A DNA stretch of 64,000 nt, from positions 318,478 to 382,477 of the forward strand of contig NZ_JAANNP010000002.1 of the NCBI RefSeq assembly GCF_011250635.1, in the 5' to 3' direction. This document shows positions 1 through 64,000 of this stretch, in pieces; position 1 is the first letter of the stretch, and each line of letters opens with the position of its first letter. The DNA comes from Motilibacter deserti. GTDB lineage: Bacteria; Actinomycetota; Actinomycetes; Motilibacterales; Motilibacteraceae. The notes under the pieces were generated by a model. That model ran no database searches, had not been told where the DNA came from, and was given only the letters and a program-made list of their open reading frames with translations. The translations under genes and the position numbers were made by a program.

Positions 1-2
1 GC

Positions 3-518
3 CACGGCGTGCGGCGGGCGGCGGAGATCGAGGACCTGCAGCTCGACCTCATCGTCACGGCCGTGTTCCTCGGGTCGGCGGTGCTCATGGGGTGGCACTG
101 GGGGGCTGCGACCGCAGGCGCCGGCGCGCTCTGCGCGCTCCCGGTCTTCAGCGCGGGGATGGTCACGCTGCTCTTCGGCGTTCGGGCGCTGTGGCGCGCG
201 TGGCTCCCGCTGCTCGTCGGTGGGCTCGTCGCCTCACCCCTCGGGCAGGCGGTCTGGGAGGCGGCCGGCCCGCGGCACACCCCGGCAGAGGTCGCGGTTG
301 CCGCCCTGCTGGCCGGCGGGCTGTCGGCGCTGCCACTGCTCTCGGCGGCGGCCCGGTCGCATCGCGGCGGGCACCCGCTGACGGCTCTCGGCAAGGGCCG
401 GCTCTGGCCTACGGTCGCGACGGCCGCTGCGTTCGGCATCGCCACTGCGACCGTCATCGCGGTCGCCCCGGACCAGCCCGCGGCGCCGGCCGCTGCGACG
501 GTGGAGGTGCCCCGGTGA
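3..518 (+). CDS. Small integral membrane protein, 5' end cut by the window edge
   Basis: The reading frame is open from the first bases of the window, so the gene may begin upstream; the first start codon inside is GTG at 9. It encodes about 170 residues with roughly four hydrophobic segments (about residues 12-30, 32-58, 62-80 and 130-150) and a Pro/Ala-rich tail. The stretch with a Gly-x-x-x-Leu-x-Arg turn followed by Trp-Leu-Pro-Leu loosely resembles the N-terminal membrane half of exosortase-like proteins. No catalytic Cys/Arg/His set is present, so I do not assign that function. Its stop overlaps the start of the next gene (GTGA), so the two are probably co-translated and this protein likely serves the same envelope-glycan process as the downstream GT2. 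The function is unknown. Confidence 0.6.
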   Translation, partial: HGVRRAAEIEDLQLDLIVTAVFLGSAVLMGWHWGAATAGAGALCALPVFSAGMVTLLFGVRALWRAWLPLLVGGLVASPLGQAVWEAAGPRHTPAEVAVAALLAGGLSALPLLSAAARSHRGGHPLTALGKGRLWPTVATAAAFGIATATVIAVAPDQPAAPAAATVEVPR

Positions 519-2029
519 GCATGCTCCCGCCGTCCCGGCCTCCCGCCTCGTCGAAGGAGCCTGCGCTGAGCGTCTCGATCCCAGGCCAGCGCCGGGCCGG
601 GCTGCCGTCCCCGGGCATCACCGCGTTCGGCCTCACGGAGGACGAGTCAGCGGTGCGGACGCTGTCGCGCGGCCAGCGGTGGGCGCTGGTCGGCCTCACG
701 GTCGTTCTCGTCACCGCGCTCGCCCTGCGTCCGATGGGTGCAGCGCGCACGTTGGTCGCCGTTGCGACGCTGGCTTATCTTGCGGCCGTGGCCTACCGCC
801 TGCTGTGCGTACGCCACGGGACGTCCTCCGCCGGTGCCGTCCAGGTCTCGGACGCGGAGGCGCTCGCCCTCGCCGACGACGAGCTCCCGGCCTACACGGT
901 CCTGGTGCCGGCCTACCGCGAGCCGGAGGTCATCGGCCAGCTGGTGGGCAACCTCGGCCGCATCGACTACCCCGAGCACAAGCTCGAGGTCCTGCTCCTG
1001 CTCGAGGAGGACGACGACGTCACGCGCGCCGCAGTCGCCGAGGTCGCGCTTCCCGCGCAGGTACGCGTCCTCCTCGTGCCCGACGGCGGCGTACGCACGA
1101 AGCCGAATGCGTGCAACTGGGGTCTGCTGCAGGCCGGCGGCGAGCTGGTGACGATCTATGACGCCGAGGACCAGCCCGACCCGCTCCAGCTGCGGCGCGC
1201 GGCGGTCGCCTTCAGGCGGCTGCCGGCCGACGTGGTCTGCGTGCAGGCCCGGCTGAGCTACTTCAACAGCGGGCAGAACCTCATCACCCGCTGGTTCGCG
1301 CTCGAGTACGTCACGTGGTTCGAGCACCTGCTGCCCGGGCTCGTCGCGCTGAAGGCGCCGATCCCGCTGGGCGGCACCTCCAACCACCTGCGGGCCGCGG
1401 CGCTCAAGGGGCTCGGCGGGTGGGACCCGTACAACGTCACCGAGGATGCCGACCTCGGGCTCCGCATCGCGCGGGCCGGGCTGAAGACAGAGGTCCTGGC
1501 GTCGGTGACGCTGGAGGAGGCCAACTCCGACTTCGTCAACTGGGTCAAGCAGCGCAGCCGTTGGTACAAGGGCTATCTGCAGACCTGGATCGTGCACAAC
1601 CGGCACCCGCTGCGGTTGATCCGCACGGTCGGCCTGAAGGGCTACCTCGGGTTCACCCTTTTCGTTGCCGGAACTCCTCTTCTGGCGGCGCTCAACCCGG
1701 TGTTCTGGTACCTCGCGATCGTCTGGTTCGTCGCGGAGCCGGCCGCGGTGGGCGCGCTCTTCCCGGGCTTCGTCTACTACCCGGCGATGGTGTGCTTCGT
1801 CGCAGGCAACTTCGCGATGATCTACGCCGGGCTCGTGTCCGCCCGGGCGGCCAAGCGGCACGACCTGCTGCTCGCCGCGCTGACCTTCCCGGCGTACTGG
1901 GTGATGATGTCGCTCGCCGCGGTCAAGGCCGTGGTCCAGCTGGTGCTGCAGCCGTCCTACTGGGAGAAGACCACGCACGGGCTCAGCGGCGTGGAGGCCG
2001 CGTCGACCGGAAAGGCCGCGCATGTCTGA
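515..2029 (+). CDS. Membrane-bound family 2 glycosyltransferase, cellulose-synthase-like
   Basis: This is a 504-residue processive-type GT2. Two membrane segments (about 57-73 and 79-97) precede the GT-A catalytic domain from about residue 127. Visible motifs are the donor-binding aspartates (Asp216 in DAED), a TEDAD motif at 309-313 that holds the likely catalytic base, and QRSRW at 346-350, the Q-x-x-R-W signature of cellulose-synthase and hyaluronan-synthase-like enzymes. Several C-terminal membrane helices follow. The predicted job is polymerising or adding sugars at the inner face of the membrane; the sugar cannot be read from the sequence. GTG at 515 overlaps the preceding stop by 4 bp; ATG at 521 is an in-frame alternative. 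The end overlaps the next gene by 8 bp, so the genes are one operon. Confidence 0.85.
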   Translation: MSMLPPSRPPASSKEPALSVSIPGQRRAGLPSPGITAFGLTEDESAVRTLSRGQRWALVGLTVVLVTALALRPMGAARTLVAVATLAYLAAVAYRLLCVRHGTSSAGAVQVSDAEALALADDELPAYTVLVPAYREPEVIGQLVGNLGRIDYPEHKLEVLLLLEEDDDVTRAAVAEVALPAQVRVLLVPDGGVRTKPNACNWGLLQAGGELVTIYDAEDQPDPLQLRRAAVAFRRLPADVVCVQARLSYFNSGQNLITRWFALEYVTWFEHLLPGLVALKAPIPLGGTSNHLRAAALKGLGGWDPYNVTEDADLGLRIARAGLKTEVLASVTLEEANSDFVNWVKQRSRWYKGYLQTWIVHNRHPLRLIRTVGLKGYLGFTLFVAGTPLLAALNPVFWYLAIVWFVAEPAAVGALFPGFVYYPAMVCFVAGNFAMIYAGLVSARAAKRHDLLLAALTFPAYWVMMSLAAVKAVVQLVLQPSYWEKTTHGLSGVEAASTGKAAHV

Positions 2030-3764
2030 GACGCTGACCCGCTCCGCCGAGGACGGGCCTGCCGTCCTGCGGCGCGACACCCTCGAGGTCCGGCGCTCTC
2101 CTGCTCCGGGCGCCGAGCCCTCCCCGTCTGCCGAGCCGCGCTCGGGCCGCCCGTCCCGCCGCGAGCCGCTGGCGCTCTGGACGGCCTTCTTCGCCGCCTA
2201 CGCCGGGCTCGGCGCCGTGCTGGTGCTGCACTTCGACAGCATCGTGCTCGACGCGATGAGCCGCGTCGCCAACGGCAGCCTCGTGGTGTCCAGCGCGGAC
2301 CCGCACCTTGCGGCGGTGGGCTTCGTGTGGAACCCCCTGCCGTCGCTGGCGGCGATCCCGCTGCTGCTCTGCAAGGGGGTCTTCCCCGAGCTCGCGACCA
2401 AGGCCTTCGCCGGCAACCTGCTGTCCGCCGCGTGCATGGCGGCGTGCGTGGCCGTGCTCGCCGGACTGCTGCGCGACGCGGGCCTGCGGCGCGGCTCTCG
2501 GCTGGCGCTGGCCGTCGCGTTCGGCCTCACGCCGATGATCGCCTACTACGGCGCCAACGGCATGAGCGAGGCCTACCTCCTGCTCGCGCAGCTCGTGGCC
2601 CTGCGAGCGTTGCTCCGTTGGTCGCGGACGCGGCACTGGCCGGCGCTGGTCACGGTCGGCTTCGCGCTCGGGGTCGGCTACCTCGCCCGCTACGAGGCGG
2701 CGGTCTCGGCCGCCGCAGCATCCGCTCTCGTGGCGGTGACCGTGTTCCTGACCGCTGAGGGCAGTGCGTCGGCGCGCCGCCGGGCCGCGCTGACGGACAC
2801 GCTGCTCGTCGCGGCGCCCGTCGGCTTCGTGGTGGCCCTCTGGGCCGGGCTGAGCTGGCTGATCGTGGGGGAGCCGTTCGCCCAGTTCAGCTCCGCGTAC
2901 GGCAACTCCAGCCAGGTGGCCCAGCAGGGCGCGGACGCCGAGGCGGCGTTCTCGCTCGACCGGGTCGCGACGAGCACGGTCCAGCTGCTCGCGCTCCAGC
3001 CGCTGCTCGCGCTCCTGGTCGTGGTCTCGCTGGTCATCGGCGTACGCCGCCGGCAGCTGGCGCTGCTCGCCCCATCGGTGCTGCTCGTGCCGGTGCTCGG
3101 CTTCGAGCTACTCGCCTACCTGACGGCGACGACCTTCGGCTGGCTGCGCTTCTACATCGCGACGATCCCGCTCGCGTTCGTGCTGGCCGGCCTGCTGCTC
3201 GCCCAGGTGCGCCGACAGCCGCGCTCGGCAGAGCACAGGCAGGGGTACGCGCGCCCGGCCCGCCTCGCGGTCGCGGGCCTCGTCGTGGCGGCGGTGGTGG
3301 CGCCGTTCGGCACACAGGCCATGGCGGTTGAGAGCGATGAGGTCGCGGCCGAGGAGGCTCCGCAGTTCGACCTGGTGTTCCACCCGGAGACGGCGGCGGC
3401 GGAGCGGATGGAGCGGCGCTTCGAGAACGAGCGGGAGATCGCCGCGTACCTGGACGCCCAGCAGCTGCCGGACCAGTCGGTCCTCGTCGATAACGCCACC
3501 GGCTACGCCATCGTGCTCGCGTCGAAGCGGCCGCACCAGTTCATGGTGACCACGGACCGGCAGTTCCCGGAGGCGCTGCGGACGCTCGGCGCGAACGACG
3601 TGCAGTTCGTCCTGGCCGTGCCGAACGAGCAGCTGGGTCGGTCCAACGCGGTCAACGTGGCGTATCCCTCGTTCTTCGCGGACGGCGCGGGCATCGGGAC
3701 GCTCGCGCGGGAGTGGGCGGCCAACAGCGACCAGCCGGCGTGGCGGTTGTACGCGGTGAAGTAG
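2022..3764 (+). CDS. Multi-pass membrane protein, GT-C (GT39-like) glycosyltransferase candidate
   Basis: This 580-residue protein has a disordered Pro/Arg-rich N-terminus of about 50 residues, roughly ten hydrophobic helices and a soluble C-terminal domain of about 150 residues. An acidic residue in the first periplasmic loop (the Asp of a DAMSR motif after the first helix) is where GT-C enzymes such as ArnT, PMT and AftB-type arabinosyltransferases keep their catalytic acid. A GT-C enzyme using a lipid-linked sugar donor on the outer face is therefore the best guess, but no family-specific motif is decisive. The ATG overlaps the GT2 gene by 8 bp, which implies translational coupling and a shared role. 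The convergent GH5-like gene begins only 9 bp past its stop. Confidence 0.6.
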   Translation: MSETLTRSAEDGPAVLRRDTLEVRRSPAPGAEPSPSAEPRSGRPSRREPLALWTAFFAAYAGLGAVLVLHFDSIVLDAMSRVANGSLVVSSADPHLAAVGFVWNPLPSLAAIPLLLCKGVFPELATKAFAGNLLSAACMAACVAVLAGLLRDAGLRRGSRLALAVAFGLTPMIAYYGANGMSEAYLLLAQLVALRALLRWSRTRHWPALVTVGFALGVGYLARYEAAVSAAAASALVAVTVFLTAEGSASARRRAALTDTLLVAAPVGFVVALWAGLSWLIVGEPFAQFSSAYGNSSQVAQQGADAEAAFSLDRVATSTVQLLALQPLLALLVVVSLVIGVRRRQLALLAPSVLLVPVLGFELLAYLTATTFGWLRFYIATIPLAFVLAGLLLAQVRRQPRSAEHRQGYARPARLAVAGLVVAAVVAPFGTQAMAVESDEVAAEEAPQFDLVFHPETAAAERMERRFENEREIAAYLDAQQLPDQSVLVDNATGYAIVLASKRPHQFMVTTDRQFPEALRTLGANDVQFVLAVPNEQLGRSNAVNVAYPSFFADGAGIGTLAREWAANSDQPAWRLYAVK

Positions 3765-3773
3765 CCGGCGTGG

Positions 3774-5111
3774 TCAGACGACCGCGTCGCGCACCGCCGC
3801 GAACGTCAGCGGGGTCGACGGGTTGACGTCGAAGGTGCGCCCGCTGCCGGTGCCGAGGTTCCAGATGCCGAAGCCGGCCGCCTGCTGAGCGTGGAAGGCC
3901 GACAGCAGCTTCTGGAAGTACGCTGCGCGTGTCGCGTCGGCGGCCGAGTTGTCCTGGCCGAACTCCTCTGCGAGCCAGGGCTTGCCGAGCGAGCGGCAGT
4001 AGTTCGCGACCGCGGGAACGGTCTTCTCCAGGTCGTTGGCGGAGTAGACGTGCAGCGAGCAGGCGGCGTTGTGCGGAAGGGCCATGATCGTCCGCCAGTC
4101 GATGCCCGAGTCCCAGTCGAGCTGAAGGAAGCCGCCGGTGCTGGCGAGCGTGGCCGGCGCCGCGTCGTGCCACTGGGCCAGGCTGCGCGCGAAGAACCCG
4201 GTGAGCTGGGCCGTTGTCGGCACGGTCGGGGCCGGGGAGCCCTTCGGCGGCTCGGCCTCGCCGGCGAGGGCGAGCATCGCGATGGTCGGGTCGTCGGCGT
4301 ACTTGACCTTGGTGACCGTGTTGACGCGCGTGGCGACCTTGGCCAGCAGCGGTCCCCAGTCCTTGGTGTAGGGGTTGATGCCCTGCTTCGCGAGCAGGTT
4401 GCGGTAGGTCGACAGGTCCAGCAGCACACGCAGGCTCGCCTGCTGCGCGGCAGCGACGATCTTGTCGACGCGCATCCACCAGCGCTCGTCGGCCACCGCG
4501 GCGTCGGCCGACGTGCCCTCGAGGAAGTCGGTGACGCGAATCGTGTTGAGTCCGGCGGCGACGGCGAGGCTCGTGGCCTCGGACGGGCGGTCGAGCATCC
4601 CGTAGATCGAGCCCGCGCGCATGCCCCAGCGCTTGCCGTCGACGCAGAAGCCGGTGGCGCAGGTGGTGATGCGCCCCGGGGCGGGGGTGGGCGCCGGCGT
4701 GCCGGTCGGCGGGGGAGCGGGCGTCGTGGTGTGCGACCGCACGCTGAACGTCGTGCTGACGTCCTCGCGGACCTTGCCGTTGCGGGAGAGCTTCGCCTGC
4801 AGGGTCACGGTGGTCCCGGCGTACGCGGTGAGGTCCACGACGGCGGAGCCGGTGGACCCGCCGTCGCTGCCCGTCGCAGGCGCGGAGGCCACGACCCGAC
4901 CGGACACCAGGTAGGACAGCTGCTCGACGTTGCGGTCGGCCACGACGTCGACCCGGACCGCGGCGGCCGGCTGGACGGAGCCATGCAGGTCACGACCGCC
5001 GACCGTGACGTCGACGTCCGCGGCAGCCGCCGGGGAGGCGGTCAACGCCGTCGCGAGCAGGCCCGCCGCAGTGAACGAGGCGGCGAGAAGGCTGGTGCGG
5101 TACCTCTGCAT
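3774..5111 (-). CDS. Secreted GH5-like glycoside hydrolase with N-terminal beta-rich domain
   Basis: The 445-residue product starts with a Sec signal peptide (about residues 1-31, ending in ASPAAAA). A beta-rich module of about 100 residues and a Pro/Thr linker follow, then a (beta/alpha)8 domain of the GH5 / mannanase-cellulase type. Glu383 in AEEFGQ sits where the GH5 nucleophile is found. The acid/base position appears as Glu285 in GEAE, so the usual Asn before that Glu is replaced by Gly. The likely role is cleavage of a beta-linked polysaccharide outside the cell. ATG at 5111 is chosen over an upstream in-frame start because AGGAG lies 8 nt before it and the signal peptide begins there. 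It faces the GT2/GT-C pair convergently and may trim their product. Confidence 0.72.
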   Translation of the reverse strand: MQRYRTSLLAASFTAAGLLATALTASPAAAADVDVTVGGRDLHGSVQPAAAVRVDVVADRNVEQLSYLVSGRVVASAPATGSDGGSTGSAVVDLTAYAGTTVTLQAKLSRNGKVREDVSTTFSVRSHTTTPAPPPTGTPAPTPAPGRITTCATGFCVDGKRWGMRAGSIYGMLDRPSEATSLAVAAGLNTIRVTDFLEGTSADAAVADERWWMRVDKIVAAAQQASLRVLLDLSTYRNLLAKQGINPYTKDWGPLLAKVATRVNTVTKVKYADDPTIAMLALAGEAEPPKGSPAPTVPTTAQLTGFFARSLAQWHDAAPATLASTGGFLQLDWDSGIDWRTIMALPHNAACSLHVYSANDLEKTVPAVANYCRSLGKPWLAEEFGQDNSAADATRAAYFQKLLSAFHAQQAAGFGIWNLGTGSGRTFDVNPSTPLTFAAVRDAVV

Positions 5112-5571
5112 GCCGAGACTCCTGTCGTCGCGATCCGGCCCCCCGTGGGTGTCGGCGCGTTGACGGTGCGCCTTGAGGCTGCCGGACACTCAGCAGGCTC
5201 AGCGGCTCAAGATGGCATACGAGACTTGCAGACGAGGCCAACTCGACCAATAGACGTGGGACCGGGCGACTGCTTCGACATCGGGGCGAGTCGAGGTCGG
5301 GGCTTCGGGCTGCAGCCGAAGACAGGATGGGGCTCGCGCGAGGCTCGGCCAGGTGAACGACGGCATTGGCGGTCGGATACGGACCTTCGCGTCTTAGACT
5401 CTTCGTCGGTCAACTCGCCGTACGGCTCGCACGGCGCGGCCGATGACCAGCGCCTCATGGCCGGCCCCGGGCGATTCCAGCGCGCGGGGATCGCGCTCTG
5501 CGGCCGAAGAACCGCCACCGCGCTGCAGGCGTCAGGCGGGGTTCATCCGAGGAACTCTGAGAGGGAGCCGT
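5112..5571. other. 460-bp divergent intergenic region with promoter-like elements
   Basis: No convincing gene lies here. Near the GH5-like gene there are three near-repeats CTCAGC/CTCAGC/CTCAAG (5189-5211) spaced 8-9 bp, which could be an operator. A CTTAGACTCTT element sits at 5393-5403; an almost identical element precedes the GT26 operon. It is followed by an imperfect nested stem (5402-5410 with 5440-5448, inner CGCCGT/ACGGCG). Confidence 0.4.
5395..5400 (+). promoter_or_regulatory. Candidate -10 box TAGACT upstream of acetyltransferase
   Basis: TAGACT fits the actinobacterial TANNNT -10 pattern and is embedded in CTTAGACTCTT, shared with 8703-8713 (CTTAGACTGTT). A clear -35 at 16-18 bp is not visible. 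If used, the acetyltransferase mRNA would carry a leader of about 165 nt. Confidence 0.3.
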
Positions 5572-6135
5572 ATGGCCAGGCCCGGGGACGGATCGGTCGA
5601 CACGGAGGCGGGGAACCCCCAGCTTCGCGACGCCCGCTACTGCTGGCAGAAGGACCGAGAGCGGTACGGCGCGAAGCCATTCTTCCGAGAGCAGTCCATC
5701 TGGGCGGTCGCTGTGTTCCGCTGGGGGCAGTGGGGCGATCAACATCCTCGCAAGCTCGTGCGCCTCACCTGTGATCGCGTCTACTGGCCCGTGTATCGCC
5801 TGGTGGAAACGCTGACTGGTATCACCCTGGACAAGACCACGGAGGTCGGTGCCGGCCTGCGGATCTACCACTTCGGGGGGATTGTCGTCCACCCCAAGGC
5901 GCGGCTGGGTCAACACGTGACCTTGCGACAGGGAACGACGATCGGGGAGCGAAAGACTGGGGCCGGAGCTCCCCGCATCGGCGACTCGGTGGAGATTGGG
6001 GCACACGCTCTGGTACTGGGAGACATCTCCGTAGGCGATGGAGCGCGGGTGGGCGCCGGGGCGCTAGTCATTCGCGACGTTGCGCCGGGAGGGGTCGCGC
6101 TCGGCATCGAGAGCCGCATCCTGCCGGGCTCGTGA
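5572..6135 (+). CDS. Serine acetyltransferase-like hexapeptide-repeat acyltransferase
   Basis: The 187-residue protein has an alpha-helical N-terminal part followed by a left-handed beta-helix of hexapeptide repeats (about residues 85-180), as in CysE-type transferases. The GIVVHPKA and LRQGTTIG segments resemble the CysE active-site coil, with His near 98. The setting at the head of an exopolysaccharide locus suggests sugar O-acetylation or serine acetylation for a glycan substituent rather than cysteine synthesis; this is inference. ATG at 5572 has a GAGAGGGAG-type ribosome binding site just upstream and gives the normal family N-terminus; longer in-frame starts lack one. A second, separate CysE-like gene lies at 46856-47560. 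Confidence 0.75.
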   Translation: MARPGDGSVDTEAGNPQLRDARYCWQKDRERYGAKPFFREQSIWAVAVFRWGQWGDQHPRKLVRLTCDRVYWPVYRLVETLTGITLDKTTEVGAGLRIYHFGGIVVHPKARLGQHVTLRQGTTIGERKTGAGAPRIGDSVEIGAHALVLGDISVGDGARVGAGALVIRDVAPGGVALGIESRILPGS

Positions 6136-6206
6136 AGTGAGTTCTGCGGCGCCGGCCGGGCAAGTGGCATCCGCGTTGTCCCGACCGGCGACTCGTCAGC
6201 GGTGCC

Positions 6207-6731
6207 TCAGCGGTTCTTGACGACGACCGCCGGGTTTCCAGCGACCACGGTCCGGGGCGGTACGTCCTTCGTGACGACTGATCCCGCGCCCACGATGCTT
6301 CCAGTGGAGATCGTGCGCCCAGGCAGGATGACGACGTTGGCGCCGATCCAGACGTCGTCCTCGATGACGACGGGTCGATCGTCCACGAACCCCTGCTGAT
6401 TCATGGGAACGCCGGCATCGGACGTGGCGTGATTTGACGCCAGGATGACGCAGCGCGGGCCCATCATCACGTCCGCCCCGATCCGCACCGGACCGATCAC
6501 GAGCGCATCCAACCCGATCGCCGACCTGTCCCCGAGTGACACACCGCGGCCCGAGCCGAACCAGGCCCCGTGCTCGACGTTGACGTCGGAGCCGCACGAG
6601 TCGAGCATTCGGACCGAAGCCCAAGCCCTGATCCGCTTTGCGAGTTGCCCGCCTGGCCGCGGAGACCAGGGGAGATGGCGACCAAAGCCGTAGAACACGG
6701 CGTAGCCGACTACTCGACGTAGAGATGGCAC
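6207..6731 (-). CDS. Hexapeptide-repeat acetyltransferase, WcaF/maltose-acetyltransferase-like
   Basis: The 174-residue protein is almost entirely left-handed beta-helix. It carries the features of the xenobiotic / WcaF-type acetyltransferase group: an ASNHAT segment with the catalytic His near residue 99, the [14 protein letters not shown] signature, and a C-terminal [14 protein letters not shown] tail. Members transfer acetyl groups from acetyl-CoA to sugar hydroxyls. Convergent with the CysE-like gene and next to an SGNH hydrolase, it probably decorates the exopolysaccharide made by locus A. Confidence 0.82.
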
Positions 6732-6830
6732 GTGTGCAGACCTTCCGAGACTTACTTGCGCGAGGCAGACCTGGACCCGAAGCCACCCTGTTGAGTCTGA
6801 GCTCAGGTCGAGACGGGCAAGTGCGCAGGG

Positions 6831-8123
6831 CTAGCTGCTGGGCAACGTCATGCGAAGCTCACCTCTACCAAGACGCAGAGTACCTTGGCCGCGGAACTCG
6901 ACCCCGAAGACCAGCGCCGTCGTGCCTTCGGGAACGACCAACGGCGGAGTGGCGAGGACGCCGGACGACGGGACGCTCGCAGCCGAGGGAGCCTCTGGGC
7001 CGACATGGTTCAGCCCGTAGACGGCTCGATCCACCCCCAGGCAGTACACCCGGAGTCGGAACTGGTTGGCGCCACTTGCTGGCAACGCCGCCCAGTCGTT
7101 GTCCCGCTCGAACTCCCAGCGCGCGTAGAGCGAGTCCCCTGCCGAGAAGCCGGAGGTGATGACGCGGTAGAGGCTGATTCCGCTCGTGTCTCCGGCAGCG
7201 ACCTTGATCTGCTGCCATTCGCCGGGTAGGTCGTCCTGCCTCGCGACCTTCGAGGCCGCGGCGGCGGTGACTCCGTTTGACGCGTTCTTCAGCGTCCACC
7301 CGGTAGCCAGGCCACTGCGGTTGCCCGTCATGGCGCTGTTGGGCAGCAGGTTCGTCGCGTCACCGCCGGTGCCCAAGATGTCGCCCGGGGGGATGACGCC
7401 CTCGAGCAGAGTTGCGAGGCGCCTGCCCATCGCTGCCGCGCCGGTCGCGGTCGGATGAAGGCCGTCGGCCCGGATCGATCCGGAGAGAGCGTCCCCAGTG
7501 CCGGGATCCGTGATCGGGACGTCCCAAGAACATGGGAGTACCCCGAGCTCGTGAGCCTGGCTACGGATCCACTCGTTGACCCGCTGTGCTTGCATGCGCT
7601 GGCTCGGTGACCAGCTCGACTGCGGGATGATGGTGGTCGCGACGACACGAGCACCGGCCTCCTGGGCCTGTGTCCAGATGGCGATCTTGTTGGCGATGAT
7701 GTCCTCGGCGCTCACTCCGCCCGTGAGGTCGTTCGTGCCACCTTCTTCTACGAGCCAGCCGGCTCCGGTGGCCAGGGCCTCTGCCGCCTTCGAGGCGATG
7801 TAGTCGGTGCGCTGGCCGGAGTAGCCGAAGACACCGACGAGGCGTGCTCGCTGACGCAAGCGGATCGCGGCCCAGGTCCAGAAGCCCTCGTCCTGATAGG
7901 CCGTGAAAACGTTGGGATGAATGTACAGATTCTTGTCGGTGATCGAGTCGCCGAGTAGCACGACGCTGGTCGGGTAACGGCTGATGGAGCTAGCGCCGAC
8001 GGCCGCGGAGGAGAAGCCGGCGCTCGGTTCCGCAGAAGCGGGAGTGGCGGAAAGCGGCCAGCTGCCTCCCATGCCCGTGGCTGCCAGACCGAGAACGCGC
8101 CGTCTGGTGAGGATGGTTTCCAT
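6831..8123 (-). CDS. Tat-exported SGNH/GDSL hydrolase with C-terminal beta-domain
   Basis: The 430-residue protein begins with a twin-arginine signal (TRRRVLGLAATG) and an Ala-rich cleavage region. The SGNH fold (about 50-245) shows block I GDSI with nucleophile Ser60, block III GTND at 129-132, and block V DGLHP with Asp220 and His223. A C-terminal domain of about 160 residues (265-430) is beta-rich and looks like a carbohydrate-binding jelly roll. The likely reaction is deacetylation or esterase action on an extracellular glycan, opposite to the neighbouring acetyltransferases. ATG at 8123 follows an AGGGGG ribosome binding site; the TTG one codon upstream is less likely. It is divergent from the GT26 operon. 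Confidence 0.82.
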   Translation of the reverse strand: METILTRRRVLGLAATGMGGSWPLSATPASAEPSAGFSSAAVGASSISRYPTSVVLLGDSITDKNLYIHPNVFTAYQDEGFWTWAAIRLRQRARLVGVFGYSGQRTDYIASKAAEALATGAGWLVEEGGTNDLTGGVSAEDIIANKIAIWTQAQEAGARVVATTIIPQSSWSPSQRMQAQRVNEWIRSQAHELGVLPCSWDVPITDPGTGDALSGSIRADGLHPTATGAAAMGRRLATLLEGVIPPGDILGTGGDATNLLPNSAMTGNRSGLATGWTLKNASNGVTAAAASKVARQDDLPGEWQQIKVAAGDTSGISLYRVITSGFSAGDSLYARWEFERDNDWAALPASGANQFRLRVYCLGVDRAVYGLNHVGPEAPSAASVPSSGVLATPPLVVPEGTTALVFGVEFRGQGTLRLGRGELRMTLPSS

Positions 8124-8704
8124 CAAGTTCCCCCTAGGTGCGCTGGCCGGCCCGGAGTCGCCGCCTCGTCGAAGTCAATGCTGTAACTCGATCGGGAACC
8201 GTAACAGCAAGAGTGTTGGCCGTGGGGCGTTCTACTGATCGGGGGGCCACGAGTGTGGGTGATCCGCGTCCAGGTGTGACGTCGCGACGATTGCTGGTGA
8301 TGGAAAGTACGGGAAGATCGGCTGTGTGTGGCTCGTCTACTGCCTGCGCATCCACCCCTCTTGAGGTCAGTGCCGTCGTTCGCGGCACATGAGTGGAAGC
8401 GTCCCCGGTAGCACTGATGTGCACCTGGATTCGAACATCGACCTGACATGACCAGACGGCCAGCCCGGTACGAGGATTACCAAACCGCAACTTGTGGGGC
8501 TTGTTCGTCTCCTGCCCGGCCACCCCGCGGGCGAGCTCGGGTCCGGGTGCGCCTGTGAAAGGTATGATCGTGAGGCCAAGTGGACGGTGTCTACTGGCCC
8601 GGTGTGCATGGGGGTGTAGCTAGAAGTGACTAGGCCATCCCCCTCGCGGGTACTTCCTGCGTAAACTTTTGACGGGACGAGCGATCCACGGGGGGTGCTC
8701 GGCT

Positions 8705-8710
8705 TAGACT
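8705..8710 (+). promoter_or_regulatory. Candidate -10 box TAGACT of the exopolysaccharide operon
   Basis: TAGACT lies in CTTAGACTGTT, the same extended element as at 5393-5403. Use of this box would place the transcription start near 8717 and give a leader of about 95 nt containing the 8746-8795 stem-loop. Confidence 0.35.
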
Positions 8711-8745
8711 GTTGCCAGACGAACCAGAGCAAGAAACACGTGGTG

Positions 8746-8795
8746 CTATCGGTTGCAACGGAGCGACTGTGTGCATGTCGCTCTTGGACCGATAG
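8746..8795 (+). promoter_or_regulatory. Nested stem-loop in the 5' leader of the exopolysaccharide operon
   Basis: The outer stem CTATCGGT (8746-8753) pairs perfectly with ACCGATAG (8788-8795). The inner stem GAGCGAC (8761-8767) pairs perfectly with GTCGCTC (8777-8783). An asymmetric internal loop separates the two stems. The structure ends one base before the purine-rich ribosome binding site GGGGGAG (8797-8803) of the GT26 gene. It is a candidate cis-acting RNA element controlling initiation or attenuation; it matches no riboswitch class I can recognise. Confidence 0.5.
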
Positions 8796-8811
8796 CGGGG
8801 GAGTACGTCTC

Positions 8812-9762
8812 ATGACGCGGGTGCCAGTTCGGACGCTCTTTGGTGTGCGACTGCACGATCTGGATCTCGCGACGGCGCTGATTGCCATCGAGCGCCTCGT
8901 CAGTTCCGGTCGTGGCGGGAACGTGTTCACGTGCAATGTCGATCACATGATGATGCTGCGTGAAGACGCGGCGTTCCGGTACGCATATGAGCGGGCGGCC
9001 CTGGTGACCGCCGACGGCGCGCCGATCGTGGCTCTGGGGCGACTGACCAAGCAGCCCTTGCGCGAGCGGGTCACGGGCGCCGACCTCGTCCCGCTGCTTC
9101 CGGCCGTCGCTGAAAAGCGCGGACTGTTGATCGCTCTCGTCGGCGGTGCGGAAGGTGTCGCGGACGAGGCTGCCGAGGTGTTCCTGGCCAAGCACCCGCG
9201 GCTGCTACCTCCGGTCTGTATCTCGCCGGCCATGGGCTTCGAGATCGGCGGGCCAGAAGACGCAGCCGTCGTGCGCACACTTCAGGAGCACAAGCCGGAC
9301 ATCATCGTCGTATGCTTCGGCGCCCCGAAGCAGGAGCTGTGGATGGATCGCCACGCGGAGGCGCTTCGCCCGGCTGTCCTCCTCGGAGCTGGGGCCTCGC
9401 TCGACTTCATCGTGAGCCGGCAACGCCGTGCACCCCGCCTGCTGCAGAGGCTGGGCCTTGAGTGGGTATGGCGCCTCAGCACGGACTTTCCCCGCCTATG
9501 GCGGCGCTACCTCGTGCGTGACGCCCGTTTCCTACCCCTGGCGGTCAAGGAAGTGGTGCACGTCGCGTTCTCGAGGTCTCGTGCCTCCGACTCGGGCTCG
9601 CTGGACCTTGACCTGCGAGAGACCGGCGACGTGGATCACGTCATCGACCTTGACGCCCGAGTCGACTCGCGGCTTCCCCGACCGCGACTCCGGAACCAGT
9701 CGGTAGCGGCCCCACTAGCGACATCGGGCCGTGCCGATCGAGAGCGGGCATCGGCGCAGTGA
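8812..9762 (+). CDS. WecG/TagA/CpsF family glycosyltransferase (GT26)
   Basis: The 316-residue protein covers the whole GT26 fold: the TADGAP motif at 66-71 with the catalytic-base Asp, VTGADL at 87-92, FGAPKQE at 169-175 and GAGASLDF at 192-199. Family members transfer N-acetylmannosamine(uronic acid), glucose or related sugars to a lipid-linked first sugar, so this is probably the second step of repeat-unit assembly at the membrane. A tail of about 60 residues after residue 255 is Arg/Asp-rich and outside the family fold. ATG at 8812 follows GGGGGAG by 8 nt; upstream in-frame starts would enter the leader stem-loop. The stop overlaps the next gene by 4 bp. Confidence 0.9.
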   Translation: MTRVPVRTLFGVRLHDLDLATALIAIERLVSSGRGGNVFTCNVDHMMMLREDAAFRYAYERAALVTADGAPIVALGRLTKQPLRERVTGADLVPLLPAVAEKRGLLIALVGGAEGVADEAAEVFLAKHPRLLPPVCISPAMGFEIGGPEDAAVVRTLQEHKPDIIVVCFGAPKQELWMDRHAEALRPAVLLGAGASLDFIVSRQRRAPRLLQRLGLEWVWRLSTDFPRLWRRYLVRDARFLPLAVKEVVHVAFSRSRASDSGSLDLDLRETGDVDHVIDLDARVDSRLPRPRLRNQSVAAPLATSGRADRERASAQ

Positions 9763-10628
9763 CCTCCCAGACTCGCCCTGTCGCAGGCGACGTCACCGTA
9801 GTGATCGCGCTGTACAACCGACGGAGTACGGTGGAGCGGGCGATCGTCAGCGCTCGCAGTCAAACAGTCGCGCCGGCGCGGATCATTGTCGTCGACGACG
9901 GCTCGACCGACGGATCGGCCGAGCTTGCCGAAGAGCTCGGGGTGGTCGTAGTCCGGCAACAGAATGCGGGCCCGGGTGCAGCGCGCAACAGGGCGCTGCA
10001 GGACGTCCGCACCGGCTGGACCGCGTTTCTCGACAGCGACGACATCTGGCTGCCCGACCACTTGGCCACACTGCTGGCCGGTGCCGGGGAGTCCGACCTC
10101 GTCGGGAGCAACGCTCGAGGCGTGCCCACCGGACGGCTCGTCGGGCATCCGCACCGAGGCCCGAAGCAGTTGACGTCTGCCGACATGCTCTTTCCGGAGA
10201 GCCCGCTGTGCACCAGTGCGATCATGGTACGAACCGAGCTGGCGCGGAAGGTGGGCGGGTTCGGGCTCATGCGTCTGGGGGAAGACCGAGACTTCTGGTG
10301 CCGCCTGTTGCAGCACGGTACAGGCGTCGCGCTTCCGGAGATCACGATCCTCTACGCGGAGCACTCGGCGCAGGTCAGCAGCGATGCGGAGGAGATGCGG
10401 TACGCGCGCCGGCAGTTGATCGCGTCCTGGGCGACTCAGCCGTGGATGACGCCTGACTTGGCTGCACGCATCGATGCGGTCACGAGCTGGGACGAGACGA
10501 GGAGCGCGCTGCGGTCGCGGAAGTGGCGGTCGGCTGCTATCTCGGGGCGTGCGGTGCTGTCCAAGCGGGGCGGGATCCCCGCCGTCGTCACGGCCGTGCG
10601 GTACCGGGCTGCGCTTAGGGATCTCTGA
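9759..10628 (+). CDS. Family 2 glycosyltransferase
   Basis: This 289-residue soluble GT-A enzyme opens with the GT2 core VTVVIALYN and the nucleotide-sugar motifs DDGST (46-50) and LDSDD (91-95, the D-x-D metal site). A GEDRDFW motif further on holds the likely catalytic Asp. No membrane helices are present. It should add one sugar to the lipid-linked repeat unit on the cytoplasmic side; donor and linkage are not readable. GTG at 9759 overlaps the GT26 stop (GTGA) and its stop overlaps the flippase start (TGATG), so all three genes are translationally coupled. Confidence 0.88.
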   Translation: MTSQTRPVAGDVTVVIALYNRRSTVERAIVSARSQTVAPARIIVVDDGSTDGSAELAEELGVVVVRQQNAGPGAARNRALQDVRTGWTAFLDSDDIWLPDHLATLLAGAGESDLVGSNARGVPTGRLVGHPHRGPKQLTSADMLFPESPLCTSAIMVRTELARKVGGFGLMRLGEDRDFWCRLLQHGTGVALPEITILYAEHSAQVSSDAEEMRYARRQLIASWATQPWMTPDLAARIDAVTSWDETRSALRSRKWRSAAISGRAVLSKRGGIPAVVTAVRYRAALRDL

Positions 10629-12166
10629 TGTCGCACTATTCTGCCCGCGAGATGCCGGGCGTCTCGGCCGCAGCTGTCGCCGTGGACAATGCGGGAGCCG
10701 ACCCGGGCTCGCTGTCGGACAAGGTCGGACGTGGAATCGCCTGGAGCGGGACGGGCACGCTCCTTGTCCGGCTGCTGCGCTTCGCGCTCTTCATCGTCCT
10801 CGCGCGGCTGATCGCGCCGGAGCACTTCGGCGTCGTGGCTTTGGCGACCGTGTTCATCGCGCTGCTGTCGGTCGTCGCGACCTCCGGCCTCGGGCCGTCG
10901 ATCATCCAGCGTGCTCAGCTGGAGAGGTCGTACCTCGACAGCGCCTTCGGCTTCACCGTCGCGCTCGGCGCCCTGATGTGCCTCGCGATGCTCGCGGCCG
11001 CGCCCCTCCTGGGACGGGCCTTTGGCGAGCCTGAGCTGACCCCGGTCCTGCGTGTTCTGTCTCTGAGCTTCCTGCTGACCGGGCTGGCAAGTGTTCCGCA
11101 GGCTCTCATGGTCCGCGCCCTCGCGATGAAGGCGTTGATGGTGCGATCGGTCGTCGCCGCACTGATCAGCTCGGTGGTCGCCCTCGTGCTCGCTCTGCTC
11201 GGCGCCGGCGTGTGGGCCCTCGTCGTCCAGACGCTGCTCGAGGCGCTGGTCAGCTGCGTGGGGGTCTGGCTACAGGCGGGGTATCGGCCCGGGCTCTCGT
11301 TCTCGGTTGGTGCGTTGCGAGACCTGCTTTCCTGGGGCTACAAGACCTCGGGCATGGACCTGTTGAACGCTCTGACGCAACGCCTCGACGATCTGCTGAT
11401 CGGAGCGGTGCTCGGCACTGAGGCGCTGGGCATCTACAGCGTCGCGTACCGATTGCTCACCCAGATCAACGAGGCAGTGTCGGGCACCTCTCGCAACGTC
11501 GCCTTCTCCGCCTTCTCCCGCATGCAGAACGAGCCAGGACGGCTGGCCGCCGCTCTCGTGCGGGTCCTTCGGATGATGTACGTCGTCCTCCTCCCGGTCT
11601 ACGTGTTCCTCGCCGTGCTTGCCGGGCCAGTCGTCGTGCTGCTTTTCGGCGCCGAGTGGTCCGCTGCCGCGGACGTCCTGCCGCTACTGTGCGCTCTCGG
11701 AGCCCTGCTGCCCTGCATCGACATGGGCAACGCGGTGCTGCAGGCCAACGGTCGCCCAGGACGCGCCCTTCAACTGACGCTCCTGCGGGCGGCGGTGGCA
11801 GGAGCTGGGTTCGCCGTCACCGTGCAGTTCGGGCTGGTCGCAGTCGCAGCGAGTGCTGCGGGCGCCGCGCTCCTGCTCGTGGTCCCGACCCTTCGAGCGG
11901 TCGGCTCCCTTCTGCCGTTCCACTTACGGGACTTCGTCACGGTGCTCGTCCGTCCGGTGGTGTGCGTGGCTGTCGCGGGCGGACTCCTGGTGCTGGTCGA
12001 GGCATCTGTCGGCACGGCGGCTCTGATCGTCGCATCGGCAGTCCCCGCTGGCCTGCTCTACCTGACGACCGTCGTTGCCGCAGACCGCGCGACACGCACC
12101 GAGCTGTCGGCCGTGCTCCGGCGGGTCGCGCCATCGCGCGTACATCGACTGGTGAGTGCCACGTGA
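10628..12166 (+). CDS. Wzx/WzxC-type polysaccharide flippase (MOP superfamily)
   Basis: The 512-residue protein has about 14 hydrophobic helices spread evenly along the chain after a 35-residue hydrophilic start. The KVGRGIAWSG beginning and the LARLIAPEHFGVVALA segment are typical of the PST/WzxC branch of lipopolysaccharide and exopolysaccharide translocases. It is expected to flip the undecaprenyl-linked repeat unit to the outer face for polymerisation by the ligase/polymerase at 13756. Its start overlaps the GT2 stop by 1 bp. A second flippase of different sequence lies at 38116-39552, so the two polysaccharide loci each have their own exporter. Confidence 0.9.
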   Translation: MSHYSAREMPGVSAAAVAVDNAGADPGSLSDKVGRGIAWSGTGTLLVRLLRFALFIVLARLIAPEHFGVVALATVFIALLSVVATSGLGPSIIQRAQLERSYLDSAFGFTVALGALMCLAMLAAAPLLGRAFGEPELTPVLRVLSLSFLLTGLASVPQALMVRALAMKALMVRSVVAALISSVVALVLALLGAGVWALVVQTLLEALVSCVGVWLQAGYRPGLSFSVGALRDLLSWGYKTSGMDLLNALTQRLDDLLIGAVLGTEALGIYSVAYRLLTQINEAVSGTSRNVAFSAFSRMQNEPGRLAAALVRVLRMMYVVLLPVYVFLAVLAGPVVVLLFGAEWSAAADVLPLLCALGALLPCIDMGNAVLQANGRPGRALQLTLLRAAVAGAGFAVTVQFGLVAVAASAAGAALLLVVPTLRAVGSLLPFHLRDFVTVLVRPVVCVAVAGGLLVLVEASVGTAALIVASAVPAGLLYLTTVVAADRATRTELSAVLRRVAPSRVHRLVSAT

Positions 12167-12192
12167 AAGAGCTTCAGAGACAGGGAGAGCAA

Positions 12193-12840
12193 ATGCGCCG
12201 CCGGATCATGGCCATTGCCGTGCGCGGACGGCAGTTGCTGACGCACTGGTCCGTGCTGCGGCTTCGCATAACGACGCGTGCGCGCGGATGCAAGCTGCAC
12301 GTCAATGTGCACCCTACTGCCGTCATCGGAACCGGCGTGCACCTGTTCGCGCGAGGCCCGAAGGCCGTGACCCTCTTGGTCGGCGCCGGGTCCGTGCTCG
12401 AGAGCGGTGTGATCGTGCGGCTCATCGATGGAGCCAGCATCCGGCTGGGAGACGACGTGACCGTGCGGCGCGGGAGCGTGCTCAATGTCGCGGGTGAGCT
12501 CGAGCTGGAGGGACGGAACCTCATTTCCTGGCACTCGGTGGTGCATTGCGCCGAGCGCGTCGTCTTCGCGGAGATGGCCGGCACGGGGGAGGGTGTCTCC
12601 GTGGTCGACTCCGACCACTATCGCGAGGGCCCGGACGACCACTGGTACCACCGGGCCCGTACCGCACCGGTGAGCATCGGCAGGAACTCGTGGCTTGCGG
12701 CGAAATCTACCGTGACACGAGGCGTACGGATAGGAGCGAACGTAACGGTGGCCGCGCACAGCGTCGTACGTGAAGACGTCCCTGACAGCGCGGTCGTCGC
12801 GGGAGTGCCGGCCCGGATTGTGGGGAGGGCGACCGCATGA
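12193..12840 (+). CDS. Hexapeptide-repeat acyltransferase
   Basis: The 215-residue protein contains a left-handed beta-helix (about 45-205) with loose hexapeptide repeats. An HSVVH segment carries candidate catalytic histidines and a VVDSDHY motif lies in the extended loop; the terminal REDVPDSAVVAGVPARIVG is characteristic of sugar O-acetyltransferases. It probably acetylates a residue of the repeat unit made by this operon. ATG at 12193 follows an AGGGAGAG ribosome binding site at about 6 nt; GTG at 12163, which overlaps the flippase stop as GTGA, is an in-frame alternative adding 10 residues. Its stop overlaps the next gene (ATGA). Confidence 0.82.
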   Translation: MRRRIMAIAVRGRQLLTHWSVLRLRITTRARGCKLHVNVHPTAVIGTGVHLFARGPKAVTLLVGAGSVLESGVIVRLIDGASIRLGDDVTVRRGSVLNVAGELELEGRNLISWHSVVHCAERVVFAEMAGTGEGVSVVDSDHYREGPDDHWYHRARTAPVSIGRNSWLAAKSTVTRGVRIGANVTVAAHSVVREDVPDSAVVAGVPARIVGRATA

Positions 12841-13751
12841 CCGCCGGCTTCAGGCACGACGAGCTGCGGTCCCTGACCGACCACCACGTACCGGTGAGTC
12901 AGGCCACTCCCTCCGGAGCCATGACAGACACCCTGCTGCCAGCCCCCGCATCTCCTCGACGGTCGACCCGCACCTCTGCAGCGCTGCTGTTGGCGTGTCT
13001 GCTTGCCGGGCTGACCGCTGGAGTTGGTGCGGCGATGACGAGGCCCGTCTCCTACACCGCAGAGGCCAGGCTCGTCGTCGGGGACCAGTCCCTGTCCGCG
13101 CAGGCCGTGCCGGGCTACGCCAATGCGATCGAGCTGCTCGCCGCATCGTACGCTCGGCTTGTAGGCGGGGACGCAGTGCAGCGATCGGTGCGGGAGGCGG
13201 TGCCCGGTGCCGCGGTGACCGGGTCGCCAGTCCCGGGTGCTCCCGTCATCCGCATCGAGGCCGTGGCCGACAACCAGGGCGACGCGGTCCGGGCCGCCGA
13301 CGACGCCGTGACGGCCCTGCGCGGGGCTGTGGCCGATCCTGAGCAGAGAAGCGGGCAACTCGACGCGCTCGCCAAGACGTACGAGACCGCCAAGGCGGAG
13401 GAAGCGGAGGCCGCCGAACGCGTTCGCCGGCTTCGAGAGGCTTCCGCTGCGGACGACGGTGAGGTGGCCGCCGGGGACCGAGCAGCGCGGGAGCAGGAGT
13501 TGGCGGTGGCGGTTCGCGCCCGGGAGATCGCCCAGCTGCGTGTCGCTGCCCTGGCCTCGGCGTACGGCGAGCAGGTCCAGCGCGATGCGACCAACGTGGT
13601 TCAGACCGAGACTCTTCTATCCGGGCACGTGGTGGGGAACGACCGCCGAGCTACGGTGCAGCTGGGCGGCTTTGTCGGGTTGTGCGCTGGTGGTGCCCTC
13701 GCGTTCGCGCTGTGGCGTCGGCCGCTCGGTGCTGCTCGGCACGGTCGCTAG
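12837..13751 (+). CDS. Wzz-like polysaccharide co-polymerase / chain-length determinant
   Basis: The 304-residue protein has a cytoplasmic N-terminus of about 45 residues, a membrane helix (about 47-66), an extracytoplasmic region with an acidic/Ala coiled coil (about 180-250), and a second helix (about 275-295) before a short basic tail. This two-helix layout with a coiled coil between is that of Wzz/CapA-type proteins that set chain length in Wzx/Wzy systems. No fused or adjacent BY-kinase is seen, and there is no Tyr-rich tail. The 4-bp overlap with the acetyltransferase and the 4-bp gap to the polymerase show a shared transcript. Confidence 0.78.
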   Translation: MTAGFRHDELRSLTDHHVPVSQATPSGAMTDTLLPAPASPRRSTRTSAALLLACLLAGLTAGVGAAMTRPVSYTAEARLVVGDQSLSAQAVPGYANAIELLAASYARLVGGDAVQRSVREAVPGAAVTGSPVPGAPVIRIEAVADNQGDAVRAADDAVTALRGAVADPEQRSGQLDALAKTYETAKAEEAEAAERVRRLREASAADDGEVAAGDRAAREQELAVAVRAREIAQLRVAALASAYGEQVQRDATNVVQTETLLSGHVVGNDRRATVQLGGFVGLCAGGALAFALWRRPLGAARHGR

Positions 13752-13755
13752 ACAG

Positions 13756-15126
13756 ATGCTGCAAGCTCCCGCCGCCGCGCGTCCGGCCCACACGGTGCTG
13801 AACGAGCAGATTCGGCGTCGGTTCGATTCGGCCGATGCCGTCTTCCTCCTGATCGTGCTCGCGCTCTTTGGCATGTGCCTGGGGGGCAACGCCTCCAAGC
13901 TCGGGTTGCCGATCTCGCCCGACCGAGTGTTCCTCGCGCTGGCAATCGGGGTGGCGGCGTCCGACCGAACACTGCGGAGCAGCCTCGCGTCGGCCCTGCA
14001 GCGCTGGCATGTCGTGTTCCTGGTGCCGATCGCGATCGCTATCGGGTCGGCACTGCACGTCGGGACACTCACCACCACGGCCGGCCTGTTTGCCATCCTG
14101 GACTCGCTCGGCGTCGTGCCTTTCCTGCTGTTCATCTTCGTACCCGTGCTGGTGGACTCGCCGGCCAGGCTCCGGGTGCTCCTCACGGCGCTCATAGGCA
14201 TGGGCGCTTATCTCGGCGCGACGGCCTTCTTCGAGGTCCTCGGCCCGCACAGCTTCGTGTGGCCGGGCTACATCGTCGATCCGGGCGCGGGAATTCTCTT
14301 CGGCCGCGCTCGGGGTCCCTTCCTGCAGCCCGCCGCCAACGGCATGGTGATGCTGACGAGCGCGGTCGCGTGCGTCATCGCGCTGCGCACCTGGCGACGC
14401 CGGGCGGTCAAGGTCGGGGCTGTGCTGTCATTGGTTCTCTGTCTGGTTGGTGCTGCCCTGACGCTCACCCGGTCGGTGTGGATCGCCGAGACACTCACCG
14501 TCTTCGTCCTCGCGCTGACCAGTGGCGCTGCCCGGAAGCTGGTGCTTCCAGGCATTGCAGCCCTGGCGCTGGGCGTCTTCGCCCTCGTCACGCTGGTGCC
14601 CCCCGTGCAGACCGCCGTGGACTCGCGGCTCTCGGACACACGCTCGGGCTATGACCGTCTGATCGCGAACGACGCCGCAATGAGAGTGCTGGAGCAGAAT
14701 CCGCTCACCGGGGTCGGCTGGCAGCGGTTCAGCCAGGTCGAAGGCGACTGGGTGCGCCAGGACCCCGACTACTCCATCACCAACGTCGGAATCTCCGTCC
14801 ACAACGTCCTGCTCGGATATGCGGCCGAGATCGGACTACCTGGCGCGGCGAGCTGGCTAGTGTGCTTCGTGGCTGCGACCGCCATCGCCGTCCGTGCTCG
14901 ACCCGGTTCCGCGGTCTCGAAGGCGTGGCAGCACGGGCTTTTCGCCGTGGTGATCGGTTGGGTGGTGGTCGCGATGCTCGCGCCCGTCAACTATTCGCTC
15001 CCGAACGCGCTCCTGTGGTTGTGGCTGGGCCTCGTTCCGCACCTTTGCCACGCTGGGTCGGGGCCGGCCGGCAGAGGACGGTCGGAGTCGCGCCCGTCCG
15101 GGCCCTTGCCGGTCTCGACGCGTTGA
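13756..15126 (+). CDS. O-antigen ligase / Wzy-type polymerase family membrane protein
   Basis: The 456-residue protein has about eleven hydrophobic helices and a large extracytoplasmic loop (about 290-350). In this loop an NPLTGVGWQRF segment and a downstream SVHNVLLGYAAEIGLPG segment match the Wzy_C/O-antigen-ligase signature (a conserved Gly-x-Gly region and a His before a hydrophobic helix). It should polymerise flipped repeat units or ligate the chain to an acceptor outside the membrane. ATG at 13756 is 4 bp after the Wzz-like stop. The C-terminal 25 residues are hydrophilic and low-complexity. Confidence 0.85.
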   Translation: MLQAPAAARPAHTVLNEQIRRRFDSADAVFLLIVLALFGMCLGGNASKLGLPISPDRVFLALAIGVAASDRTLRSSLASALQRWHVVFLVPIAIAIGSALHVGTLTTTAGLFAILDSLGVVPFLLFIFVPVLVDSPARLRVLLTALIGMGAYLGATAFFEVLGPHSFVWPGYIVDPGAGILFGRARGPFLQPAANGMVMLTSAVACVIALRTWRRRAVKVGAVLSLVLCLVGAALTLTRSVWIAETLTVFVLALTSGAARKLVLPGIAALALGVFALVTLVPPVQTAVDSRLSDTRSGYDRLIANDAAMRVLEQNPLTGVGWQRFSQVEGDWVRQDPDYSITNVGISVHNVLLGYAAEIGLPGAASWLVCFVAATAIAVRARPGSAVSKAWQHGLFAVVIGWVVVAMLAPVNYSLPNALLWLWLGLVPHLCHAGSGPAGRGRSESRPSGPLPVSTR

Positions 15127-15141
15127 GTCTTCGCGTCTCCG

Positions 15142-15157
15142 CCGAGGAGTACCTCGG
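15142..15157 (+). other. Short perfect hairpin between polymerase and GT2 genes
   Basis: CCGAGG and CCTCGG pair around a four-base AGTA loop in the 96-bp gap. No U-run follows, so it is a weak attenuator or processing-site candidate rather than a clear terminator. Confidence 0.3.
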
Positions 15158-15222
15158 ATGCCGCAACCAGACGTCCAGCCGGCCCCCGTCAAGTCGACTT
15201 CGATAAGCACAAGGAGGACGTC

Positions 15223-16179
15223 GTGGCTTCTGGCCGGCGTTACTGCCTGATCAGCCCCTGTCGTGATGAGGCCCAGCTGCTGATGCGGACCGCCGAGTCG
15301 GTGCTCGGACAGTCCGAGCTGCCGGCTCGCTGGGTCATCGTCGACGACGGCTCCCAGGACGAGACGCCTCAACTGCTCTCGGCGCTGGCTGCTGAGCGGC
15401 CGTTCATCGAGATCGTGACACGACAGGACCGTGGCGAGCGCAAGCTCGGGTCAGGCGTCGTGCACGCCTTCAACGCCGGCCTGGAGACCGTGAGCCTCGA
15501 TGACTACGACTACGTGTGCAAGCTCGACCTCGACCTCGTCCTGCCCGCGGACTACTTCGCCACGATGATGGACCTCTGTGAGGAGGATCCGCGGCTGGCG
15601 TCTGTGAGCGGCAAGCCGTACTACCACGGGGCCGAAGGCCAGCGCGTCTGGGAACCGTGCGGCGACGAGAACTGTGTCGGGATGGCGAAGTTCTACCGCG
15701 TGCTTGCGTTCCAGCAGGTCGGTGGCTTTGTGCCGGAGCTCATGTGGGACGGCATCGACTGCCACACCTCGCGCATGCTGGGGTGGCGCTCCCGGGCGGT
15801 CGGGACCGAGGCTGTCGCGTTCGAGCACCTGCGGGCCATGGGGTCCAGCGACCGCAGCATCCTCAGAGGACGTCGCCGACACGGTAGGGGTCAGTGGTTC
15901 ATGGGCTCATCGCTGCCGTACGTGTTGGCCAGCGCGGTCCTGCGGCTGCGCGTCCAGCCCTACGTCTCGGGGTCGCTGCACATGATGGCGGGCTATGCAG
16001 CGGCGGCCGCGTCGCGCATGCCTCGCCACGACGACGTGCAGTTCCGTCGGCAGGTACGCCGCTTCCAGCGGGAGTCCCTGCTCCTGGGCAAGGGCCGCGC
16101 CATCGCGCGGTGGGAGAGCAGGACTGCGGAGGAATGGCGGCGGAGGAACCCGTCCGAGGCGGCCGGGATGGGTTCCTGA
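15223..16179 (+). CDS. Family 2 glycosyltransferase
   Basis: The 318-residue GT-A enzyme carries DDGSQD at 41-46 and the metal-binding DLDL at 102-105, with a GIDCHTSRMLGW segment downstream in place of the usual ED-x-D region. No full membrane helix is present, though an amphipathic stretch near 225-240 may associate with the bilayer. It probably extends the repeat unit of locus A. GTG at 15223 is supported by a strong AAGGAGG ribosome binding site 6 nt upstream. The next gene starts one base after the stop. Confidence 0.87.
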   Translation: MASGRRYCLISPCRDEAQLLMRTAESVLGQSELPARWVIVDDGSQDETPQLLSALAAERPFIEIVTRQDRGERKLGSGVVHAFNAGLETVSLDDYDYVCKLDLDLVLPADYFATMMDLCEEDPRLASVSGKPYYHGAEGQRVWEPCGDENCVGMAKFYRVLAFQQVGGFVPELMWDGIDCHTSRMLGWRSRAVGTEAVAFEHLRAMGSSDRSILRGRRRHGRGQWFMGSSLPYVLASAVLRLRVQPYVSGSLHMMAGYAAAAASRMPRHDDVQFRRQVRRFQRESLLLGKGRAIARWESRTAEEWRRRNPSEAAGMGS

Positions 16180-16180
16180 G

Positions 16181-17506
16181 ATGAGGTCCGAGCCGTTCGC
16201 CGAGACCGAGGCGCCCGCTTTTCGCGTGGGGTACCTCGTCTCGCAGTACCCGGCCCTGTCTCACGCGTTCATCGAGCGTGAGATCCGCTCCCTGCGCGCG
16301 CTGGGCACGGCCGTCGAGACGTTCAGCGTCCGGCCGGCCCTAGAGCACCAGCTGCTCACCGCGACAGACCGTGAGGAGGCGGCCCGCACGACCGTGCTGC
16401 TCCGGGTCCCGCGCCTGGCTCGTGGAGCCCTTTCCGTCCTGGCGCGGAGCCCGCGGGCCGCGGCCGTCGGGCTCATCGCTGCCCTGCGGCTTCCGGGAGG
16501 TACCTCGCCGCGGGCCCTCCTGCTGCGAGTCGCGTACTTCGCCGAGGCGTGTGCTCTTCTGGGTGAGCTGCAGTCCAGGTCGATCACCCACGTGCACGTG
16601 CACTTCGCCAACAACGCCGCGTCGGTGGCTCACCTCGCGGTGCGCATGGGCAACTGCGCAGGAGGGCTCTACTCGTGGAGTCTCACCATCCACCGCCCCG
16701 AGGCGCACGGGCTGGGGCTGGAGGACGACGAGGCACGGACCGCTGCCGCTCTTCTCCGACGCCAGCTCACGAACGTCAGCCGCGTGGTGTGTATCAGCGA
16801 GGGCTGTCGGGATCAGGTGGTCGCGGGGGTGGGGCCGGACATCGCCGGGCGGGCGAGCGTTGTCCACATGGGCATCGACACGGGTGCCTACACTCCTGCC
16901 CAGAGCTGCCCTGAGTCCGGCACTGACGGCACGACGCGCGTGCTCTTCGTCGGCAGGCTCGTGCCGGCCAAGGCGCCGCACGACCTGTTGACCGCCTTCG
17001 CAGCGGCCCGCGACAGGCTGCCGATGCGTCTCGTCCTCGTCGGGGAGGGGCAGCTGCTGGAGTCCCTGCAGCGGCAGGCCGAGCAGCTGGGCCTTGCCGA
17101 CGCGGTGCAGTTCGCCGGGCCGGTCGGGCAAGACGAGCTTCCCGGTCACTACCGTCGGGCGGACGTATTCTGCCTGCCCAGCTACACCGAGGGCGTGCCC
17201 GTAGTCCTCATGGAGGCCATGGCGAGCGGCGTGCCGGTGCTGACGACGACGGCCGGAGCCATCACCGAGCTCGTGAGGGCCGAGCACAACGGCTTGGTCG
17301 TCGAGCCCGGCGACGTCGACGGGATCGCCAACGGCCTGCGTCGCCTCGCGTTGGACCGGGAGCTGAGGGATCGCCTCGGGCAGGCCGGGCGCGCCACGGT
17401 CGTCGCCGAGTTCGAGTCCCGGGTGGTCGCGAGCCAGCTGTCCGAGGTGTTCGCCGCTGCAGTCGTGCCGCAGGCCAAGGCGCAGGCAGGCCGAGCGAGG
17501 CGGTGA
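16181..17506 (+). CDS. Family 4 glycosyltransferase (colanic-acid WcaL-like)
   Basis: The 441-residue protein has the two-Rossmann GT-B layout. The N-terminal half begins VGYLVSQYPALSHAFI, like WcaL/AmsK-type enzymes, and HVHVHFANNAA follows. The C-terminal half has the donor-site GRLVPAKAPHDLL and the E-x7-E region EGVPVVLME of retaining GT4 enzymes. It would transfer a sugar with retention of configuration to the growing lipid-linked unit. ATG at 16181 directly follows the GT2 stop. It is the last clear synthesis gene of the operon; a hairpin lies about 185 bp downstream. Confidence 0.88.
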   Translation: MRSEPFAETEAPAFRVGYLVSQYPALSHAFIEREIRSLRALGTAVETFSVRPALEHQLLTATDREEAARTTVLLRVPRLARGALSVLARSPRAAAVGLIAALRLPGGTSPRALLLRVAYFAEACALLGELQSRSITHVHVHFANNAASVAHLAVRMGNCAGGLYSWSLTIHRPEAHGLGLEDDEARTAAALLRRQLTNVSRVVCISEGCRDQVVAGVGPDIAGRASVVHMGIDTGAYTPAQSCPESGTDGTTRVLFVGRLVPAKAPHDLLTAFAAARDRLPMRLVLVGEGQLLESLQRQAEQLGLADAVQFAGPVGQDELPGHYRRADVFCLPSYTEGVPVVLMEAMASGVPVLTTTAGAITELVRAEHNGLVVEPGDVDGIANGLRRLALDRELRDRLGQAGRATVVAEFESRVVASQLSEVFAAAVVPQAKAQAGRARR

Positions 17507-17691
17507 CCCTCCGCCCGGCCGGACCTGAGGGTTCGTCAGGTAGCGCGTCCGCCATTCATCGGGAGGGGCACGCGTTCGAGCGTCGCCCGCACGGGGGCCA
17601 ATCACGCCTGCTCCGCGCCGCGAGCGCTCCTGGGGCGAGGAGGAAGCTGGAGCCGGATCTCGTTACCGGGCCTGCCTCCGGCGGAACACAT

Positions 17692-17712
17692 ACGGGTGAG
17701 GCGATCACCCGT
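17692..17712 (+). terminator. Terminator-like hairpin after the glycosyltransferase operon
   Basis: ACGGGTG (17692-17698) and CACCCGT (17706-17712) form a perfect 7-bp stem with a 7-nt loop, followed by a T-enriched CTTCTTTC. It lies between the GT4 gene and the first lyase-like gene, so it may end the synthesis operon. The long offset from the stop codon keeps confidence low. Confidence 0.35.
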
Positions 17713-17799
17713 TCGGCTTCTTTCGGGGCATCCGAACCACGTCGAAGTCCAACTCAGCAAGATCCGCTGCGTTGGACGACATGGTTCTCGGGAGTGAGA

Positions 17800-18732
17800 G
17801 TGCGTCTTCTTCGGCCGAAGTCTCTCGTCGGGGTCGGCGCTGCCGCGCTCTTCGCGGTGACCTCAGCTCAAGCCACCGGCGGCCCCGTCGCCCCCCCGCC
17901 TGAGCCCTGCGCCGCGACTAAATCGGCGCTCTTCACGGCGGATTACGACCGCGTACGATCGACGACGGACGGCATCTGGGCCGCGGAGCAGGAGCCGAGC
18001 CGAGGCGCCGCAGGGCCGGTCCAGTCCGATCGGATCACCGTCGTGTCCGGCTGCGACGTCCCGGGAGCCGGCGCGTACAAGCCCAGCGGGAGCGCGCTCC
18101 GGGTCGAGCTGCGGCCGTTCGAGAGCGCTCCCGGCAAGGTCGACGGTGACGTCACGAACACCGGTGGGCACATCGCCAATCGGTCCGAAGTGTTCGGGCG
18201 CGTTCCCACCGGTTCGCTGGGTGGCACGCCGGCGTCCGAATGGCCCGACCCGGTGGGCGCTGAGCGCTGGTACGCCTTCAACCTCTTCGTGCCGAGCGAC
18301 TTCCAGACCGCGACCGACACCACCTGGCTCACGCTGATGCAGTGGAAGGGGCTCTACGGCGGCTCTCCGCCGGTGGCCCTGGAGGTCAAGCGTGGGAATC
18401 TACGGCTGGGCGGCGCCAGGACCAATCAGGGGCTCGTCCCGAACGACGGCAACCTCGGCCCGCTGGCCAAGGGAACCTGGACGCGCCTGGTGGTGGGTAT
18501 GCGGCTGTCGTCCGACGCCAAGCGCGGCTGGGTCCAGGTCTATCGCGACGGTAAGCAGGCCCTTCCCCGGGTGGCGCTCGCCACCATGGACAACTACAAG
18601 GGCGTCGGCGACGGGGCGGTCGACCCCATCTACGTCAAACAGGGCATCTACCGCGATTTGAAGTGGAACACAACGCACGTCCTGTACTTCGGCCCGCTCG
18701 CCGTCGGCCAACGGTACGAGGACGTGGCGTAG
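17800..18732 (+). CDS. Secreted polysaccharide-lyase-like protein (heparin lyase I type), copy 1
   Basis: The 310-residue product has a signal peptide (about 1-27) and a single beta-jelly-roll domain. Motifs typical of the Polysacc_lyase family (heparin lyase I / PL20-like) are WYAFNLFVP, the QWKG strand, PPVALEVKRGNLRLG, and GTWTRLVVGMRL followed by a YRDGK strand. The expected activity is eliminative cleavage of an acidic polysaccharide; substrate and catalysis are unproven. GTG at 17800 is chosen because GGGAG lies 5 nt before it and the signal peptide begins there; the open frame reaches back to 17503 but has poor coding character. The next lyase-like gene is a clear paralogue. The placement suggests release or turnover of the locus A polymer. 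Confidence 0.68.
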   Translation: MRLLRPKSLVGVGAAALFAVTSAQATGGPVAPPPEPCAATKSALFTADYDRVRSTTDGIWAAEQEPSRGAAGPVQSDRITVVSGCDVPGAGAYKPSGSALRVELRPFESAPGKVDGDVTNTGGHIANRSEVFGRVPTGSLGGTPASEWPDPVGAERWYAFNLFVPSDFQTATDTTWLTLMQWKGLYGGSPPVALEVKRGNLRLGGARTNQGLVPNDGNLGPLAKGTWTRLVVGMRLSSDAKRGWVQVYRDGKQALPRVALATMDNYKGVGDGAVDPIYVKQGIYRDLKWNTTHVLYFGPLAVGQRYEDVA

Positions 18733-19277
18733 CAACTGCTCGGCGATCACGAGCCCGGACACGACTTCTGGTCGAGGTGGCGCACGGCTGCCATAAGGGC
18801 TGTGAGGTAGTCGGCGTGCAGTCGGCCCGGGTCCTCGTCTACGAGCGCCGGAACACCGGCCGGTGGCACCGTAGCCGTCAGCAGCAGGCCGCTGATCACG
18901 TGGTGCATCGTCCCGTTTGGTGTGCTGGCAGGGGAACGACGGGCGTCAGTGGTGCCGGCGCCGCTTCGTCGGCGACTCCGGTAGGACCTCGACGTCGCCA
19001 GCGCCCGGCAATCACTGCCCACGTCGGCGCCTGTGCGGGCCGTGTCGGTCTGGCGTGCTGCTGGAACGAGTGAAGACACGAGGAGAACCTGCACCGGCCG
19101 CCGGGAATGTCTGCTGGTGCGGCGTTGCTCCGGTTACATCCCCCTGATGGATCTGCCGCGTTCTTGGCTCGGTGCGAGCTCGACAGCGCCATGATCGGCA
19201 CCTAGTCAGCACGGGGGCCTCATCCAGAAACTCAGCCGCACCTTCTAGTGCCGCGAGCCGGCCGGAAAGTAGGTTCT
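18733..19277. other. 545-bp gap between the two lyase-like paralogues
   Basis: No convincing gene was found. A minus-strand open stretch (18747-18908) ends in a helix-like segment reminiscent of a TetR C-terminus but lacks any DNA-binding part, so it is not annotated. No strong hairpin with a T-run is visible. The second lyase-like gene may have its own promoter here. Confidence 0.35.
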
Positions 19278-20654
19278 GTGGTTCCCTTCCCGGAGAGCAA
19301 CGAGACCCACACCGACGGCGACGGCTCGCGCCTCGCTGGTGGTCTGCATCTCGGAGCCAAACGGGCTGTGGCTCTCACTGGCGGCCTGGCGACGCTCATG
19401 CTGGTCGCGTCAGCGGGAACCGGAGTACGGGCGGCAGCGTGTACGCCGACCCTGAGCTCCACGGCAGTGGTCACTGGGGGGACGTGGGTGGCCGAGCAGG
19501 AGCCACGACTCGGGCTGACCGGCCCGTTGCAAACAGATCGCGTTCGTCTGGTCGGCAGCTGCGCGGTGCCCGGCAGCGGCACGTACAAGCCGACCGGGCC
19601 TGTCATGAGGGTGGAGCTTCGACCGTACGAATCAACGGCCGGGCGGCAAGACGGCGACGTCACCGACACAGGCGGGTACCTGGCGAACAGGGCGGAGGTC
19701 TACGGCCGCACGCCGCTGACGCCGATGAGTACGACCCCCGCTGAGCAGTGGCCCGATCCCGTAGGGGCCGAGCGCTGGTACACCTTCAGCCTCTACGTGC
19801 CGGCGGACTTCCAGGCGGCTACGGACGCCACGTGGCTGACTCTGACGCAGTGGAAGGGGTTCCGCGGCAGTTCCCCGCCGCTGGCTTTGGAGATCAAGCG
19901 CAACAACCTTCGGCTGGGAGGTGCGCGCACCAACAGCCTCAAGATCCCCAACGACGGCAACTTGGGCGCCATCGCGCGCGGTTCCTGGACCGAGTTGACC
20001 GTTGGAATGAGGCTGTCGACGGACCCCATGGTGGGCTGGGTCGAGGTACGCCGTGACGGAAAGCCAGCCCTTGCCCGTACCAACGTGGCGACCATGGACA
20101 CGTACACCGCCGCCGACGGCAGCGTTCGACCGGATCCGCTGTACCTGAAGCAGGGGATCTACCGCGCTAACACCTGGCCGGTCACGCACGTTCTGTACTT
20201 CGGTCCGGTTGTCGTGGCCGATCGCGCCCCGGCCACCACCCCGTCGAGTACGCCGACACCCCCCAGCGGCACCGGCGCGACTCCGACGCCGGTGACCCCG
20301 ACGCCGAGTCCTCTGCCGACGAGCCCCATCACAACCCCAACGGCCACATGGCAATCAGTCAACGGGGCGTCGCGCTCCGCCCTGCTGGCAGCCGGAGGCA
20401 GTGTTGGTTTCAGTCTGTTCGGTAGAGATGGGCTGCCGAGCAACGGCGTTCGCAGCGTAAGGATCGAGGTCACGACAAGTGGCATGGGGGGTCCCGTGGC
20501 CGTGCAGGTCAAGGGTTCCGAATCCGCCCAGCCCTTGTCGGCCGGCACGCAGGTTCTCGAGGTGCCCGTGGCGGTCGACGGGACCGTGACTTTGTCCAAT
20601 CTGCTGCCCACGGTGGCTCTCGTGTCGGTGCGCACTGTCGCGTACGCCCGCTGA
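19278..20654 (+). CDS. Secreted polysaccharide-lyase-like protein with extra C-terminal domain, copy 2
   Basis: This 458-residue paralogue of the 17800-18732 product shares the same jelly roll: WYTFSLYVP, QWKG, PPLALEIKRNNLRLGGARTN, GSWTELTVGMRL and a C-terminal HVLYFGP strand. A Thr/Pro-rich linker (about 315-355) follows, then a domain of about 100 residues (355-458) that copy 1 lacks. That domain is beta-rich and resembles none I can name; surface or glycan binding is a guess. The N-terminus has about 25 polar residues before the hydrophobic core of a signal peptide. GTG at 19278 has GGAAAGTAGG upstream; GTG at 19248 is an alternative. Tandem duplication with domain gain is the simplest origin. 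Confidence 0.65.
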   Translation: MVPFPESNETHTDGDGSRLAGGLHLGAKRAVALTGGLATLMLVASAGTGVRAAACTPTLSSTAVVTGGTWVAEQEPRLGLTGPLQTDRVRLVGSCAVPGSGTYKPTGPVMRVELRPYESTAGRQDGDVTDTGGYLANRAEVYGRTPLTPMSTTPAEQWPDPVGAERWYTFSLYVPADFQAATDATWLTLTQWKGFRGSSPPLALEIKRNNLRLGGARTNSLKIPNDGNLGAIARGSWTELTVGMRLSTDPMVGWVEVRRDGKPALARTNVATMDTYTAADGSVRPDPLYLKQGIYRANTWPVTHVLYFGPVVVADRAPATTPSSTPTPPSGTGATPTPVTPTPSPLPTSPITTPTATWQSVNGASRSALLAAGGSVGFSLFGRDGLPSNGVRSVRIEVTTSGMGGPVAVQVKGSESAQPLSAGTQVLEVPVAVDGTVTLSNLLPTVALVSVRTVAYAR

Positions 20655-20667
20655 GCAACGACCGCGC

Positions 20668-21309
20668 CTACAGGTCCCGCAAGCTCCCCGTCGGCGCCAG
20701 CCACGCCCCCTGTGGCGGCAGCGCGTCCAGGCGCGTGCGCGGCAGCGGCACCGTGAAGACCCCGGGCACGTCCTCGAGGTCCACGAACTGCAGCAGGTCC
20801 GACTCCTGCGCGTAGCCGGCGATCTCGGCGAACGACAGCACGACGACCTCGACGCCGTCGCGCGCGAGGTCCTCGAGCGGCTCACGGAAGTTGCGGCCGT
20901 CGCCGGAGGCAACGACGAGCCGGGTGAGCCGGCGCTCGTTCGCCCGCAGCGCGATGTGGTCGAGCATCGACTCGTCGACGTCGTCGGACGGCGCGAGCTT
21001 GGGCCGGGCGAAGACCGCGAAGCCGAAGGCCCGCAGGGTCTCCACCCACCCCCGCATGTTCACCGCGTTCTGCGGCGGCACGTTGGCGAAGACTGTCGCC
21101 TCGACGTCGCGGTCCTCAGCGGCGCGGACGAGCCAGCGCCCGACCGCGTCGAAGCGGGGGCGCGACTCGGGCCCTGGCCGGGTCCCGGTGACCTGGGCCA
21201 GGGTCATGTCGATGTTCGGCGCGTCCCACACGAGCAGGTCGAGCGGGAGGCGGCTGCTCGAGCCGACCGCCCGCCCGTTGCTCGTGTCGGACGCGTCTGC
21301 AGGGCTCAT
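20668..21309 (-). CDS. NYN-domain (PIN-like) putative ribonuclease
   Basis: The 213-residue protein has an Ala/Ser-rich N-terminus and one NYN domain. Acidic residues sit at the expected metal-site positions: Asp29 and Asn32 in VWDAPNID, an Asp cluster at 109-117 ([10 protein letters not shown]), and Asp137 in [13 protein letters not shown] proteins of the LabA/DUF88 group are predicted metal-dependent RNases. ATG at 21309 overlaps the glgB stop as ATGA, so it is translated with the alpha-glucan operon. No role in glucan metabolism is known; RNA-level control of the pathway is a possibility only. Confidence 0.78.
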
Positions 21310-23495
21310 GGGAGCCGCAACCATACCGTCCCGAGCGGCGGCACCCGCAGCTGCGCGGACGCGGGCAGCCCGTGCCACGGCTCCTCGACCGCCTCGACGG
21401 CCCCGGCGTTCCCGACCCCACTACCCGCGTAGACGTCGGCGTCGGTGTTGAGGACCTCTTCCCACCGCCCAGCCTGCGGCAGCCCGATGCGGAAGAACTC
21501 GTGCGGCACGGGGGAGAAGTTGCACACGACCGCGACCGGCCGCCCCTGCGAGTCGTAGCGCAGGAACGAGAACGTGTTGCCTGCGGCGTCGTTGGCGTCG
21601 ATCCAGCGGAAGCCCTTGGGGTCGTTGTCCAGCTCGTGCAGCGCCGGCGTCTCCTGGTAGACGCGGTTGAGGTCGCGTACCAGCTTCTGGACGCCCTGGT
21701 GGTCGGGGTTGTCCGTCAGCCACCAGTCGAGGCTGCGCGCCTCGGACCATTCGGACTCCTGCGCGAACTCCTGGCCCATGAAGAGCAGCTGCTTGCCCGG
21801 GTGAGCCCACATGAAGGCGAGGTAGGCCCGGACGTTCGCCAGCTGCTGCCACCGGTCACCCGGCATCTTGCGCAGTAGGGAGCCCTTGCCGTAGACGACC
21901 TCGTCGTGGCTGATGGGCAGCACGAAGGACTCGGAGTAGGCGTACACCATCGAGAACGTCATCTCGTTGTGGTGGTACTGCCGGTAGATCGGCTCCTGGT
22001 GCATGTACGACAGCGAGTCGTGCATCCAGCCCATGTTCCACTTAAAGCCGAAGCCGAGGCCGCCCGCGTAGGTCGGCTGCGTGACGCCCGGCCACGCCGT
22101 CGACTCCTCGGCGATGACGACGGTGCCCGGGTTCCTCCGGTACGCCGTGGCGGTGGTCTCCTGCAGGAACGCCACCGCTTCGAGGTTCTCGCGGCCGCCG
22201 TACTGGTTCGGCAGCCACTCGCCCTCCTTGCGCGAGTAGTCCAGGTAGAGCATCGAAGCGACGGCGTCGACCCGCAGGCCGTCGATGTGCATCTCCTCGA
22301 GCCAGTAGAGCGCATTGGCGACGAGGAAGTTGCGAACCTCACTTCGCCCGAAGTTGAAGATGTAGGTGCCCCAGTCCATCTGCTCGCCGCGGCGCGGGTC
22401 CGGGTGCTCGTAGAGCGGGGTGCCGTCGAACCGGCCCAGCGCCCAGTCGTCCTTGGGGAAGTGCCCGGGCACCCAGTCGACGATGACGCCGATGCCGGCC
22501 TGGTGCAGCTTGTCGACGAGGTAGCGGAAGTCGTCGGGGTTGCCGAAGCGCGACGTGGGGGCGAAGTAGGAGGAGACCTGGTAGCCCCACGACCCGCCGA
22601 AGGGGTGCTCGGCGACCGGCATGAACTCCACGTGGGTGAAGCCCATGTCCTTGACGTAGCCGACGAGCTCCTCGGCCAGCTCGCGGTAGGACAGCCCCTG
22701 CCGCCACGAGCCCAGGTGAACCTCGTAGGTGCTCATCGGAGCCGTGTGCACGGACGTCTGGGCACGCTTGGCGAGCCAGTCGGCGTCCTGCCACTCGTAG
22801 TCGCCGGTCCAGACGACCGACGCGGTCGCCGGCGGCACCTCGGTGTGGAACGCCATCGGGTCGGCCTTCTGCCGCCACACGCCGTCCCGGCCGAGGATCT
22901 CATACTTGTAGCGGGCGCCGTTCCAGATGCCGGGGAGGAAGACCTCCCACACGCCGGACGAGCCGAGCGAGCGCATGGGGGAGGCCGTGCCGTCCCAGCC
23001 GTTGAAGTCGCCCACGACCCGCACGCCCTGCGCGTTCGGCGCCCACACCGCGAACGACACGCCCTGCGTCTGGCCCATGGGGGAGTCGTAGGTGCGGCAG
23101 TGCGAGCCCAGGACGGTCCAGAGCTGCTCGTGCCGGCCCTCGCCGACCAGGTGCAGGTCGACCTGGCCGAGCGTCGGCCAGAAGCGGTAGCCGTCGTCGA
23201 CGCGCTGCGGCCCGCCCTCGTCGTACGTCACGTCGAGCCGGTAGTCCGGCACGTCGCTCCCGGGCAGGACGACGGTCCAGACCCCACGGTGCTCGTGCTG
23301 CATCTCGTGCGAGCCGTCCGCCGTCACCACGGCGATGCTGCGCGCCCAGGGCCGCAGCACCCGGACGGTGACGCCGCCCTTGCCGGGGTGCGCGCCGAGG
23401 ATGCTGTGCGGGTCGTGGTGGGCGCCTCCGACGAGCCGGTCCAGCTCCTCGCGGCTCACCGGGGTGGGGGTCGGGGTCGCGCTCACGTCGGTCAC
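21306..23495 (-). CDS. glgB: 1,4-alpha-glucan branching enzyme GlgB
   Basis: The 729-residue enzyme has two N-terminal CBM48-type beta-sandwich modules (about 30-120 and 135-235), a GH13 barrel and a C-terminal beta domain, the two-module layout usual for actinobacterial GlgB. The catalytic triad is visible as Asp410 (GLRVDAV), Glu463 (IAEEST) and Asp531 (ISHDEV). It cuts alpha-1,4 chains and rejoins them as alpha-1,6 branches, acting on the linear glucan from GlgE. GTG at 23495 overlaps the mak stop as GTGA; longer in-frame starts would lie inside mak and are rejected. Confidence 0.96.
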
Positions 23496-24898
23496 GGTGC
23501 TCCTCCAGCGTCCGCGGCAGCGGCCGCGGACAGACGCTCGATTGCAGACAACGGGATCCGTACCCACGACGGGCGGTTCCGCGCCTCGTAGAGCAGTTCG
23601 TAGACGGCCTTGTCGGTCTCGTACGCCAGCAGCAGCCCGGCGTCCGCGCGCGGGTCCGCGCCGGCGACGGAGGCGTACCCGTCGCAGAACGCCGAGCGGT
23701 TGCGCTGCGCCCACTCCTCGGCGCGGTACTCCAGCTGCGGGTCCCGGGGGCGGTCGATCAGCTGGTGCCGTGCGGCGTAGTCGAACGAGCGCAGCATCCC
23801 GGCCACGTCACGGACGGGGGAGTCCGTCGCGCGCCGCTCGGCCAGGCTCTTGGCCGGCTCGCCCTCGAAGTCGAGCAGCCGCCAGCTCGTGGGCGTCCGC
23901 ATGACCTGGCCGAGGTGGTAGTCGCCGTGGATCCGCTGCACCGGCACCGGCTCCGTCCGCGCCGCCAGCGCCTCGTACGCGGCGGTCAGCGCCGGCGCGT
24001 ACTGCGCGGCCTCCGGCACCTCGCGCACGGCGAGCTCGAGACGCGCGTTCATCGCCGACGCGAGCGGTCCCAGCCGGTCCGGCCCGAACGTGCCGGTCGG
24101 CAGCGCCCGGGCCAGGTCCGCGTGCACCTGCGCGGTCGCGGCGCCGAGCCGGAACGACTCGCCGGCGAAGTCGCCGCCGACCTCGTCCGCGTGCAGGTCC
24201 CCCTCGGCGAACAGGTCGCGCACGCTGGCCTGGGCCAGGCCCCAGCCGTCGTTCGCGTTGGCCAGGAACGCCTGCAGCATCGCCAGGCTGCCGTCGACGA
24301 CCTCGCCCGGGATGTGCTCCCAGCGCCCGGAGATGTGCCCGAGCGGCGGAGCGATGTATTCGCAGCCGACCGAGAGCAGCGCTTCGTGGATCTCGATGTC
24401 GGGGTTCAGCCCGGGCGCGAGCTTGCGGAAGACCTTCAGGATCGCCGAGTCGTCGTAGACCAGCGAGGTGTTCGACTGCTCCCCGGTCAGCACCCGCGAG
24501 CTGACGTCGGCCGGGATGTCCTCAACGCCCTTGAGCGGGGTGAAGGAGACGTCGCCGACCGTGGCCCCGTCACGCAGGCTCTGCAGCAGGAGCGCCGTGG
24601 CCGTGCGGTCGTGCAGCGCGTCGTAGGCATACCAGGTCGTGCCGTCCTCCACGACCTCGCCGACGAACGCGCGGTCGAGGTTGTCCACGCGGTGCTCGTG
24701 CAGCGCCAGCGGCACCTGGTACGACTCCACCTCGCCCCCGGCGTACTCGACGCGGGCGACGAGCAGGCGGATCGGCCCACTGCGGGCGGGAAGCTCGCCG
24801 AGCGAGCTGACCGCGGTGACGCGCCAGTCGCGGCCCTTGCCGCCGAACCAGCGGGCTGCCCCCATCCATTCCTGCAGCAGCTCCGGAGTCACGCTCAT
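23492..24898 (-). CDS. mak: Maltokinase (Mak / Pep2-like)
   Basis: The 468-residue protein phosphorylates maltose with ATP to alpha-maltose-1-phosphate, the donor for GlgE. The N-terminal cap begins [16 protein letters not shown], characteristic of the mycobacterial/actinobacterial maltokinase cap domain. The C-terminal lobe is aminoglycoside-phosphotransferase-like, with the catalytic loop [10 protein letters not shown] and the DFEGEP metal-binding segment. ATG at 24898 overlaps the treS stop (ATGA) and its own stop overlaps glgB (GTGA). In some actinobacteria treS and mak are fused; here they are separate but coupled. Confidence 0.95.
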
Positions 24899-26583
24899 AC
24901 GTTCTCCTCGGGCTTGGCCAACCGGAACCAGAAGAAGCCGTGTCCGGGCATCGTCAGGAAGTACGGCAGGTCGCCGATCGGCGGGAAGGCGACGCCGCCG
25001 AGCAGCTCGATCGGCCGCCACCCGTCCCACTTGCGCAGGTCGAGCTCGACCGGCTGCGGGAAGCGCGAGAGGTTGTTGACGCAGAGGACCACGTCGTCGC
25101 CGAACTCGCGCATGAACGAGAGCACCGAGCCGTTCGTGCCGCCCAGGTCGGTGAACGTCCCCAGGCCGAACGCGGGGTTCTGCTTGCGCACGGCGATCAT
25201 CCGCCGCGTCCAGTGCAGCAGCGAGGTCGAGGCGCTCATCTGCGCCTCGACGTTGGTCACCTGGTAGCCGTAGACCGGGTCCATGATGATCGGCAGGTAG
25301 AGCTGGCCCGGGTTGGCCTTGGAGAAGCCGGCGTTCCGGTCCGGCGTCCACTGCATCGGCGTGCGGACCCCGTCGCGGTCACCGAGCCAGATGTTGTCGC
25401 CCATGCCGATCTCGTCCCCGTAGTAGAGGACGGGGGAGCCCGGCAGGGCCAGCAGCAGCGCCGTGAACAGCTCGAGCTGGTTGCGGTCGTTGTCGAGCAG
25501 TGGCGCGAGCCGGCGCCGGATGCCGATGTTGGCCTTCATACGGGGGTCCTTGGCGTACTCGCCCCACATGTAGTCGCGCTCTTCGTCGGTCACCATCTCG
25601 AGGGTCAGCTCGTCGTGGTTGCGCAGGAAGATGCCCCACTGGCAGTGCTCGGGGATCGACGGCGTCTGGGCCATGATCTCGGAGATGGGGTAGCGCGACT
25701 CCCGGCGCACGCCCATGAACAGGCGCGGCATGACCGGGAAGTGGAACGCCATGTGGCACTCGTCGTCGTCGCCGAAGTACTCGACGACGTCCGCCGGCCA
25801 TTGGTTCGCCTCGCACAGCAGCACGCGGTCCGGGTAGAGCCGGTCGACCTCGGCCCGCACCTGCTTGAGGAACTCGTGCGTCTCGGGGAGGTTCTCGCCG
25901 TTGGTGCCCTCGCGCTCGTAGAGGTAGGGCACCGCGTCGAGGCGGAAGCCGTCGACTCCGAGGTCGAGCCAGAAGCGCAGCGCCTCGATGACGGCTTCCT
26001 TGACCCGCGGGTTGTCGAAGTTGAGGTCCGGCTGGTGGGAGAAGAACCGGTGCCAGAAGTACTGCTTGCGCACCGGGTCGAACGTCCAGTTCGACGTCTC
26101 GGTGTCGACGAAGATGATGCGGGCGTCCTGGTAGAGCTGGTCGGTGTCCGACCACACGTAGAAGTCGCCGTACGGCCCGTCGGGGTCGGTGCGGGAGGCC
26201 TGGAACCAGGGGTGCTGGTCCGACGTGTGGTTCATGACGAAGTCGATGATCACCCGCATGCCGCGGGCGTGCGCCGCGTCGACGAAGCCCACGAAGTCGC
26301 CGATGGTGCCGAAGTCGGGGTGGACGTCGGTGTAGTCGGAGACGTCGTACCCGCCGTCGCGCAACGGCGACTGGAAGAACGGCGGCAGCCAGAGGCAGTC
26401 GACGCCGAGCCACTGCAGGTAGTCCAGCTTCTCCGTAAGCCCGGCGAGGTCCCCACTGCCGTCGCCGTTGCCGTCGTTGAACGCGCGGACCAGGACCTCG
26501 TAGAAGACGGCGCGCTTGTACCAGTAGGGGTCGCGCTGGCTCTCGGGCTTGTCGCTGTATTGCTCGATGGCGATGTCGGTCAC
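24895..26583 (-). CDS. treS: Trehalose synthase TreS (maltose alpha-D-glucosyltransferase)
   Basis: The 562-residue GH13 enzyme interconverts trehalose and maltose. It begins with the typical [18 protein letters not shown] sequence. It has Asp216 (GFRLDAV) as nucleophile, Glu258 (LCEANQWP) as acid/base and a conserved NHDE Asp. It has no fused maltokinase domain, so the length is that of stand-alone TreS. GTG at 26583 lies 6 bp after the glgE stop; a weak purine-rich GGAAGG within the end of glgE may serve as its ribosome binding site. It feeds maltose to the adjacent maltokinase. Confidence 0.96.
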
Positions 26584-26589
26584 CCGGGG

Positions 26590-28572
26590 TCAGACCTTCC
26601 GCACGGTCAGGATGTGGGCCGGCTCGGTGTAGGGGTCGAGCCGGACGTAGTTGTGCTGGCCCCACCAGAACGTCTCGCCCGTGATCTCGTCACGCACGGC
26701 GAAGTGGTCGTCCCAGCCGAAGCCGAGTTCGGGCATGTTCAGGTGGACGGTGTCCTCCCGGACCGAATGCGGGTCGAGGTTGACCACCACGAGGACCGTG
26801 TCGTCCGAGCCGTCGGCGCGCACCACCCGCTTGCTGTAGGCGAGGATGTGCTCGGAGTCGGTCTCGTGGAAACGCAGGCCGCGCAGGCGTTGCAGGGCCA
26901 GGTGATCGCGGCGCAGCCGGTTGAGCAGCGTGAGGTACGGCGAGAGGGTGCGCCCCTCCCGCTCGGCCGCCTCCCAGTCGCGCGGGCGGTACTGGTACTT
27001 CTCCGAGTCGAGGTACTCCTCGCTGCCCGGCCGCACCGCGACGTGCTCGTAGAGCTCGTAGCCGGAGTAGATCCCGTACGACGGCGTGAGCGTCGCCGCG
27101 AGGGTCGCGCGGATCTTGAACGCCGCCGGCCCGCCGTACTGCAGGTAGGCGTGCAGGATGTCCGGCGTGTTCGGCCAGAAGTTCGGCCGGTAGAAGTGCG
27201 CCGTCTCCGTCGACAGCTCGGTGAGGTAGTCGACGAGCTCCTGCTTCGAGGTGCGCCAGGTGAAGTAGGTGTAGCTCTGGTGGTAGCCGACCTTGGCCAG
27301 CTCGTGCATCATCGCCGGCCGGGTGAAAGCCTCGGCGAGGAAGAGCACGTCGGGGTCGGTCTTGCGGACCTCTCCCAGCAGCCATTCCCAGAAGTTGACC
27401 GGCTTGGTGTGCGGGTTGTCGACGCGGAAGATCCGCACGCCGTGGCTGATCCAGTGCCGGACGATCCGCAGGACCTCGTTGTAGATCCCCTGCGGGTCGT
27501 TGTCGAAGTTGATCGGGTAGATGTCCTGGTACTTCTTCGGCGGGTTCTCGGCGTACGCGATCGTGCCGTCCGCGCGCGTCGTGAACCACTCCGGGTGCTC
27601 CTTGACCCACGGGTGGTCCGGCGAGGCCTGCAGCGCGAGGTCGAGCGCGACCTCCATGCCGAGCTCGCGCGTCCGGGCGACGAAGGAGTCGAAGTCCTCG
27701 ATCGTGCCGAGGTCGGGGTGGACGGCGTCGTGCCCGCCCGCGGGGCTGCCGATCGCCCACGGCACGCCGGGGTCGTCCGGCGCGGGGTCGAGGGTGTTGT
27801 TGCGCCCCTTGCGCGCGGTGAAGCCGATGGGGTGGATGGGCGGAAGGTAGACGACGTCGAAGCCCATCGCCGCGATCGCGGGGAGGCGCTCGGCCGCCTG
27901 CCGGAAGGTGCCCGAGCGCGCCGGCTCGCCGTCGCCGCCCAGGCTCGAGCCCTCCGAGCGCGGGAACAGCTCGTACCAGCTGCTGAAGAGCGCCCGCTCC
28001 CGGTCGACCTGCAGCGGGAACCGCTCGGTCGAGGTGACGAGGTCGCGCAGCGGCAGCTCGGCCAGCGTCGCCGTCACCTCCGGCGCGGTGGCCGCGGCGT
28101 AGCGCGCCTCAACGGGCCGGTCGGCGTCGCGCAGCGCCGCGACCGCGTCGGTCAGCGCGCGCTTGCCCGTGGCCGAGCGCCCAGCGACCTTCGCGGCCCG
28201 CTCCAGCAGGCGCGCGCCCTCCTCGAGCATCAGCTCCACGTCGAGGCCCGCGGGGACCTTGATCCCCGCGTCGTGGTGCCACGTCTCGTAGGGATCGCTC
28301 CACGCCTCTATGGCGAAGCTCCAGCGCCCTTCGCTGGTCGGCTCTACCTCGGCCTCCCAGACGTCGATGCCCGGGCCGAGCTTGCGCATCGGTGTCCATG
28401 GGCCCTTCCGACCATCGGGGTCCCGCAGGACCACGTTGGCTGCTACGGCGTCGTGCCCCTCGCGAAACACCGTCGCCGACACGGTGAAACGCTCGCCCAC
28501 TACCGCCTTGGCCGGGTATCTGCCACATGCCACGACGGGCTGGACGTTGCTGATGGGGATGCGTCCGGTCAT
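26590..28572 (-). CDS. glgE: Alpha-1,4-glucan:maltose-1-phosphate maltosyltransferase GlgE
   Basis: The 660-residue GH13_3 enzyme extends linear alpha-1,4-glucan with maltose from maltose-1-phosphate. The N-terminal beta domain starts ISNVQPVVACGRYPAKAVVGE, typical of GlgE. In the barrel, Asp385 (FRVDNPHTKP) is the nucleophile and Glu414 (FLAEAFTRP) the acid/base; their spacing of 29 is the same as I recall for the Streptomyces enzyme. ATG at 28572 is preferred over an upstream GTG because it gives the family N-terminus and has TAGGTT exactly 8 nt upstream, consistent with a leaderless message. It is the first gene of glgE-treS-mak-glgB-NYN. Confidence 0.96.
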   Translation of the reverse strand: MTGRIPISNVQPVVACGRYPAKAVVGERFTVSATVFREGHDAVAANVVLRDPDGRKGPWTPMRKLGPGIDVWEAEVEPTSEGRWSFAIEAWSDPYETWHHDAGIKVPAGLDVELMLEEGARLLERAAKVAGRSATGKRALTDAVAALRDADRPVEARYAAATAPEVTATLAELPLRDLVTSTERFPLQVDRERALFSSWYELFPRSEGSSLGGDGEPARSGTFRQAAERLPAIAAMGFDVVYLPPIHPIGFTARKGRNNTLDPAPDDPGVPWAIGSPAGGHDAVHPDLGTIEDFDSFVARTRELGMEVALDLALQASPDHPWVKEHPEWFTTRADGTIAYAENPPKKYQDIYPINFDNDPQGIYNEVLRIVRHWISHGVRIFRVDNPHTKPVNFWEWLLGEVRKTDPDVLFLAEAFTRPAMMHELAKVGYHQSYTYFTWRTSKQELVDYLTELSTETAHFYRPNFWPNTPDILHAYLQYGGPAAFKIRATLAATLTPSYGIYSGYELYEHVAVRPGSEEYLDSEKYQYRPRDWEAAEREGRTLSPYLTLLNRLRRDHLALQRLRGLRFHETDSEHILAYSKRVVRADGSDDTVLVVVNLDPHSVREDTVHLNMPELGFGWDDHFAVRDEITGETFWWGQHNYVRLDPYTEPAHILTVRKV

Positions 28573-28580
28573 CGAGGGCG

Positions 28581-28586
28581 AACCTA
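28581..28586 (-). promoter_or_regulatory. -10 box TAGGTT for a leaderless glgE operon transcript
   Basis: Read on the minus strand, TAGGTT ends 8 nt before the glgE ATG at 28572, which places the transcription start at or next to the A of the start codon. No ribosome binding site lies between them. The -35 region is not clear. Confidence 0.45.
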
Positions 28587-28728
28587 CCCAGGTGCAGCCG
28601 GAGATCACCTATCCGGTGCCCCCTCCGCGTCCCGGCGTCGCTGCCCTCTCGCTGACGCTCCGCGTGGTGACCCGTGCCGCGCGTGGTCGGGCGGATCAAC
28701 TCGCGTCATCGCTCCGACACGTGGGCGA

Positions 28729-28747
28729 CGGCGTCGTTAAGACGCCG
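28729..28747 (+). other. Perfect hairpin upstream of the lasso-like precursor gene
   Basis: CGGCGTC and GACGCCG form a 7-bp stem around a GTTAA loop in the divergent glgE / precursor gap, about 100 bp before the small gene. It could be an operator or part of the leader RNA. Confidence 0.35.
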
Positions 28748-28849
28748 TGAGCAGTTGTCGAACGCGGTTTGCCGTCGTGGCGGGGGCGGAAGCGGGCGCG
28801 TACGGCGTTGGCCGCCGCCACCGCCGCCACCCGCAGTGGAGGGAGAGCA

Positions 28850-28984
28850 ATGAACGACTACACCCCGCCGCAGATCACGGTCATGGGGACGCTCGAGCAG
28901 CTGACCGCGGCGTCCGTGTCCGGCAGCCGAACCGACGTGCCGCTGGGCACCCCGATCGGCCCGTCGCCGATCATCTTCTCCTAG
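28850..28984 (+). CDS. Candidate lasso-peptide-type RiPP precursor (44 aa), orphan
   Basis: The 44-residue peptide has a leader matching the lasso leader pattern Y-x2-P-x-(L/I)-x3-G-x5-T: Tyr4, Pro7, Ile9, Gly13 and Thr19. If Thr19 is the -2 residue, as in the family, the core starts at Ala21, and the ninth core residue is Asp29, the normal position of the ring-closing Asp/Glu. The predicted core is 24 residues: a nine-residue ring and a Pro/Gly-rich tail ending in IIFS. A GGAGG ribosome binding site (28838-28842) lies 7 nt before the ATG. A GC-rich inverted repeat follows the stop. No B1/B2 or asparagine-synthetase-like cyclase gene exists in this window, so it is an orphan. The pattern is seen directly; modification and function are inferred. 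Confidence 0.68.
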   Translation: MNDYTPPQITVMGTLEQLTAASVSGSRTDVPLGTPIGPSPIIFS

Positions 28985-28992
28985 CCGCCGGA

Positions 28993-29034
28993 CCCGTCCC
29001 GCCGCCTCGGCACGTCGCCGGACGGCGGGGCGGG
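28993..29034 (+). terminator. GC-rich terminator-like inverted repeat after the small peptide gene
   Basis: CCCGTCCCGCCG (28993-29004) can pair with CGGCGGGGCGGG (29023-29034) with one G-T pair and an 18-nt loop. It starts 8 bp past the stop codon. There is no U-tract, as is common in high-GC actinobacteria. Confidence 0.5.
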
Positions 29035-29267
29035 CCGGGGCGGGCGCAGCGGCACACTCGCCTGCGGGACCATGTCTGTGATCAGCATTGAACTGTCCGT
29101 GATCGTCGAACGACGCCTCCTCCGCGTGCGGCTGGCAGCCGGACGGATGCGGAGCGGGTTTGCTCGGCGACCGAGAGGTGGGAAGGATGAGCGGACGGGT
29201 CGTCCGATGCAGTGCAGACGCAGAGATGCTGAACAGGCCAGTAGCCGCTGACGAGTGAGGGATCAAC

Positions 29268-31865
29268 GTGAGAGCCATCCGCCGCTTCACCGTGCGCACC
29301 GTTCTTCCGGAGGCGCTGGCGCCTCTCGGTGAGCTGTCGATGAACCTGCGCTGGTCCTGGCACCCCGAGACGCAGGACCTCTTCCGCGACGCAGACCCGG
29401 CGACCTGGGAGGCCGTCGGCCACGACCCGGTCGCGCTGCTCGGCGCGCTCGCGCCGGAGCGGCTCGCCGAGCTGGCGGGCGATGAGGGCTTCGTCCGTCG
29501 CGTGCACGAGGCCGCTGCGGACCTGCGCGAGTACCTCACCGGCTCGCGGTGGTACCAGTCGCTCGGCGGCGACGGCCAGGGCTCGGTCCCCGCGGCGATC
29601 GCCTACTTCTCCCCGGAGTACGGCATCACGAGCGTGCTCCCGCAGTACTCCGGCGGCCTCGGCATCCTCGCCGGCGACCACCTCAAGTCCGCCTCCGACC
29701 TCGGCGTGCCGATCGTCGGCGTGGGCCTGCTCTACCGGTCCGGCTACTTCCGCCAGTCGCTCTCCGGCGACGGCTGGCAGCAGGAGCACTACCCCGTGCT
29801 CGACCCCGACGGCATGCCGATCTCGGTGCTGCGCGAGCCTGACGGCTCGCCGCTCGTCGTCACTCTTGACCTGCCGGGCGGACGCGCGCTGCACGCCCGC
29901 GTCTGGGTGGCCCAGGTCGGCCGCGTCCCGCTGCTGCTGCTCGACTCCGACATCGAGACCAACGAGCCCGCCGAGCGCCAGGTCACCGAGCGCCTCTACG
30001 GCGGCGGCAACGAGACCCGCCTGCTGCAGGAGCTGCTGCTCGGCATGGGCGGGGTGCGCGCGCTCCGGGCGTACAGCCGCATCACCGGCGCCCCGGCTCC
30101 CGACGTCTTCCACACCAACGAGGGGCACGCCGGCTTCCTCGGCATCGAGCGCATCCGCGAGCTCGTCGCCGACGCAGGGCTCAGCTTCGACGAGGCGCTC
30201 GAGGCGGTCCGCGCCGGGACGGTCTTCACGACGCACACCCCGGTGCCGGCCGGCATCGACCGCTTCCCGCGCGACCTCGTCGCCCAGCACTTCTCCGGGC
30301 CGCTCGCCCCGCCCGAGGCGCTGGACCGGATCCTCGCGCTCGGCGCCGAGACCTACGAGGGCGGCGACCCCGGCGTGTTCAACATGGCCGTCATGGGCCT
30401 GCGCCTCGGCCAGCGGGCCAACGGCGTGAGCCTGCTGCACGGCGAGGTCAGCCGCGGGATGTTCTCGGGGCTCTGGCCGGGCTTCGACCCCTCCGAGGTG
30501 CCGATCACCTCGGTCACGAACGGCGTGCACGCGCCGACGTGGGTCGCCCGCGAGGCGCTCGACGCGGCCGAGCAGGCCGGCGGCGCCCGCGACTGGGAGG
30601 GGCTGTCCCGCCTCTCGGACTCGGACCTGTGGGGCGTCCGCCGGACCCTGCGCGAGAAGCTCGTCACCGACGCCCGTCGCCGGCTGCGCGCCTCGTGGCT
30701 GGAGCGCGGCGCGAGCGAGCCCGAGCTCGGCTGGATCGACTCCGCGCTGGACCCCGACGTGCTGACGATCGGCTTCGCGCGGCGCGTGCCGTCGTACAAG
30801 CGCCTGACGCTCATGCTGCGCGACCCCGCGCGCCTGAAGTCGCTGCTGCTGCACCCCGAGCGGCCGATCCAGATCATCGTCGCGGGCAAGGCGCACCCGG
30901 CCGACGAGGGCGGCAAGCGGCTCATCCAGGAGCTCGTCCGGTTCACCGACGACCCCGAGGTGCGCCACCGCATCGTCTTCCTGCCGAACTACGACATCGC
31001 CATGGCGCAGACGCTGCTCCCCGGCACCGACGTGTGGCTCAACAACCCGCTCCGCCCGCTCGAGGCGTCCGGCACGTCGGGCATGAAGGCCGCCCTCAAC
31101 GGCGGGCTCAACCTCTCGATCCTCGACGGCTGGTGGGACGAGTGGTTCGACGGCGAGAACGGCTGGGCGATCCCGACGGCCGACGGCGTCAACGACCCGA
31201 ACCGCCGTGACGACCTCGAGGCCGCTGGCCTCTACGACCTCATCGAGACCCAGGTCGCGTCGCGGTTCTACGACCGCGGCCACGACGGCGTCCCGCAGCG
31301 CTGGATCCAGATGGTGCGCCACACCCTGCAGTCGCTCGGCCCGAAGGTGCTCGCCAGCCGACAGGTCCAGGACTACGTCAACCAGCTCTACCTGCCCGCC
31401 GCCACCTCCGTCCACGGCCTCGGCGAGGACCTCAAGGGCGCGAAGGTGCTGGCCGAGTGGAAGCGCAGCGTGCGCGGCTCGTGGGACGGCGTGCGCGTCG
31501 ACCACGTCGAGTCCGAGGGCGTCGGCGACGCGCCGGAGGTCGGGGCCGTGCTGCACATCCGCGCGTTCGTCTCCATCGGCGCGCTGCAGCCCGGCGACGT
31601 GGAGGTGCAGCTCGTGCACGGCCGCGTCGACGAGGGCGACGAGCTGACCGACACCGCCACGCTGACCCTGGACCACGCCGAGGCGTACGAAGGCGGGCGC
31701 CACCGCTACGACGGCGAGCTGACGCTGGAGCGGACCGGCGCGTTCGGCTACACCGTGCGGGTGCTGCCGTCGACGAAGCTGGCCGCCGCTCCGGCCGAGC
31801 TCGGCCTCGTCGCCAACGCGGTCGTCTCCGAGGGCCTGGCGAAGGGCGCTCCGCCGCTGCGCTGA
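29268..31865 (+). CDS. glgP: Alpha-glucan (glycogen/maltodextrin) phosphorylase GlgP
   Basis: The 865-residue GT35 enzyme releases glucose-1-phosphate from alpha-1,4-glucan using pyridoxal phosphate. It belongs to the shorter actinobacterial/thermophilic branch, beginning with a MNLRWSWHPET segment. Motifs include PQYSGGLGILAGDHLKSASD, HTNEGHAGF and the cofactor-binding Lys607 in GTSGMKAALNGGLN. An extra C-terminal beta domain of about 120 residues follows, as usual for this branch. GTG at 29268 has a GAGGG ribosome binding site 8 nt upstream. It is convergent with glgX across a long palindrome and likely supplies breakdown of the glucan made by the neighbouring GlgE operon. Confidence 0.93.
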   Translation: MRAIRRFTVRTVLPEALAPLGELSMNLRWSWHPETQDLFRDADPATWEAVGHDPVALLGALAPERLAELAGDEGFVRRVHEAAADLREYLTGSRWYQSLGGDGQGSVPAAIAYFSPEYGITSVLPQYSGGLGILAGDHLKSASDLGVPIVGVGLLYRSGYFRQSLSGDGWQQEHYPVLDPDGMPISVLREPDGSPLVVTLDLPGGRALHARVWVAQVGRVPLLLLDSDIETNEPAERQVTERLYGGGNETRLLQELLLGMGGVRALRAYSRITGAPAPDVFHTNEGHAGFLGIERIRELVADAGLSFDEALEAVRAGTVFTTHTPVPAGIDRFPRDLVAQHFSGPLAPPEALDRILALGAETYEGGDPGVFNMAVMGLRLGQRANGVSLLHGEVSRGMFSGLWPGFDPSEVPITSVTNGVHAPTWVAREALDAAEQAGGARDWEGLSRLSDSDLWGVRRTLREKLVTDARRRLRASWLERGASEPELGWIDSALDPDVLTIGFARRVPSYKRLTLMLRDPARLKSLLLHPERPIQIIVAGKAHPADEGGKRLIQELVRFTDDPEVRHRIVFLPNYDIAMAQTLLPGTDVWLNNPLRPLEASGTSGMKAALNGGLNLSILDGWWDEWFDGENGWAIPTADGVNDPNRRDDLEAAGLYDLIETQVASRFYDRGHDGVPQRWIQMVRHTLQSLGPKVLASRQVQDYVNQLYLPAATSVHGLGEDLKGAKVLAEWKRSVRGSWDGVRVDHVESEGVGDAPEVGAVLHIRAFVSIGALQPGDVEVQLVHGRVDEGDELTDTATLTLDHAEAYEGGRHRYDGELTLERTGAFGYTVRVLPSTKLAAAPAELGLVANAVVSEGLAKGAPPLR

Positions 31866-31878
31866 CCCCGCCCTCGCC

Positions 31879-31945
31879 GATCGTGCACACGTGGCGAGTT
31901 GTCCCGGGCCGCGGCCTGTGGACAACTCGCCACATGTGCTTGATC
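31879..31945. terminator. Long inverted repeat between convergent glgP and glgX
   Basis: Two 26-bp arms (31879-31904 and 31920-31945) are complementary at 23 positions. They share the uninterrupted block GTGGCGAGTTGTCC and its complement; the 15-nt loop contains GGCCGCGGCC. It sits 13 bp after the glgP stop and about 40 bp after the glgX stop (on the other strand), so it can act as a bidirectional terminator or extragenic palindromic element. Confidence 0.6.
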
Positions 31946-31984
31946 AGCGGGAGGGCTGGGGGGTGGTGGGGGTGGGGCGGGGGA

Positions 31985-34093
<2,109 letters not shown>

Positions 34094-34154
34094 CGCCCGA
34101 TCATGCCCGAGCGCGCTGCGGTGCAGTCGCAGCGGTGCCACGTGGCGGACGCGG

Positions 34155-34931
34155 TCACGCCCCACCGAAGGCGCTGGCGTCGGCGGAGGCGAACACGACC
34201 CGGTTGTCGCGATAGCGGCCGGCGGCGTGGTCGTACGTGCCTGCGCAGGTGATCAACCGCAGCTCGTGGCCGGGCGTGGGCCCGTAGACCGCGGCCGTCG
34301 GGAACCGGTCCTGCGGGTACTGCGTCGTCTTCGTCACCCGGAAGGTGACCGTCGAACGGTCCGACCGCGTCACGGTCACCCGGTCACCGGCACGCAGATC
34401 CGCGAGCCGCCAGAAGACCGCCGGGCCGGAGGGCGAGTCGACGTGCCCGGCGATGACCGCGGGGCCCTGCTCACCGGGGACCGCGCCGTCCGCGTACCAG
34501 CCGGGGCGCTGCCAGTGCGGCGGTCTGGCGAGCTCGCCCCGCTCGTCGACGCCCAACCGGTCGAGCGCGACGTCGATGCCGAGCCGGGGCACGCGCAGCC
34601 GCGTGGGCCGCAGCGTCGGCGTCGGCAGCGCCGCCGGGCCCGTCGGATCGAGCGCCGGGCCGCTGCCGAGCCCCGGGCCGCTGTCGGGCGCCGGCGTGGG
34701 GGCGGCGGTCGGGGCGGTCATCGTCGGGCTCGACGCCGCCCCGCCCGCGGACGGCTGCGCCGCGCCGCCGTCCGTGCCGCAGCCGGCCGCGACCAGGGCG
34801 AGCCCGACGACCGTGGACACCCCGGCCGCGCCGCACGCGCCGGCTCGGCCCCTGCGGGCACGGGCACGGGTGCCGCCGGGACCCGAGACGGCGGTCCCGC
34901 CGCGAGCCGACGCCCGGTGGCGGCCCGTCAC
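34155..34931 (-). CDS. Class F-type sortase with lipoprotein-like N-terminus
   Basis: The 258-residue protein has an Arg-rich start, a hydrophobic segment ending in LVAAGC (a plausible lipobox), a long Pro/Thr/Ala linker (about 62-110) and a sortase domain (about 115-258). The catalytic set is visible as His163 (AGHVDS), Cys229 (LITCAG) and Arg near 239-244 (GRYRDNR). Class F sortases are common in actinobacteria and have no agreed housekeeping role. GTG at 34931 overlaps the stop of the DUF4397 gene (GTGA). The overlap suggests that the upstream DUF4397 protein, which ends in a sorting-signal-like tail, is its substrate. Confidence 0.85.
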   Translation of the reverse strand: MTGRHRASARGGTAVSGPGGTRARARRGRAGACGAAGVSTVVGLALVAAGCGTDGGAAQPSAGGAASSPTMTAPTAAPTPAPDSGPGLGSGPALDPTGPAALPTPTLRPTRLRVPRLGIDVALDRLGVDERGELARPPHWQRPGWYADGAVPGEQGPAVIAGHVDSPSGPAVFWRLADLRAGDRVTVTRSDRSTVTFRVTKTTQYPQDRFPTAAVYGPTPGHELRLITCAGTYDHAAGRYRDNRVVFASADASAFGGA

Positions 34932-35878
34932 GACCGCCGCAGGCCGGTGGCCGGACGGCGCCGGCGCGTCAGCACGAGGGCGCCGCCGAGTGCCACGGCA
35001 CCGGCGAGCGTGGCGATGCCGGCCGGAGTGGCGGGCCCGCCGCCGGCTCCGGCAGCGGGCTCGGAGCCGGGGGCGGGCAGCGCCGCGCCCGTCAGGCTGG
35101 GGCCGTAGCCGGTGTTCACCCCGCCCTTGGGCATCGCCGCCGAGCCCTCGCTGTCCACGACGGCCGCGACCCGCAGCGTGCCCGCGCCCTTGCCGTCGAG
35201 CACGAGCACCGAGCTCACCCGCCCGGCCGGGACGTCGACCGTTGTGGTGAGCGGCTTGGCGCTCCCGCCGCTGGGGGTGACGCGGAGCGTCCAGCGGCCG
35301 GCGGGGACCGTCGCGTACCCGGTGGAGGTCCCGAAGGCCGTGTCCTGGGCGAGCAGCGGGCCGCCCTGGGCCCGGACGTCGACGCTGTCCGCCCGGGTGG
35401 AGGCCTGGATGAGGCGGACGCGCCCCTTGCCCGCCGCCGGCGCGATCAGGTCGTCGCTCAGCACCTTGGTCGTGAGGTCGGCCTTCAGCCCGACGGCCGC
35501 GACCGTGTAAGCCTTGTCCGCCCCGACCTTCGCGGTCGCGGACAGCACCGGTGTGCTGTCGCCCGCCGCCCCGGCCCAGCGCATCGTCGCGGTGTACGTC
35601 CCCGCCGGCACCGCCTGGTACTTGCTGACGTCGCCGTACCCGACGCTGCGCAGCACCACCGGCCTGGCGCTCCCGTTGAACGGCGCCAGGTAGACGTCCA
35701 CCTCGGGGGTGTCGGGCGACAGGTGGGCGAGCCGCAGCCACGCCGTCCCTGCCGCCGGTGCGGCCGAGGCCGGCGCGAGAACGGCCAGCGGGGCGACGCC
35801 GAGGCCTCCGGCGAGCAGGAGCGTGGCGACGCGGGGGACGCGGCGGCGCACGGTCGGGGGGAGCGGGTGCGTGGTCAC
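34928..35878 (-). CDS. DUF4397-domain surface protein with sortase-type C-terminus
   Basis: The 316-residue protein has a signal peptide (about 1-40, ending PASAAPAAG) and tandem DUF4397 modules; the first is marked by WLRLAHLSPDTPEVDVYL and the second by RVRLIQASTRADSVDV. The C-terminus contains LPAPG at 267-271, a Gly/Pro spacer, a hydrophobic stretch (about 286-304) and an Arg-rich tail. That is the layout of a cell-wall sorting signal, although LPAPG departs from canonical LPxTG. DUF4397 proteins are extracellular with unknown biochemical role. Its GTG overlaps the preceding gene stop by 4 bp and its stop overlaps the sortase start, making a three-gene unit. Confidence 0.83.
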   Translation of the reverse strand: MTTHPLPPTVRRRVPRVATLLLAGGLGVAPLAVLAPASAAPAAGTAWLRLAHLSPDTPEVDVYLAPFNGSARPVVLRSVGYGDVSKYQAVPAGTYTATMRWAGAAGDSTPVLSATAKVGADKAYTVAAVGLKADLTTKVLSDDLIAPAAGKGRVRLIQASTRADSVDVRAQGGPLLAQDTAFGTSTGYATVPAGRWTLRVTPSGGSAKPLTTTVDVPAGRVSSVLVLDGKGAGTLRVAAVVDSEGSAAMPKGGVNTGYGPSLTGAALPAPGSEPAAGAGGGPATPAGIATLAGAVALGGALVLTRRRRPATGLRRS

Positions 35879-37938
35879 GAGTCCTCCGTGGGGGTCGCTG
35901 GCGAAAAGCCGAAGTCGGGTTCGTCCGTGGGGTCGTCGGGGGGCGGCAGCAGCCCGAGCGGGCTCGGTGCGGCGAAGGTCACGACCAAGCGGCCGGCGGC
36001 GAGGTCGAGCCGGGGGGAGTACGGCGCCGGCTGAGCGCGCAGCACGTCGAGCAGGCGACGCGTGGCGGGGGTCTGCCCCGCGACCTGCCGGCCGTCGACC
36101 GCGGTCACGGTCATGGAGCGGGCCGGTGCCGTCGCGGGCTCGCCGGGGGCGGAGGGGAACCCGGCCAGCCGTAGTCGCTGCTCGCCGAGGGCGAGAGCGA
36201 GCACGGTGAGCACCCGGCTGTCGACGCGGCCGGCGGCCAGGGCCCGCAGTGCGGCGGGCGGTGCGTCCAGCCGCGGGTTCTGCGCGAGCGCCGAGCCGGC
36301 CTGCACCCGGGCTGCGGTGTCCGCGCGCTGGGCGTCGGTCGCCGCGGTGCTGCCGGACGCCTCGATACGGCGGATCTCTACCGGGCCGTCCGAGCTGTCG
36401 AAGACGGCCAGCAGGCTCGAGTTGCGGACCGCGGCGAGGACGCCGATGTCGGCCGCGGCGTTCTCGGCGCTCACCGGTGTCCCGACGGTGCCGGTGGCGC
36501 CCGCCGGGCCGGCTGACGCGAGCCTGGCCCGCAGCGCGGGCGTCACCACGACGGCGTCGAAGCCGCGCCAGCTGCGCGCATCCCGGTCGCTCCCGTCCAC
36601 GTCGGCGTAGCCCGCCACTGCCCCGGGCCGGTCGGCCGCGACGAGCTCGGGCAGCAGCGCCTCGTCCGTGACGACGCGGGCGTCGGGGGGAAGGTCGGAC
36701 AGGACCCAGGCCGCGGCCGAGCGGTACGCCGCGTCGGCGTCGCCGTCCAGCAGCGTCCGCAGGGCCGGGGCCCAGCTGACCGCGGCGGCGAGCACCGCCA
36801 GGCAGGCGGCGAAGCCGACGCAGAGCGCTGGCAGCCAGCGGCCCGCCGCGTGGTCCGGGCGCTGCCGGGCCCGGCGCGCCTCGGCGACGACCACGCCGGT
36901 CACCAGGACGGCCGCGACGGGCAGGGCCGGCACGACGTGCGCCGGCGGCGCGCCCGTCGTGAAGGGCACGAGCAGCAGCACGGAAAGGAGCACGGCCAGC
37001 GGGCGCAGGTCACGTGCGCGCAACGCCAGCAGCGCTGCCACTGCCGTCGCGACGGCGAGGACGGGGTCTGCTGCGGCCCACTCGCGTACGCCGTCGAGGG
37101 CCCGGCCGGCGCCGAGCCCCTCGGCGCCCGGTGCGGGCCAGGGCCAGCCCTGCCGGCCCCGAGGCCACAGGGAGTAGGCGCGGGCGGCAGCCGCGTAGCC
37201 GCCGCCGGCGGCGAGCAGGACGGCGGTGGGAACGAGCAGGACGTGGCGGCGGCCGGGGCCAGCGGCGCGCCAGGCGAGCCAGCCGGCCACGGGGACGGCG
37301 AGCACCGTGACCGGGGCGGTGAGCACGGCGACCGCCAGCGCGGCGGCCGACGCGGCGAGCCGGAGCGGGAGGCGCGTCTGCCCGGCCGCGAGGACGAGCG
37401 CCACGAGCATCCACGGCGTCGCCGCCCCGGCAGCCGTGACCCGCCGCGACTCCTCGACCGCGAGCGGGGAGAGGGCGAGCACGAGGCCGGCGCCGAGTGC
37501 CGCGACGCGGGGCAGCCCGACCCGGCGGGCGAGCAGGACGGTGAGCGCGACGGCCGCCACGTGGAGCACGAGCAGCGCCTCGCGGCCTGCGCCGAGCGCT
37601 CCGTCCCAGCCGGGCAGGGCCGAGGCGATCGCTTCCCACCCACCTACCTGCAGCGCCGCCAGCGGCGGGGCGTCGAGCCGGCCAGGGCCGAGCCCGTCCC
37701 CCTGGGCGACCGCGTACGCGGAGGCGGCGAGCGCTCCCTCGGCGGACGTGCGTGCGGGAGCCCTGGCCAGCCCGATCGCCGACACGACGCCGGCGGCCGC
37801 GCTCACCGCGAGGACGAGGAAGAGGTCCCGTCGCGCGGTCCCACGCGGCGAGCCGCCGGGCGCCGGGCCCGCCGGTGCAGGGCCGGAGGGGGCCCGCCCC
37901 GGGCGCATGTGCGCGGGGCTGGGCGCGAGGGCCGTCAC
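35875..37938 (-). CDS. Large membrane protein with GT-C-like architecture
   Basis: The 687-residue protein has about ten hydrophobic helices in the first 420 residues and an extracytoplasmic C-terminal domain of about 260 residues that ends in an acidic Pro-rich tail. The early loop with GRLDAPPLAALQVGG resembles the first loop of GT39/ArnT-like GT-C transferases, but a clear Asp-Asp or Asp-Glu motif is not evident. It may be a mannosyl- or arabinosyltransferase for surface proteins or glycans; this is inference. GTG at 37938 is chosen for a GGGGACG upstream; ATG at 37908 is possible. It heads the operon with DUF4397 and the sortase, so it may glycosylate that surface protein. Confidence 0.6.
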   Translation of the reverse strand: MTALAPSPAHMRPGRAPSGPAPAGPAPGGSPRGTARRDLFLVLAVSAAAGVVSAIGLARAPARTSAEGALAASAYAVAQGDGLGPGRLDAPPLAALQVGGWEAIASALPGWDGALGAGREALLVLHVAAVALTVLLARRVGLPRVAALGAGLVLALSPLAVEESRRVTAAGAATPWMLVALVLAAGQTRLPLRLAASAAALAVAVLTAPVTVLAVPVAGWLAWRAAGPGRRHVLLVPTAVLLAAGGGYAAAARAYSLWPRGRQGWPWPAPGAEGLGAGRALDGVREWAAADPVLAVATAVAALLALRARDLRPLAVLLSVLLLVPFTTGAPPAHVVPALPVAAVLVTGVVVAEARRARQRPDHAAGRWLPALCVGFAACLAVLAAAVSWAPALRTLLDGDADAAYRSAAAWVLSDLPPDARVVTDEALLPELVAADRPGAVAGYADVDGSDRDARSWRGFDAVVVTPALRARLASAGPAGATGTVGTPVSAENAAADIGVLAAVRNSSLLAVFDSSDGPVEIRRIEASGSTAATDAQRADTAARVQAGSALAQNPRLDAPPAALRALAAGRVDSRVLTVLALALGEQRLRLAGFPSAPGEPATAPARSMTVTAVDGRQVAGQTPATRRLLDVLRAQPAPYSPRLDLAAGRLVVTFAAPSPLGLLPPPDDPTDEPDFGFSPATPTEDS

Positions 37939-38060
37939 CGGTGGCGTCCCCGGGCCTCGGAATGGGGCACGGAACGGGGCGCGGAACGAGGCGCGGCCGC
38001 GGCCGGGCAGGCCGGAAGGAGGGCGTTCTGCACACCTCCGGTTCGGCACGGCACGGCTCG

Positions 38061-38083
38061 CGGATGCCCCGGCGCGGCATCCG
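38061..38083 (-). terminator. Perfect 8-bp hairpin downstream of the second flippase gene
   Basis: CGGATGCC (38061-38068) pairs with GGCATCCG (38076-38083) around a 7-nt loop, 33 bp past the flippase stop. It probably separates the flippase transcript from the GT-C / DUF4397 / sortase operon. Confidence 0.5.
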
Positions 38084-38108
38084 GCACACAACGTTGACGT
38101 TGCGTGCC
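38083..38108. promoter_or_regulatory. LacI-like operator palindrome upstream of the GT-C/sortase operon
   Basis: A 26-bp near-perfect palindrome has 12-bp arms, GGCACACAACGT and ACGTTGCGTGCC, with one mismatch and a two-base centre. It contains two AACGT half-sites. Such AACGTT-type symmetry is typical of LacI-family binding sites. It lies 145 bp before the GTG start of the downstream operon, in a promoter-competent position. Confidence 0.45.
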
Positions 38109-38115
38109 GCAGTCG

Positions 38116-39552
38116 TTACCGCCCGTCGGGATGCTGCCGGTGCAGCGGCTCGGCGAGCCCCGCCAGCAACGCGCTGTCGTCGTCCACCAGCCCGCCGGCC
38201 GGCGTCTCGACCGGTAGCCCGACGACCCCGCGGGCCCGCATGTGCTGGGGAGGGCGGCGTACCCGTCCGGGCTGCCCGGCACGGGCCAGCGGGACGGCGA
38301 GGACCACGGCCTCGGCGGCCAGCACGAGGACCCAGGCGACGACGAGGCCGAGCGTCCCGGAGTGCAGGGCGCCGAGGGTCGCGCCGGCCACCTCGACGAC
38401 CGCCCCGAGCAGTACGACGCCGGCTGCCTCGGTCGTCCGGCCCTGCACCCGACGCAGCGCCACGTAGTGGTCCTTGACGATGAGCGGGATGCCGGCCAGC
38501 ACGATGACGCGCAGCTCGGTGAGCCCCTCGGCCGCGTACGCGTCCCCGAACGTCGCGAGGATGGGGCGGGCGATGGGGTAGAGCACGACGCAGGCCGCGA
38601 GGCTGGCCGCCACGCCGAGCGGCAGGGTCAGCCGCATGCGCTTGACCAGCTCGCGCTCGTCCGCGTCGGCCGCCGCGAACAGGCCGATCGCCATCGCGTA
38701 CGGCAGGACGAACACGAAGCCGGCGACGAGCCGGACCGTCGAGAAGTAGCCGTTGTCCGTGGTCGAGAGCACCAGCGTGACGACGAGGGAGAGCAGCAGC
38801 GGCGGGGCCTGCAGCGCGAGGTTGAGCGCGTGGTGGCTCGCCGCGGCCCGCTGCAGCCCGCGCAGCGTCCTCAGGTCGACCAGCCGCCTGGTCTCCTGGT
38901 GCTGCAGGCCGCCCCGGGTGCGCCACATGACGATCGGCAGCGAGACCAGGGTCCCCAGCGTCCACGACAGGTAGATCGCCATGCCGCCCTCGGCGCCGCC
39001 GAGGGAGAGCAGCAGCAGGAAGCCGATCTTCGTGACGCTGGCGATGACGTTGCGCTCGAGCTGGATGAGCCCGCTGCCGAGCGCGAGGACCGCTTGGTCG
39101 AGGACCAGCGTCATCCCGGTGAGGGCTACGCCCACCGCGAAGAGCAGCGCGACCTGCGGGCTCGATCCCACCGCCGCGAGCTCGTCGGCGCCGACGAGCT
39201 GCGCGCCCACGGCGAGCGCGAGCCCGAGGACGAAGCTCACCGCCGTCGACAGGGCGAGCGCAGTGCGGACGAGGAGCCGGCGCCGCGAGAGCGCGACCCG
39301 GGTCATCTCGCGGATGAGCAGGGTGCCGAGGCCGAGCATGCCCACCGAGCCCAGCAGCTGCATCGCCGACGTCGCGGCGCTCGCGAGGCCGACCGACTCC
39401 ACGGAGAAGCGGCGGGCTGCCACGGTCCAGTAGACGAAGCCGAGCACGCTGGTGATCGCCTGCGTCCCTACCAAGGTGGCGGTGACCGCGGCGACCCGCT
39501 CGAAGCCCTTCAGACGGTGGAGTTGGGCGACGGCCCTTGCACTAATCGGCAT
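38116..39552 (-). CDS. Second polysaccharide flippase, MOP superfamily
   Basis: The 478-residue protein has about 12-14 evenly spaced hydrophobic helices. It begins with a cytoplasmic LKGFERVAAV and a first helix containing TSVLGFVYWTVAARRFSVESVG, the usual start of polysaccharide-biosynthesis translocases. A soluble tail of about 50 residues ends in a His/Pro-rich sequence. It should export lipid-linked sugars for locus B. ATG at 39552 follows an AGGAAGCAGGA ribosome binding site. It differs in sequence from the locus A flippase, so the two are not recent duplicates. Confidence 0.85.
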   Translation of the reverse strand: MPISARAVAQLHRLKGFERVAAVTATLVGTQAITSVLGFVYWTVAARRFSVESVGLASAATSAMQLLGSVGMLGLGTLLIREMTRVALSRRRLLVRTALALSTAVSFVLGLALAVGAQLVGADELAAVGSSPQVALLFAVGVALTGMTLVLDQAVLALGSGLIQLERNVIASVTKIGFLLLLSLGGAEGGMAIYLSWTLGTLVSLPIVMWRTRGGLQHQETRRLVDLRTLRGLQRAAASHHALNLALQAPPLLLSLVVTLVLSTTDNGYFSTVRLVAGFVFVLPYAMAIGLFAAADADERELVKRMRLTLPLGVAASLAACVVLYPIARPILATFGDAYAAEGLTELRVIVLAGIPLIVKDHYVALRRVQGRTTEAAGVVLLGAVVEVAGATLGALHSGTLGLVVAWVLVLAAEAVVLAVPLARAGQPGRVRRPPQHMRARGVVGLPVETPAGGLVDDDSALLAGLAEPLHRQHPDGR

Positions 39553-39671
39553 TCCTGCTTCCTGGTTCTGCCACCGCGATCGGGGTCACGGTCAGGCACG
39601 GGGCATGCCCCGGGAAGCCGCGCCGGAGGCGGCCGGTGCACATGCTAGGCGCACCGGCCATCCCCGGCCCG

Positions 39672-41435
39672 TCAACCGCTGATGCTGACGCGGTCCACCA
39701 CGAGCGAGGCGGGAAAGGCCGTCGACGCGTCGGGCGCGCCGCCCCAGTCCCCGCCGACCGCGAGGTTGAGGATGAGGTAGTACGGCTTCCCGACCGGCCA
39801 TTGCTGGCCGGAGCGCATGTCGGCCCGGGTCGCCGTGAAGTATTCGCGGCCGTCGACGCTGAAGGTGACGTAGTTGGGTGTGACGTCCATCGCGTAGGTG
39901 TGCATCCCCTCGGCGAGCCGGGCGCCGGTGTCGTGGCCGAGCCCGACGTCGGAGACGCGCTGGTCGCGCCAGCCCAGCTTGTCCGCCGCGTCGCCGAGCC
40001 CGTGCAGGTGCCCGTAGACCGTGGTGGGCTGGCCGCCGAGGTACTCCATGACGTCGAGCTCCCCGCACCGCGGCCAGTCGACGGCGTCGATGTCCGAGCC
40101 CAGCGCCCAGAACGCCGGCCACAGCCCCTGCCCGGCGGGCACCTGCATGCGCGCCTCGACCCGCCCGTAGGTGAAGGTGAGCCGGCCCTTGGTCTCCAGG
40201 CGTGCCGAGGTGTAGCCCTGCGCGCCCCACTGGTCGGCCCAGCGCTCCTTGCGTGCGGTGAGGACGAGGCGGCCGTTCCCGTCGAGCGCGCTGTTGGTCC
40301 GCGAGTCGGTGTAGGCCTGCAGCTCCCCACCGCCCCAGGGGCCGCTGCCCACGCGCCGGCCCCAGACGGCGGCGGGCGCCGACCCGGCCGCTCCCTCGAA
40401 CTCGTCCGTGAAGGCCGTCCCGCCACCGGACAGCGGCCCGGCGGTGGTGACCTGCAGCGCGTTCACCAGGGTCTGGCCCCGGCGGGCGACGAAGCGCAGC
40501 GTCAGCTTCCCGCTCGTCACGGGCACCACACCGGTCACGTGGTAGGCCCACCAGCCGCGCGCCGTGGCCACGATGTCGACCCCGGTGGCGATCGCCACCG
40601 GGGCCCCGTTGCCGTCGGCGGCGGTCACGTCGAAGACGCGGTCGCCCGGCTTCGCGCCGGTCGCGTCGGAGAGCAGGAGGTCGACGGCGTAGCGGGCAGC
40701 GGCGGGCACGGTGACGGTCCACGACGTCGCGCCCTGACGTGCGGACTTGTAGAGCGCCTCGCTCGCCGAGCCGGCGATGCCGCCCCAGACCGGGACCTGG
40801 CCGCCGCCGGAGAGCCCGGTCGCGGGTGACCACACCGCGCCGGTGACGTCGGTGACGGGGCTGGTGCCCGTGGTCTGGCGGGTCGTCCAGCTGCCCGGCG
40901 CGACGGCCGTCGGGGCGGCCGGCGCGGGAGCGGCGACCGGCGTGGCTCCCGGGGCCGCCTCGAAGGAGAGCGCGTCCAGGTGCAGATTGCGGTCGCAGCT
41001 CGCCCCGCGCACGTCGTTGACGTAGCGGACGGCGACCGAGTGGCTGCCGGCGGCCCAGCTGCCCGTGACGCGGTACGTCGCCCAGCTGCCGGCCGCGCTG
41101 ACGGTGAGGGTGCCGACGACCCGCCCGTCCACCGTGACCTCCGCCTGCGGGGCGCCCAGGCACTGGTCGCCACGAGCCGTGACGAGCAGTGCGGCAGCCT
41201 GCACGGAGGTCGTGACGGTGCCCCTGGCACTGTCGGGTGACCAGAGGAAGAGCTCACGTCCGCCGGACGCGGTGGGGTCGGCGTACGTCGTGCCGCTCGC
41301 CGCGGGCAGGGCGAGCGCCTCGGCTTCGACGGCACCCGCCGTCGGAGCCGCGACAGCGGACGCGGCGGGCAGCAGGGCCGCGAGGACGGGCAGGGTCGCG
41401 AGCGCGGTCACGCGACGGGCGAAGGCGGGGTACAC
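39672..41435 (-). CDS. Secreted GH16 beta-glucanase with two N-terminal carbohydrate-binding modules
   Basis: The 587-residue protein has a signal peptide (about 1-30). A beta-sandwich follows whose VEAEALALP opening and Cys pair resemble calcium-dependent xylan-binding modules. A malectin-like module (about 195-310) precedes the GH16 jelly roll (about 325-587). The GH16 signature GELDVMEYLG places the nucleophile at Glu459, helper Asp461 and acid/base Glu464. GH16 enzymes cleave beta-1,3/1,4-glucans, galactans and related chains; the substrate is not assigned. GTG at 41435 gives the signal peptide; GTG at 41411 is an alternative and neither has a strong ribosome binding site. It is a paralogue of the membrane-anchored GH16 at 42614. 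Confidence 0.88.
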   Translation of the reverse strand: MYPAFARRVTALATLPVLAALLPAASAVAAPTAGAVEAEALALPAASGTTYADPTASGGRELFLWSPDSARGTVTTSVQAAALLVTARGDQCLGAPQAEVTVDGRVVGTLTVSAAGSWATYRVTGSWAAGSHSVAVRYVNDVRGASCDRNLHLDALSFEAAPGATPVAAPAPAAPTAVAPGSWTTRQTTGTSPVTDVTGAVWSPATGLSGGGQVPVWGGIAGSASEALYKSARQGATSWTVTVPAAARYAVDLLLSDATGAKPGDRVFDVTAADGNGAPVAIATGVDIVATARGWWAYHVTGVVPVTSGKLTLRFVARRGQTLVNALQVTTAGPLSGGGTAFTDEFEGAAGSAPAAVWGRRVGSGPWGGGELQAYTDSRTNSALDGNGRLVLTARKERWADQWGAQGYTSARLETKGRLTFTYGRVEARMQVPAGQGLWPAFWALGSDIDAVDWPRCGELDVMEYLGGQPTTVYGHLHGLGDAADKLGWRDQRVSDVGLGHDTGARLAEGMHTYAMDVTPNYVTFSVDGREYFTATRADMRSGQQWPVGKPYYLILNLAVGGDWGGAPDASTAFPASLVVDRVSISG

Positions 41436-41636
41436 GGCCGGAATAGTCGGGCTGCTGGCTGTCCGGCTTGAGCCGATGTCCGATCTTGATACGCAGAGTT
41501 TGCCGAGCGCTGGGCCACTCGGTCCATGCGCGCGAGCCGCGCCCATCCGCCGGGCGCCCTGCTCCGAACTCCATGTGGAGGGGCGCAACGTCGCGCGCCG
41601 TCACGCCGACCCACCCACCCCGACCCAGGAGGCTGC

Positions 41637-42617
41637 ATGCCCCCGAGCCCGGCCGCCCCGGGAATGGAGCCGCAGGCCGTGGCCCTTCCCGAGCTCGACG
41701 CCCCGGTGCGCCCACGCGACCTCGGCGTCGTGGTCTGCGCGTACACGCTGGACCGCTGGGACGACCTGGTCGCCGCCGTCGAGAGCCTGCTCACCCAGGT
41801 GGAGCCGGTGGGCGAGGTCGTCGTGGTCGTCGACCACAACGAAGCACTGCTCGAGCGGGCTCGCGCGCGCTGGCCGGAGCTCGCGGTGGTCCCGAACGCG
41901 GGTCAGCAGGGGCTGTCCGGCGCGCGCGACACGGGCGTCGCGGCCACCAGCTCCCCGGTCGTCGCGTTCCTCGACGACGACGCCGCCGCGGCCGCGGACT
42001 GGTCCGGACGGCTCGCCGACGCGTACTCCGGCGGGCCCGTCCTGGGGGTCGGCGGGCACATCGAGCCGGCTTGGCCGGCCGGGCCGGTCGGGCGGCCGAG
42101 CTGGTGGCCGCCGGAGTTCGACTGGGTGGTCGGCTGCTCCTACCGTGGCCTGCCAACCCGCCGGTCGCCCGTCCGCAACAGCATCGGCGCCAACATGAGC
42201 TTCCGGCGCAGCGTCCTGGACGCCGTCGGCGGCTTCGCCGGGTCGATCGGACGCGTGGGCACGCGTCCCACCGGCGGCGAGGAGACCGAGCTCTGCATCC
42301 GCGCCCGCAGCCGCTTCCCGGGGGCCGAGGTCGTGCACGAGCCGGCCGCCGTCGTCCGGCACCGGGTCACGCCCGAGCGGGCGACGGTCGGCTACTTCCG
42401 GCGCCGCTGCCTGGGCGAGGGGCTGACCAAGGTGCAGGTCGGCCGGCTCGCCACGCACGACGAGGCTCTGGCGAGCGAGCGGGCCTACGTCGTCCGGACC
42501 CTGCCGGCCGGCTTCCTGCGCGGGCTCGCCTCCGGGGACCCACGGCGGGGCCTGATGGTGGTGCTCGGGCTGGCCTGGACGGGCTGGGGCTACCTGGTCG
42601 CACGGGCGCGCGCGTGA
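41637..42617 (+). CDS. Family 2 glycosyltransferase, divergent from the GH16 gene
   Basis: The 326-residue GT-A enzyme opens DLGVVVCAYTLDRWDDL and carries a VVDHN nucleotide-binding segment, the metal-site FLDDDAAA (a D-D-D run), and a GGEETELCIRA motif with the likely base. The region near the end (about 300-320) is a single hydrophobic helix that may anchor it. ATG at 41637 follows a perfect AGGAGG at only 4 nt; ATG at 41664 is a possible second start. Its stop overlaps the next GH16 gene (GTGA), so the transferase and hydrolase are co-translated. Confidence 0.87.
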   Translation: MPPSPAAPGMEPQAVALPELDAPVRPRDLGVVVCAYTLDRWDDLVAAVESLLTQVEPVGEVVVVVDHNEALLERARARWPELAVVPNAGQQGLSGARDTGVAATSSPVVAFLDDDAAAAADWSGRLADAYSGGPVLGVGGHIEPAWPAGPVGRPSWWPPEFDWVVGCSYRGLPTRRSPVRNSIGANMSFRRSVLDAVGGFAGSIGRVGTRPTGGEETELCIRARSRFPGAEVVHEPAAVVRHRVTPERATVGYFRRRCLGEGLTKVQVGRLATHDEALASERAYVVRTLPAGFLRGLASGDPRRGLMVVLGLAWTGWGYLVARARA

Positions 42618-44014
42618 GGGCGGCCGACGCCTCCGCCCCCGCCTCCGCCGAGGCCGTCGCCGGCCCGGCGCCGGACGCGGCCGGCGGGGCGGCGCACTGG
42701 GCGCCGGCCCGGCGCCGGCGTGGCCTGCTCGCCGCGCTGCTCGTCGTCGCGCTGGTGGCGGCCGGCCTGGCCTGGTGGGGCAGCAGCCGCCCGGCGCCCG
42801 CCGACCCGACGGGCTTCGTCAGCCGCTCCACCGCCGCCAGCACCGTGCTGACGGACGCCGCGGGCGGGCGCTGGCTGCCCTCGCCCGGCCTGGTCGGCGG
42901 CGTCGAGAAGCAGGTGGCGTCGAGCGTGCAGGGGACGGCCAACCCCGCGCTCTACCAGCACTACCGGGAGGGCGTCGCCGAGTGGTCCGTGCCGGTCCCC
43001 GGCCCCGGCCGCTACGCGGTCGACGTCCTGGTGGCCGACTTCGAGCCGGCGCGGACGGGCGCACGGGTGTTCGACGTGCGAGTCGGCGACCGCGTGCTCG
43101 CGGAAGGGTTCGACCCGGCGGCGCTGTCCCCGGACGGCACCCGGGCGCTGCACGTGACGGGCATGGTCGACGTCGAGGGGGACAAGCTGCAGGTGTCGTT
43201 CGACGCCCTCGCCGGGAAGCCGATCGCGAGCGCGCTCTCCGTGATCGGGGTCGGCCGCACGGCCGAGACGCGGGCGCTGCTCGACGAGGGCTTCGAGGGG
43301 CCGGCCGGTGCCGATCCTCCGGCACCCTGGAGCCGCGCCACCGGGCAGGGCGGCGGGGGGGAGCTGCAGTCGTTCACCGACGACGCCTCCAACAGCGCCC
43401 TGGACGGCAACGGCGCGCTCGCGGTCGTCGCACGCAAGGAGCCGTTCCTCTTCGACGGCGGCAGCACCGACTACACCTCGGCCAAGCTCACCACCGAAGG
43501 CTCCTTCGCCTTCACGTACGGGCACGTCGAGGCCCGCATCTCGCTGCCGGGCGGCCGCGGGCTCTGGCCGGCCTTCTGGGCGGTCGGCGCGGACCGGGCG
43601 CAGGTCGACTGGCCGCGCAGCGGTGAGTACGACGTGATGGAGGTGCTCGGCAAGGACCCGACCGTGGTCCAGGCGCACGTCCACGGGCTCGGCGACGACC
43701 AGGACCCGCGGGGGTGGCGGGACCAGCCCGTCAGCAGCCTCGGCCTGGGCTTCGACACCGGGCAGCCGCTGACCGACAGCTGGCACGTGTACGCGGCGGA
43801 CGTCCAGCCCGGCGCGATCACCTTCAGCGTGGACGGGCGGCCGTACTTCACGGCGGCGGCCGTGGACCAGCGGCCGGGCCAGGACTGGCCCTTCGACTCG
43901 CCCTTCTACCTCATCCTGAGCATGGCCATCGGCGGCGACTGGGGCGGGCCGCCGGACGGGGAGACGGAGTTCCCCGCCCGCATGCTGGTCGACCGGGTCC
44001 TGGTGACGTCGTAG
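42614..44014 (+). CDS. Membrane-anchored GH16 glycoside hydrolase with malectin-like domain
   Basis: The 466-residue protein has a cytoplasmic Ala-rich start, one signal-anchor helix (about 38-56), a malectin-like module (about 70-215) and a GH16 catalytic domain (about 225-466). The signature GEYDVMEVLG gives Glu338 as nucleophile, Asp340 and Glu343 as acid/base. Its catalytic domain aligns closely with the secreted GH16 at 39672-41435 (shared LWPAFWA, HVHGLGD, PFYLIL-type segments). It lacks that protein's first binding module and is tethered rather than released. GTG at 42614 overlaps the GT2 stop. It probably trims or remodels the chain as it emerges from locus B. Confidence 0.88.
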   Translation: MRAADASAPASAEAVAGPAPDAAGGAAHWAPARRRRGLLAALLVVALVAAGLAWWGSSRPAPADPTGFVSRSTAASTVLTDAAGGRWLPSPGLVGGVEKQVASSVQGTANPALYQHYREGVAEWSVPVPGPGRYAVDVLVADFEPARTGARVFDVRVGDRVLAEGFDPAALSPDGTRALHVTGMVDVEGDKLQVSFDALAGKPIASALSVIGVGRTAETRALLDEGFEGPAGADPPAPWSRATGQGGGGELQSFTDDASNSALDGNGALAVVARKEPFLFDGGSTDYTSAKLTTEGSFAFTYGHVEARISLPGGRGLWPAFWAVGADRAQVDWPRSGEYDVMEVLGKDPTVVQAHVHGLGDDQDPRGWRDQPVSSLGLGFDTGQPLTDSWHVYAADVQPGAITFSVDGRPYFTAAAVDQRPGQDWPFDSPFYLILSMAIGGDWGGPPDGETEFPARMLVDRVLVTS

Positions 44015-44025
44015 AAGATGGGTAC

Positions 44026-44181
44026 GTGGACTCCCGCTGGTGGCCCTTCGGTCGAACCGCCGGCCCAGCAACACCCTGTGCGTCATGTGGCCATCCCCGC
44101 CGGGCGCACGAGCACCTCCGGCGCGGCTCCGACTGCGGGCTCTGCGACTGCGGGCGCTTCCGGCGTCGCCGTCGGGGCTGA
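44026..44181 (+). CDS. 51-aa Cys/His-rich zinc-ribbon-like protein
   Basis: This small gene overlaps the open frame of the following membrane protein in another frame. The product has C-x2-C-x-H (Cys18, Cys21, His23), His28 and His30, then C-x2-C-x-C (Cys37, Cys40, Cys42), followed by a run of Arg. The pattern of a CGH-x4-HEH block followed by DC-x2-CDC and an RFR basic end looks like small actinobacterial zinc-binding proteins of unknown function. The third codon positions here are strongly G/C, much more so than in the overlapping frame, which supports this frame as the real one. It starts 12 bp after the GH16 stop. The start is GTG; the ribosome binding site is weak. Confidence 0.6.
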   Translation: MDSRWWPFGRTAGPATPCASCGHPRRAHEHLRRGSDCGLCDCGRFRRRRRG

Positions 44182-44188
44182 GCCGCAG

Positions 44189-46063
44189 TTGCCGCTCGAC
44201 ACGCCCGACGCCCTCGGCACCGGGATCGAGCCGGCTCCGGGCGCGGCCGTCGACGGCGAGCCGGGGCCGAGCGGCCGTACGCTCACCGGCCCGGTCACGC
44301 TGCTCATGGCGCTCGGGCTGCTGTCGGTCGCCTGGGCGGCCTCTCGCGGCCGGGCCGGCGACCCGATCAGCTCCACCGAGGTCTTCTACTGGGCCGGGCT
44401 GGGGCTGGTCTTCCTGCCCGTCGCCGCCCGGGTGCTCTGGGGCCGGACCCCGGCGCGCGAGCGGCTCGTGCTCTCGGTGCTGCTCCCGCTCGCCCTGCTG
44501 GGCACCCGCGCGCTGCTCTACCCGACGCAGTTCGTCTTCCACGACGAGCTCGCGCACGCGAACACGCTGCGGGTGATCCAGAACACGGGGCACCTGTTCG
44601 GGGTCAACGCGCTGCTGCCCGCCTCGTCGTCCTACCCGGGCCTGGAGATCGCCACGTCCGCCGTCGAGGCGCTGACCGGGCTGCCCGACCGCCCCTCGGC
44701 GCTCGTCGTCATCGCGGTCGCACGCATCGTGATGACGCTCGCGCTCATCGGGGTGATGGCGCGGGTCAGCGGGTCCATGCGGGTGGCCTGTGTGGCCGCG
44801 CTCGTCTACACGTGCAACCCGCAATACCTGTTCTTCAATTCGCAATACTCCTATCAGACGTTGTCGCTGCCGCTGGCGATCCTGACGGTCTACCTCATCG
44901 TGACGCGCCGGGGAACGGGCTGGCGTGCCGCCGCTCCCGCCGCCTTCGCGCTGGCGTCCGTCGTCGTCACCCACCATCTCACCGCGATGCTGCTCGTCGG
45001 CGCCCTCGCGGTCTGGTGCGTGCTCGAGGCCACCCTGCGCGGCCGTACCCCCGACAGCAAGGCGCTGGCCTGGCTCACCGGGCTCGGCGTGCTGCTCGTG
45101 GTCGCCTGGGCGGTCCGGCCCGGCAACACCGTCACGTCCTACCTCGGAGCGATCGCCGAGAACTCCGCGTCGGAGGTGTCGAGCCGGGTCCAGGGCGGGG
45201 AGTCGCGCGAGCTGTTCTCCGACGGCAGCGGCGAGACCACGCCGCAGTGGCAGCAGGCCGCGCTCGTCGCGAGCCTCGGCCTGATCTGCGCGGCGCTGCT
45301 GCCCGCCCTCTGGCACGCGCGGACCGTCTGGCGGCGCCGGGTGGCGTTGGCCGTCTTCCTCTGCGGCATCGGCGCGCTCTACCCGATCATCCCGGCCGGC
45401 CACATCACGCCGGCCACCTCCGAGGTGACCGACCGCTCCTCGGGCTTCCTGTTCGTCGGCACCGGCCTGCTGCTCGGCAGCTGGCTGGTGGCGCGCTGGC
45501 GGCTGGCGCGCTGGGCCCCGGCGATCGTGGCCACGCTGCTCGTCGGGGTCGTCTTCGTCGGCCAGACGATCCTCGGCTCCGGCCCGCGCTGGTCGCGCGT
45601 CCCCGGCCCCTACCTCGTCTCGGCCGACTCGCGCAGCGTCGACGCCGACAACATCGCCGCGGCACGCTGGGAGGCGCGCAACCTGCCTCCCGGCGAGCGC
45701 GTGCTCGCGGATCGCGTGGGCCGGCTGCTCGCCGGCGCCATCGGCGGGCACCACCCGGTGACGCACCTCGGGGACCGGATCGACGCCTCGCAGGTGCTGC
45801 TCGGCCCCGAGTTCACCGACCGGGACCGGGAGCTGATCCGCCAGGGGCGCATCGCCTACGTCGTTGTCGACCTGCGCGACGCGACCGGCCTGCCGCGCAT
45901 CGGCGTCTACTACGAGAACGGCGAGCTGGGTGGAGAGGGCAGGACCGAGCCGGTGGAGCGCTCCGCGCTGACCAAGCTGGCGGCGGTCAGGGGCGTGCAG
46001 CGGGTCTACGACAACGGCTCGATCGTGATCTACGACGTGAGGGCGATCCGTGACGGCGACTGA
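44189..46063 (+). CDS. Multi-pass membrane protein, GT-C-like or polymerase candidate
   Basis: The protein has about 12 hydrophobic helices and a C-terminal extracytoplasmic domain of about 150 residues. The first loop contains FVFHDELAH, an Asp-Glu pair in the place where GT-C enzymes hold catalytic acids. The frame is open from ATG 44018, but residues from that start to 44188 have atypical codon third positions and overlap the Cys-rich small gene. I therefore place the start at TTG 44189 (624 aa); ATG 44018 (681 aa) and GTG 44086 are alternatives. The stop overlaps the next gene by 14 bp. It probably acts in assembly of the locus B glycan; function unproven. Confidence 0.65.
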   Translation: MPLDTPDALGTGIEPAPGAAVDGEPGPSGRTLTGPVTLLMALGLLSVAWAASRGRAGDPISSTEVFYWAGLGLVFLPVAARVLWGRTPARERLVLSVLLPLALLGTRALLYPTQFVFHDELAHANTLRVIQNTGHLFGVNALLPASSSYPGLEIATSAVEALTGLPDRPSALVVIAVARIVMTLALIGVMARVSGSMRVACVAALVYTCNPQYLFFNSQYSYQTLSLPLAILTVYLIVTRRGTGWRAAAPAAFALASVVVTHHLTAMLLVGALAVWCVLEATLRGRTPDSKALAWLTGLGVLLVVAWAVRPGNTVTSYLGAIAENSASEVSSRVQGGESRELFSDGSGETTPQWQQAALVASLGLICAALLPALWHARTVWRRRVALAVFLCGIGALYPIIPAGHITPATSEVTDRSSGFLFVGTGLLLGSWLVARWRLARWAPAIVATLLVGVVFVGQTILGSGPRWSRVPGPYLVSADSRSVDADNIAAARWEARNLPPGERVLADRVGRLLAGAIGGHHPVTHLGDRIDASQVLLGPEFTDRDRELIRQGRIAYVVVDLRDATGLPRIGVYYENGELGGEGRTEPVERSALTKLAAVRGVQRVYDNGSIVIYDVRAIRDGD

Positions 46064-46838
46064 CACTCCGGCCCCGGCGCCCGCTCCCCGGGAGCCGCAG
46101 CACCTGGGCCGTGGGCCCGTGCACCGCCCCACGGCCGCACTGCTCGCCGTCGCCGCCGCACTCGTGGTGGCGGCCGTCGTCCTCGCGCTGCTGGAGGCGG
46201 GGGCCGCGCTGCGCGGGCCGGTCACGGCCGCGGCTGTGCTGGCCACGGTGCTCGGGGCCGCGCCACGAGGCAGCGGGCGGCGTCACCTGGTCGTGTCGGC
46301 CGGCGGTGCGCTGCTCGTCGGGGCGGTGCTCGTCGGAGTCGTCCTCGACGTGCTGCCCGGCGGCATCACCCGTGCCTCGTGGGCGGTGTCCGCGGGGCTC
46401 CTGGGTCTGCTGGCCCTCGCGATGGCCGCGCGGCGCGGCACCCCGGCGGTGCTCCCACGGCTGCGCCGACTGCCTCGCCCCGGCACCGGTACGACGTGGT
46501 ACGTCGCGGCCGCGGCGGTCGTCGCCGCCGCAGCCTGGGTGTCGGTTGACGCGGCGCGCGACAGCGAGCGCGCGCCCGTTCAGTTCGCTCTGGAGAACGC
46601 ACGGGCCGGCAGCGTCGAGGTCGTCCTGACCGCGTCGCAGCGCTCGGGGCCGTACGACGTGGTCGCGGTCGCGGGGAAGAGGTCGACCACCCTCGAGCGG
46701 GACGTCGTCGTGACGCCCGGCCTGCCGCTCCGGCTGACGGTGCCCGCACCCGAGGGCGAGCGTGTCGTCGTGCGGCTGCTGCCGGGCGACGACCCCGAGG
46801 GCAAGCCGCTGCGCACGCTCGTCGTCGACCCGAGCTGA
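46050..46838 (+). CDS. Membrane protein with C-terminal extracytoplasmic beta-domain, unknown function
   Basis: The 262-residue protein has four to five hydrophobic helices in the first 175 residues, then a domain of about 85 residues (175-262) that is rich in Val and short strands, with EVVLTASQRSGPYDVVAVAG. I do not recognise the family. GTG at 46050 lies inside the end of the preceding membrane-protein gene (14-bp overlap), so they are coupled and probably form one complex or pathway. The stop is 17 bp from the convergent acetyltransferase gene. Confidence 0.6.
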   Translation: MTATDTPAPAPAPREPQHLGRGPVHRPTAALLAVAAALVVAAVVLALLEAGAALRGPVTAAAVLATVLGAAPRGSGRRHLVVSAGGALLVGAVLVGVVLDVLPGGITRASWAVSAGLLGLLALAMAARRGTPAVLPRLRRLPRPGTGTTWYVAAAAVVAAAAWVSVDAARDSERAPVQFALENARAGSVEVVLTASQRSGPYDVVAVAGKRSTTLERDVVVTPGLPLRLTVPAPEGERVVVRLLPGDDPEGKPLRTLVVDPS

Positions 46839-46855
46839 GGCCCGGCGGGCGGTCC

Positions 46856-47560
46856 TCAGACCGTGCCGCTGCGCTTGGCCAGCGACTCGAGGCGGGCCGG
46901 GTCCTCGTCGCAGCCGGGGTAGACGACCTGGTCGAAGCTGCCGCGGCCGGAGTGGACACGGGCCGGGATGCCGTACGCCACCGCGCGGTCCTCCAGCGAC
47001 CGGGTCACCACGGCGTTGGCCCCGATCACGACGTCGTCACCGATGGCGATCCCCCCGGTGACGACGGCGCCCGGCCCGATCCACACCCGGTCCCCGACCC
47101 GGGGAGCGGCCTTCTCGCCGCGCCTGCCGCTCCGGCCGAGCGTGATGCCGTGCGTCAGGTTGCAGTTGCTGCCCATGGTGACGGCGCCGATGATCGTCGT
47201 GCCGTGGTGGGCGATGTGCAGGCCCGGGCCGATGTCGGCGTGCTCGTTGATGCGGATGCCGCTCGTCATCTCCGTCAGCCGGGACAGCGCGAAGTGCGCC
47301 AGCCGTCCCGCCATGCGCAGCGCCTGTCCCGTCTCCGTGCGCGGCTCGGAGAGCACGACCGCGCGGCCGAACCGGTAGACAAGCGTTGCTTGCAGCCCGG
47401 GACACACCACGATGGCGCGCAGGACCTCGGACCGCCCGCCGTCCGCGACACCCTCGCCCATGCCGTCGAGCCGGAGCATGTGCACGTAGCGCGCGATGTC
47501 CGCGCGGGCCGCGGCGACGGCTCCGGCTCGGAGCGAGGGTCCGCGCTGCAGACGGAGCAC
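46856..47560 (-). CDS. Serine O-acetyltransferase-like (CysE-type) hexapeptide protein
   Basis: The 234-residue protein has a helical N-terminus (about 1-95) and a left-handed beta-helix (about 100-200). It carries IGPGLHIAHHGTTIIGAVTMG and CNLTHGITLG, which place the CysE active-site histidines near 117 and 137; the tail VYGIPARVH-type loop follows. CysE makes O-acetylserine from serine and acetyl-CoA, yet the location inside a polysaccharide locus suggests a sugar substrate or an amino-acid substituent. GTG at 47560 has GGAGG upstream. The first hexapeptide protein at 5572 belongs to the same fold group but is shorter. Confidence 0.8.
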   Translation of the reverse strand: MLRLQRGPSLRAGAVAAARADIARYVHMLRLDGMGEGVADGGRSEVLRAIVVCPGLQATLVYRFGRAVVLSEPRTETGQALRMAGRLAHFALSRLTEMTSGIRINEHADIGPGLHIAHHGTTIIGAVTMGSNCNLTHGITLGRSGRRGEKAAPRVGDRVWIGPGAVVTGGIAIGDDVVIGANAVVTRSLEDRAVAYGIPARVHSGRGSFDQVVYPGCDEDPARLESLAKRSGTV

Positions 47561-47928
47561 GAGGCCTCCGGGGTGGCTAGAGGGCAGGAAACAGGGGCGA
47601 GAAAGCAGTGGCAGGGCCCGAGGCGGGGCAGCCCCTGGCTGCCCGGTCCGAGCAGGTGGGGGAGGCGCGGCCGGGGGCCTGTGACTCCCCGTGCCCGTGA
47701 CGGGTGCGTTCTGGGATCGGCCTCATCCTAGCCGCGGGGCGGCGACTGCAGGCATCGCGAAAAAGCACTCGTCCAGCCCCCATCCGGGCTAGTCCATGCT
47801 CCGAATCTCCTGTGGGGCTTCTCCTGCCGCGCAGTGTCGCGCGACTCCCACCGCCCACGACGGCCGGTGGCCCGGGGGCCACGCCTCCCGCTCGACAACC
47901 CGACCGTACCCAGCCCAGGGGGACGCAC
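47561..47928. other. 368-bp divergent intergenic region
   Basis: No gene is supported. It contains a perfect 8-bp hairpin GGGCAGCC/GGCTGCCC (47626-47644) nearer the acetyltransferase gene, and an AGGGGG ribosome binding site for the GT2 at 47917-47922. An A-rich patch GCGAAAAAGC near 47758 is the only low-GC stretch and may mark the promoter area. Confidence 0.4.
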
Positions 47929-49005
47929 GTGCTCGATCCCGACGGACGGATGTCCACCACGGACTCCTCAGCCTTGTCGGCCATGCGGGTCCTGGTGACC
48001 GCCGCCCGGCGCGACCTGGACCCCTCCGGGCCCACCGTCAGCGTCGTCGTGCCGGCCATGAACGAGGCCCGCAACCTGCCGTGGCTCGCGAAGCACATGC
48101 CGCGCGGCGTCGCCGAGATCGTCCTCGTCGACGGGAACTCCGTCGACGACACGGTCGACGTCGCCCGGAGGCTGTGGCCCGACGTCCGGGTCGTGACGCA
48201 GACCCGGCGTGGCAAGGGCAACGCGCTCGCCTGCGGCTTCCACGCCGCGACCGGCGAGATCATCGTGATGATCGACGCCGACGGGTCGATGGACCCCGGC
48301 GAGATCCCGTACTACGTGGACGCCCTCGTCGCCGGCGCGGACTACGCCAAGGGCAGCCGGTTCAGCTCGGGCGGTGGCTCCAGCGACATCACGCGCGTGC
48401 GCGCACTGGGCAACCGCGCCCTCAACACCTTGACCAACTCGCTGCACGGCACGCGCTACAGCGACCTCTGCTACGGCTACAACGCCTTCTGGCGGCGGAT
48501 CCTGCCGGTGCTCGCGCTCGACCCGGGTGAGCCCGGCGAGGCCGCTGCCGAGCGCCGCTGGGGCGACGGCTTCGAGGTCGAGACGCTCATCAACATCCGG
48601 GTGCACACCGCGGGCCTGCAGATCGCCGAGGTGGCGTCCTTCGAGTCCGAGCGGCTCTTCGGCACGAGCAACCTCAACGCCGTCTCCGACGGCCTGCGGG
48701 TCCTGCGGACCATCGCCATCGAGAAGCGCGACGTGCTCAGCGGCGCCCGGGTCCGCGCGCTCGGGCTGGCCGCGGCCCGCCCGGTGCCTGCCCCTGTGCC
48801 GATCCCCGCCGAGGACCGGCTCGTGACGCCCGGGGTGGTCGCACGCGAGCTCAGCGAGATCGGGGCGATGCAGGAGGTCGACGTGGACGAGCTGGACGAG
48901 CCGGAGGTCCGCTCACACCTCATCGACCTCACCGCGCGCGACGTGCCCGCCGCTCGCGCGACCCAGCTGCGCGCCGAGGACGGCCGTGGAGACGTGGCCG
49001 TCTGA
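47929..49005 (+). CDS. Family 2 glycosyltransferase, dolichol-phosphate-mannose-synthase-like
   Basis: The 358-residue GT-A protein opens SVVVPAMNEARNL and carries LVDGNSVDDT, MIDADGSM (D-A-D metal site) and a CYGYNAFWRRI region. This is the layout of DPM1/GtrB-like enzymes that charge polyprenyl phosphate with a sugar. The first 35 residues and the last 90 (with a Pro/Val repeat and an acidic stretch) extend beyond the core. No C-terminal membrane helices are present. It could make the polyprenyl-phosphate-sugar donor used by the GT-C-like proteins of this locus; this is inference. GTG at 47929 has AGGGGG 6 nt upstream; ATG at 47950 is an alternative. Confidence 0.85.
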   Translation: MLDPDGRMSTTDSSALSAMRVLVTAARRDLDPSGPTVSVVVPAMNEARNLPWLAKHMPRGVAEIVLVDGNSVDDTVDVARRLWPDVRVVTQTRRGKGNALACGFHAATGEIIVMIDADGSMDPGEIPYYVDALVAGADYAKGSRFSSGGGSSDITRVRALGNRALNTLTNSLHGTRYSDLCYGYNAFWRRILPVLALDPGEPGEAAAERRWGDGFEVETLINIRVHTAGLQIAEVASFESERLFGTSNLNAVSDGLRVLRTIAIEKRDVLSGARVRALGLAAARPVPAPVPIPAEDRLVTPGVVARELSEIGAMQEVDVDELDEPEVRSHLIDLTARDVPAARATQLRAEDGRGDVAV

Positions 49006-49066
49006 TGGCCGACCTGAGCTTCCCTGATCTACGTTTCCTACTGATCGCACCGCCCCGGTGGGCTGC

Positions 49067-50266
49067 GTGACCACCGACACGCCGCCTCTGCGCGTGCTGC
49101 AGCTGGCCGCGCGCTACTTGCCGGACCTGGGCGGCATCGAGACCCACGTCCACGAGGTCGCGCGGCGGCTCGCCGCCCGGCCCGGTGTCGACGTGACCGT
49201 GGCGGCCTCCGACCGCACTGGCACGCGCCCCGGATCCGAGCGTGTCGAGGGGTTCGACGTCCTCCGGCGACGGGCCTGGCCGCGCGAGCGGGACTACTAC
49301 GTGGCTCCCGGCCTCGCCCGGGTCGTGCGCGACGGCCGTTGGGACGTCGTCCACGTCCAGGGCGTGCATACCGCGGTCCCGCCACTGGGGATGCTCGCCG
49401 CGCTGTCGGCGCGCGTGCCGTTCGTCGTGACCTTCCACACGGGGGGCAACTCCTCGGCGGCGCGCAACGCGGCTCGCAGTGCCCAGTGGCGTGCGATCGC
49501 GCCGTTGCTCCGGCGCGCCGACCGGCTCATCGCGGTCAGCCGCTTCGAGCGGCGCCTCTTCGCGGGGGCGACCGGGCTCGACGAGTCCGAGATCCTGGTC
49601 GTGCGCAACGGCGGCGCGCTCCCGGAGGTGCCGGCCGGCGTGCGGCCGGTCCCCGGCCGGGTCGTCTCCAGCGGCAGGCTCGAGCGCTACAAGGGCCACC
49701 ACCGGGTGATCGAGGCGCTGCCGGCCCTGCGCCTGCTCGTCCCGGAGGCGCACGTGCACGTGCTCGGCGCGGGCCCGTACGAGCATGAGCTGCGCACGCT
49801 CGCCCGGCAGCTCGGCGTCGGTGACGCGGTCGAGATTCGGTCCGTGCCGCCGGGGGACCGGGCCGGCATGGCCCGGAGCCTGGCGGAGGCGTCCGTGTTC
49901 GCGACCTTCTCCGACTACGAGGCGCACCCGGTCGCGGTCATGGAGGCGCTGACCCTCGGCGTGCCCGTCGTCGGCACCGATGTCGCCGGTGTCGCCGACC
50001 TCGTCGAGGACGGCCTGGTGAGCGGGGTCGGGGTCGGTGCTCCCGCCGAGCAGGCGGCCCGGCTGCTCGCCGAGGCGATGACCGGGCCGCGCTCGCGCCG
50101 GCAGGTCGACCTGCCCACGTGGGACTCGGCCGCTGACTCGCTGGAGGCGGTCTACCGCGACGTCGTGGCCTCCCGCGCGCGCCTCGGTTCACCGAAGCGC
50201 AGTACGGCGAAGAAGGCTTCGCTGAAAAGTCTTGGTAGAGATGCGCGGCGCGAGGAGGCTGCATGA
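49067..50266 (+). CDS. Family 4 glycosyltransferase
   Basis: The 399-residue GT-B protein has an N-terminal acceptor domain starting LRVLQLAARYLPDLGGIETHV, the Gly-Gly-Ile-Glu loop typical of GT4 enzymes. HTGGNSS and AVSRFE segments follow, then a donor domain with SSGRLERYKGHHRVIEAL and DYEAHPVAVMEALTLGVPVV (the E-x7-E region). It is a retaining, probably cytoplasmic, transferase. GTG at 49067 follows GGTGGG; GTG at 49058 is possible. A 61-bp gap separates it from the preceding GT2. The stop overlaps the next GT4 by 4 bp. Confidence 0.87.
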   Translation: MTTDTPPLRVLQLAARYLPDLGGIETHVHEVARRLAARPGVDVTVAASDRTGTRPGSERVEGFDVLRRRAWPRERDYYVAPGLARVVRDGRWDVVHVQGVHTAVPPLGMLAALSARVPFVVTFHTGGNSSAARNAARSAQWRAIAPLLRRADRLIAVSRFERRLFAGATGLDESEILVVRNGGALPEVPAGVRPVPGRVVSSGRLERYKGHHRVIEALPALRLLVPEAHVHVLGAGPYEHELRTLARQLGVGDAVEIRSVPPGDRAGMARSLAEASVFATFSDYEAHPVAVMEALTLGVPVVGTDVAGVADLVEDGLVSGVGVGAPAEQAARLLAEAMTGPRSRRQVDLPTWDSAADSLEAVYRDVVASRARLGSPKRSTAKKASLKSLGRDARREEAA

Positions 50267-51465
50267 CCGCGGAGGCCTGTGCACCGGCGGCCGCCTCGAC
50301 GTCGGGCAGCCCGCTGCGTGTGGTCCACGTGGTGCCCGGGCTGGCCCCCGGTGGGGCGGAGAACCAGATCGAGTACCTCGTCACCCGGGGAAGCACGTCC
50401 GCGCAGGTCGTCTGCCTCTACCTCATGGGCGAGATCGGCGTACGCATGGCGTCCCGGGGCGCTCGGGTCGACCTGCTGGGCATGGAGGGCACGGCCAAGA
50501 TCACCGCGCCGTTCCGGCTCGCCCGGCAGCTGCGCGCGCTGCGGCCCGACGTGGTCCACGTCCACCTGCTGAGCGCCCAGCTGTTCGGGACGCTGGGCGC
50601 ACGGCTCGCCGGCGTGCCGGTGGTCGTGTCGAGCGAGCACTCGATCATGGGGGACTCGCTCGAGGGACGGCCGAAGACCCCGGCCCTGCGCGCGGTCTAC
50701 CGGGTGCTCGAGCGGCTCGCCACGCACACGGTCGCGGTGTCCGCCACGACGGTGGAACGGCTGGCCGACTGGGGCGTCGACGGCCGCCGCGTCACGCTCG
50801 TCGACAACGCCGTGGACTTCCCCGCCCTCGCCTTCGACGCACAGGCGCGTGCCGAGGCCCGCGAGGAGCTCGGCCTGCCCCCCGACGCACAGGTGATCGG
50901 CGCCGTCGGCCGGCTCGACCCGGTCAAGCGGCTCGAGCCGCTGCTGCGCTCCGTGGCGCCGCTGCTGCGCCAGCGGCCGGCCGCGTACCTCGTGATCGCC
51001 GGGCACGGGGCCCTCCACGCCCAGCTGGCCGCGCTCGCCGACGAGCTCGCCGTCGCCGGCCAGGTGCGGCTGCTCGGCGCGCGCCGGGACGTGCCCCGGC
51101 TGCTCAACGCGTTCGACGTGCTGGCGAGCCCCTCCCGCGACGAGACGTTCGGCATCGCGGTCGTCGAGGCGCTGGCCAACGGGCTGCCGGTGGTCTACGG
51201 GCAGTGCCCGGCGCTGGACGACGACGGGCTGCGGCCGGAGTGGGCCGTCCACATGCCGGAGGGGCTGTCGGCCGCGGAGGAGGAGGAAGCCCTGCGCGCC
51301 GCCCTCACGGACGCGCTGGACGGCCGGTCCCGCCACGAGGTGCCTGCCGCGCTGTCCGCCCGCTACGGGCTGCCCACGATGCTGGCCGCCACCGAGGGGC
51401 TTTACGCCCGGCTGCTCGCTTCGTCGCCCCGGACCAACAAGGGGCGACGGCGCAACGGCGCCTAG
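50263..51465 (+). CDS. Family 4 glycosyltransferase, second of a tandem pair
   Basis: The 400-residue GT-B protein begins RVVHVVPGLAPGGAENQI, followed by VHVHLLSAQLFG, SSEHSIMGD and a donor domain with GRLDPVKRLEPLL and DETFGIAVVEALANGLPVV. This is the pattern of GT4 enzymes in exopolysaccharide clusters. ATG at 50263 overlaps the previous stop (ATGA). The two GT4 enzymes share architecture but are clearly diverged. This is the last polysaccharide gene before the housekeeping block; the cysteine desulfurase begins 11 bp later from its own promoter-like box. Confidence 0.87.
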   Translation: MTAEACAPAAASTSGSPLRVVHVVPGLAPGGAENQIEYLVTRGSTSAQVVCLYLMGEIGVRMASRGARVDLLGMEGTAKITAPFRLARQLRALRPDVVHVHLLSAQLFGTLGARLAGVPVVVSSEHSIMGDSLEGRPKTPALRAVYRVLERLATHTVAVSATTVERLADWGVDGRRVTLVDNAVDFPALAFDAQARAEAREELGLPPDAQVIGAVGRLDPVKRLEPLLRSVAPLLRQRPAAYLVIAGHGALHAQLAALADELAVAGQVRLLGARRDVPRLLNAFDVLASPSRDETFGIAVVEALANGLPVVYGQCPALDDDGLRPEWAVHMPEGLSAAEEEEALRAALTDALDGRSRHEVPAALSARYGLPTMLAATEGLYARLLASSPRTNKGRRRNGA

Positions 51466-51468
51466 ACT
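51463..51468 (+). promoter_or_regulatory. -10 box TAGACT for a leaderless cysteine desulfurase transcript
   Basis: TAGACT ends 8 nt before the ATG at 51477 and overlaps the last codons of the upstream GT4 gene. No ribosome binding site lies between them, so transcription probably starts at the start codon. Confidence 0.45.
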
Positions 51469-51476
51469 CGCCGTCG

Positions 51477-52685
51477 ATGGCATACCTCGACCACGCAGCC
51501 ACGACGCCGATGCTGCCGGAGGCGGTCGCGGTGATGGCGTCCCTGCTGCCCACCGTCGGCAACGCCTCGTCCCTGCACGCGGCCGGCCGGCGCGCCCGTC
51601 GCGTCGTCGAGGAGTCCCGCGAGCAGCTGGCCTCGGCGCTCGGCGCCCGCCCCAGCGAGGTCGTCCTGACCTCCTCGGGGACGGAGGCCGACAACCTCGC
51701 GGTCAAGGGGCTCTACTGGGCGCGCCGCCGCGAGGACCCGCGCCGCCGCCGGGTGCTGGTCAGCGCGGTGGAGCACCACGCCGTGCTGGACGCCGCCGCC
51801 TGGCTGGCCGAGCACGAGGGCGCCGTCGTCGAGGTGCTCCCGGTCGACGCCGTCGGGCGCGTCGACCTCGCGGCCGTCGCCGCGGTGATCTCCGCGGACC
51901 CGGCGTCCGTCGCGCTCGTCAGCGTCATGTGGGCCAACAACGAGGTCGGCACCGTCCAGCCGGTCTCCGAGGTCGTCGCCCTGGCCGCCGAGCACGGCAT
52001 CCCGGTGCACGCGGACGCGGTCCAGGCTCCCGCGCAGGTTCCCGTGGCGTTCACCGGGAGCGGCCTCGCGGCGATGACGGTGACGGCGCACAAGCTCGGC
52101 GGGCCGATCGGGGCCGGAGCGCTCCTGCTCGGGCGCGGCGTGCCCCTCGCCCCGCTGCTGCACGGCGGCGGCCAGGAGCGCGACGTGCGCTCCGGCACCC
52201 TGGACACGCCTGCGGTCGCGGCCTTCGCGACGGCCGCGTCGCTCGCCGTCGAGCGCCGGCCCGAGCGGGCCGCGCGCCTCGCCGCCCTGCGCGACGACCT
52301 CGTCCGCCGGGCGATCGAGCAGGTGCCCGACGCCATGGTCAACGGCGACCCGTCGCCCGCCGGCCGGCTGCCCGGCATCGCCCACCTGTCCTTCCCCGGC
52401 TGCGACGGGGACTCCCTGCTCATGCTGCTGGACGCCCGCGGCATCGAGTGCTCGACCGGGTCGGCCTGCTCGGCCGGCGTCCCGCGCCCCAGCCACGTGT
52501 TGCTGGCGATGGGCATCCCCGAGGACCGCGCCCGCGGGTCCCTGCGGTTCAGCCTCGGCCACACGTCCACGCAGGCCGACGTGGACGAGGCGGTCGCCGC
52601 CCTGGCGCCCGTCGTGGAGCGTGCACGACGGGCCGCTACGCCCGCGAGCGCCCGCCCCGCCGTCGCCGTGCCCGCAGGAGCCTGA
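51477..52685 (+). CDS. Cysteine desulfurase (IscS/NifS family)
   Basis: The 402-residue class V aminotransferase removes sulfur from cysteine. It shows YLDHAATTP at the N-terminus, Lys206 in TAHKLGGP as the pyridoxal-phosphate lysine, and Cys331 in STGSACSAG as the persulfide carrier in the longer class I-type loop. An Ala/Arg/Pro tail of about 20 residues follows the fold. The adjacent mnmA, one base away, makes it the probable sulfur donor for tRNA 2-thiouridine and possibly Fe-S clusters. The start is set by the TAGACT box 8 nt upstream; no other in-frame start fits the family N-terminus. Confidence 0.93.
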
Positions 52686-52686
52686 C

Positions 52687-53796
52687 GTGCGCGTCCTCGC
52701 CGCGATGTCCGGCGGTGTCGACTCGGCCGTCGCGGCCGCGCGCGCCCTCGACGCCGGCCACGACGTCACGGGCGTCCACCTCGCCCTCGCCTCCGGCGCC
52801 CCCGACCACTCCGGGCGCTCGCGGGGCTGTTGCACGCCCGAGGACGCGCGCGACGCCCGCCGCGCGGCCGACGTGCTGGGGATCCCGTTCTACGTCTGGG
52901 ACCTCGCCGAGCGCTTCCGCGCCGACGTCGTGCAGGACTTCCTCGACGAGTACGCCGCTGGCCACACGCCCAACCCGTGCCTGCGCTGCAACGAGAAGAT
53001 CAAGTTCGCCGCCGTGCTCGACAAGGCGCTGGCGCTGGGCTTCGACGCCGTCTGCACCGGCCACTACGCCCGCATCCTCGACGGGCCGGACGGCCCCGAG
53101 CTGCACCGCGCCGTCGACGTGGACAAGGACCAGTCCTACGTCCTCGGCGTGCTCGACGCCCGCCAGGTCGCGGCGGCGCTCTTCCCGCTCGGCGCCGACC
53201 GCAAGGCCGACGTGCGGGCCGAGGCCGCCCGGCGCGGGCTCGCCGTCGCCGACAAGCCCGACAGCACCGACATCTGCTTCGTCTCCGACGGCGACACCGC
53301 CGGGTTCCTCCGCGCCCGGCTCGGTGACGCGCCGGGGGAGGTCGTGGACGAGCGCGGCGAGGTCGTGGGCACGCACTCCGGCGCCTACGCCTTCACCGTG
53401 GGCCAGCGCCGCGGCCTGCACATCGGCCGCCCCGCCGCGGACGGGCGGCCGCGCTACGTGCTCGAGGTGTCCCCGGTCCAGCGCCGCGTCGTCGTCGGCC
53501 CCGCGGAGGCGCTCGACGTGAGCGAGCTGTCCGGCGTACGCCCGCGCTGGCCCGGGCCGGTGCCGGCCGCGCCGTTCCGGTGCTCGGCCCAGGTGCGCGC
53601 GCACGGGGAGGCGGTGCCCGCCACCGCGTACCCGCAAGGCGACCGGCTCGTCGTCCGGCTCGACGCCCCGCTGCGCGGCGTCGCGCCGGGCCAGGCCGTC
53701 GTGCTCTACGACTCCACGCGCGTCCTGGGGTCCGCCACGATCAGCGCCTCGGCGCCGGCCGCCGGCAGCACCACGGGCGCGTCCCGGACCGGCTGA
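52687..53796 (+). CDS. mnmA: tRNA-specific 2-thiouridylase MnmA
   Basis: The 369-residue enzyme inserts sulfur at U34 of tRNA-Lys, -Glu and -Gln, using ATP and persulfide sulfur from the cysteine desulfurase. The PP-loop SGGVDS (8-13), catalytic Cys98 (TPNPCLRC) and Cys197 (STDICFV) are all present, with the GQRRGL and C-terminal beta-barrel regions following. GTG at 52687 starts one base after the desulfurase stop and has AGGAG (52676-52680) upstream. The last 91 bp overlap the 3' end of the convergent MFS gene, and the final 25 residues are a low-complexity Ala/Ser tail. Confidence 0.95.
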
Positions 53797-55208
53797 GCCG
53801 GAGCCGTCGAAGCCTGCGGGGCGTCCGGACGCGCCGGGTGCGGCTCGACCGGAGCCGCCGGCGGCGCGGCGCCGGGGTCCGCGGAGTGGCGGGCCGCGGC
53901 GGGAGCCGCTCCCGCGCGACGTCGCAGCCGGCGTACGTCCGGGACGGCCAGCGCCGCCAGGGCCGCCGCGCCGGCGACGCACGCGGCCACCGTGGCCGTG
54001 GCCTGCGGCGAGGAGGCGTCTGCGAGGTGGCCGGCGAGCGCCTGCCCGAGCGGCACCGCGGCGAAGCTGCCCAGCAGGTCGAAGGAGTAGACCCGGCTCA
54101 GCGTCGCCTCGGGGACGTTCTCCTGCAACGACACCTGCCACGCCACCTCGAACACCTCGCTGCCGACCCCGGCGAGCAGCGCCGCTGCCATCAGCGCGGC
54201 GAGGCCCGGCGCGAGGCCCAGCACGAGCAGGGCGGGAGCGACGAGCACGGTCATCGCGACCCCGATCCCGAGCATCCGGGAGGCCCGCAGCCGCAGGGCC
54301 AGCAACCCGCCGAGCACCATCCCCACGGTCAGGGCGGCCGCGACGAAGCCCCACCCGGCCCGCCCGACCGAGTCCTGCGCGATCACCGGCCCGAGCGTCA
54401 CCCAGCCGCCGGCGAGGGCGGCGTTCACCACGAACGACTCGGCGACCACGACCCACACCCACCGGCGGTGGGCGAACTCCTGCCAGCCGGCGCGCAGGTC
54501 GGCGAGAACAGTGCCGCCAGCGCTGCCACTGCCGACGCCGCCGCTCGGCGCGCGCTCGGCCGTCGCGACGGCCAGTCGGGACAGGCACGCAGCAGCCATT
54601 GCGTACGCCGCGGCCGCGCCGGCGAAGCCCCAGGCCACGTCCACCGCAGCGATGAGCACCCCCGCGAGGGCGGCGCCCGCGGTGAGCGCGACGTTGACGC
54701 CCAGCCGCAGGACGGCGTTCGCCTCGCGGAGCAGGGCAGCCGGGACCGTCTGGGCCGTGAGGGCCTCGCTGGCCGGAAAGAGGAATGCCGAGGCGGCGCC
54801 GGCGACCGCCTCCAGCGCGGCCAGCAGGACGAGCGAGTCCGTGCCGGCGAAGAGCATCGCCGCCACGCCGGCCTGGGTGAGCGCGCAGACGGTGGTCGAC
54901 ACGAGCACGACCCGACGACGCGGGAAGCGGTCGGCGACGACGCCGCCGGCGAGGAGCAGCAGCACCTGCGGCGCGGACCGGGCCGCGAGCAGCAGGCCGA
55001 GGGTCGCCGCGCTGCCGGAGATGTCGAGGACCGCGAAGGCCAGCAGCAGGGGCGCGGCCGCGGTCGCCAGGCTCGCCGCGACGCGGGCGGCGAAGAGGCC
55101 GCGGAAGGCGGGCTCGCGGAAGGGCTCCCGCGCGGCCTGCTGCCGCCGGCGCCTCCCGTGGCGGGGGGAGTGCCGGCTCCGCTCCCGCACCGGGTACTTA
55201 GCGGACAT
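53706..55208 (-). CDS. Major facilitator superfamily transporter
   Basis: The 500-residue protein has 12 hydrophobic helices with a cytoplasmic loop after helix 6. Between helices 2 and 3 the segment [13 protein letters not shown] is the MFS motif A. The layout matches the MFS_3/enterobactin-exporter-like group of actinobacteria. The substrate is not predictable. A Pro/Ala-rich tail of about 80 residues (420-500) overlaps mnmA on the opposite strand by 91 bp. ATG at 55208 has TAGAGT 8 nt upstream and no ribosome binding site, consistent with a leaderless message. Confidence 0.87.
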
Positions 55209-55216
55209 CGCTGGCT

Positions 55217-55222
55217 ACTCTA
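55217..55222 (-). promoter_or_regulatory. -10 box TAGAGT for a leaderless MFS gene
   Basis: On the minus strand TAGAGT ends 8 nt before the ATG at 55208, inside the 71-bp divergent gap, and there is no ribosome binding site. Confidence 0.4.
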
Positions 55223-55267
55223 GGTCACTTCACCCCGGCGTGAGGAGGCCTGCGCCCGATGCCTTCG

Positions 55268-55273
55268 TAGGGT
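55268..55273 (+). promoter_or_regulatory. -10 box TAGGGT for a leaderless metE-like gene
   Basis: TAGGGT ends 6 nt before the GTG at 55280 in the 71-bp divergent gap. No convincing ribosome binding site precedes the GTG. Confidence 0.38.
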
Positions 55274-55279
55274 GAGCCC

Positions 55280-58577
<3,298 letters not shown>

Positions 58578-58649
58578 CACCACTCCCTCTCCGGAGCTCG
58601 GCTGGCTGCCGTGCGGGTCGCGCCGGCCCACTTTCGCGGTCGCAACGGC

Positions 58650-58699
58650 ACTTCCGCGGTGGCTTGACGCGGCGCAAGTGCCCCTCACCCCGCGGAAGT
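58650..58699. repeat. Inverted and direct repeats between ligA and gatC
   Basis: ACTTCCGCGG (58650-58659) and CCGCGGAAGT (58690-58699) are perfect 10-bp inverted arms. A near-identical direct copy CACTTTCGCGGT precedes at 58629-58640, and a looser GCGCAAGTGC lies inside the loop. This is a plausible ligA terminator or extragenic palindrome in the 215-bp gap. Confidence 0.5.
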
Positions 58700-58779
58700 C
58701 GGTGAGCGTCAGGGGGCCGAGGTCCCCGCGGCTGGCGTCCCCGCGCAGCCACGCCCGGCCTCGCCGGAGGGCGCCCGCC

Positions 58780-58785
58780 TAGGAT
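58780..58785 (+). promoter_or_regulatory. -10 box TAGGAT for a leaderless gatCAB transcript
   Basis: TAGGAT ends 7 nt before the ATG at 58793. The earlier in-frame ATG at 58784 overlaps this box, so 58793 is the better start. No ribosome binding site lies between. Confidence 0.5.
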
Positions 58786-58792
58786 GACGCCC

Positions 58793-59092
58793 ATGTCGTC
58801 CATCACTCGGGACGAGGTCGCGCACCTCGCCCGGCTCGCTCGCCTGCAGCTGCCGGAGGACGAGCTCGAGCACTACGCGGGCCAGCTCGACGCCATCCTC
58901 CACGCCGTCGCGCGCGTCACCGAGGTCGCGGGCGAGGACGTCCCGCCGACCTCGCACCCGCTCCCGCTCGTCAACGTCACCCGGCCCGACGAGACGCACC
59001 GCAGCCTCACCGCGGAGGAGGCGCTGAGCGGCGCCCCGGCCGCGGAGGACTCGCGCTTCCGCGTCCCGCGCATCCTCGGGGAGGAGGCGTGA
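58793..59092 (+). CDS. gatC: Asp-tRNA(Asn)/Glu-tRNA(Gln) amidotransferase subunit C
   Basis: The 99-residue subunit starts with the family N-terminus [19 protein letters not shown] and ends with the conserved [10 protein letters not shown] segment. It wraps around GatA and stabilises the A-B contact in the complex that amidates mischarged Glu-tRNA(Gln) or Asp-tRNA(Asn). ATG at 58793 gives the family start and fits the leaderless spacing of the TAGGAT box. Its stop overlaps gatA by 4 bp. Confidence 0.95.
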
Positions 59093-60615
59093 CCGACACG
59101 ACCACCGACCTGGTCCGGCTCAGCGCCACCGAGACCGCCGGCGTCATCGCCCGCGGCGAGGCGAGCGCCGCCGACGTCGCGAAGGCGCACCTGGACCGGA
59201 TCGGCGCCGTCGACGGCGCCGTGCACGCCTTCCTGCACGTGGACGCCGAGGGCGCGCTCGCCGCAGCCCGCGAGGTGGACGACAAGCGCGCGCGGGGCGA
59301 GGAGCAGGGGCCGCTGGCCGGCGTCCCGCTGGCGCTCAAGGACGTCATGGCGCAGCGCGGCGTGCCGACCACCTGCGGGTCGAAGATGCTCGAGGGCTGG
59401 CGCCCGCCGTACGACTCCACCGTCGTCACGCGGCTGCGCGCAGCGGGCGTCGTCATCCTCGGCAAGACCAACATGGACGAGTTCGCCATGGGGTCGTCCA
59501 CCGAGCACTCGGCCTACGGCGCGACCCACAACCCGTGGGACCTCGACCGGATCCCCGGCGGCTCCGGCGGCGGCAGCGCGGCGGCCGTGGCGGCGTACGA
59601 AGCCCCGCTCGCCATCGGCACCGACACCGGCGGCTCGATCCGGCAGCCGGCCGCGGTGACCGGCACCGTCGGCGTGAAGCCGACCTACGGCGGTGTCTCG
59701 CGCTACGGCCTCGTCGCGTTCTCCTCCTCGCTGGACCAGGCCGGCCCCTGCTCGCGCACCGTCCTCGACGCCGCGCTGCTGCACGAGGCCATCGGCGGCC
59801 ACGACCCGCGCGACTCCACCTCGATCGACGCCCCGCTGCCGCCGGTGGTGGCCGCCGCCCGCGAGGGCGCGCAGGGCCGGCTCGACGGAGTGCGCGTCGG
59901 TGTCGTCCGCGAGCTGTCCGGCGAGGGCTACCAGCCCGGGGTGGAACAGCGCTTCCATGAAGCTGTCGACCTGCTTCGCGAGCTGGGCGCGACCGTCACC
60001 GAGGTCTCCTGCCCGCACTTCCAGTACGCGCTGTCGGCCTACTACCTCATCGCCCCGAGCGAGTGCTCGAGCAACCTGGCCCGCTTCGACGCGATGCGCT
60101 ACGGCCTGCGCGTCGGCGACGACGGCGAGCACAGCGCCGAGGAGGTCATGGCGCTGACGCGCGCCGCCGGCTTCGGGCCCGAGGTGAAGCGGCGCATCAT
60201 GCTCGGCACCTACGCCCTGTCCAGCGGCTACTACGACGCCTACTACGGCTCCGCGCAGAAGGTCCGCACGCTCATCTCGCGCGACTTCGCCCAGGCCTAC
60301 GAGCAGGTCGACGTCCTCGTGTCCCCGACGACGCCGACCACGGCGTTCCCGCTGGGGAGCAAGCTCGAGGACCCGATCGCGATGTACCTCAACGACCTGT
60401 GCACGATCCCGTCGAACCTCGCCGGCGGGGCCGCGATGTCGCTGCCGTGCGGGCTCTCGCCGGACGACGGCCTTCCGGTGGGGCTGCAGATCATGGCGCC
60501 GGCGATGGCCGACGACCGGCTCTACCGGGTGGGCGCTGCCGTCGAGACGGCGCTCGCAGATCGTTGGGGAGGCAACCTGCTCACGCAGGCGCCCGAGCTG
60601 CAGGAGAAGGCATGA
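59089..60615 (+). CDS. gatA: Asp-tRNA(Asn)/Glu-tRNA(Gln) amidotransferase subunit A
   Basis: The 508-residue amidase subunit releases ammonia from glutamine. The amidase-signature triad is Lys84 (LALKDVM), cis-Ser159 ([14 protein letters not shown]) and Ser183 nucleophile ([12 protein letters not shown]). The whole domain is intact and of normal length. GTG at 59089 overlaps the gatC stop and its own stop overlaps gatB (ATGA), so the three subunits are translated together in the order C-A-B. Confidence 0.97.
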
Positions 60616-62123
60616 AGACCGTCGAACCGGACCTCGTCCCCTACGACGAGGCGGTGGCGGCGTACGACGTCGTCATGGGCATCGAGGTCCACGTCGAGCT
60701 CTCGACGGCGTCGAAGATGTTCTGCGGCTGCTCGACCGCCTTCGGCGCCGAGCCCAACACGCAGACCTGCCCGACCTGCCTCGGCCTGCCGGGCTCGCTG
60801 CCGGTGCTCAACCAGCAGGCCGTCGAGTCGGCGATCCGGATCGGGCTCGCGCTCGGCTGCGACGTGGCCGAGTGGTGCCGCTTCGCGCGGAAGAACTACT
60901 TCTACCCGGACATGCCGAAGAACTTCCAGACCTCGCAGTACGACGAGCCGATCTGCTTCGACGGCGCGACGACGGTCGAGGTCGAGGGGCGCGAGTTCGT
61001 GATCCCCATCGAGCGCGCGCACATGGAGGAGGACACCGGCAAGTCGCTCCACGTCGGTGGTGCGACGGGCCGCATCCACGGTGCGGACCACTCCCTCGTC
61101 GACTACAACCGAGCGGGCATCCCGCTCATCGAGATCGTCACCAAGCCGATCGAGGGCACCGGCGCGCTGGCGCCCCAGGTGGCGCGCGCCTACGTCGCGC
61201 ACCTGCGCGACCTGCTGCGCTCGCTCGGGGTGTCCGACGTACGCATGGAGCAGGGCTCGCTGCGCGCCGACCTCAACGTGTCGCTGCGCCGGGCACCCGA
61301 AGCGCCGTTCGGCACTCGTAGCGAGACGAAGAACGTCAACTCGCTGCGGTCGGTCGAGCGGGCCGTGCGCTACGAGATCTCCCGCCACGCGGGGATCATC
61401 GACGCCGGGATGAAGGTGACGCAGGAGACGCGCCACTGGCACGAGGACACGGGCATCACGACTGCCGGCCGCAGCAAGGAGCAGGCCGAGGACTACCGCT
61501 ACTTCCCCGAGCCCGACCTGGTCCCGGTCGCGCCGGAGCGGGCGTGGGTCGAGCAGTTGAAGGCGGCCCTGCCCGAGCCTCCGGCCGTCCGCCGTCCTCG
61601 GCTGCAGGCCGGATGGGGCTTCAGCGATCTGGAGATGCGTGATGTGCTCAACGTCGGTGCGCTCGACCTGATCGAGCAGACCGTCGCCGCCGGCACCGCC
61701 CCGGCCGCTGCCCGCAAGTGGTGGCTGACCGAGCTCGCGCGGCGGGCCAACGAGCAGGGCGTCGAGCTCGACGCGCTGCCCGTCACCCCGGCTCACGTGG
61801 CCACGGTGCAGTCGCTGGTCGACGCGGGCGAGCTCAACGACAAGCTCGCGCGCCAGGTCTTCGAGGGCGTACTGGCGGGCGAGGGGACGCCGGAGCAGGT
61901 CGTGGAGAAGCGCGGGCTCAAGCTCGTCTCCGACGACGGGGCGCTCACCGCAGCGGTCGAGGAGGCGCTCGCCGCCAACCCCGACGTGGTCGCGAAGGTG
62001 CGCGGCGGCAAGCACCAGGCGGCCGGCGCCCTCGTCGGCGCGGTCATGAAGGCGACGAAGGGCCAGGCCGACGCGGCCCGCGTGCGCGAGCTGCTGCTCG
62101 AGCGCATCGGGGTCGACCACTAG
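60612..62123 (+). CDS. gatB: Asp-tRNA(Asn)/Glu-tRNA(Gln) amidotransferase subunit B
   Basis: The 503-residue subunit activates the mischarged tRNA with ATP and transfers ammonia. It starts [24 protein letters not shown] and has [15 protein letters not shown], which together hold the Cys zinc ligands, followed by [19 protein letters not shown] of the kinase-like cradle. The helical and YqeY-like tail domains (about 360-503) end with the usual Lys/Gly-rich sequence. ATG at 60612 overlaps gatA. The TSUP transporter start is 3 bp after the stop. Confidence 0.97.
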
Positions 62124-62126
62124 CCG

Positions 62127-62897
62127 TTGGGGGCGGTCTCCGGGGTCGAGGCGCTCTGGCTGGCCGGCGCCGGGTTCGGCGCCGGCTTGACGGGCAGCAT
62201 CGCCGGGCTCGCGTCACTGGTGTCCTACCCGGCGCTGCTGGCCGCGGGGCTGACTCCGATCGCCGCCAACGTCACCAACACCGTCGCGGTCGTCGCGACG
62301 GGCGCCGGGGCGGCGGCCGGCTCACGTCCGGAGCTGCGCGGCCAGGCCGGCCGGGTGCGGCGCTACGGGGCCGTGATGGTCGTCGGCGGCGCGGGCGGCG
62401 CGGCGCTCCTGATGTCGACGCCCACGGAGAGCTTCGAGTACGTCGTCCCGTTCCTCGTCGCCGCCGCGTCCGTCCTGCTGCTCGTCCAGCCCCGGCTGCA
62501 GCTCGCGCTCGCGACCCGGCGCAAGGGGGAGGCCCATCCGCACGGCTGGAGTGTGCCCGCCCTCTTCGGTGTGGCGGTCTACGGCGGCTACTTCGGCGCT
62601 GGCGCCGGCGTCATGACATTGGCCGTCCTGGCTGCGCTGCTGCAGGACACGCTCGTGCGGCTGAACGCCCTGCGCAACATCCTGCTCTGGATGGCGAACG
62701 GGGTGGCAGCGGTCGGCTTCGCCGTCTTCGGCCCGGTGGACTGGGCGGCCGCTGCCCCGATGGCCGCCGGCCTGCTCGCCGGCGGCTGGACCGGGCCGGC
62801 GATCGCGCGCCGGCTGCCCACAGGGGTGCTGCGCCTCGTCGTCGCTCTCGGCGGGCTCGTGCTCGCCGCGCGGCTCTGGATGCTCGCCGGGACCTGA
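62127..62897 (+). CDS. Sulfite exporter TauE/SafE (TSUP) family permease
   Basis: The 256-residue protein has about eight hydrophobic helices in two similar halves. The first begins GAGFGAGLTGSIAGLASLVSYPALLAAGLTPIAANVTNT, and the second has YFGAGAGVMTLAVLAALL; both are TSUP-type glycine-rich motifs. The substrate could be a sulfonate, sulfite or organic anion. It starts at TTG 62127 three bases after gatB and lacks a good ribosome binding site, so it probably depends on read-through translation from gatB. Confidence 0.85.
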   Translation: MGAVSGVEALWLAGAGFGAGLTGSIAGLASLVSYPALLAAGLTPIAANVTNTVAVVATGAGAAAGSRPELRGQAGRVRRYGAVMVVGGAGGAALLMSTPTESFEYVVPFLVAAASVLLLVQPRLQLALATRRKGEAHPHGWSVPALFGVAVYGGYFGAGAGVMTLAVLAALLQDTLVRLNALRNILLWMANGVAAVGFAVFGPVDWAAAAPMAAGLLAGGWTGPAIARRLPTGVLRLVVALGGLVLAARLWMLAGT

Positions 62898-63198
62898 GCC
62901 GAGCTCGCGCGTCCGCCGGTCGGCGTCCCACCCTGCGTCGTTCCCATCCGGCGCTGGACGTCGTGCCGGCGTCTGCCGCCGCTTTAGGCTCACAGAGGCA
63001 GCCCGGACGGTGGACACGGCAACGGGCGCCAGGCACGTGCTCCGGGCGGGCGCGGAGCAGGCTGTACGCCCGGGCCGCGGCAGCACGTCCCCCAGCTGGG
63101 CACGGGGGCACGTCCCCCAGGCGGCCGTCATCGGCCGGCTCCGGCGGACGCCTGTCCGCCGGCCGATTGGGTCCCTTGGCTGCGGGTACCCGGGCCGC
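62898..63198. other. 301-bp intergenic region with direct repeats and a long hairpin
   Basis: TAGGCT at 62985-62990 is a candidate -10. GCACGTCCCCCAG occurs twice (63083-63095 and 63108-63120). A two-part hairpin pairs ATCGGCC (63130-63136) with GGCCGAT (63161-63167) and GGCGGA (63143-63148) with TCCGCC (63155-63160). The following gene could begin at GTG 63010, which would make part of this coding. Confidence 0.4.
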
Positions 63199-63555
63199 AT
63201 GACCGAGAACGAGGGCTCCGGCCCGCCTCCTGGAAGCGCCGGCAGCGACCGGGCCAGCGACGGGCAGCTCACCGCGTCCGCCGACCCGTCCGCGCCCGAC
63301 ATCGACGCCCAGGGCGACGACCTGGCGTCGGCGAACACCCATGGCGTGCCGCCGGGCGGCACGGAGAAGCAGGGCATGGCGCCGGGGGAGCGCCCCGGCC
63401 AGGGCGCGCCCTCGGTCGGCATCGGCGGCGCCACGTCCGGCGACCCGATCAAGCACCCGCACGACCCGGTGCTCCCGCCGACGGGCTCGGGCGCCGCGTC
63501 CGAGGCCGGCCCCGGGCGTACGGGCCGGCTCGACGAGAACGCCGTGGACAGCTAG
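63199..63555 (+). CDS. Small acidic, disordered hypothetical protein
   Basis: The 118-residue product is Gly/Pro/Asp/Ser-rich with no hydrophobic segment, and it ends in RLDENAVDS. It has a HGVPPGGTEKQGMAPGERPGQGAP region that resembles short disordered actinobacterial proteins, but I do not recognise a family. ATG at 63199 is used; an in-frame GTG at 63010 would add 63 residues of basic, low-complexity sequence across a strong hairpin and seems less likely. The ribosome binding site is weak. Expression is unproven. Confidence 0.45.
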   Translation: MTENEGSGPPPGSAGSDRASDGQLTASADPSAPDIDAQGDDLASANTHGVPPGGTEKQGMAPGERPGQGAPSVGIGGATSGDPIKHPHDPVLPPTGSGAASEAGPGRTGRLDENAVDS

Positions 63556-63556
63556 C

Positions 63557-63640
63557 CGAGCCTGCACCGACCCGGCGTGGAGAGTGGACGAGCCTGCACC
63601 GACCCGGCGTGGAGAGTGGCCGAGCCTTCACCACGTCGGC
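63557..63640 (+). repeat. 32-bp tandem repeat, two full units and a decayed third
   Basis: Units start at 63557, 63589 and 63621. The first two differ only in the last base (CGAGCCTGCACC ... GTGGAGAGTGGA/C); the third diverges after CGAGCC. The array begins 2 bp after the stop codon at 63553-63555. Confidence 0.75.
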
Positions 63641-63695
63641 GTCGACAGCCACCCGCGCCGGCACGGCCTTGCGCAGAGATGGCGGCCCCAGCCGA

Positions 63696-63754
63696 GTGAT
63701 CACGGGGCTTGGCTGAGCGACACCGGAGTGTCGCGCGCCAAGTCCCGTGATCAC
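63696..63754. repeat. Two-tier palindrome (extragenic palindromic element)
   Basis: Outer 18-bp arms GTGATCACGGGGCTTGGC (63696-63713) and GCCAAGTCCCGTGATCAC (63737-63754) match with one mismatch. An inner perfect hairpin GCGACAC/GTGTCGC (63717-63723, 63728-63734) sits in the loop. A further CCCGTGAT follows at about 63767. It could terminate transcription or be a mobile-type palindromic repeat. Confidence 0.7.
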
Positions 63755-63871
63755 CGCCGGAGTGGCCCGTGATTAACGACGGAGCGGGGCGGGGCGGGCC
63801 CTCGGGCGGCCTTCAGTTGCGTGGAGGCGAGTGTCGGGTCGCCGCGCGGTGGCGAGCGTCGGGGCCGGGGA

Positions 63872-63971
63872 GCGACCGTCAGGCGCCGGCGGCCGCCCCC
63901 GCGACCGTCAGGCGCCGGTGGCCGCCCCTGCGACCGTCAGGCGCCGGCGGCCGCCCCCGCGACCGGCGGCG
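63872..63971 (+). repeat. 29-bp tandem repeat, three units and a partial fourth
   Basis: Units starting GCGACCGTCAGGCGCCGG begin at 63872, 63901 and 63930, with a partial unit at 63959. Unit 2 differs by single bases. The period of 29 is not a multiple of three, and there are no unique spacers, so this is neither a coding repeat nor a CRISPR array. The rest of 63556-64000 shows no supportable gene. Confidence 0.75.
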
Positions 63972-64000
63972 CGTCCGCGTCCACACCTCCGTCGCCCACG

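Follow-up and report, generated by a model that had tools for sequence, protein, structure and literature searches.

A stand-alone lasso-peptide precursor gene between glgE and glgP of Motilibacter deserti and its probable maturation by enzymes encoded elsewhere in the genome

Overview

A 44-residue open reading frame (ORF) lies between the genes glgE and glgP in the 64,000-nucleotide stretch of Motilibacter deserti DNA analyzed here, referred to below as the window. Judged by its sequence and its homologues, the ORF is real, and it very probably encodes a lasso-peptide precursor rather than being a chance match. The peptide is probably finished by enzymes encoded elsewhere in the genome, and its product is most likely an extra variant in a small peptide repertoire, for which two precursors are encoded in a cluster and one or two outside it. 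The system is a variant of known lasso peptides, distinguished by dispersed precursors and a short cyclase, and not a new category.

Since genome mining for lasso peptides starts at the neighborhood of a cyclase or B protein, stand-alone precursors such as this one are missed. The genome offers a clean case, with two clustered and two stand-alone precursors that share a conserved leader, and with one of the stand-alone genes retained at an equivalent locus in each of the two species of the genus. This makes it possible to test directly whether lasso precursors are matured in trans, and it draws attention to short PP-loop cyclases that are missed by curated lasso models.

The Stand-Alone Gene and Its Signals

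The product of the gene is MNDYTPPQITVMGTLEQLTAASVSGSRTDVPLGTPIGPSPIIFS, read on the forward strand from an ATG at 28850 to a TAG that ends at 28984 (Table 1). An earlier reading of the window from sequence only had called it a lasso-like precursor, and the spacing on which that proposal rested is present: Tyr4, Pro7, Ile9, Gly13 and Thr19 supply the YxxPx(hydrophobic) motif, the glycine and the threonine at −2 of a lasso leader, and Asp29 falls at core position 9, within the range of positions 7–9 expected of the Asp or Glu that closes the ring. The six frames of the window contain the full motif (YxxPxh...G.....T, an Asp at core position 8 or 9, then a stop) a single time, where order-3 Markov sequences predict about 0.017 occurrences by chance.

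The gene was also said to be framed by a ribosome binding site and a GC-rich inverted repeat, and both were recovered. A Shine-Dalgarno sequence, GGAGGGAG, lies 5′ of the ATG. Purine-rich stretches of this kind precede the orthologue in a congener and most paralogues as well; for instance, AAGGAGC is found before the start codon of the orthologue and GGAAGGGGGG before that of the first clustered copy. No sigma-70-like promoter was found upstream of the ORF. On the 3′ side, positions 28984–29070 (87 nt) fold at −60.9 kcal/mol (z = −2.8). At the equivalent site of the congener there is also a near-perfect hairpin, although it is no better than shuffled sequences (z = 0). As neither hairpin is followed by a T tract and no T-tract terminator was found, "terminator" is a putative designation for these structures. 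Searches with Rfam near the locus gave no family above threshold.

Table 1. Coordinates of the precursor genes, their signals, and associated features
Feature	Location	Strand	Remarks
glgE, divergent upstream neighbor, not part of the lasso system	26590..28608	−	PF11896 227 bits, PF21702 119 bits
Ribosome binding site region, GTGGAGGGAGAGC	28837..28849	+	directly 5′ of the ATG
Lasso precursor gene	28850..28984	+	leader M1–A20; predicted core A21–S44 (24 residues); predicted ring A21–D29 (core 1–9)
Leader-coding part	28850..28909	+	B1/RRE-binding motif Y4-x-x-P7-x-I9, G13, T19 at −2
Predicted core, ASVSGSRTDVPLGTPIGPSPIIFS	28910..28981	+	core residue 9 = D29
GC-rich inverted repeat, possible terminator or transcript-stabilizing hairpin	28984..29041 (about)	+	directly 3′ of the gene
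glgP-type phosphorylase, downstream neighbor, not part of the lasso system	29268..31865	+	PF00343, PF11897
Clustered precursors	L013:1905-2036 and 1542-1673 (C227)	−	paralogues of the window peptide
Short cyclase	L013:236-1489 (C227); L027:7415-8668	−; −	417 aa; PP-loop, SGGRDSS in the C227 copy
Stand-alone precursor unit, about 390 bp	L015:9204-9640 (C253)		between GH15 and GH16 genes

Curated models do not recognize the window peptide. It scores 16.2 bits against lasso_cyano (NF033528, cut-off 33), for which a cyanobacterial homologue discussed below reaches 30.6, and it is absent from the matches to lasso_leader_L3 (cut-off 19 bits). The case for the gene therefore rests on homology and on the remainder of the genome.

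A Lasso Cluster Elsewhere in the Genome

The genome is a 4.99-Mb draft in 269 contigs, of which C234 contains the window. As the sequence-only reading had noted, no B1, B2 or cyclase gene lies within the window; the genome's PqqD and Asn_synthase matches all lie on contigs other than C234, and one weak B2 match is on C234 outside the window. Profile searches of the genome with PqqD and Asn_synthase both lead to contig C227, where the minus strand carries, in order, B1, two precursors, the cyclase, and the start of B2. The search for a cyclase and B1 that the earlier reading had suggested thus ends at a cluster, in which B1 and the cyclase are complete and B2 is partial at the contig end.

The two clustered precursors, MREYSAPQLTVVGSLERLTAQSTAGSQTDVPIGTPVPPFSIFS and MKDYVAPQLTVVGTLEQLTGRSDVGFASDMPLAHPGTVFTVFS, share 59% and 57% identity with the window peptide and match it at E = 4e-12 and 8e-7, while a third paralogue resides on contig C253 (E = 4e-10). 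Both clustered precursors exceed the lasso_leader_L3 (NF033521) cut-off of 19 bits, with scores of 21.8 and 19.6. Because close paralogues adjoin the enzymes, the window gene is properly termed unclustered and not, as had been proposed, an orphan.

The B1 of the cluster is an 89-aa PqqD-type protein that scores 70 bits against PF05402 and 53 and 48 bits against the NCBIfam lasso PqqD models, which is under their cut-offs of 70 and 80. The cyclase has an Asn_synthase domain (54 bits) with a PP-loop but without the N-terminal glutaminase domain. A domain hidden upstream of it was considered and rejected, as precursor 2 fills that space. With 18.6 bits against lass_lactam_cya (NF033535, cut-off 525), this cyclase is outside the curated family, yet it may act in the manner of a lasso cyclase. 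The B2 frame is a GTG-started ORF that overlaps the cyclase stop and runs off the contig; this interruption accounts for the lack of any match to Transglut_core3 in the genome. The cluster holds no transporter gene.

The cluster is uninterrupted in the congener (G001), the single other species of the genus compared, where the cyclase is followed by a complete B2 of 156 aa that scores above cut-off against both PF13471 (35.1 bits, cut-off 26) and lasso_biosyn_B2 (NF033537; 38.5 bits, cut-off 33). The partial B2 of M. deserti is 82% identical to the start of this protein over 73 aa.

In both species, a gene for a DUF6065 protein (PF19541, 253 bits) sits on the opposite strand between B1 and the precursors (L013:2191-3168 and L027:9356-10327, both on the plus strand). 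No mention of DUF6065 was found in the open-access papers searched, which is weak evidence of absence. Three further PqqD-type domains occur in the genome of M. deserti, at L002 (C232:693654), L004 (C232:43679) and L003 (C231:25868). One is N-terminal to an HPr-kinase-like domain, one is beside an HPr-kinase-like frame, and one stands alone; they possibly belong to other peptide-modifying systems or to systems of unknown kind.

Conservation and Selection

A homologue between glgE and glgP had been suggested as something to look for in relatives, and the congener has one. This orthologue, MRDYTPPALTLRGRLEELTGASVTGTATDVPLSTPVTAPLSIFS, is 59% identical to the window peptide and scores 15.2 bits against lasso_leader_L3. 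No stand-alone precursor was found in three other genomes of the family.

Seven family members from the two species were aligned. Thirteen positions are invariant in all seven (Y4, P7, G13, L15, E16, L18, T19, S22, G25, D29, P31, F43 and S44), and with the threonine placed at −2, an Asp occupies position 9 of every core. The finding named beforehand as fatal to the idea of a lasso precursor, namely a genome with no cyclase or B1 and homologues in which Tyr, Pro, Gly, Thr and Asp29 are not conserved, is the reverse of what was observed, since the cluster is present and all five residues are invariant. The cores differ in their first residue: all three stand-alone precursors (that of the window, its orthologue, and the C253 copy) have Ala there, and those that are clustered have Gln or Arg. 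Residues published for position 1 of lasso peptides are Gly, Cys, Ser and Ala, along with Asn for metanodin (PMC12670498). By this standard, the stand-alone cores are more ordinary at position 1 than the clustered cores, whose Gln and Arg fall outside the established set.

Could the window gene be a relic, a duplicate precursor that has ceased to be matured and is now in decay between glgE and glgP? The missing promoter-like site and the modest identity of the orthologue agree with such a fate, as does the C253 copy, which shows that copies come and go. For the orthologue pair, dN/dS is about 0.39 overall, 0.21 in the leader, 0.37 in core residues 1–15, and about 0.9 (0.91) in the tail, the last of which is what decay would produce. 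The clustered precursors, by comparison, have values of 0.19 and 0.31, and the cyclase has 0.19. Nonsynonymous changes per site are fewer than synonymous changes (Fisher p = 0.025), and thus below the neutral prediction. Moreover, in the intergenic alignment of the window with the congener, the ORF is an ungapped island amid sequence that is gapped and far more diverged, and the start codon, Shine-Dalgarno sequence, leader motif, Thr at −2 and Asp9 are intact in both species. Drawn from one species pair, these comparisons are moderate evidence that the window gene is under purifying selection, and a decaying relic is unlikely.

A Second Stand-Alone Copy and the Glucan Neighborhood

The paralogue on C253 also stands apart from the enzymes, flanked by genes for a GH15 glucodextranase and a GH16 glucanase. 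In the congener, the same two neighbors are adjacent without a precursor; a stretch of about 390 bp, containing the gene, its upstream region, and the hairpin that follows it, has no counterpart there in the alignment. The absence of this unit from the syntenic site indicates that individual precursors are acquired or lost independently, each as a unit of its own.

Both stand-alone copies therefore adjoin glucan enzymes, and Pfam confirmed glgE and glgP as the neighbors of the window gene. A peptide turned to signaling or regulation, perhaps within alpha-glucan metabolism and with or without maturation, would fit these locations and the fact that both species keep the gene between glgE and glgP. 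However, synteny alone predicts a kept position in species so closely related, and two glucan-adjacent loci are too few to set against coincidence and prove nothing, because at least four GH15 genes above cut-off and a large alpha-glucan block are present in the genome. The congener, moreover, retains both glycosidase genes but has no copy at the C253 site. The core of the window peptide, ring acid included, is conserved as much as the cores of the clustered precursors, which speaks against repurposing. Such a role is very unlikely, and a link of the peptide to alpha-glucan metabolism is unsupported beyond gene position; the glg neighborhood of the precursor may be incidental.

Upstream of glgP, window positions 29147–29200 contain a conserved stretch, GGATGCGGAGCGGGTTTGCTCGGCGACCGAGAGGTGGGAAGGATG, that is common to the congener. 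It matches no Rfam family above threshold and has no unusual fold.

Wider Relatives and Known Systems

Among 395 genomes of the class and 98 relatives, close homologues were found in this genus alone. The same searches returned a less closely related precursor in G075, a distant relative, and, in G083, a weak match on a contig where no lasso cluster was seen. The G075 precursor (Gly1...Asp9, PAGTP...TFS) adjoins B2, an HPr-kinase-like protein, an ABC transporter, and a short PP-loop cyclase interrupted in the assembly. In G206, two short cyclases occur in clusters with PqqD, B2 (50.9 bits, cut-off 33) and lasso-like precursors, and a short form is also present in G239. The glutaminase-less short cyclase thus recurs beside B2 and lasso-type precursors in M. 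deserti and its congener, G206 and G075. Scanning contigs with the cyclase alignment yielded no confirmed relative.

A pattern scan of 84,980 species with the precursor alignment gave a sole confirmed match, in the cyanobacterium Petrachloros mirabilis ULC683 (NZ_WVIC01000042.1). Its precursor, MSSNKKAYAKPFLTIHGDVEVLTQQGGVSQTDVPLGTPVGPDGITSVAS, shares 50% identity with the window peptide across 38 residues, and the score of this match was not equaled by any of 5000 shuffled sequences. The core segment TDVPLGTP[IV]GP is nearly the same in the two peptides (TDVPLGTPVGP in Petrachloros), although the ring acid of the cyanobacterial peptide falls at position 8 if the Thr is at −2. The Petrachloros gene, unlike that of the window, is part of a canonical lasso cluster with a full-length cyclase (NF033535, 854 bits, cut-off 525), B2 (102 bits, cut-off 33), an HPr-kinase-like protein and an ABC transporter. 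Since a canonical cluster has almost the same core, the suggestion that the window holds an undescribed system was too strong.

These homologues also dispose of a chance ORF that happens to match the leader spacing: although spurious short ORFs abound in GC-rich DNA and the peptide alone is under the curated NCBIfam cut-offs, the motif is rarely expected by chance, and the peptide is homologous from end to end with three paralogues (E = 4e-12, 4e-10 and 8e-7), with an orthologue, and with a cyanobacterial precursor, which makes this explanation untenable.

The system of M. deserti resembles the lasso type with discrete B1 and B2 proteins (NF033521, NF033537) in its YxxPx(L/I) leader, its Thr at −2, its Asp at ring position 9, and a genome that encodes B1, B2 and an asparagine-synthetase-like cyclase, with the B2 of the congener above cut-off. 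It differs in that the window precursor is far from the enzymes, on another contig and between glgE and glgP, and in that the cyclase is only ~417 aa long, lacks the glutaminase domain, and is unmatched by the curated model. A parallel exists among the lanthipeptides known as prochlorosins, in which several precursors with a common leader share one enzyme set and some precursor genes are dispersed away from procM. The chemistry and enzymes of prochlorosins are unrelated to those considered here, where at most two precursors are dispersed and their maturation in trans is a prediction. Prochlorosins are described as having many precursors for the single promiscuous ProcM enzyme (PMC10783134). 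A search of open-access papers turned up none that deals with dispersed lasso precursors, a null result that is weak evidence.

Proposed Maturation in Trans

The reading that best accommodates these observations, and a likely one, is that the window gene is a functional, unclustered precursor that the C227 enzymes would mature in trans into a 24-residue lasso peptide closed between A1 and D9. The peptide would be translated from its own unit, after which the C227 B1 (PqqD/RRE) would bind the YxxPxI leader, as the motif suggests. Lasso RREs recognize [Y/W]xxPx[L/V/I/A/F/Y], and a lasso cluster may hold several precursors that have one leader motif in common (PMC13381572). The B2 cysteine protease of C227 would then cut after Ala20, with Thr19 at −2, and the short PP-loop cyclase would join the amino group of Ala21 to the side chain of Asp29. 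The predicted product has a 9-residue ring and a monoisotopic mass of 2336.24 Da, which is that of the predicted core minus one water and corresponds to an [M+2H]2+ of 1169.13. It would presumably adopt a threaded fold, be exported, and have a biological activity.

More tentatively, one enzyme set with a glutaminase-less cyclase could serve both clustered precursors and stand-alone precursors that come and go at remote loci, each under its own regulation, so that each lasso variant is tied to a different physiological cue, such as glucan turnover. This broader scheme is possible but doubtful.

A final observation concerns the C-terminus. All seven precursors of the genus end in an invariant Phe-Ser. 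Phosphorylation of the C-terminal Ser is a feature of paeninodin-type lasso peptides. Given this Phe-Ser end and the Ser-ended precursor of G075, which is accompanied by an HPr-kinase-like protein, phosphorylation of the C-terminal Ser of the genus precursors is conceivable by analogy.
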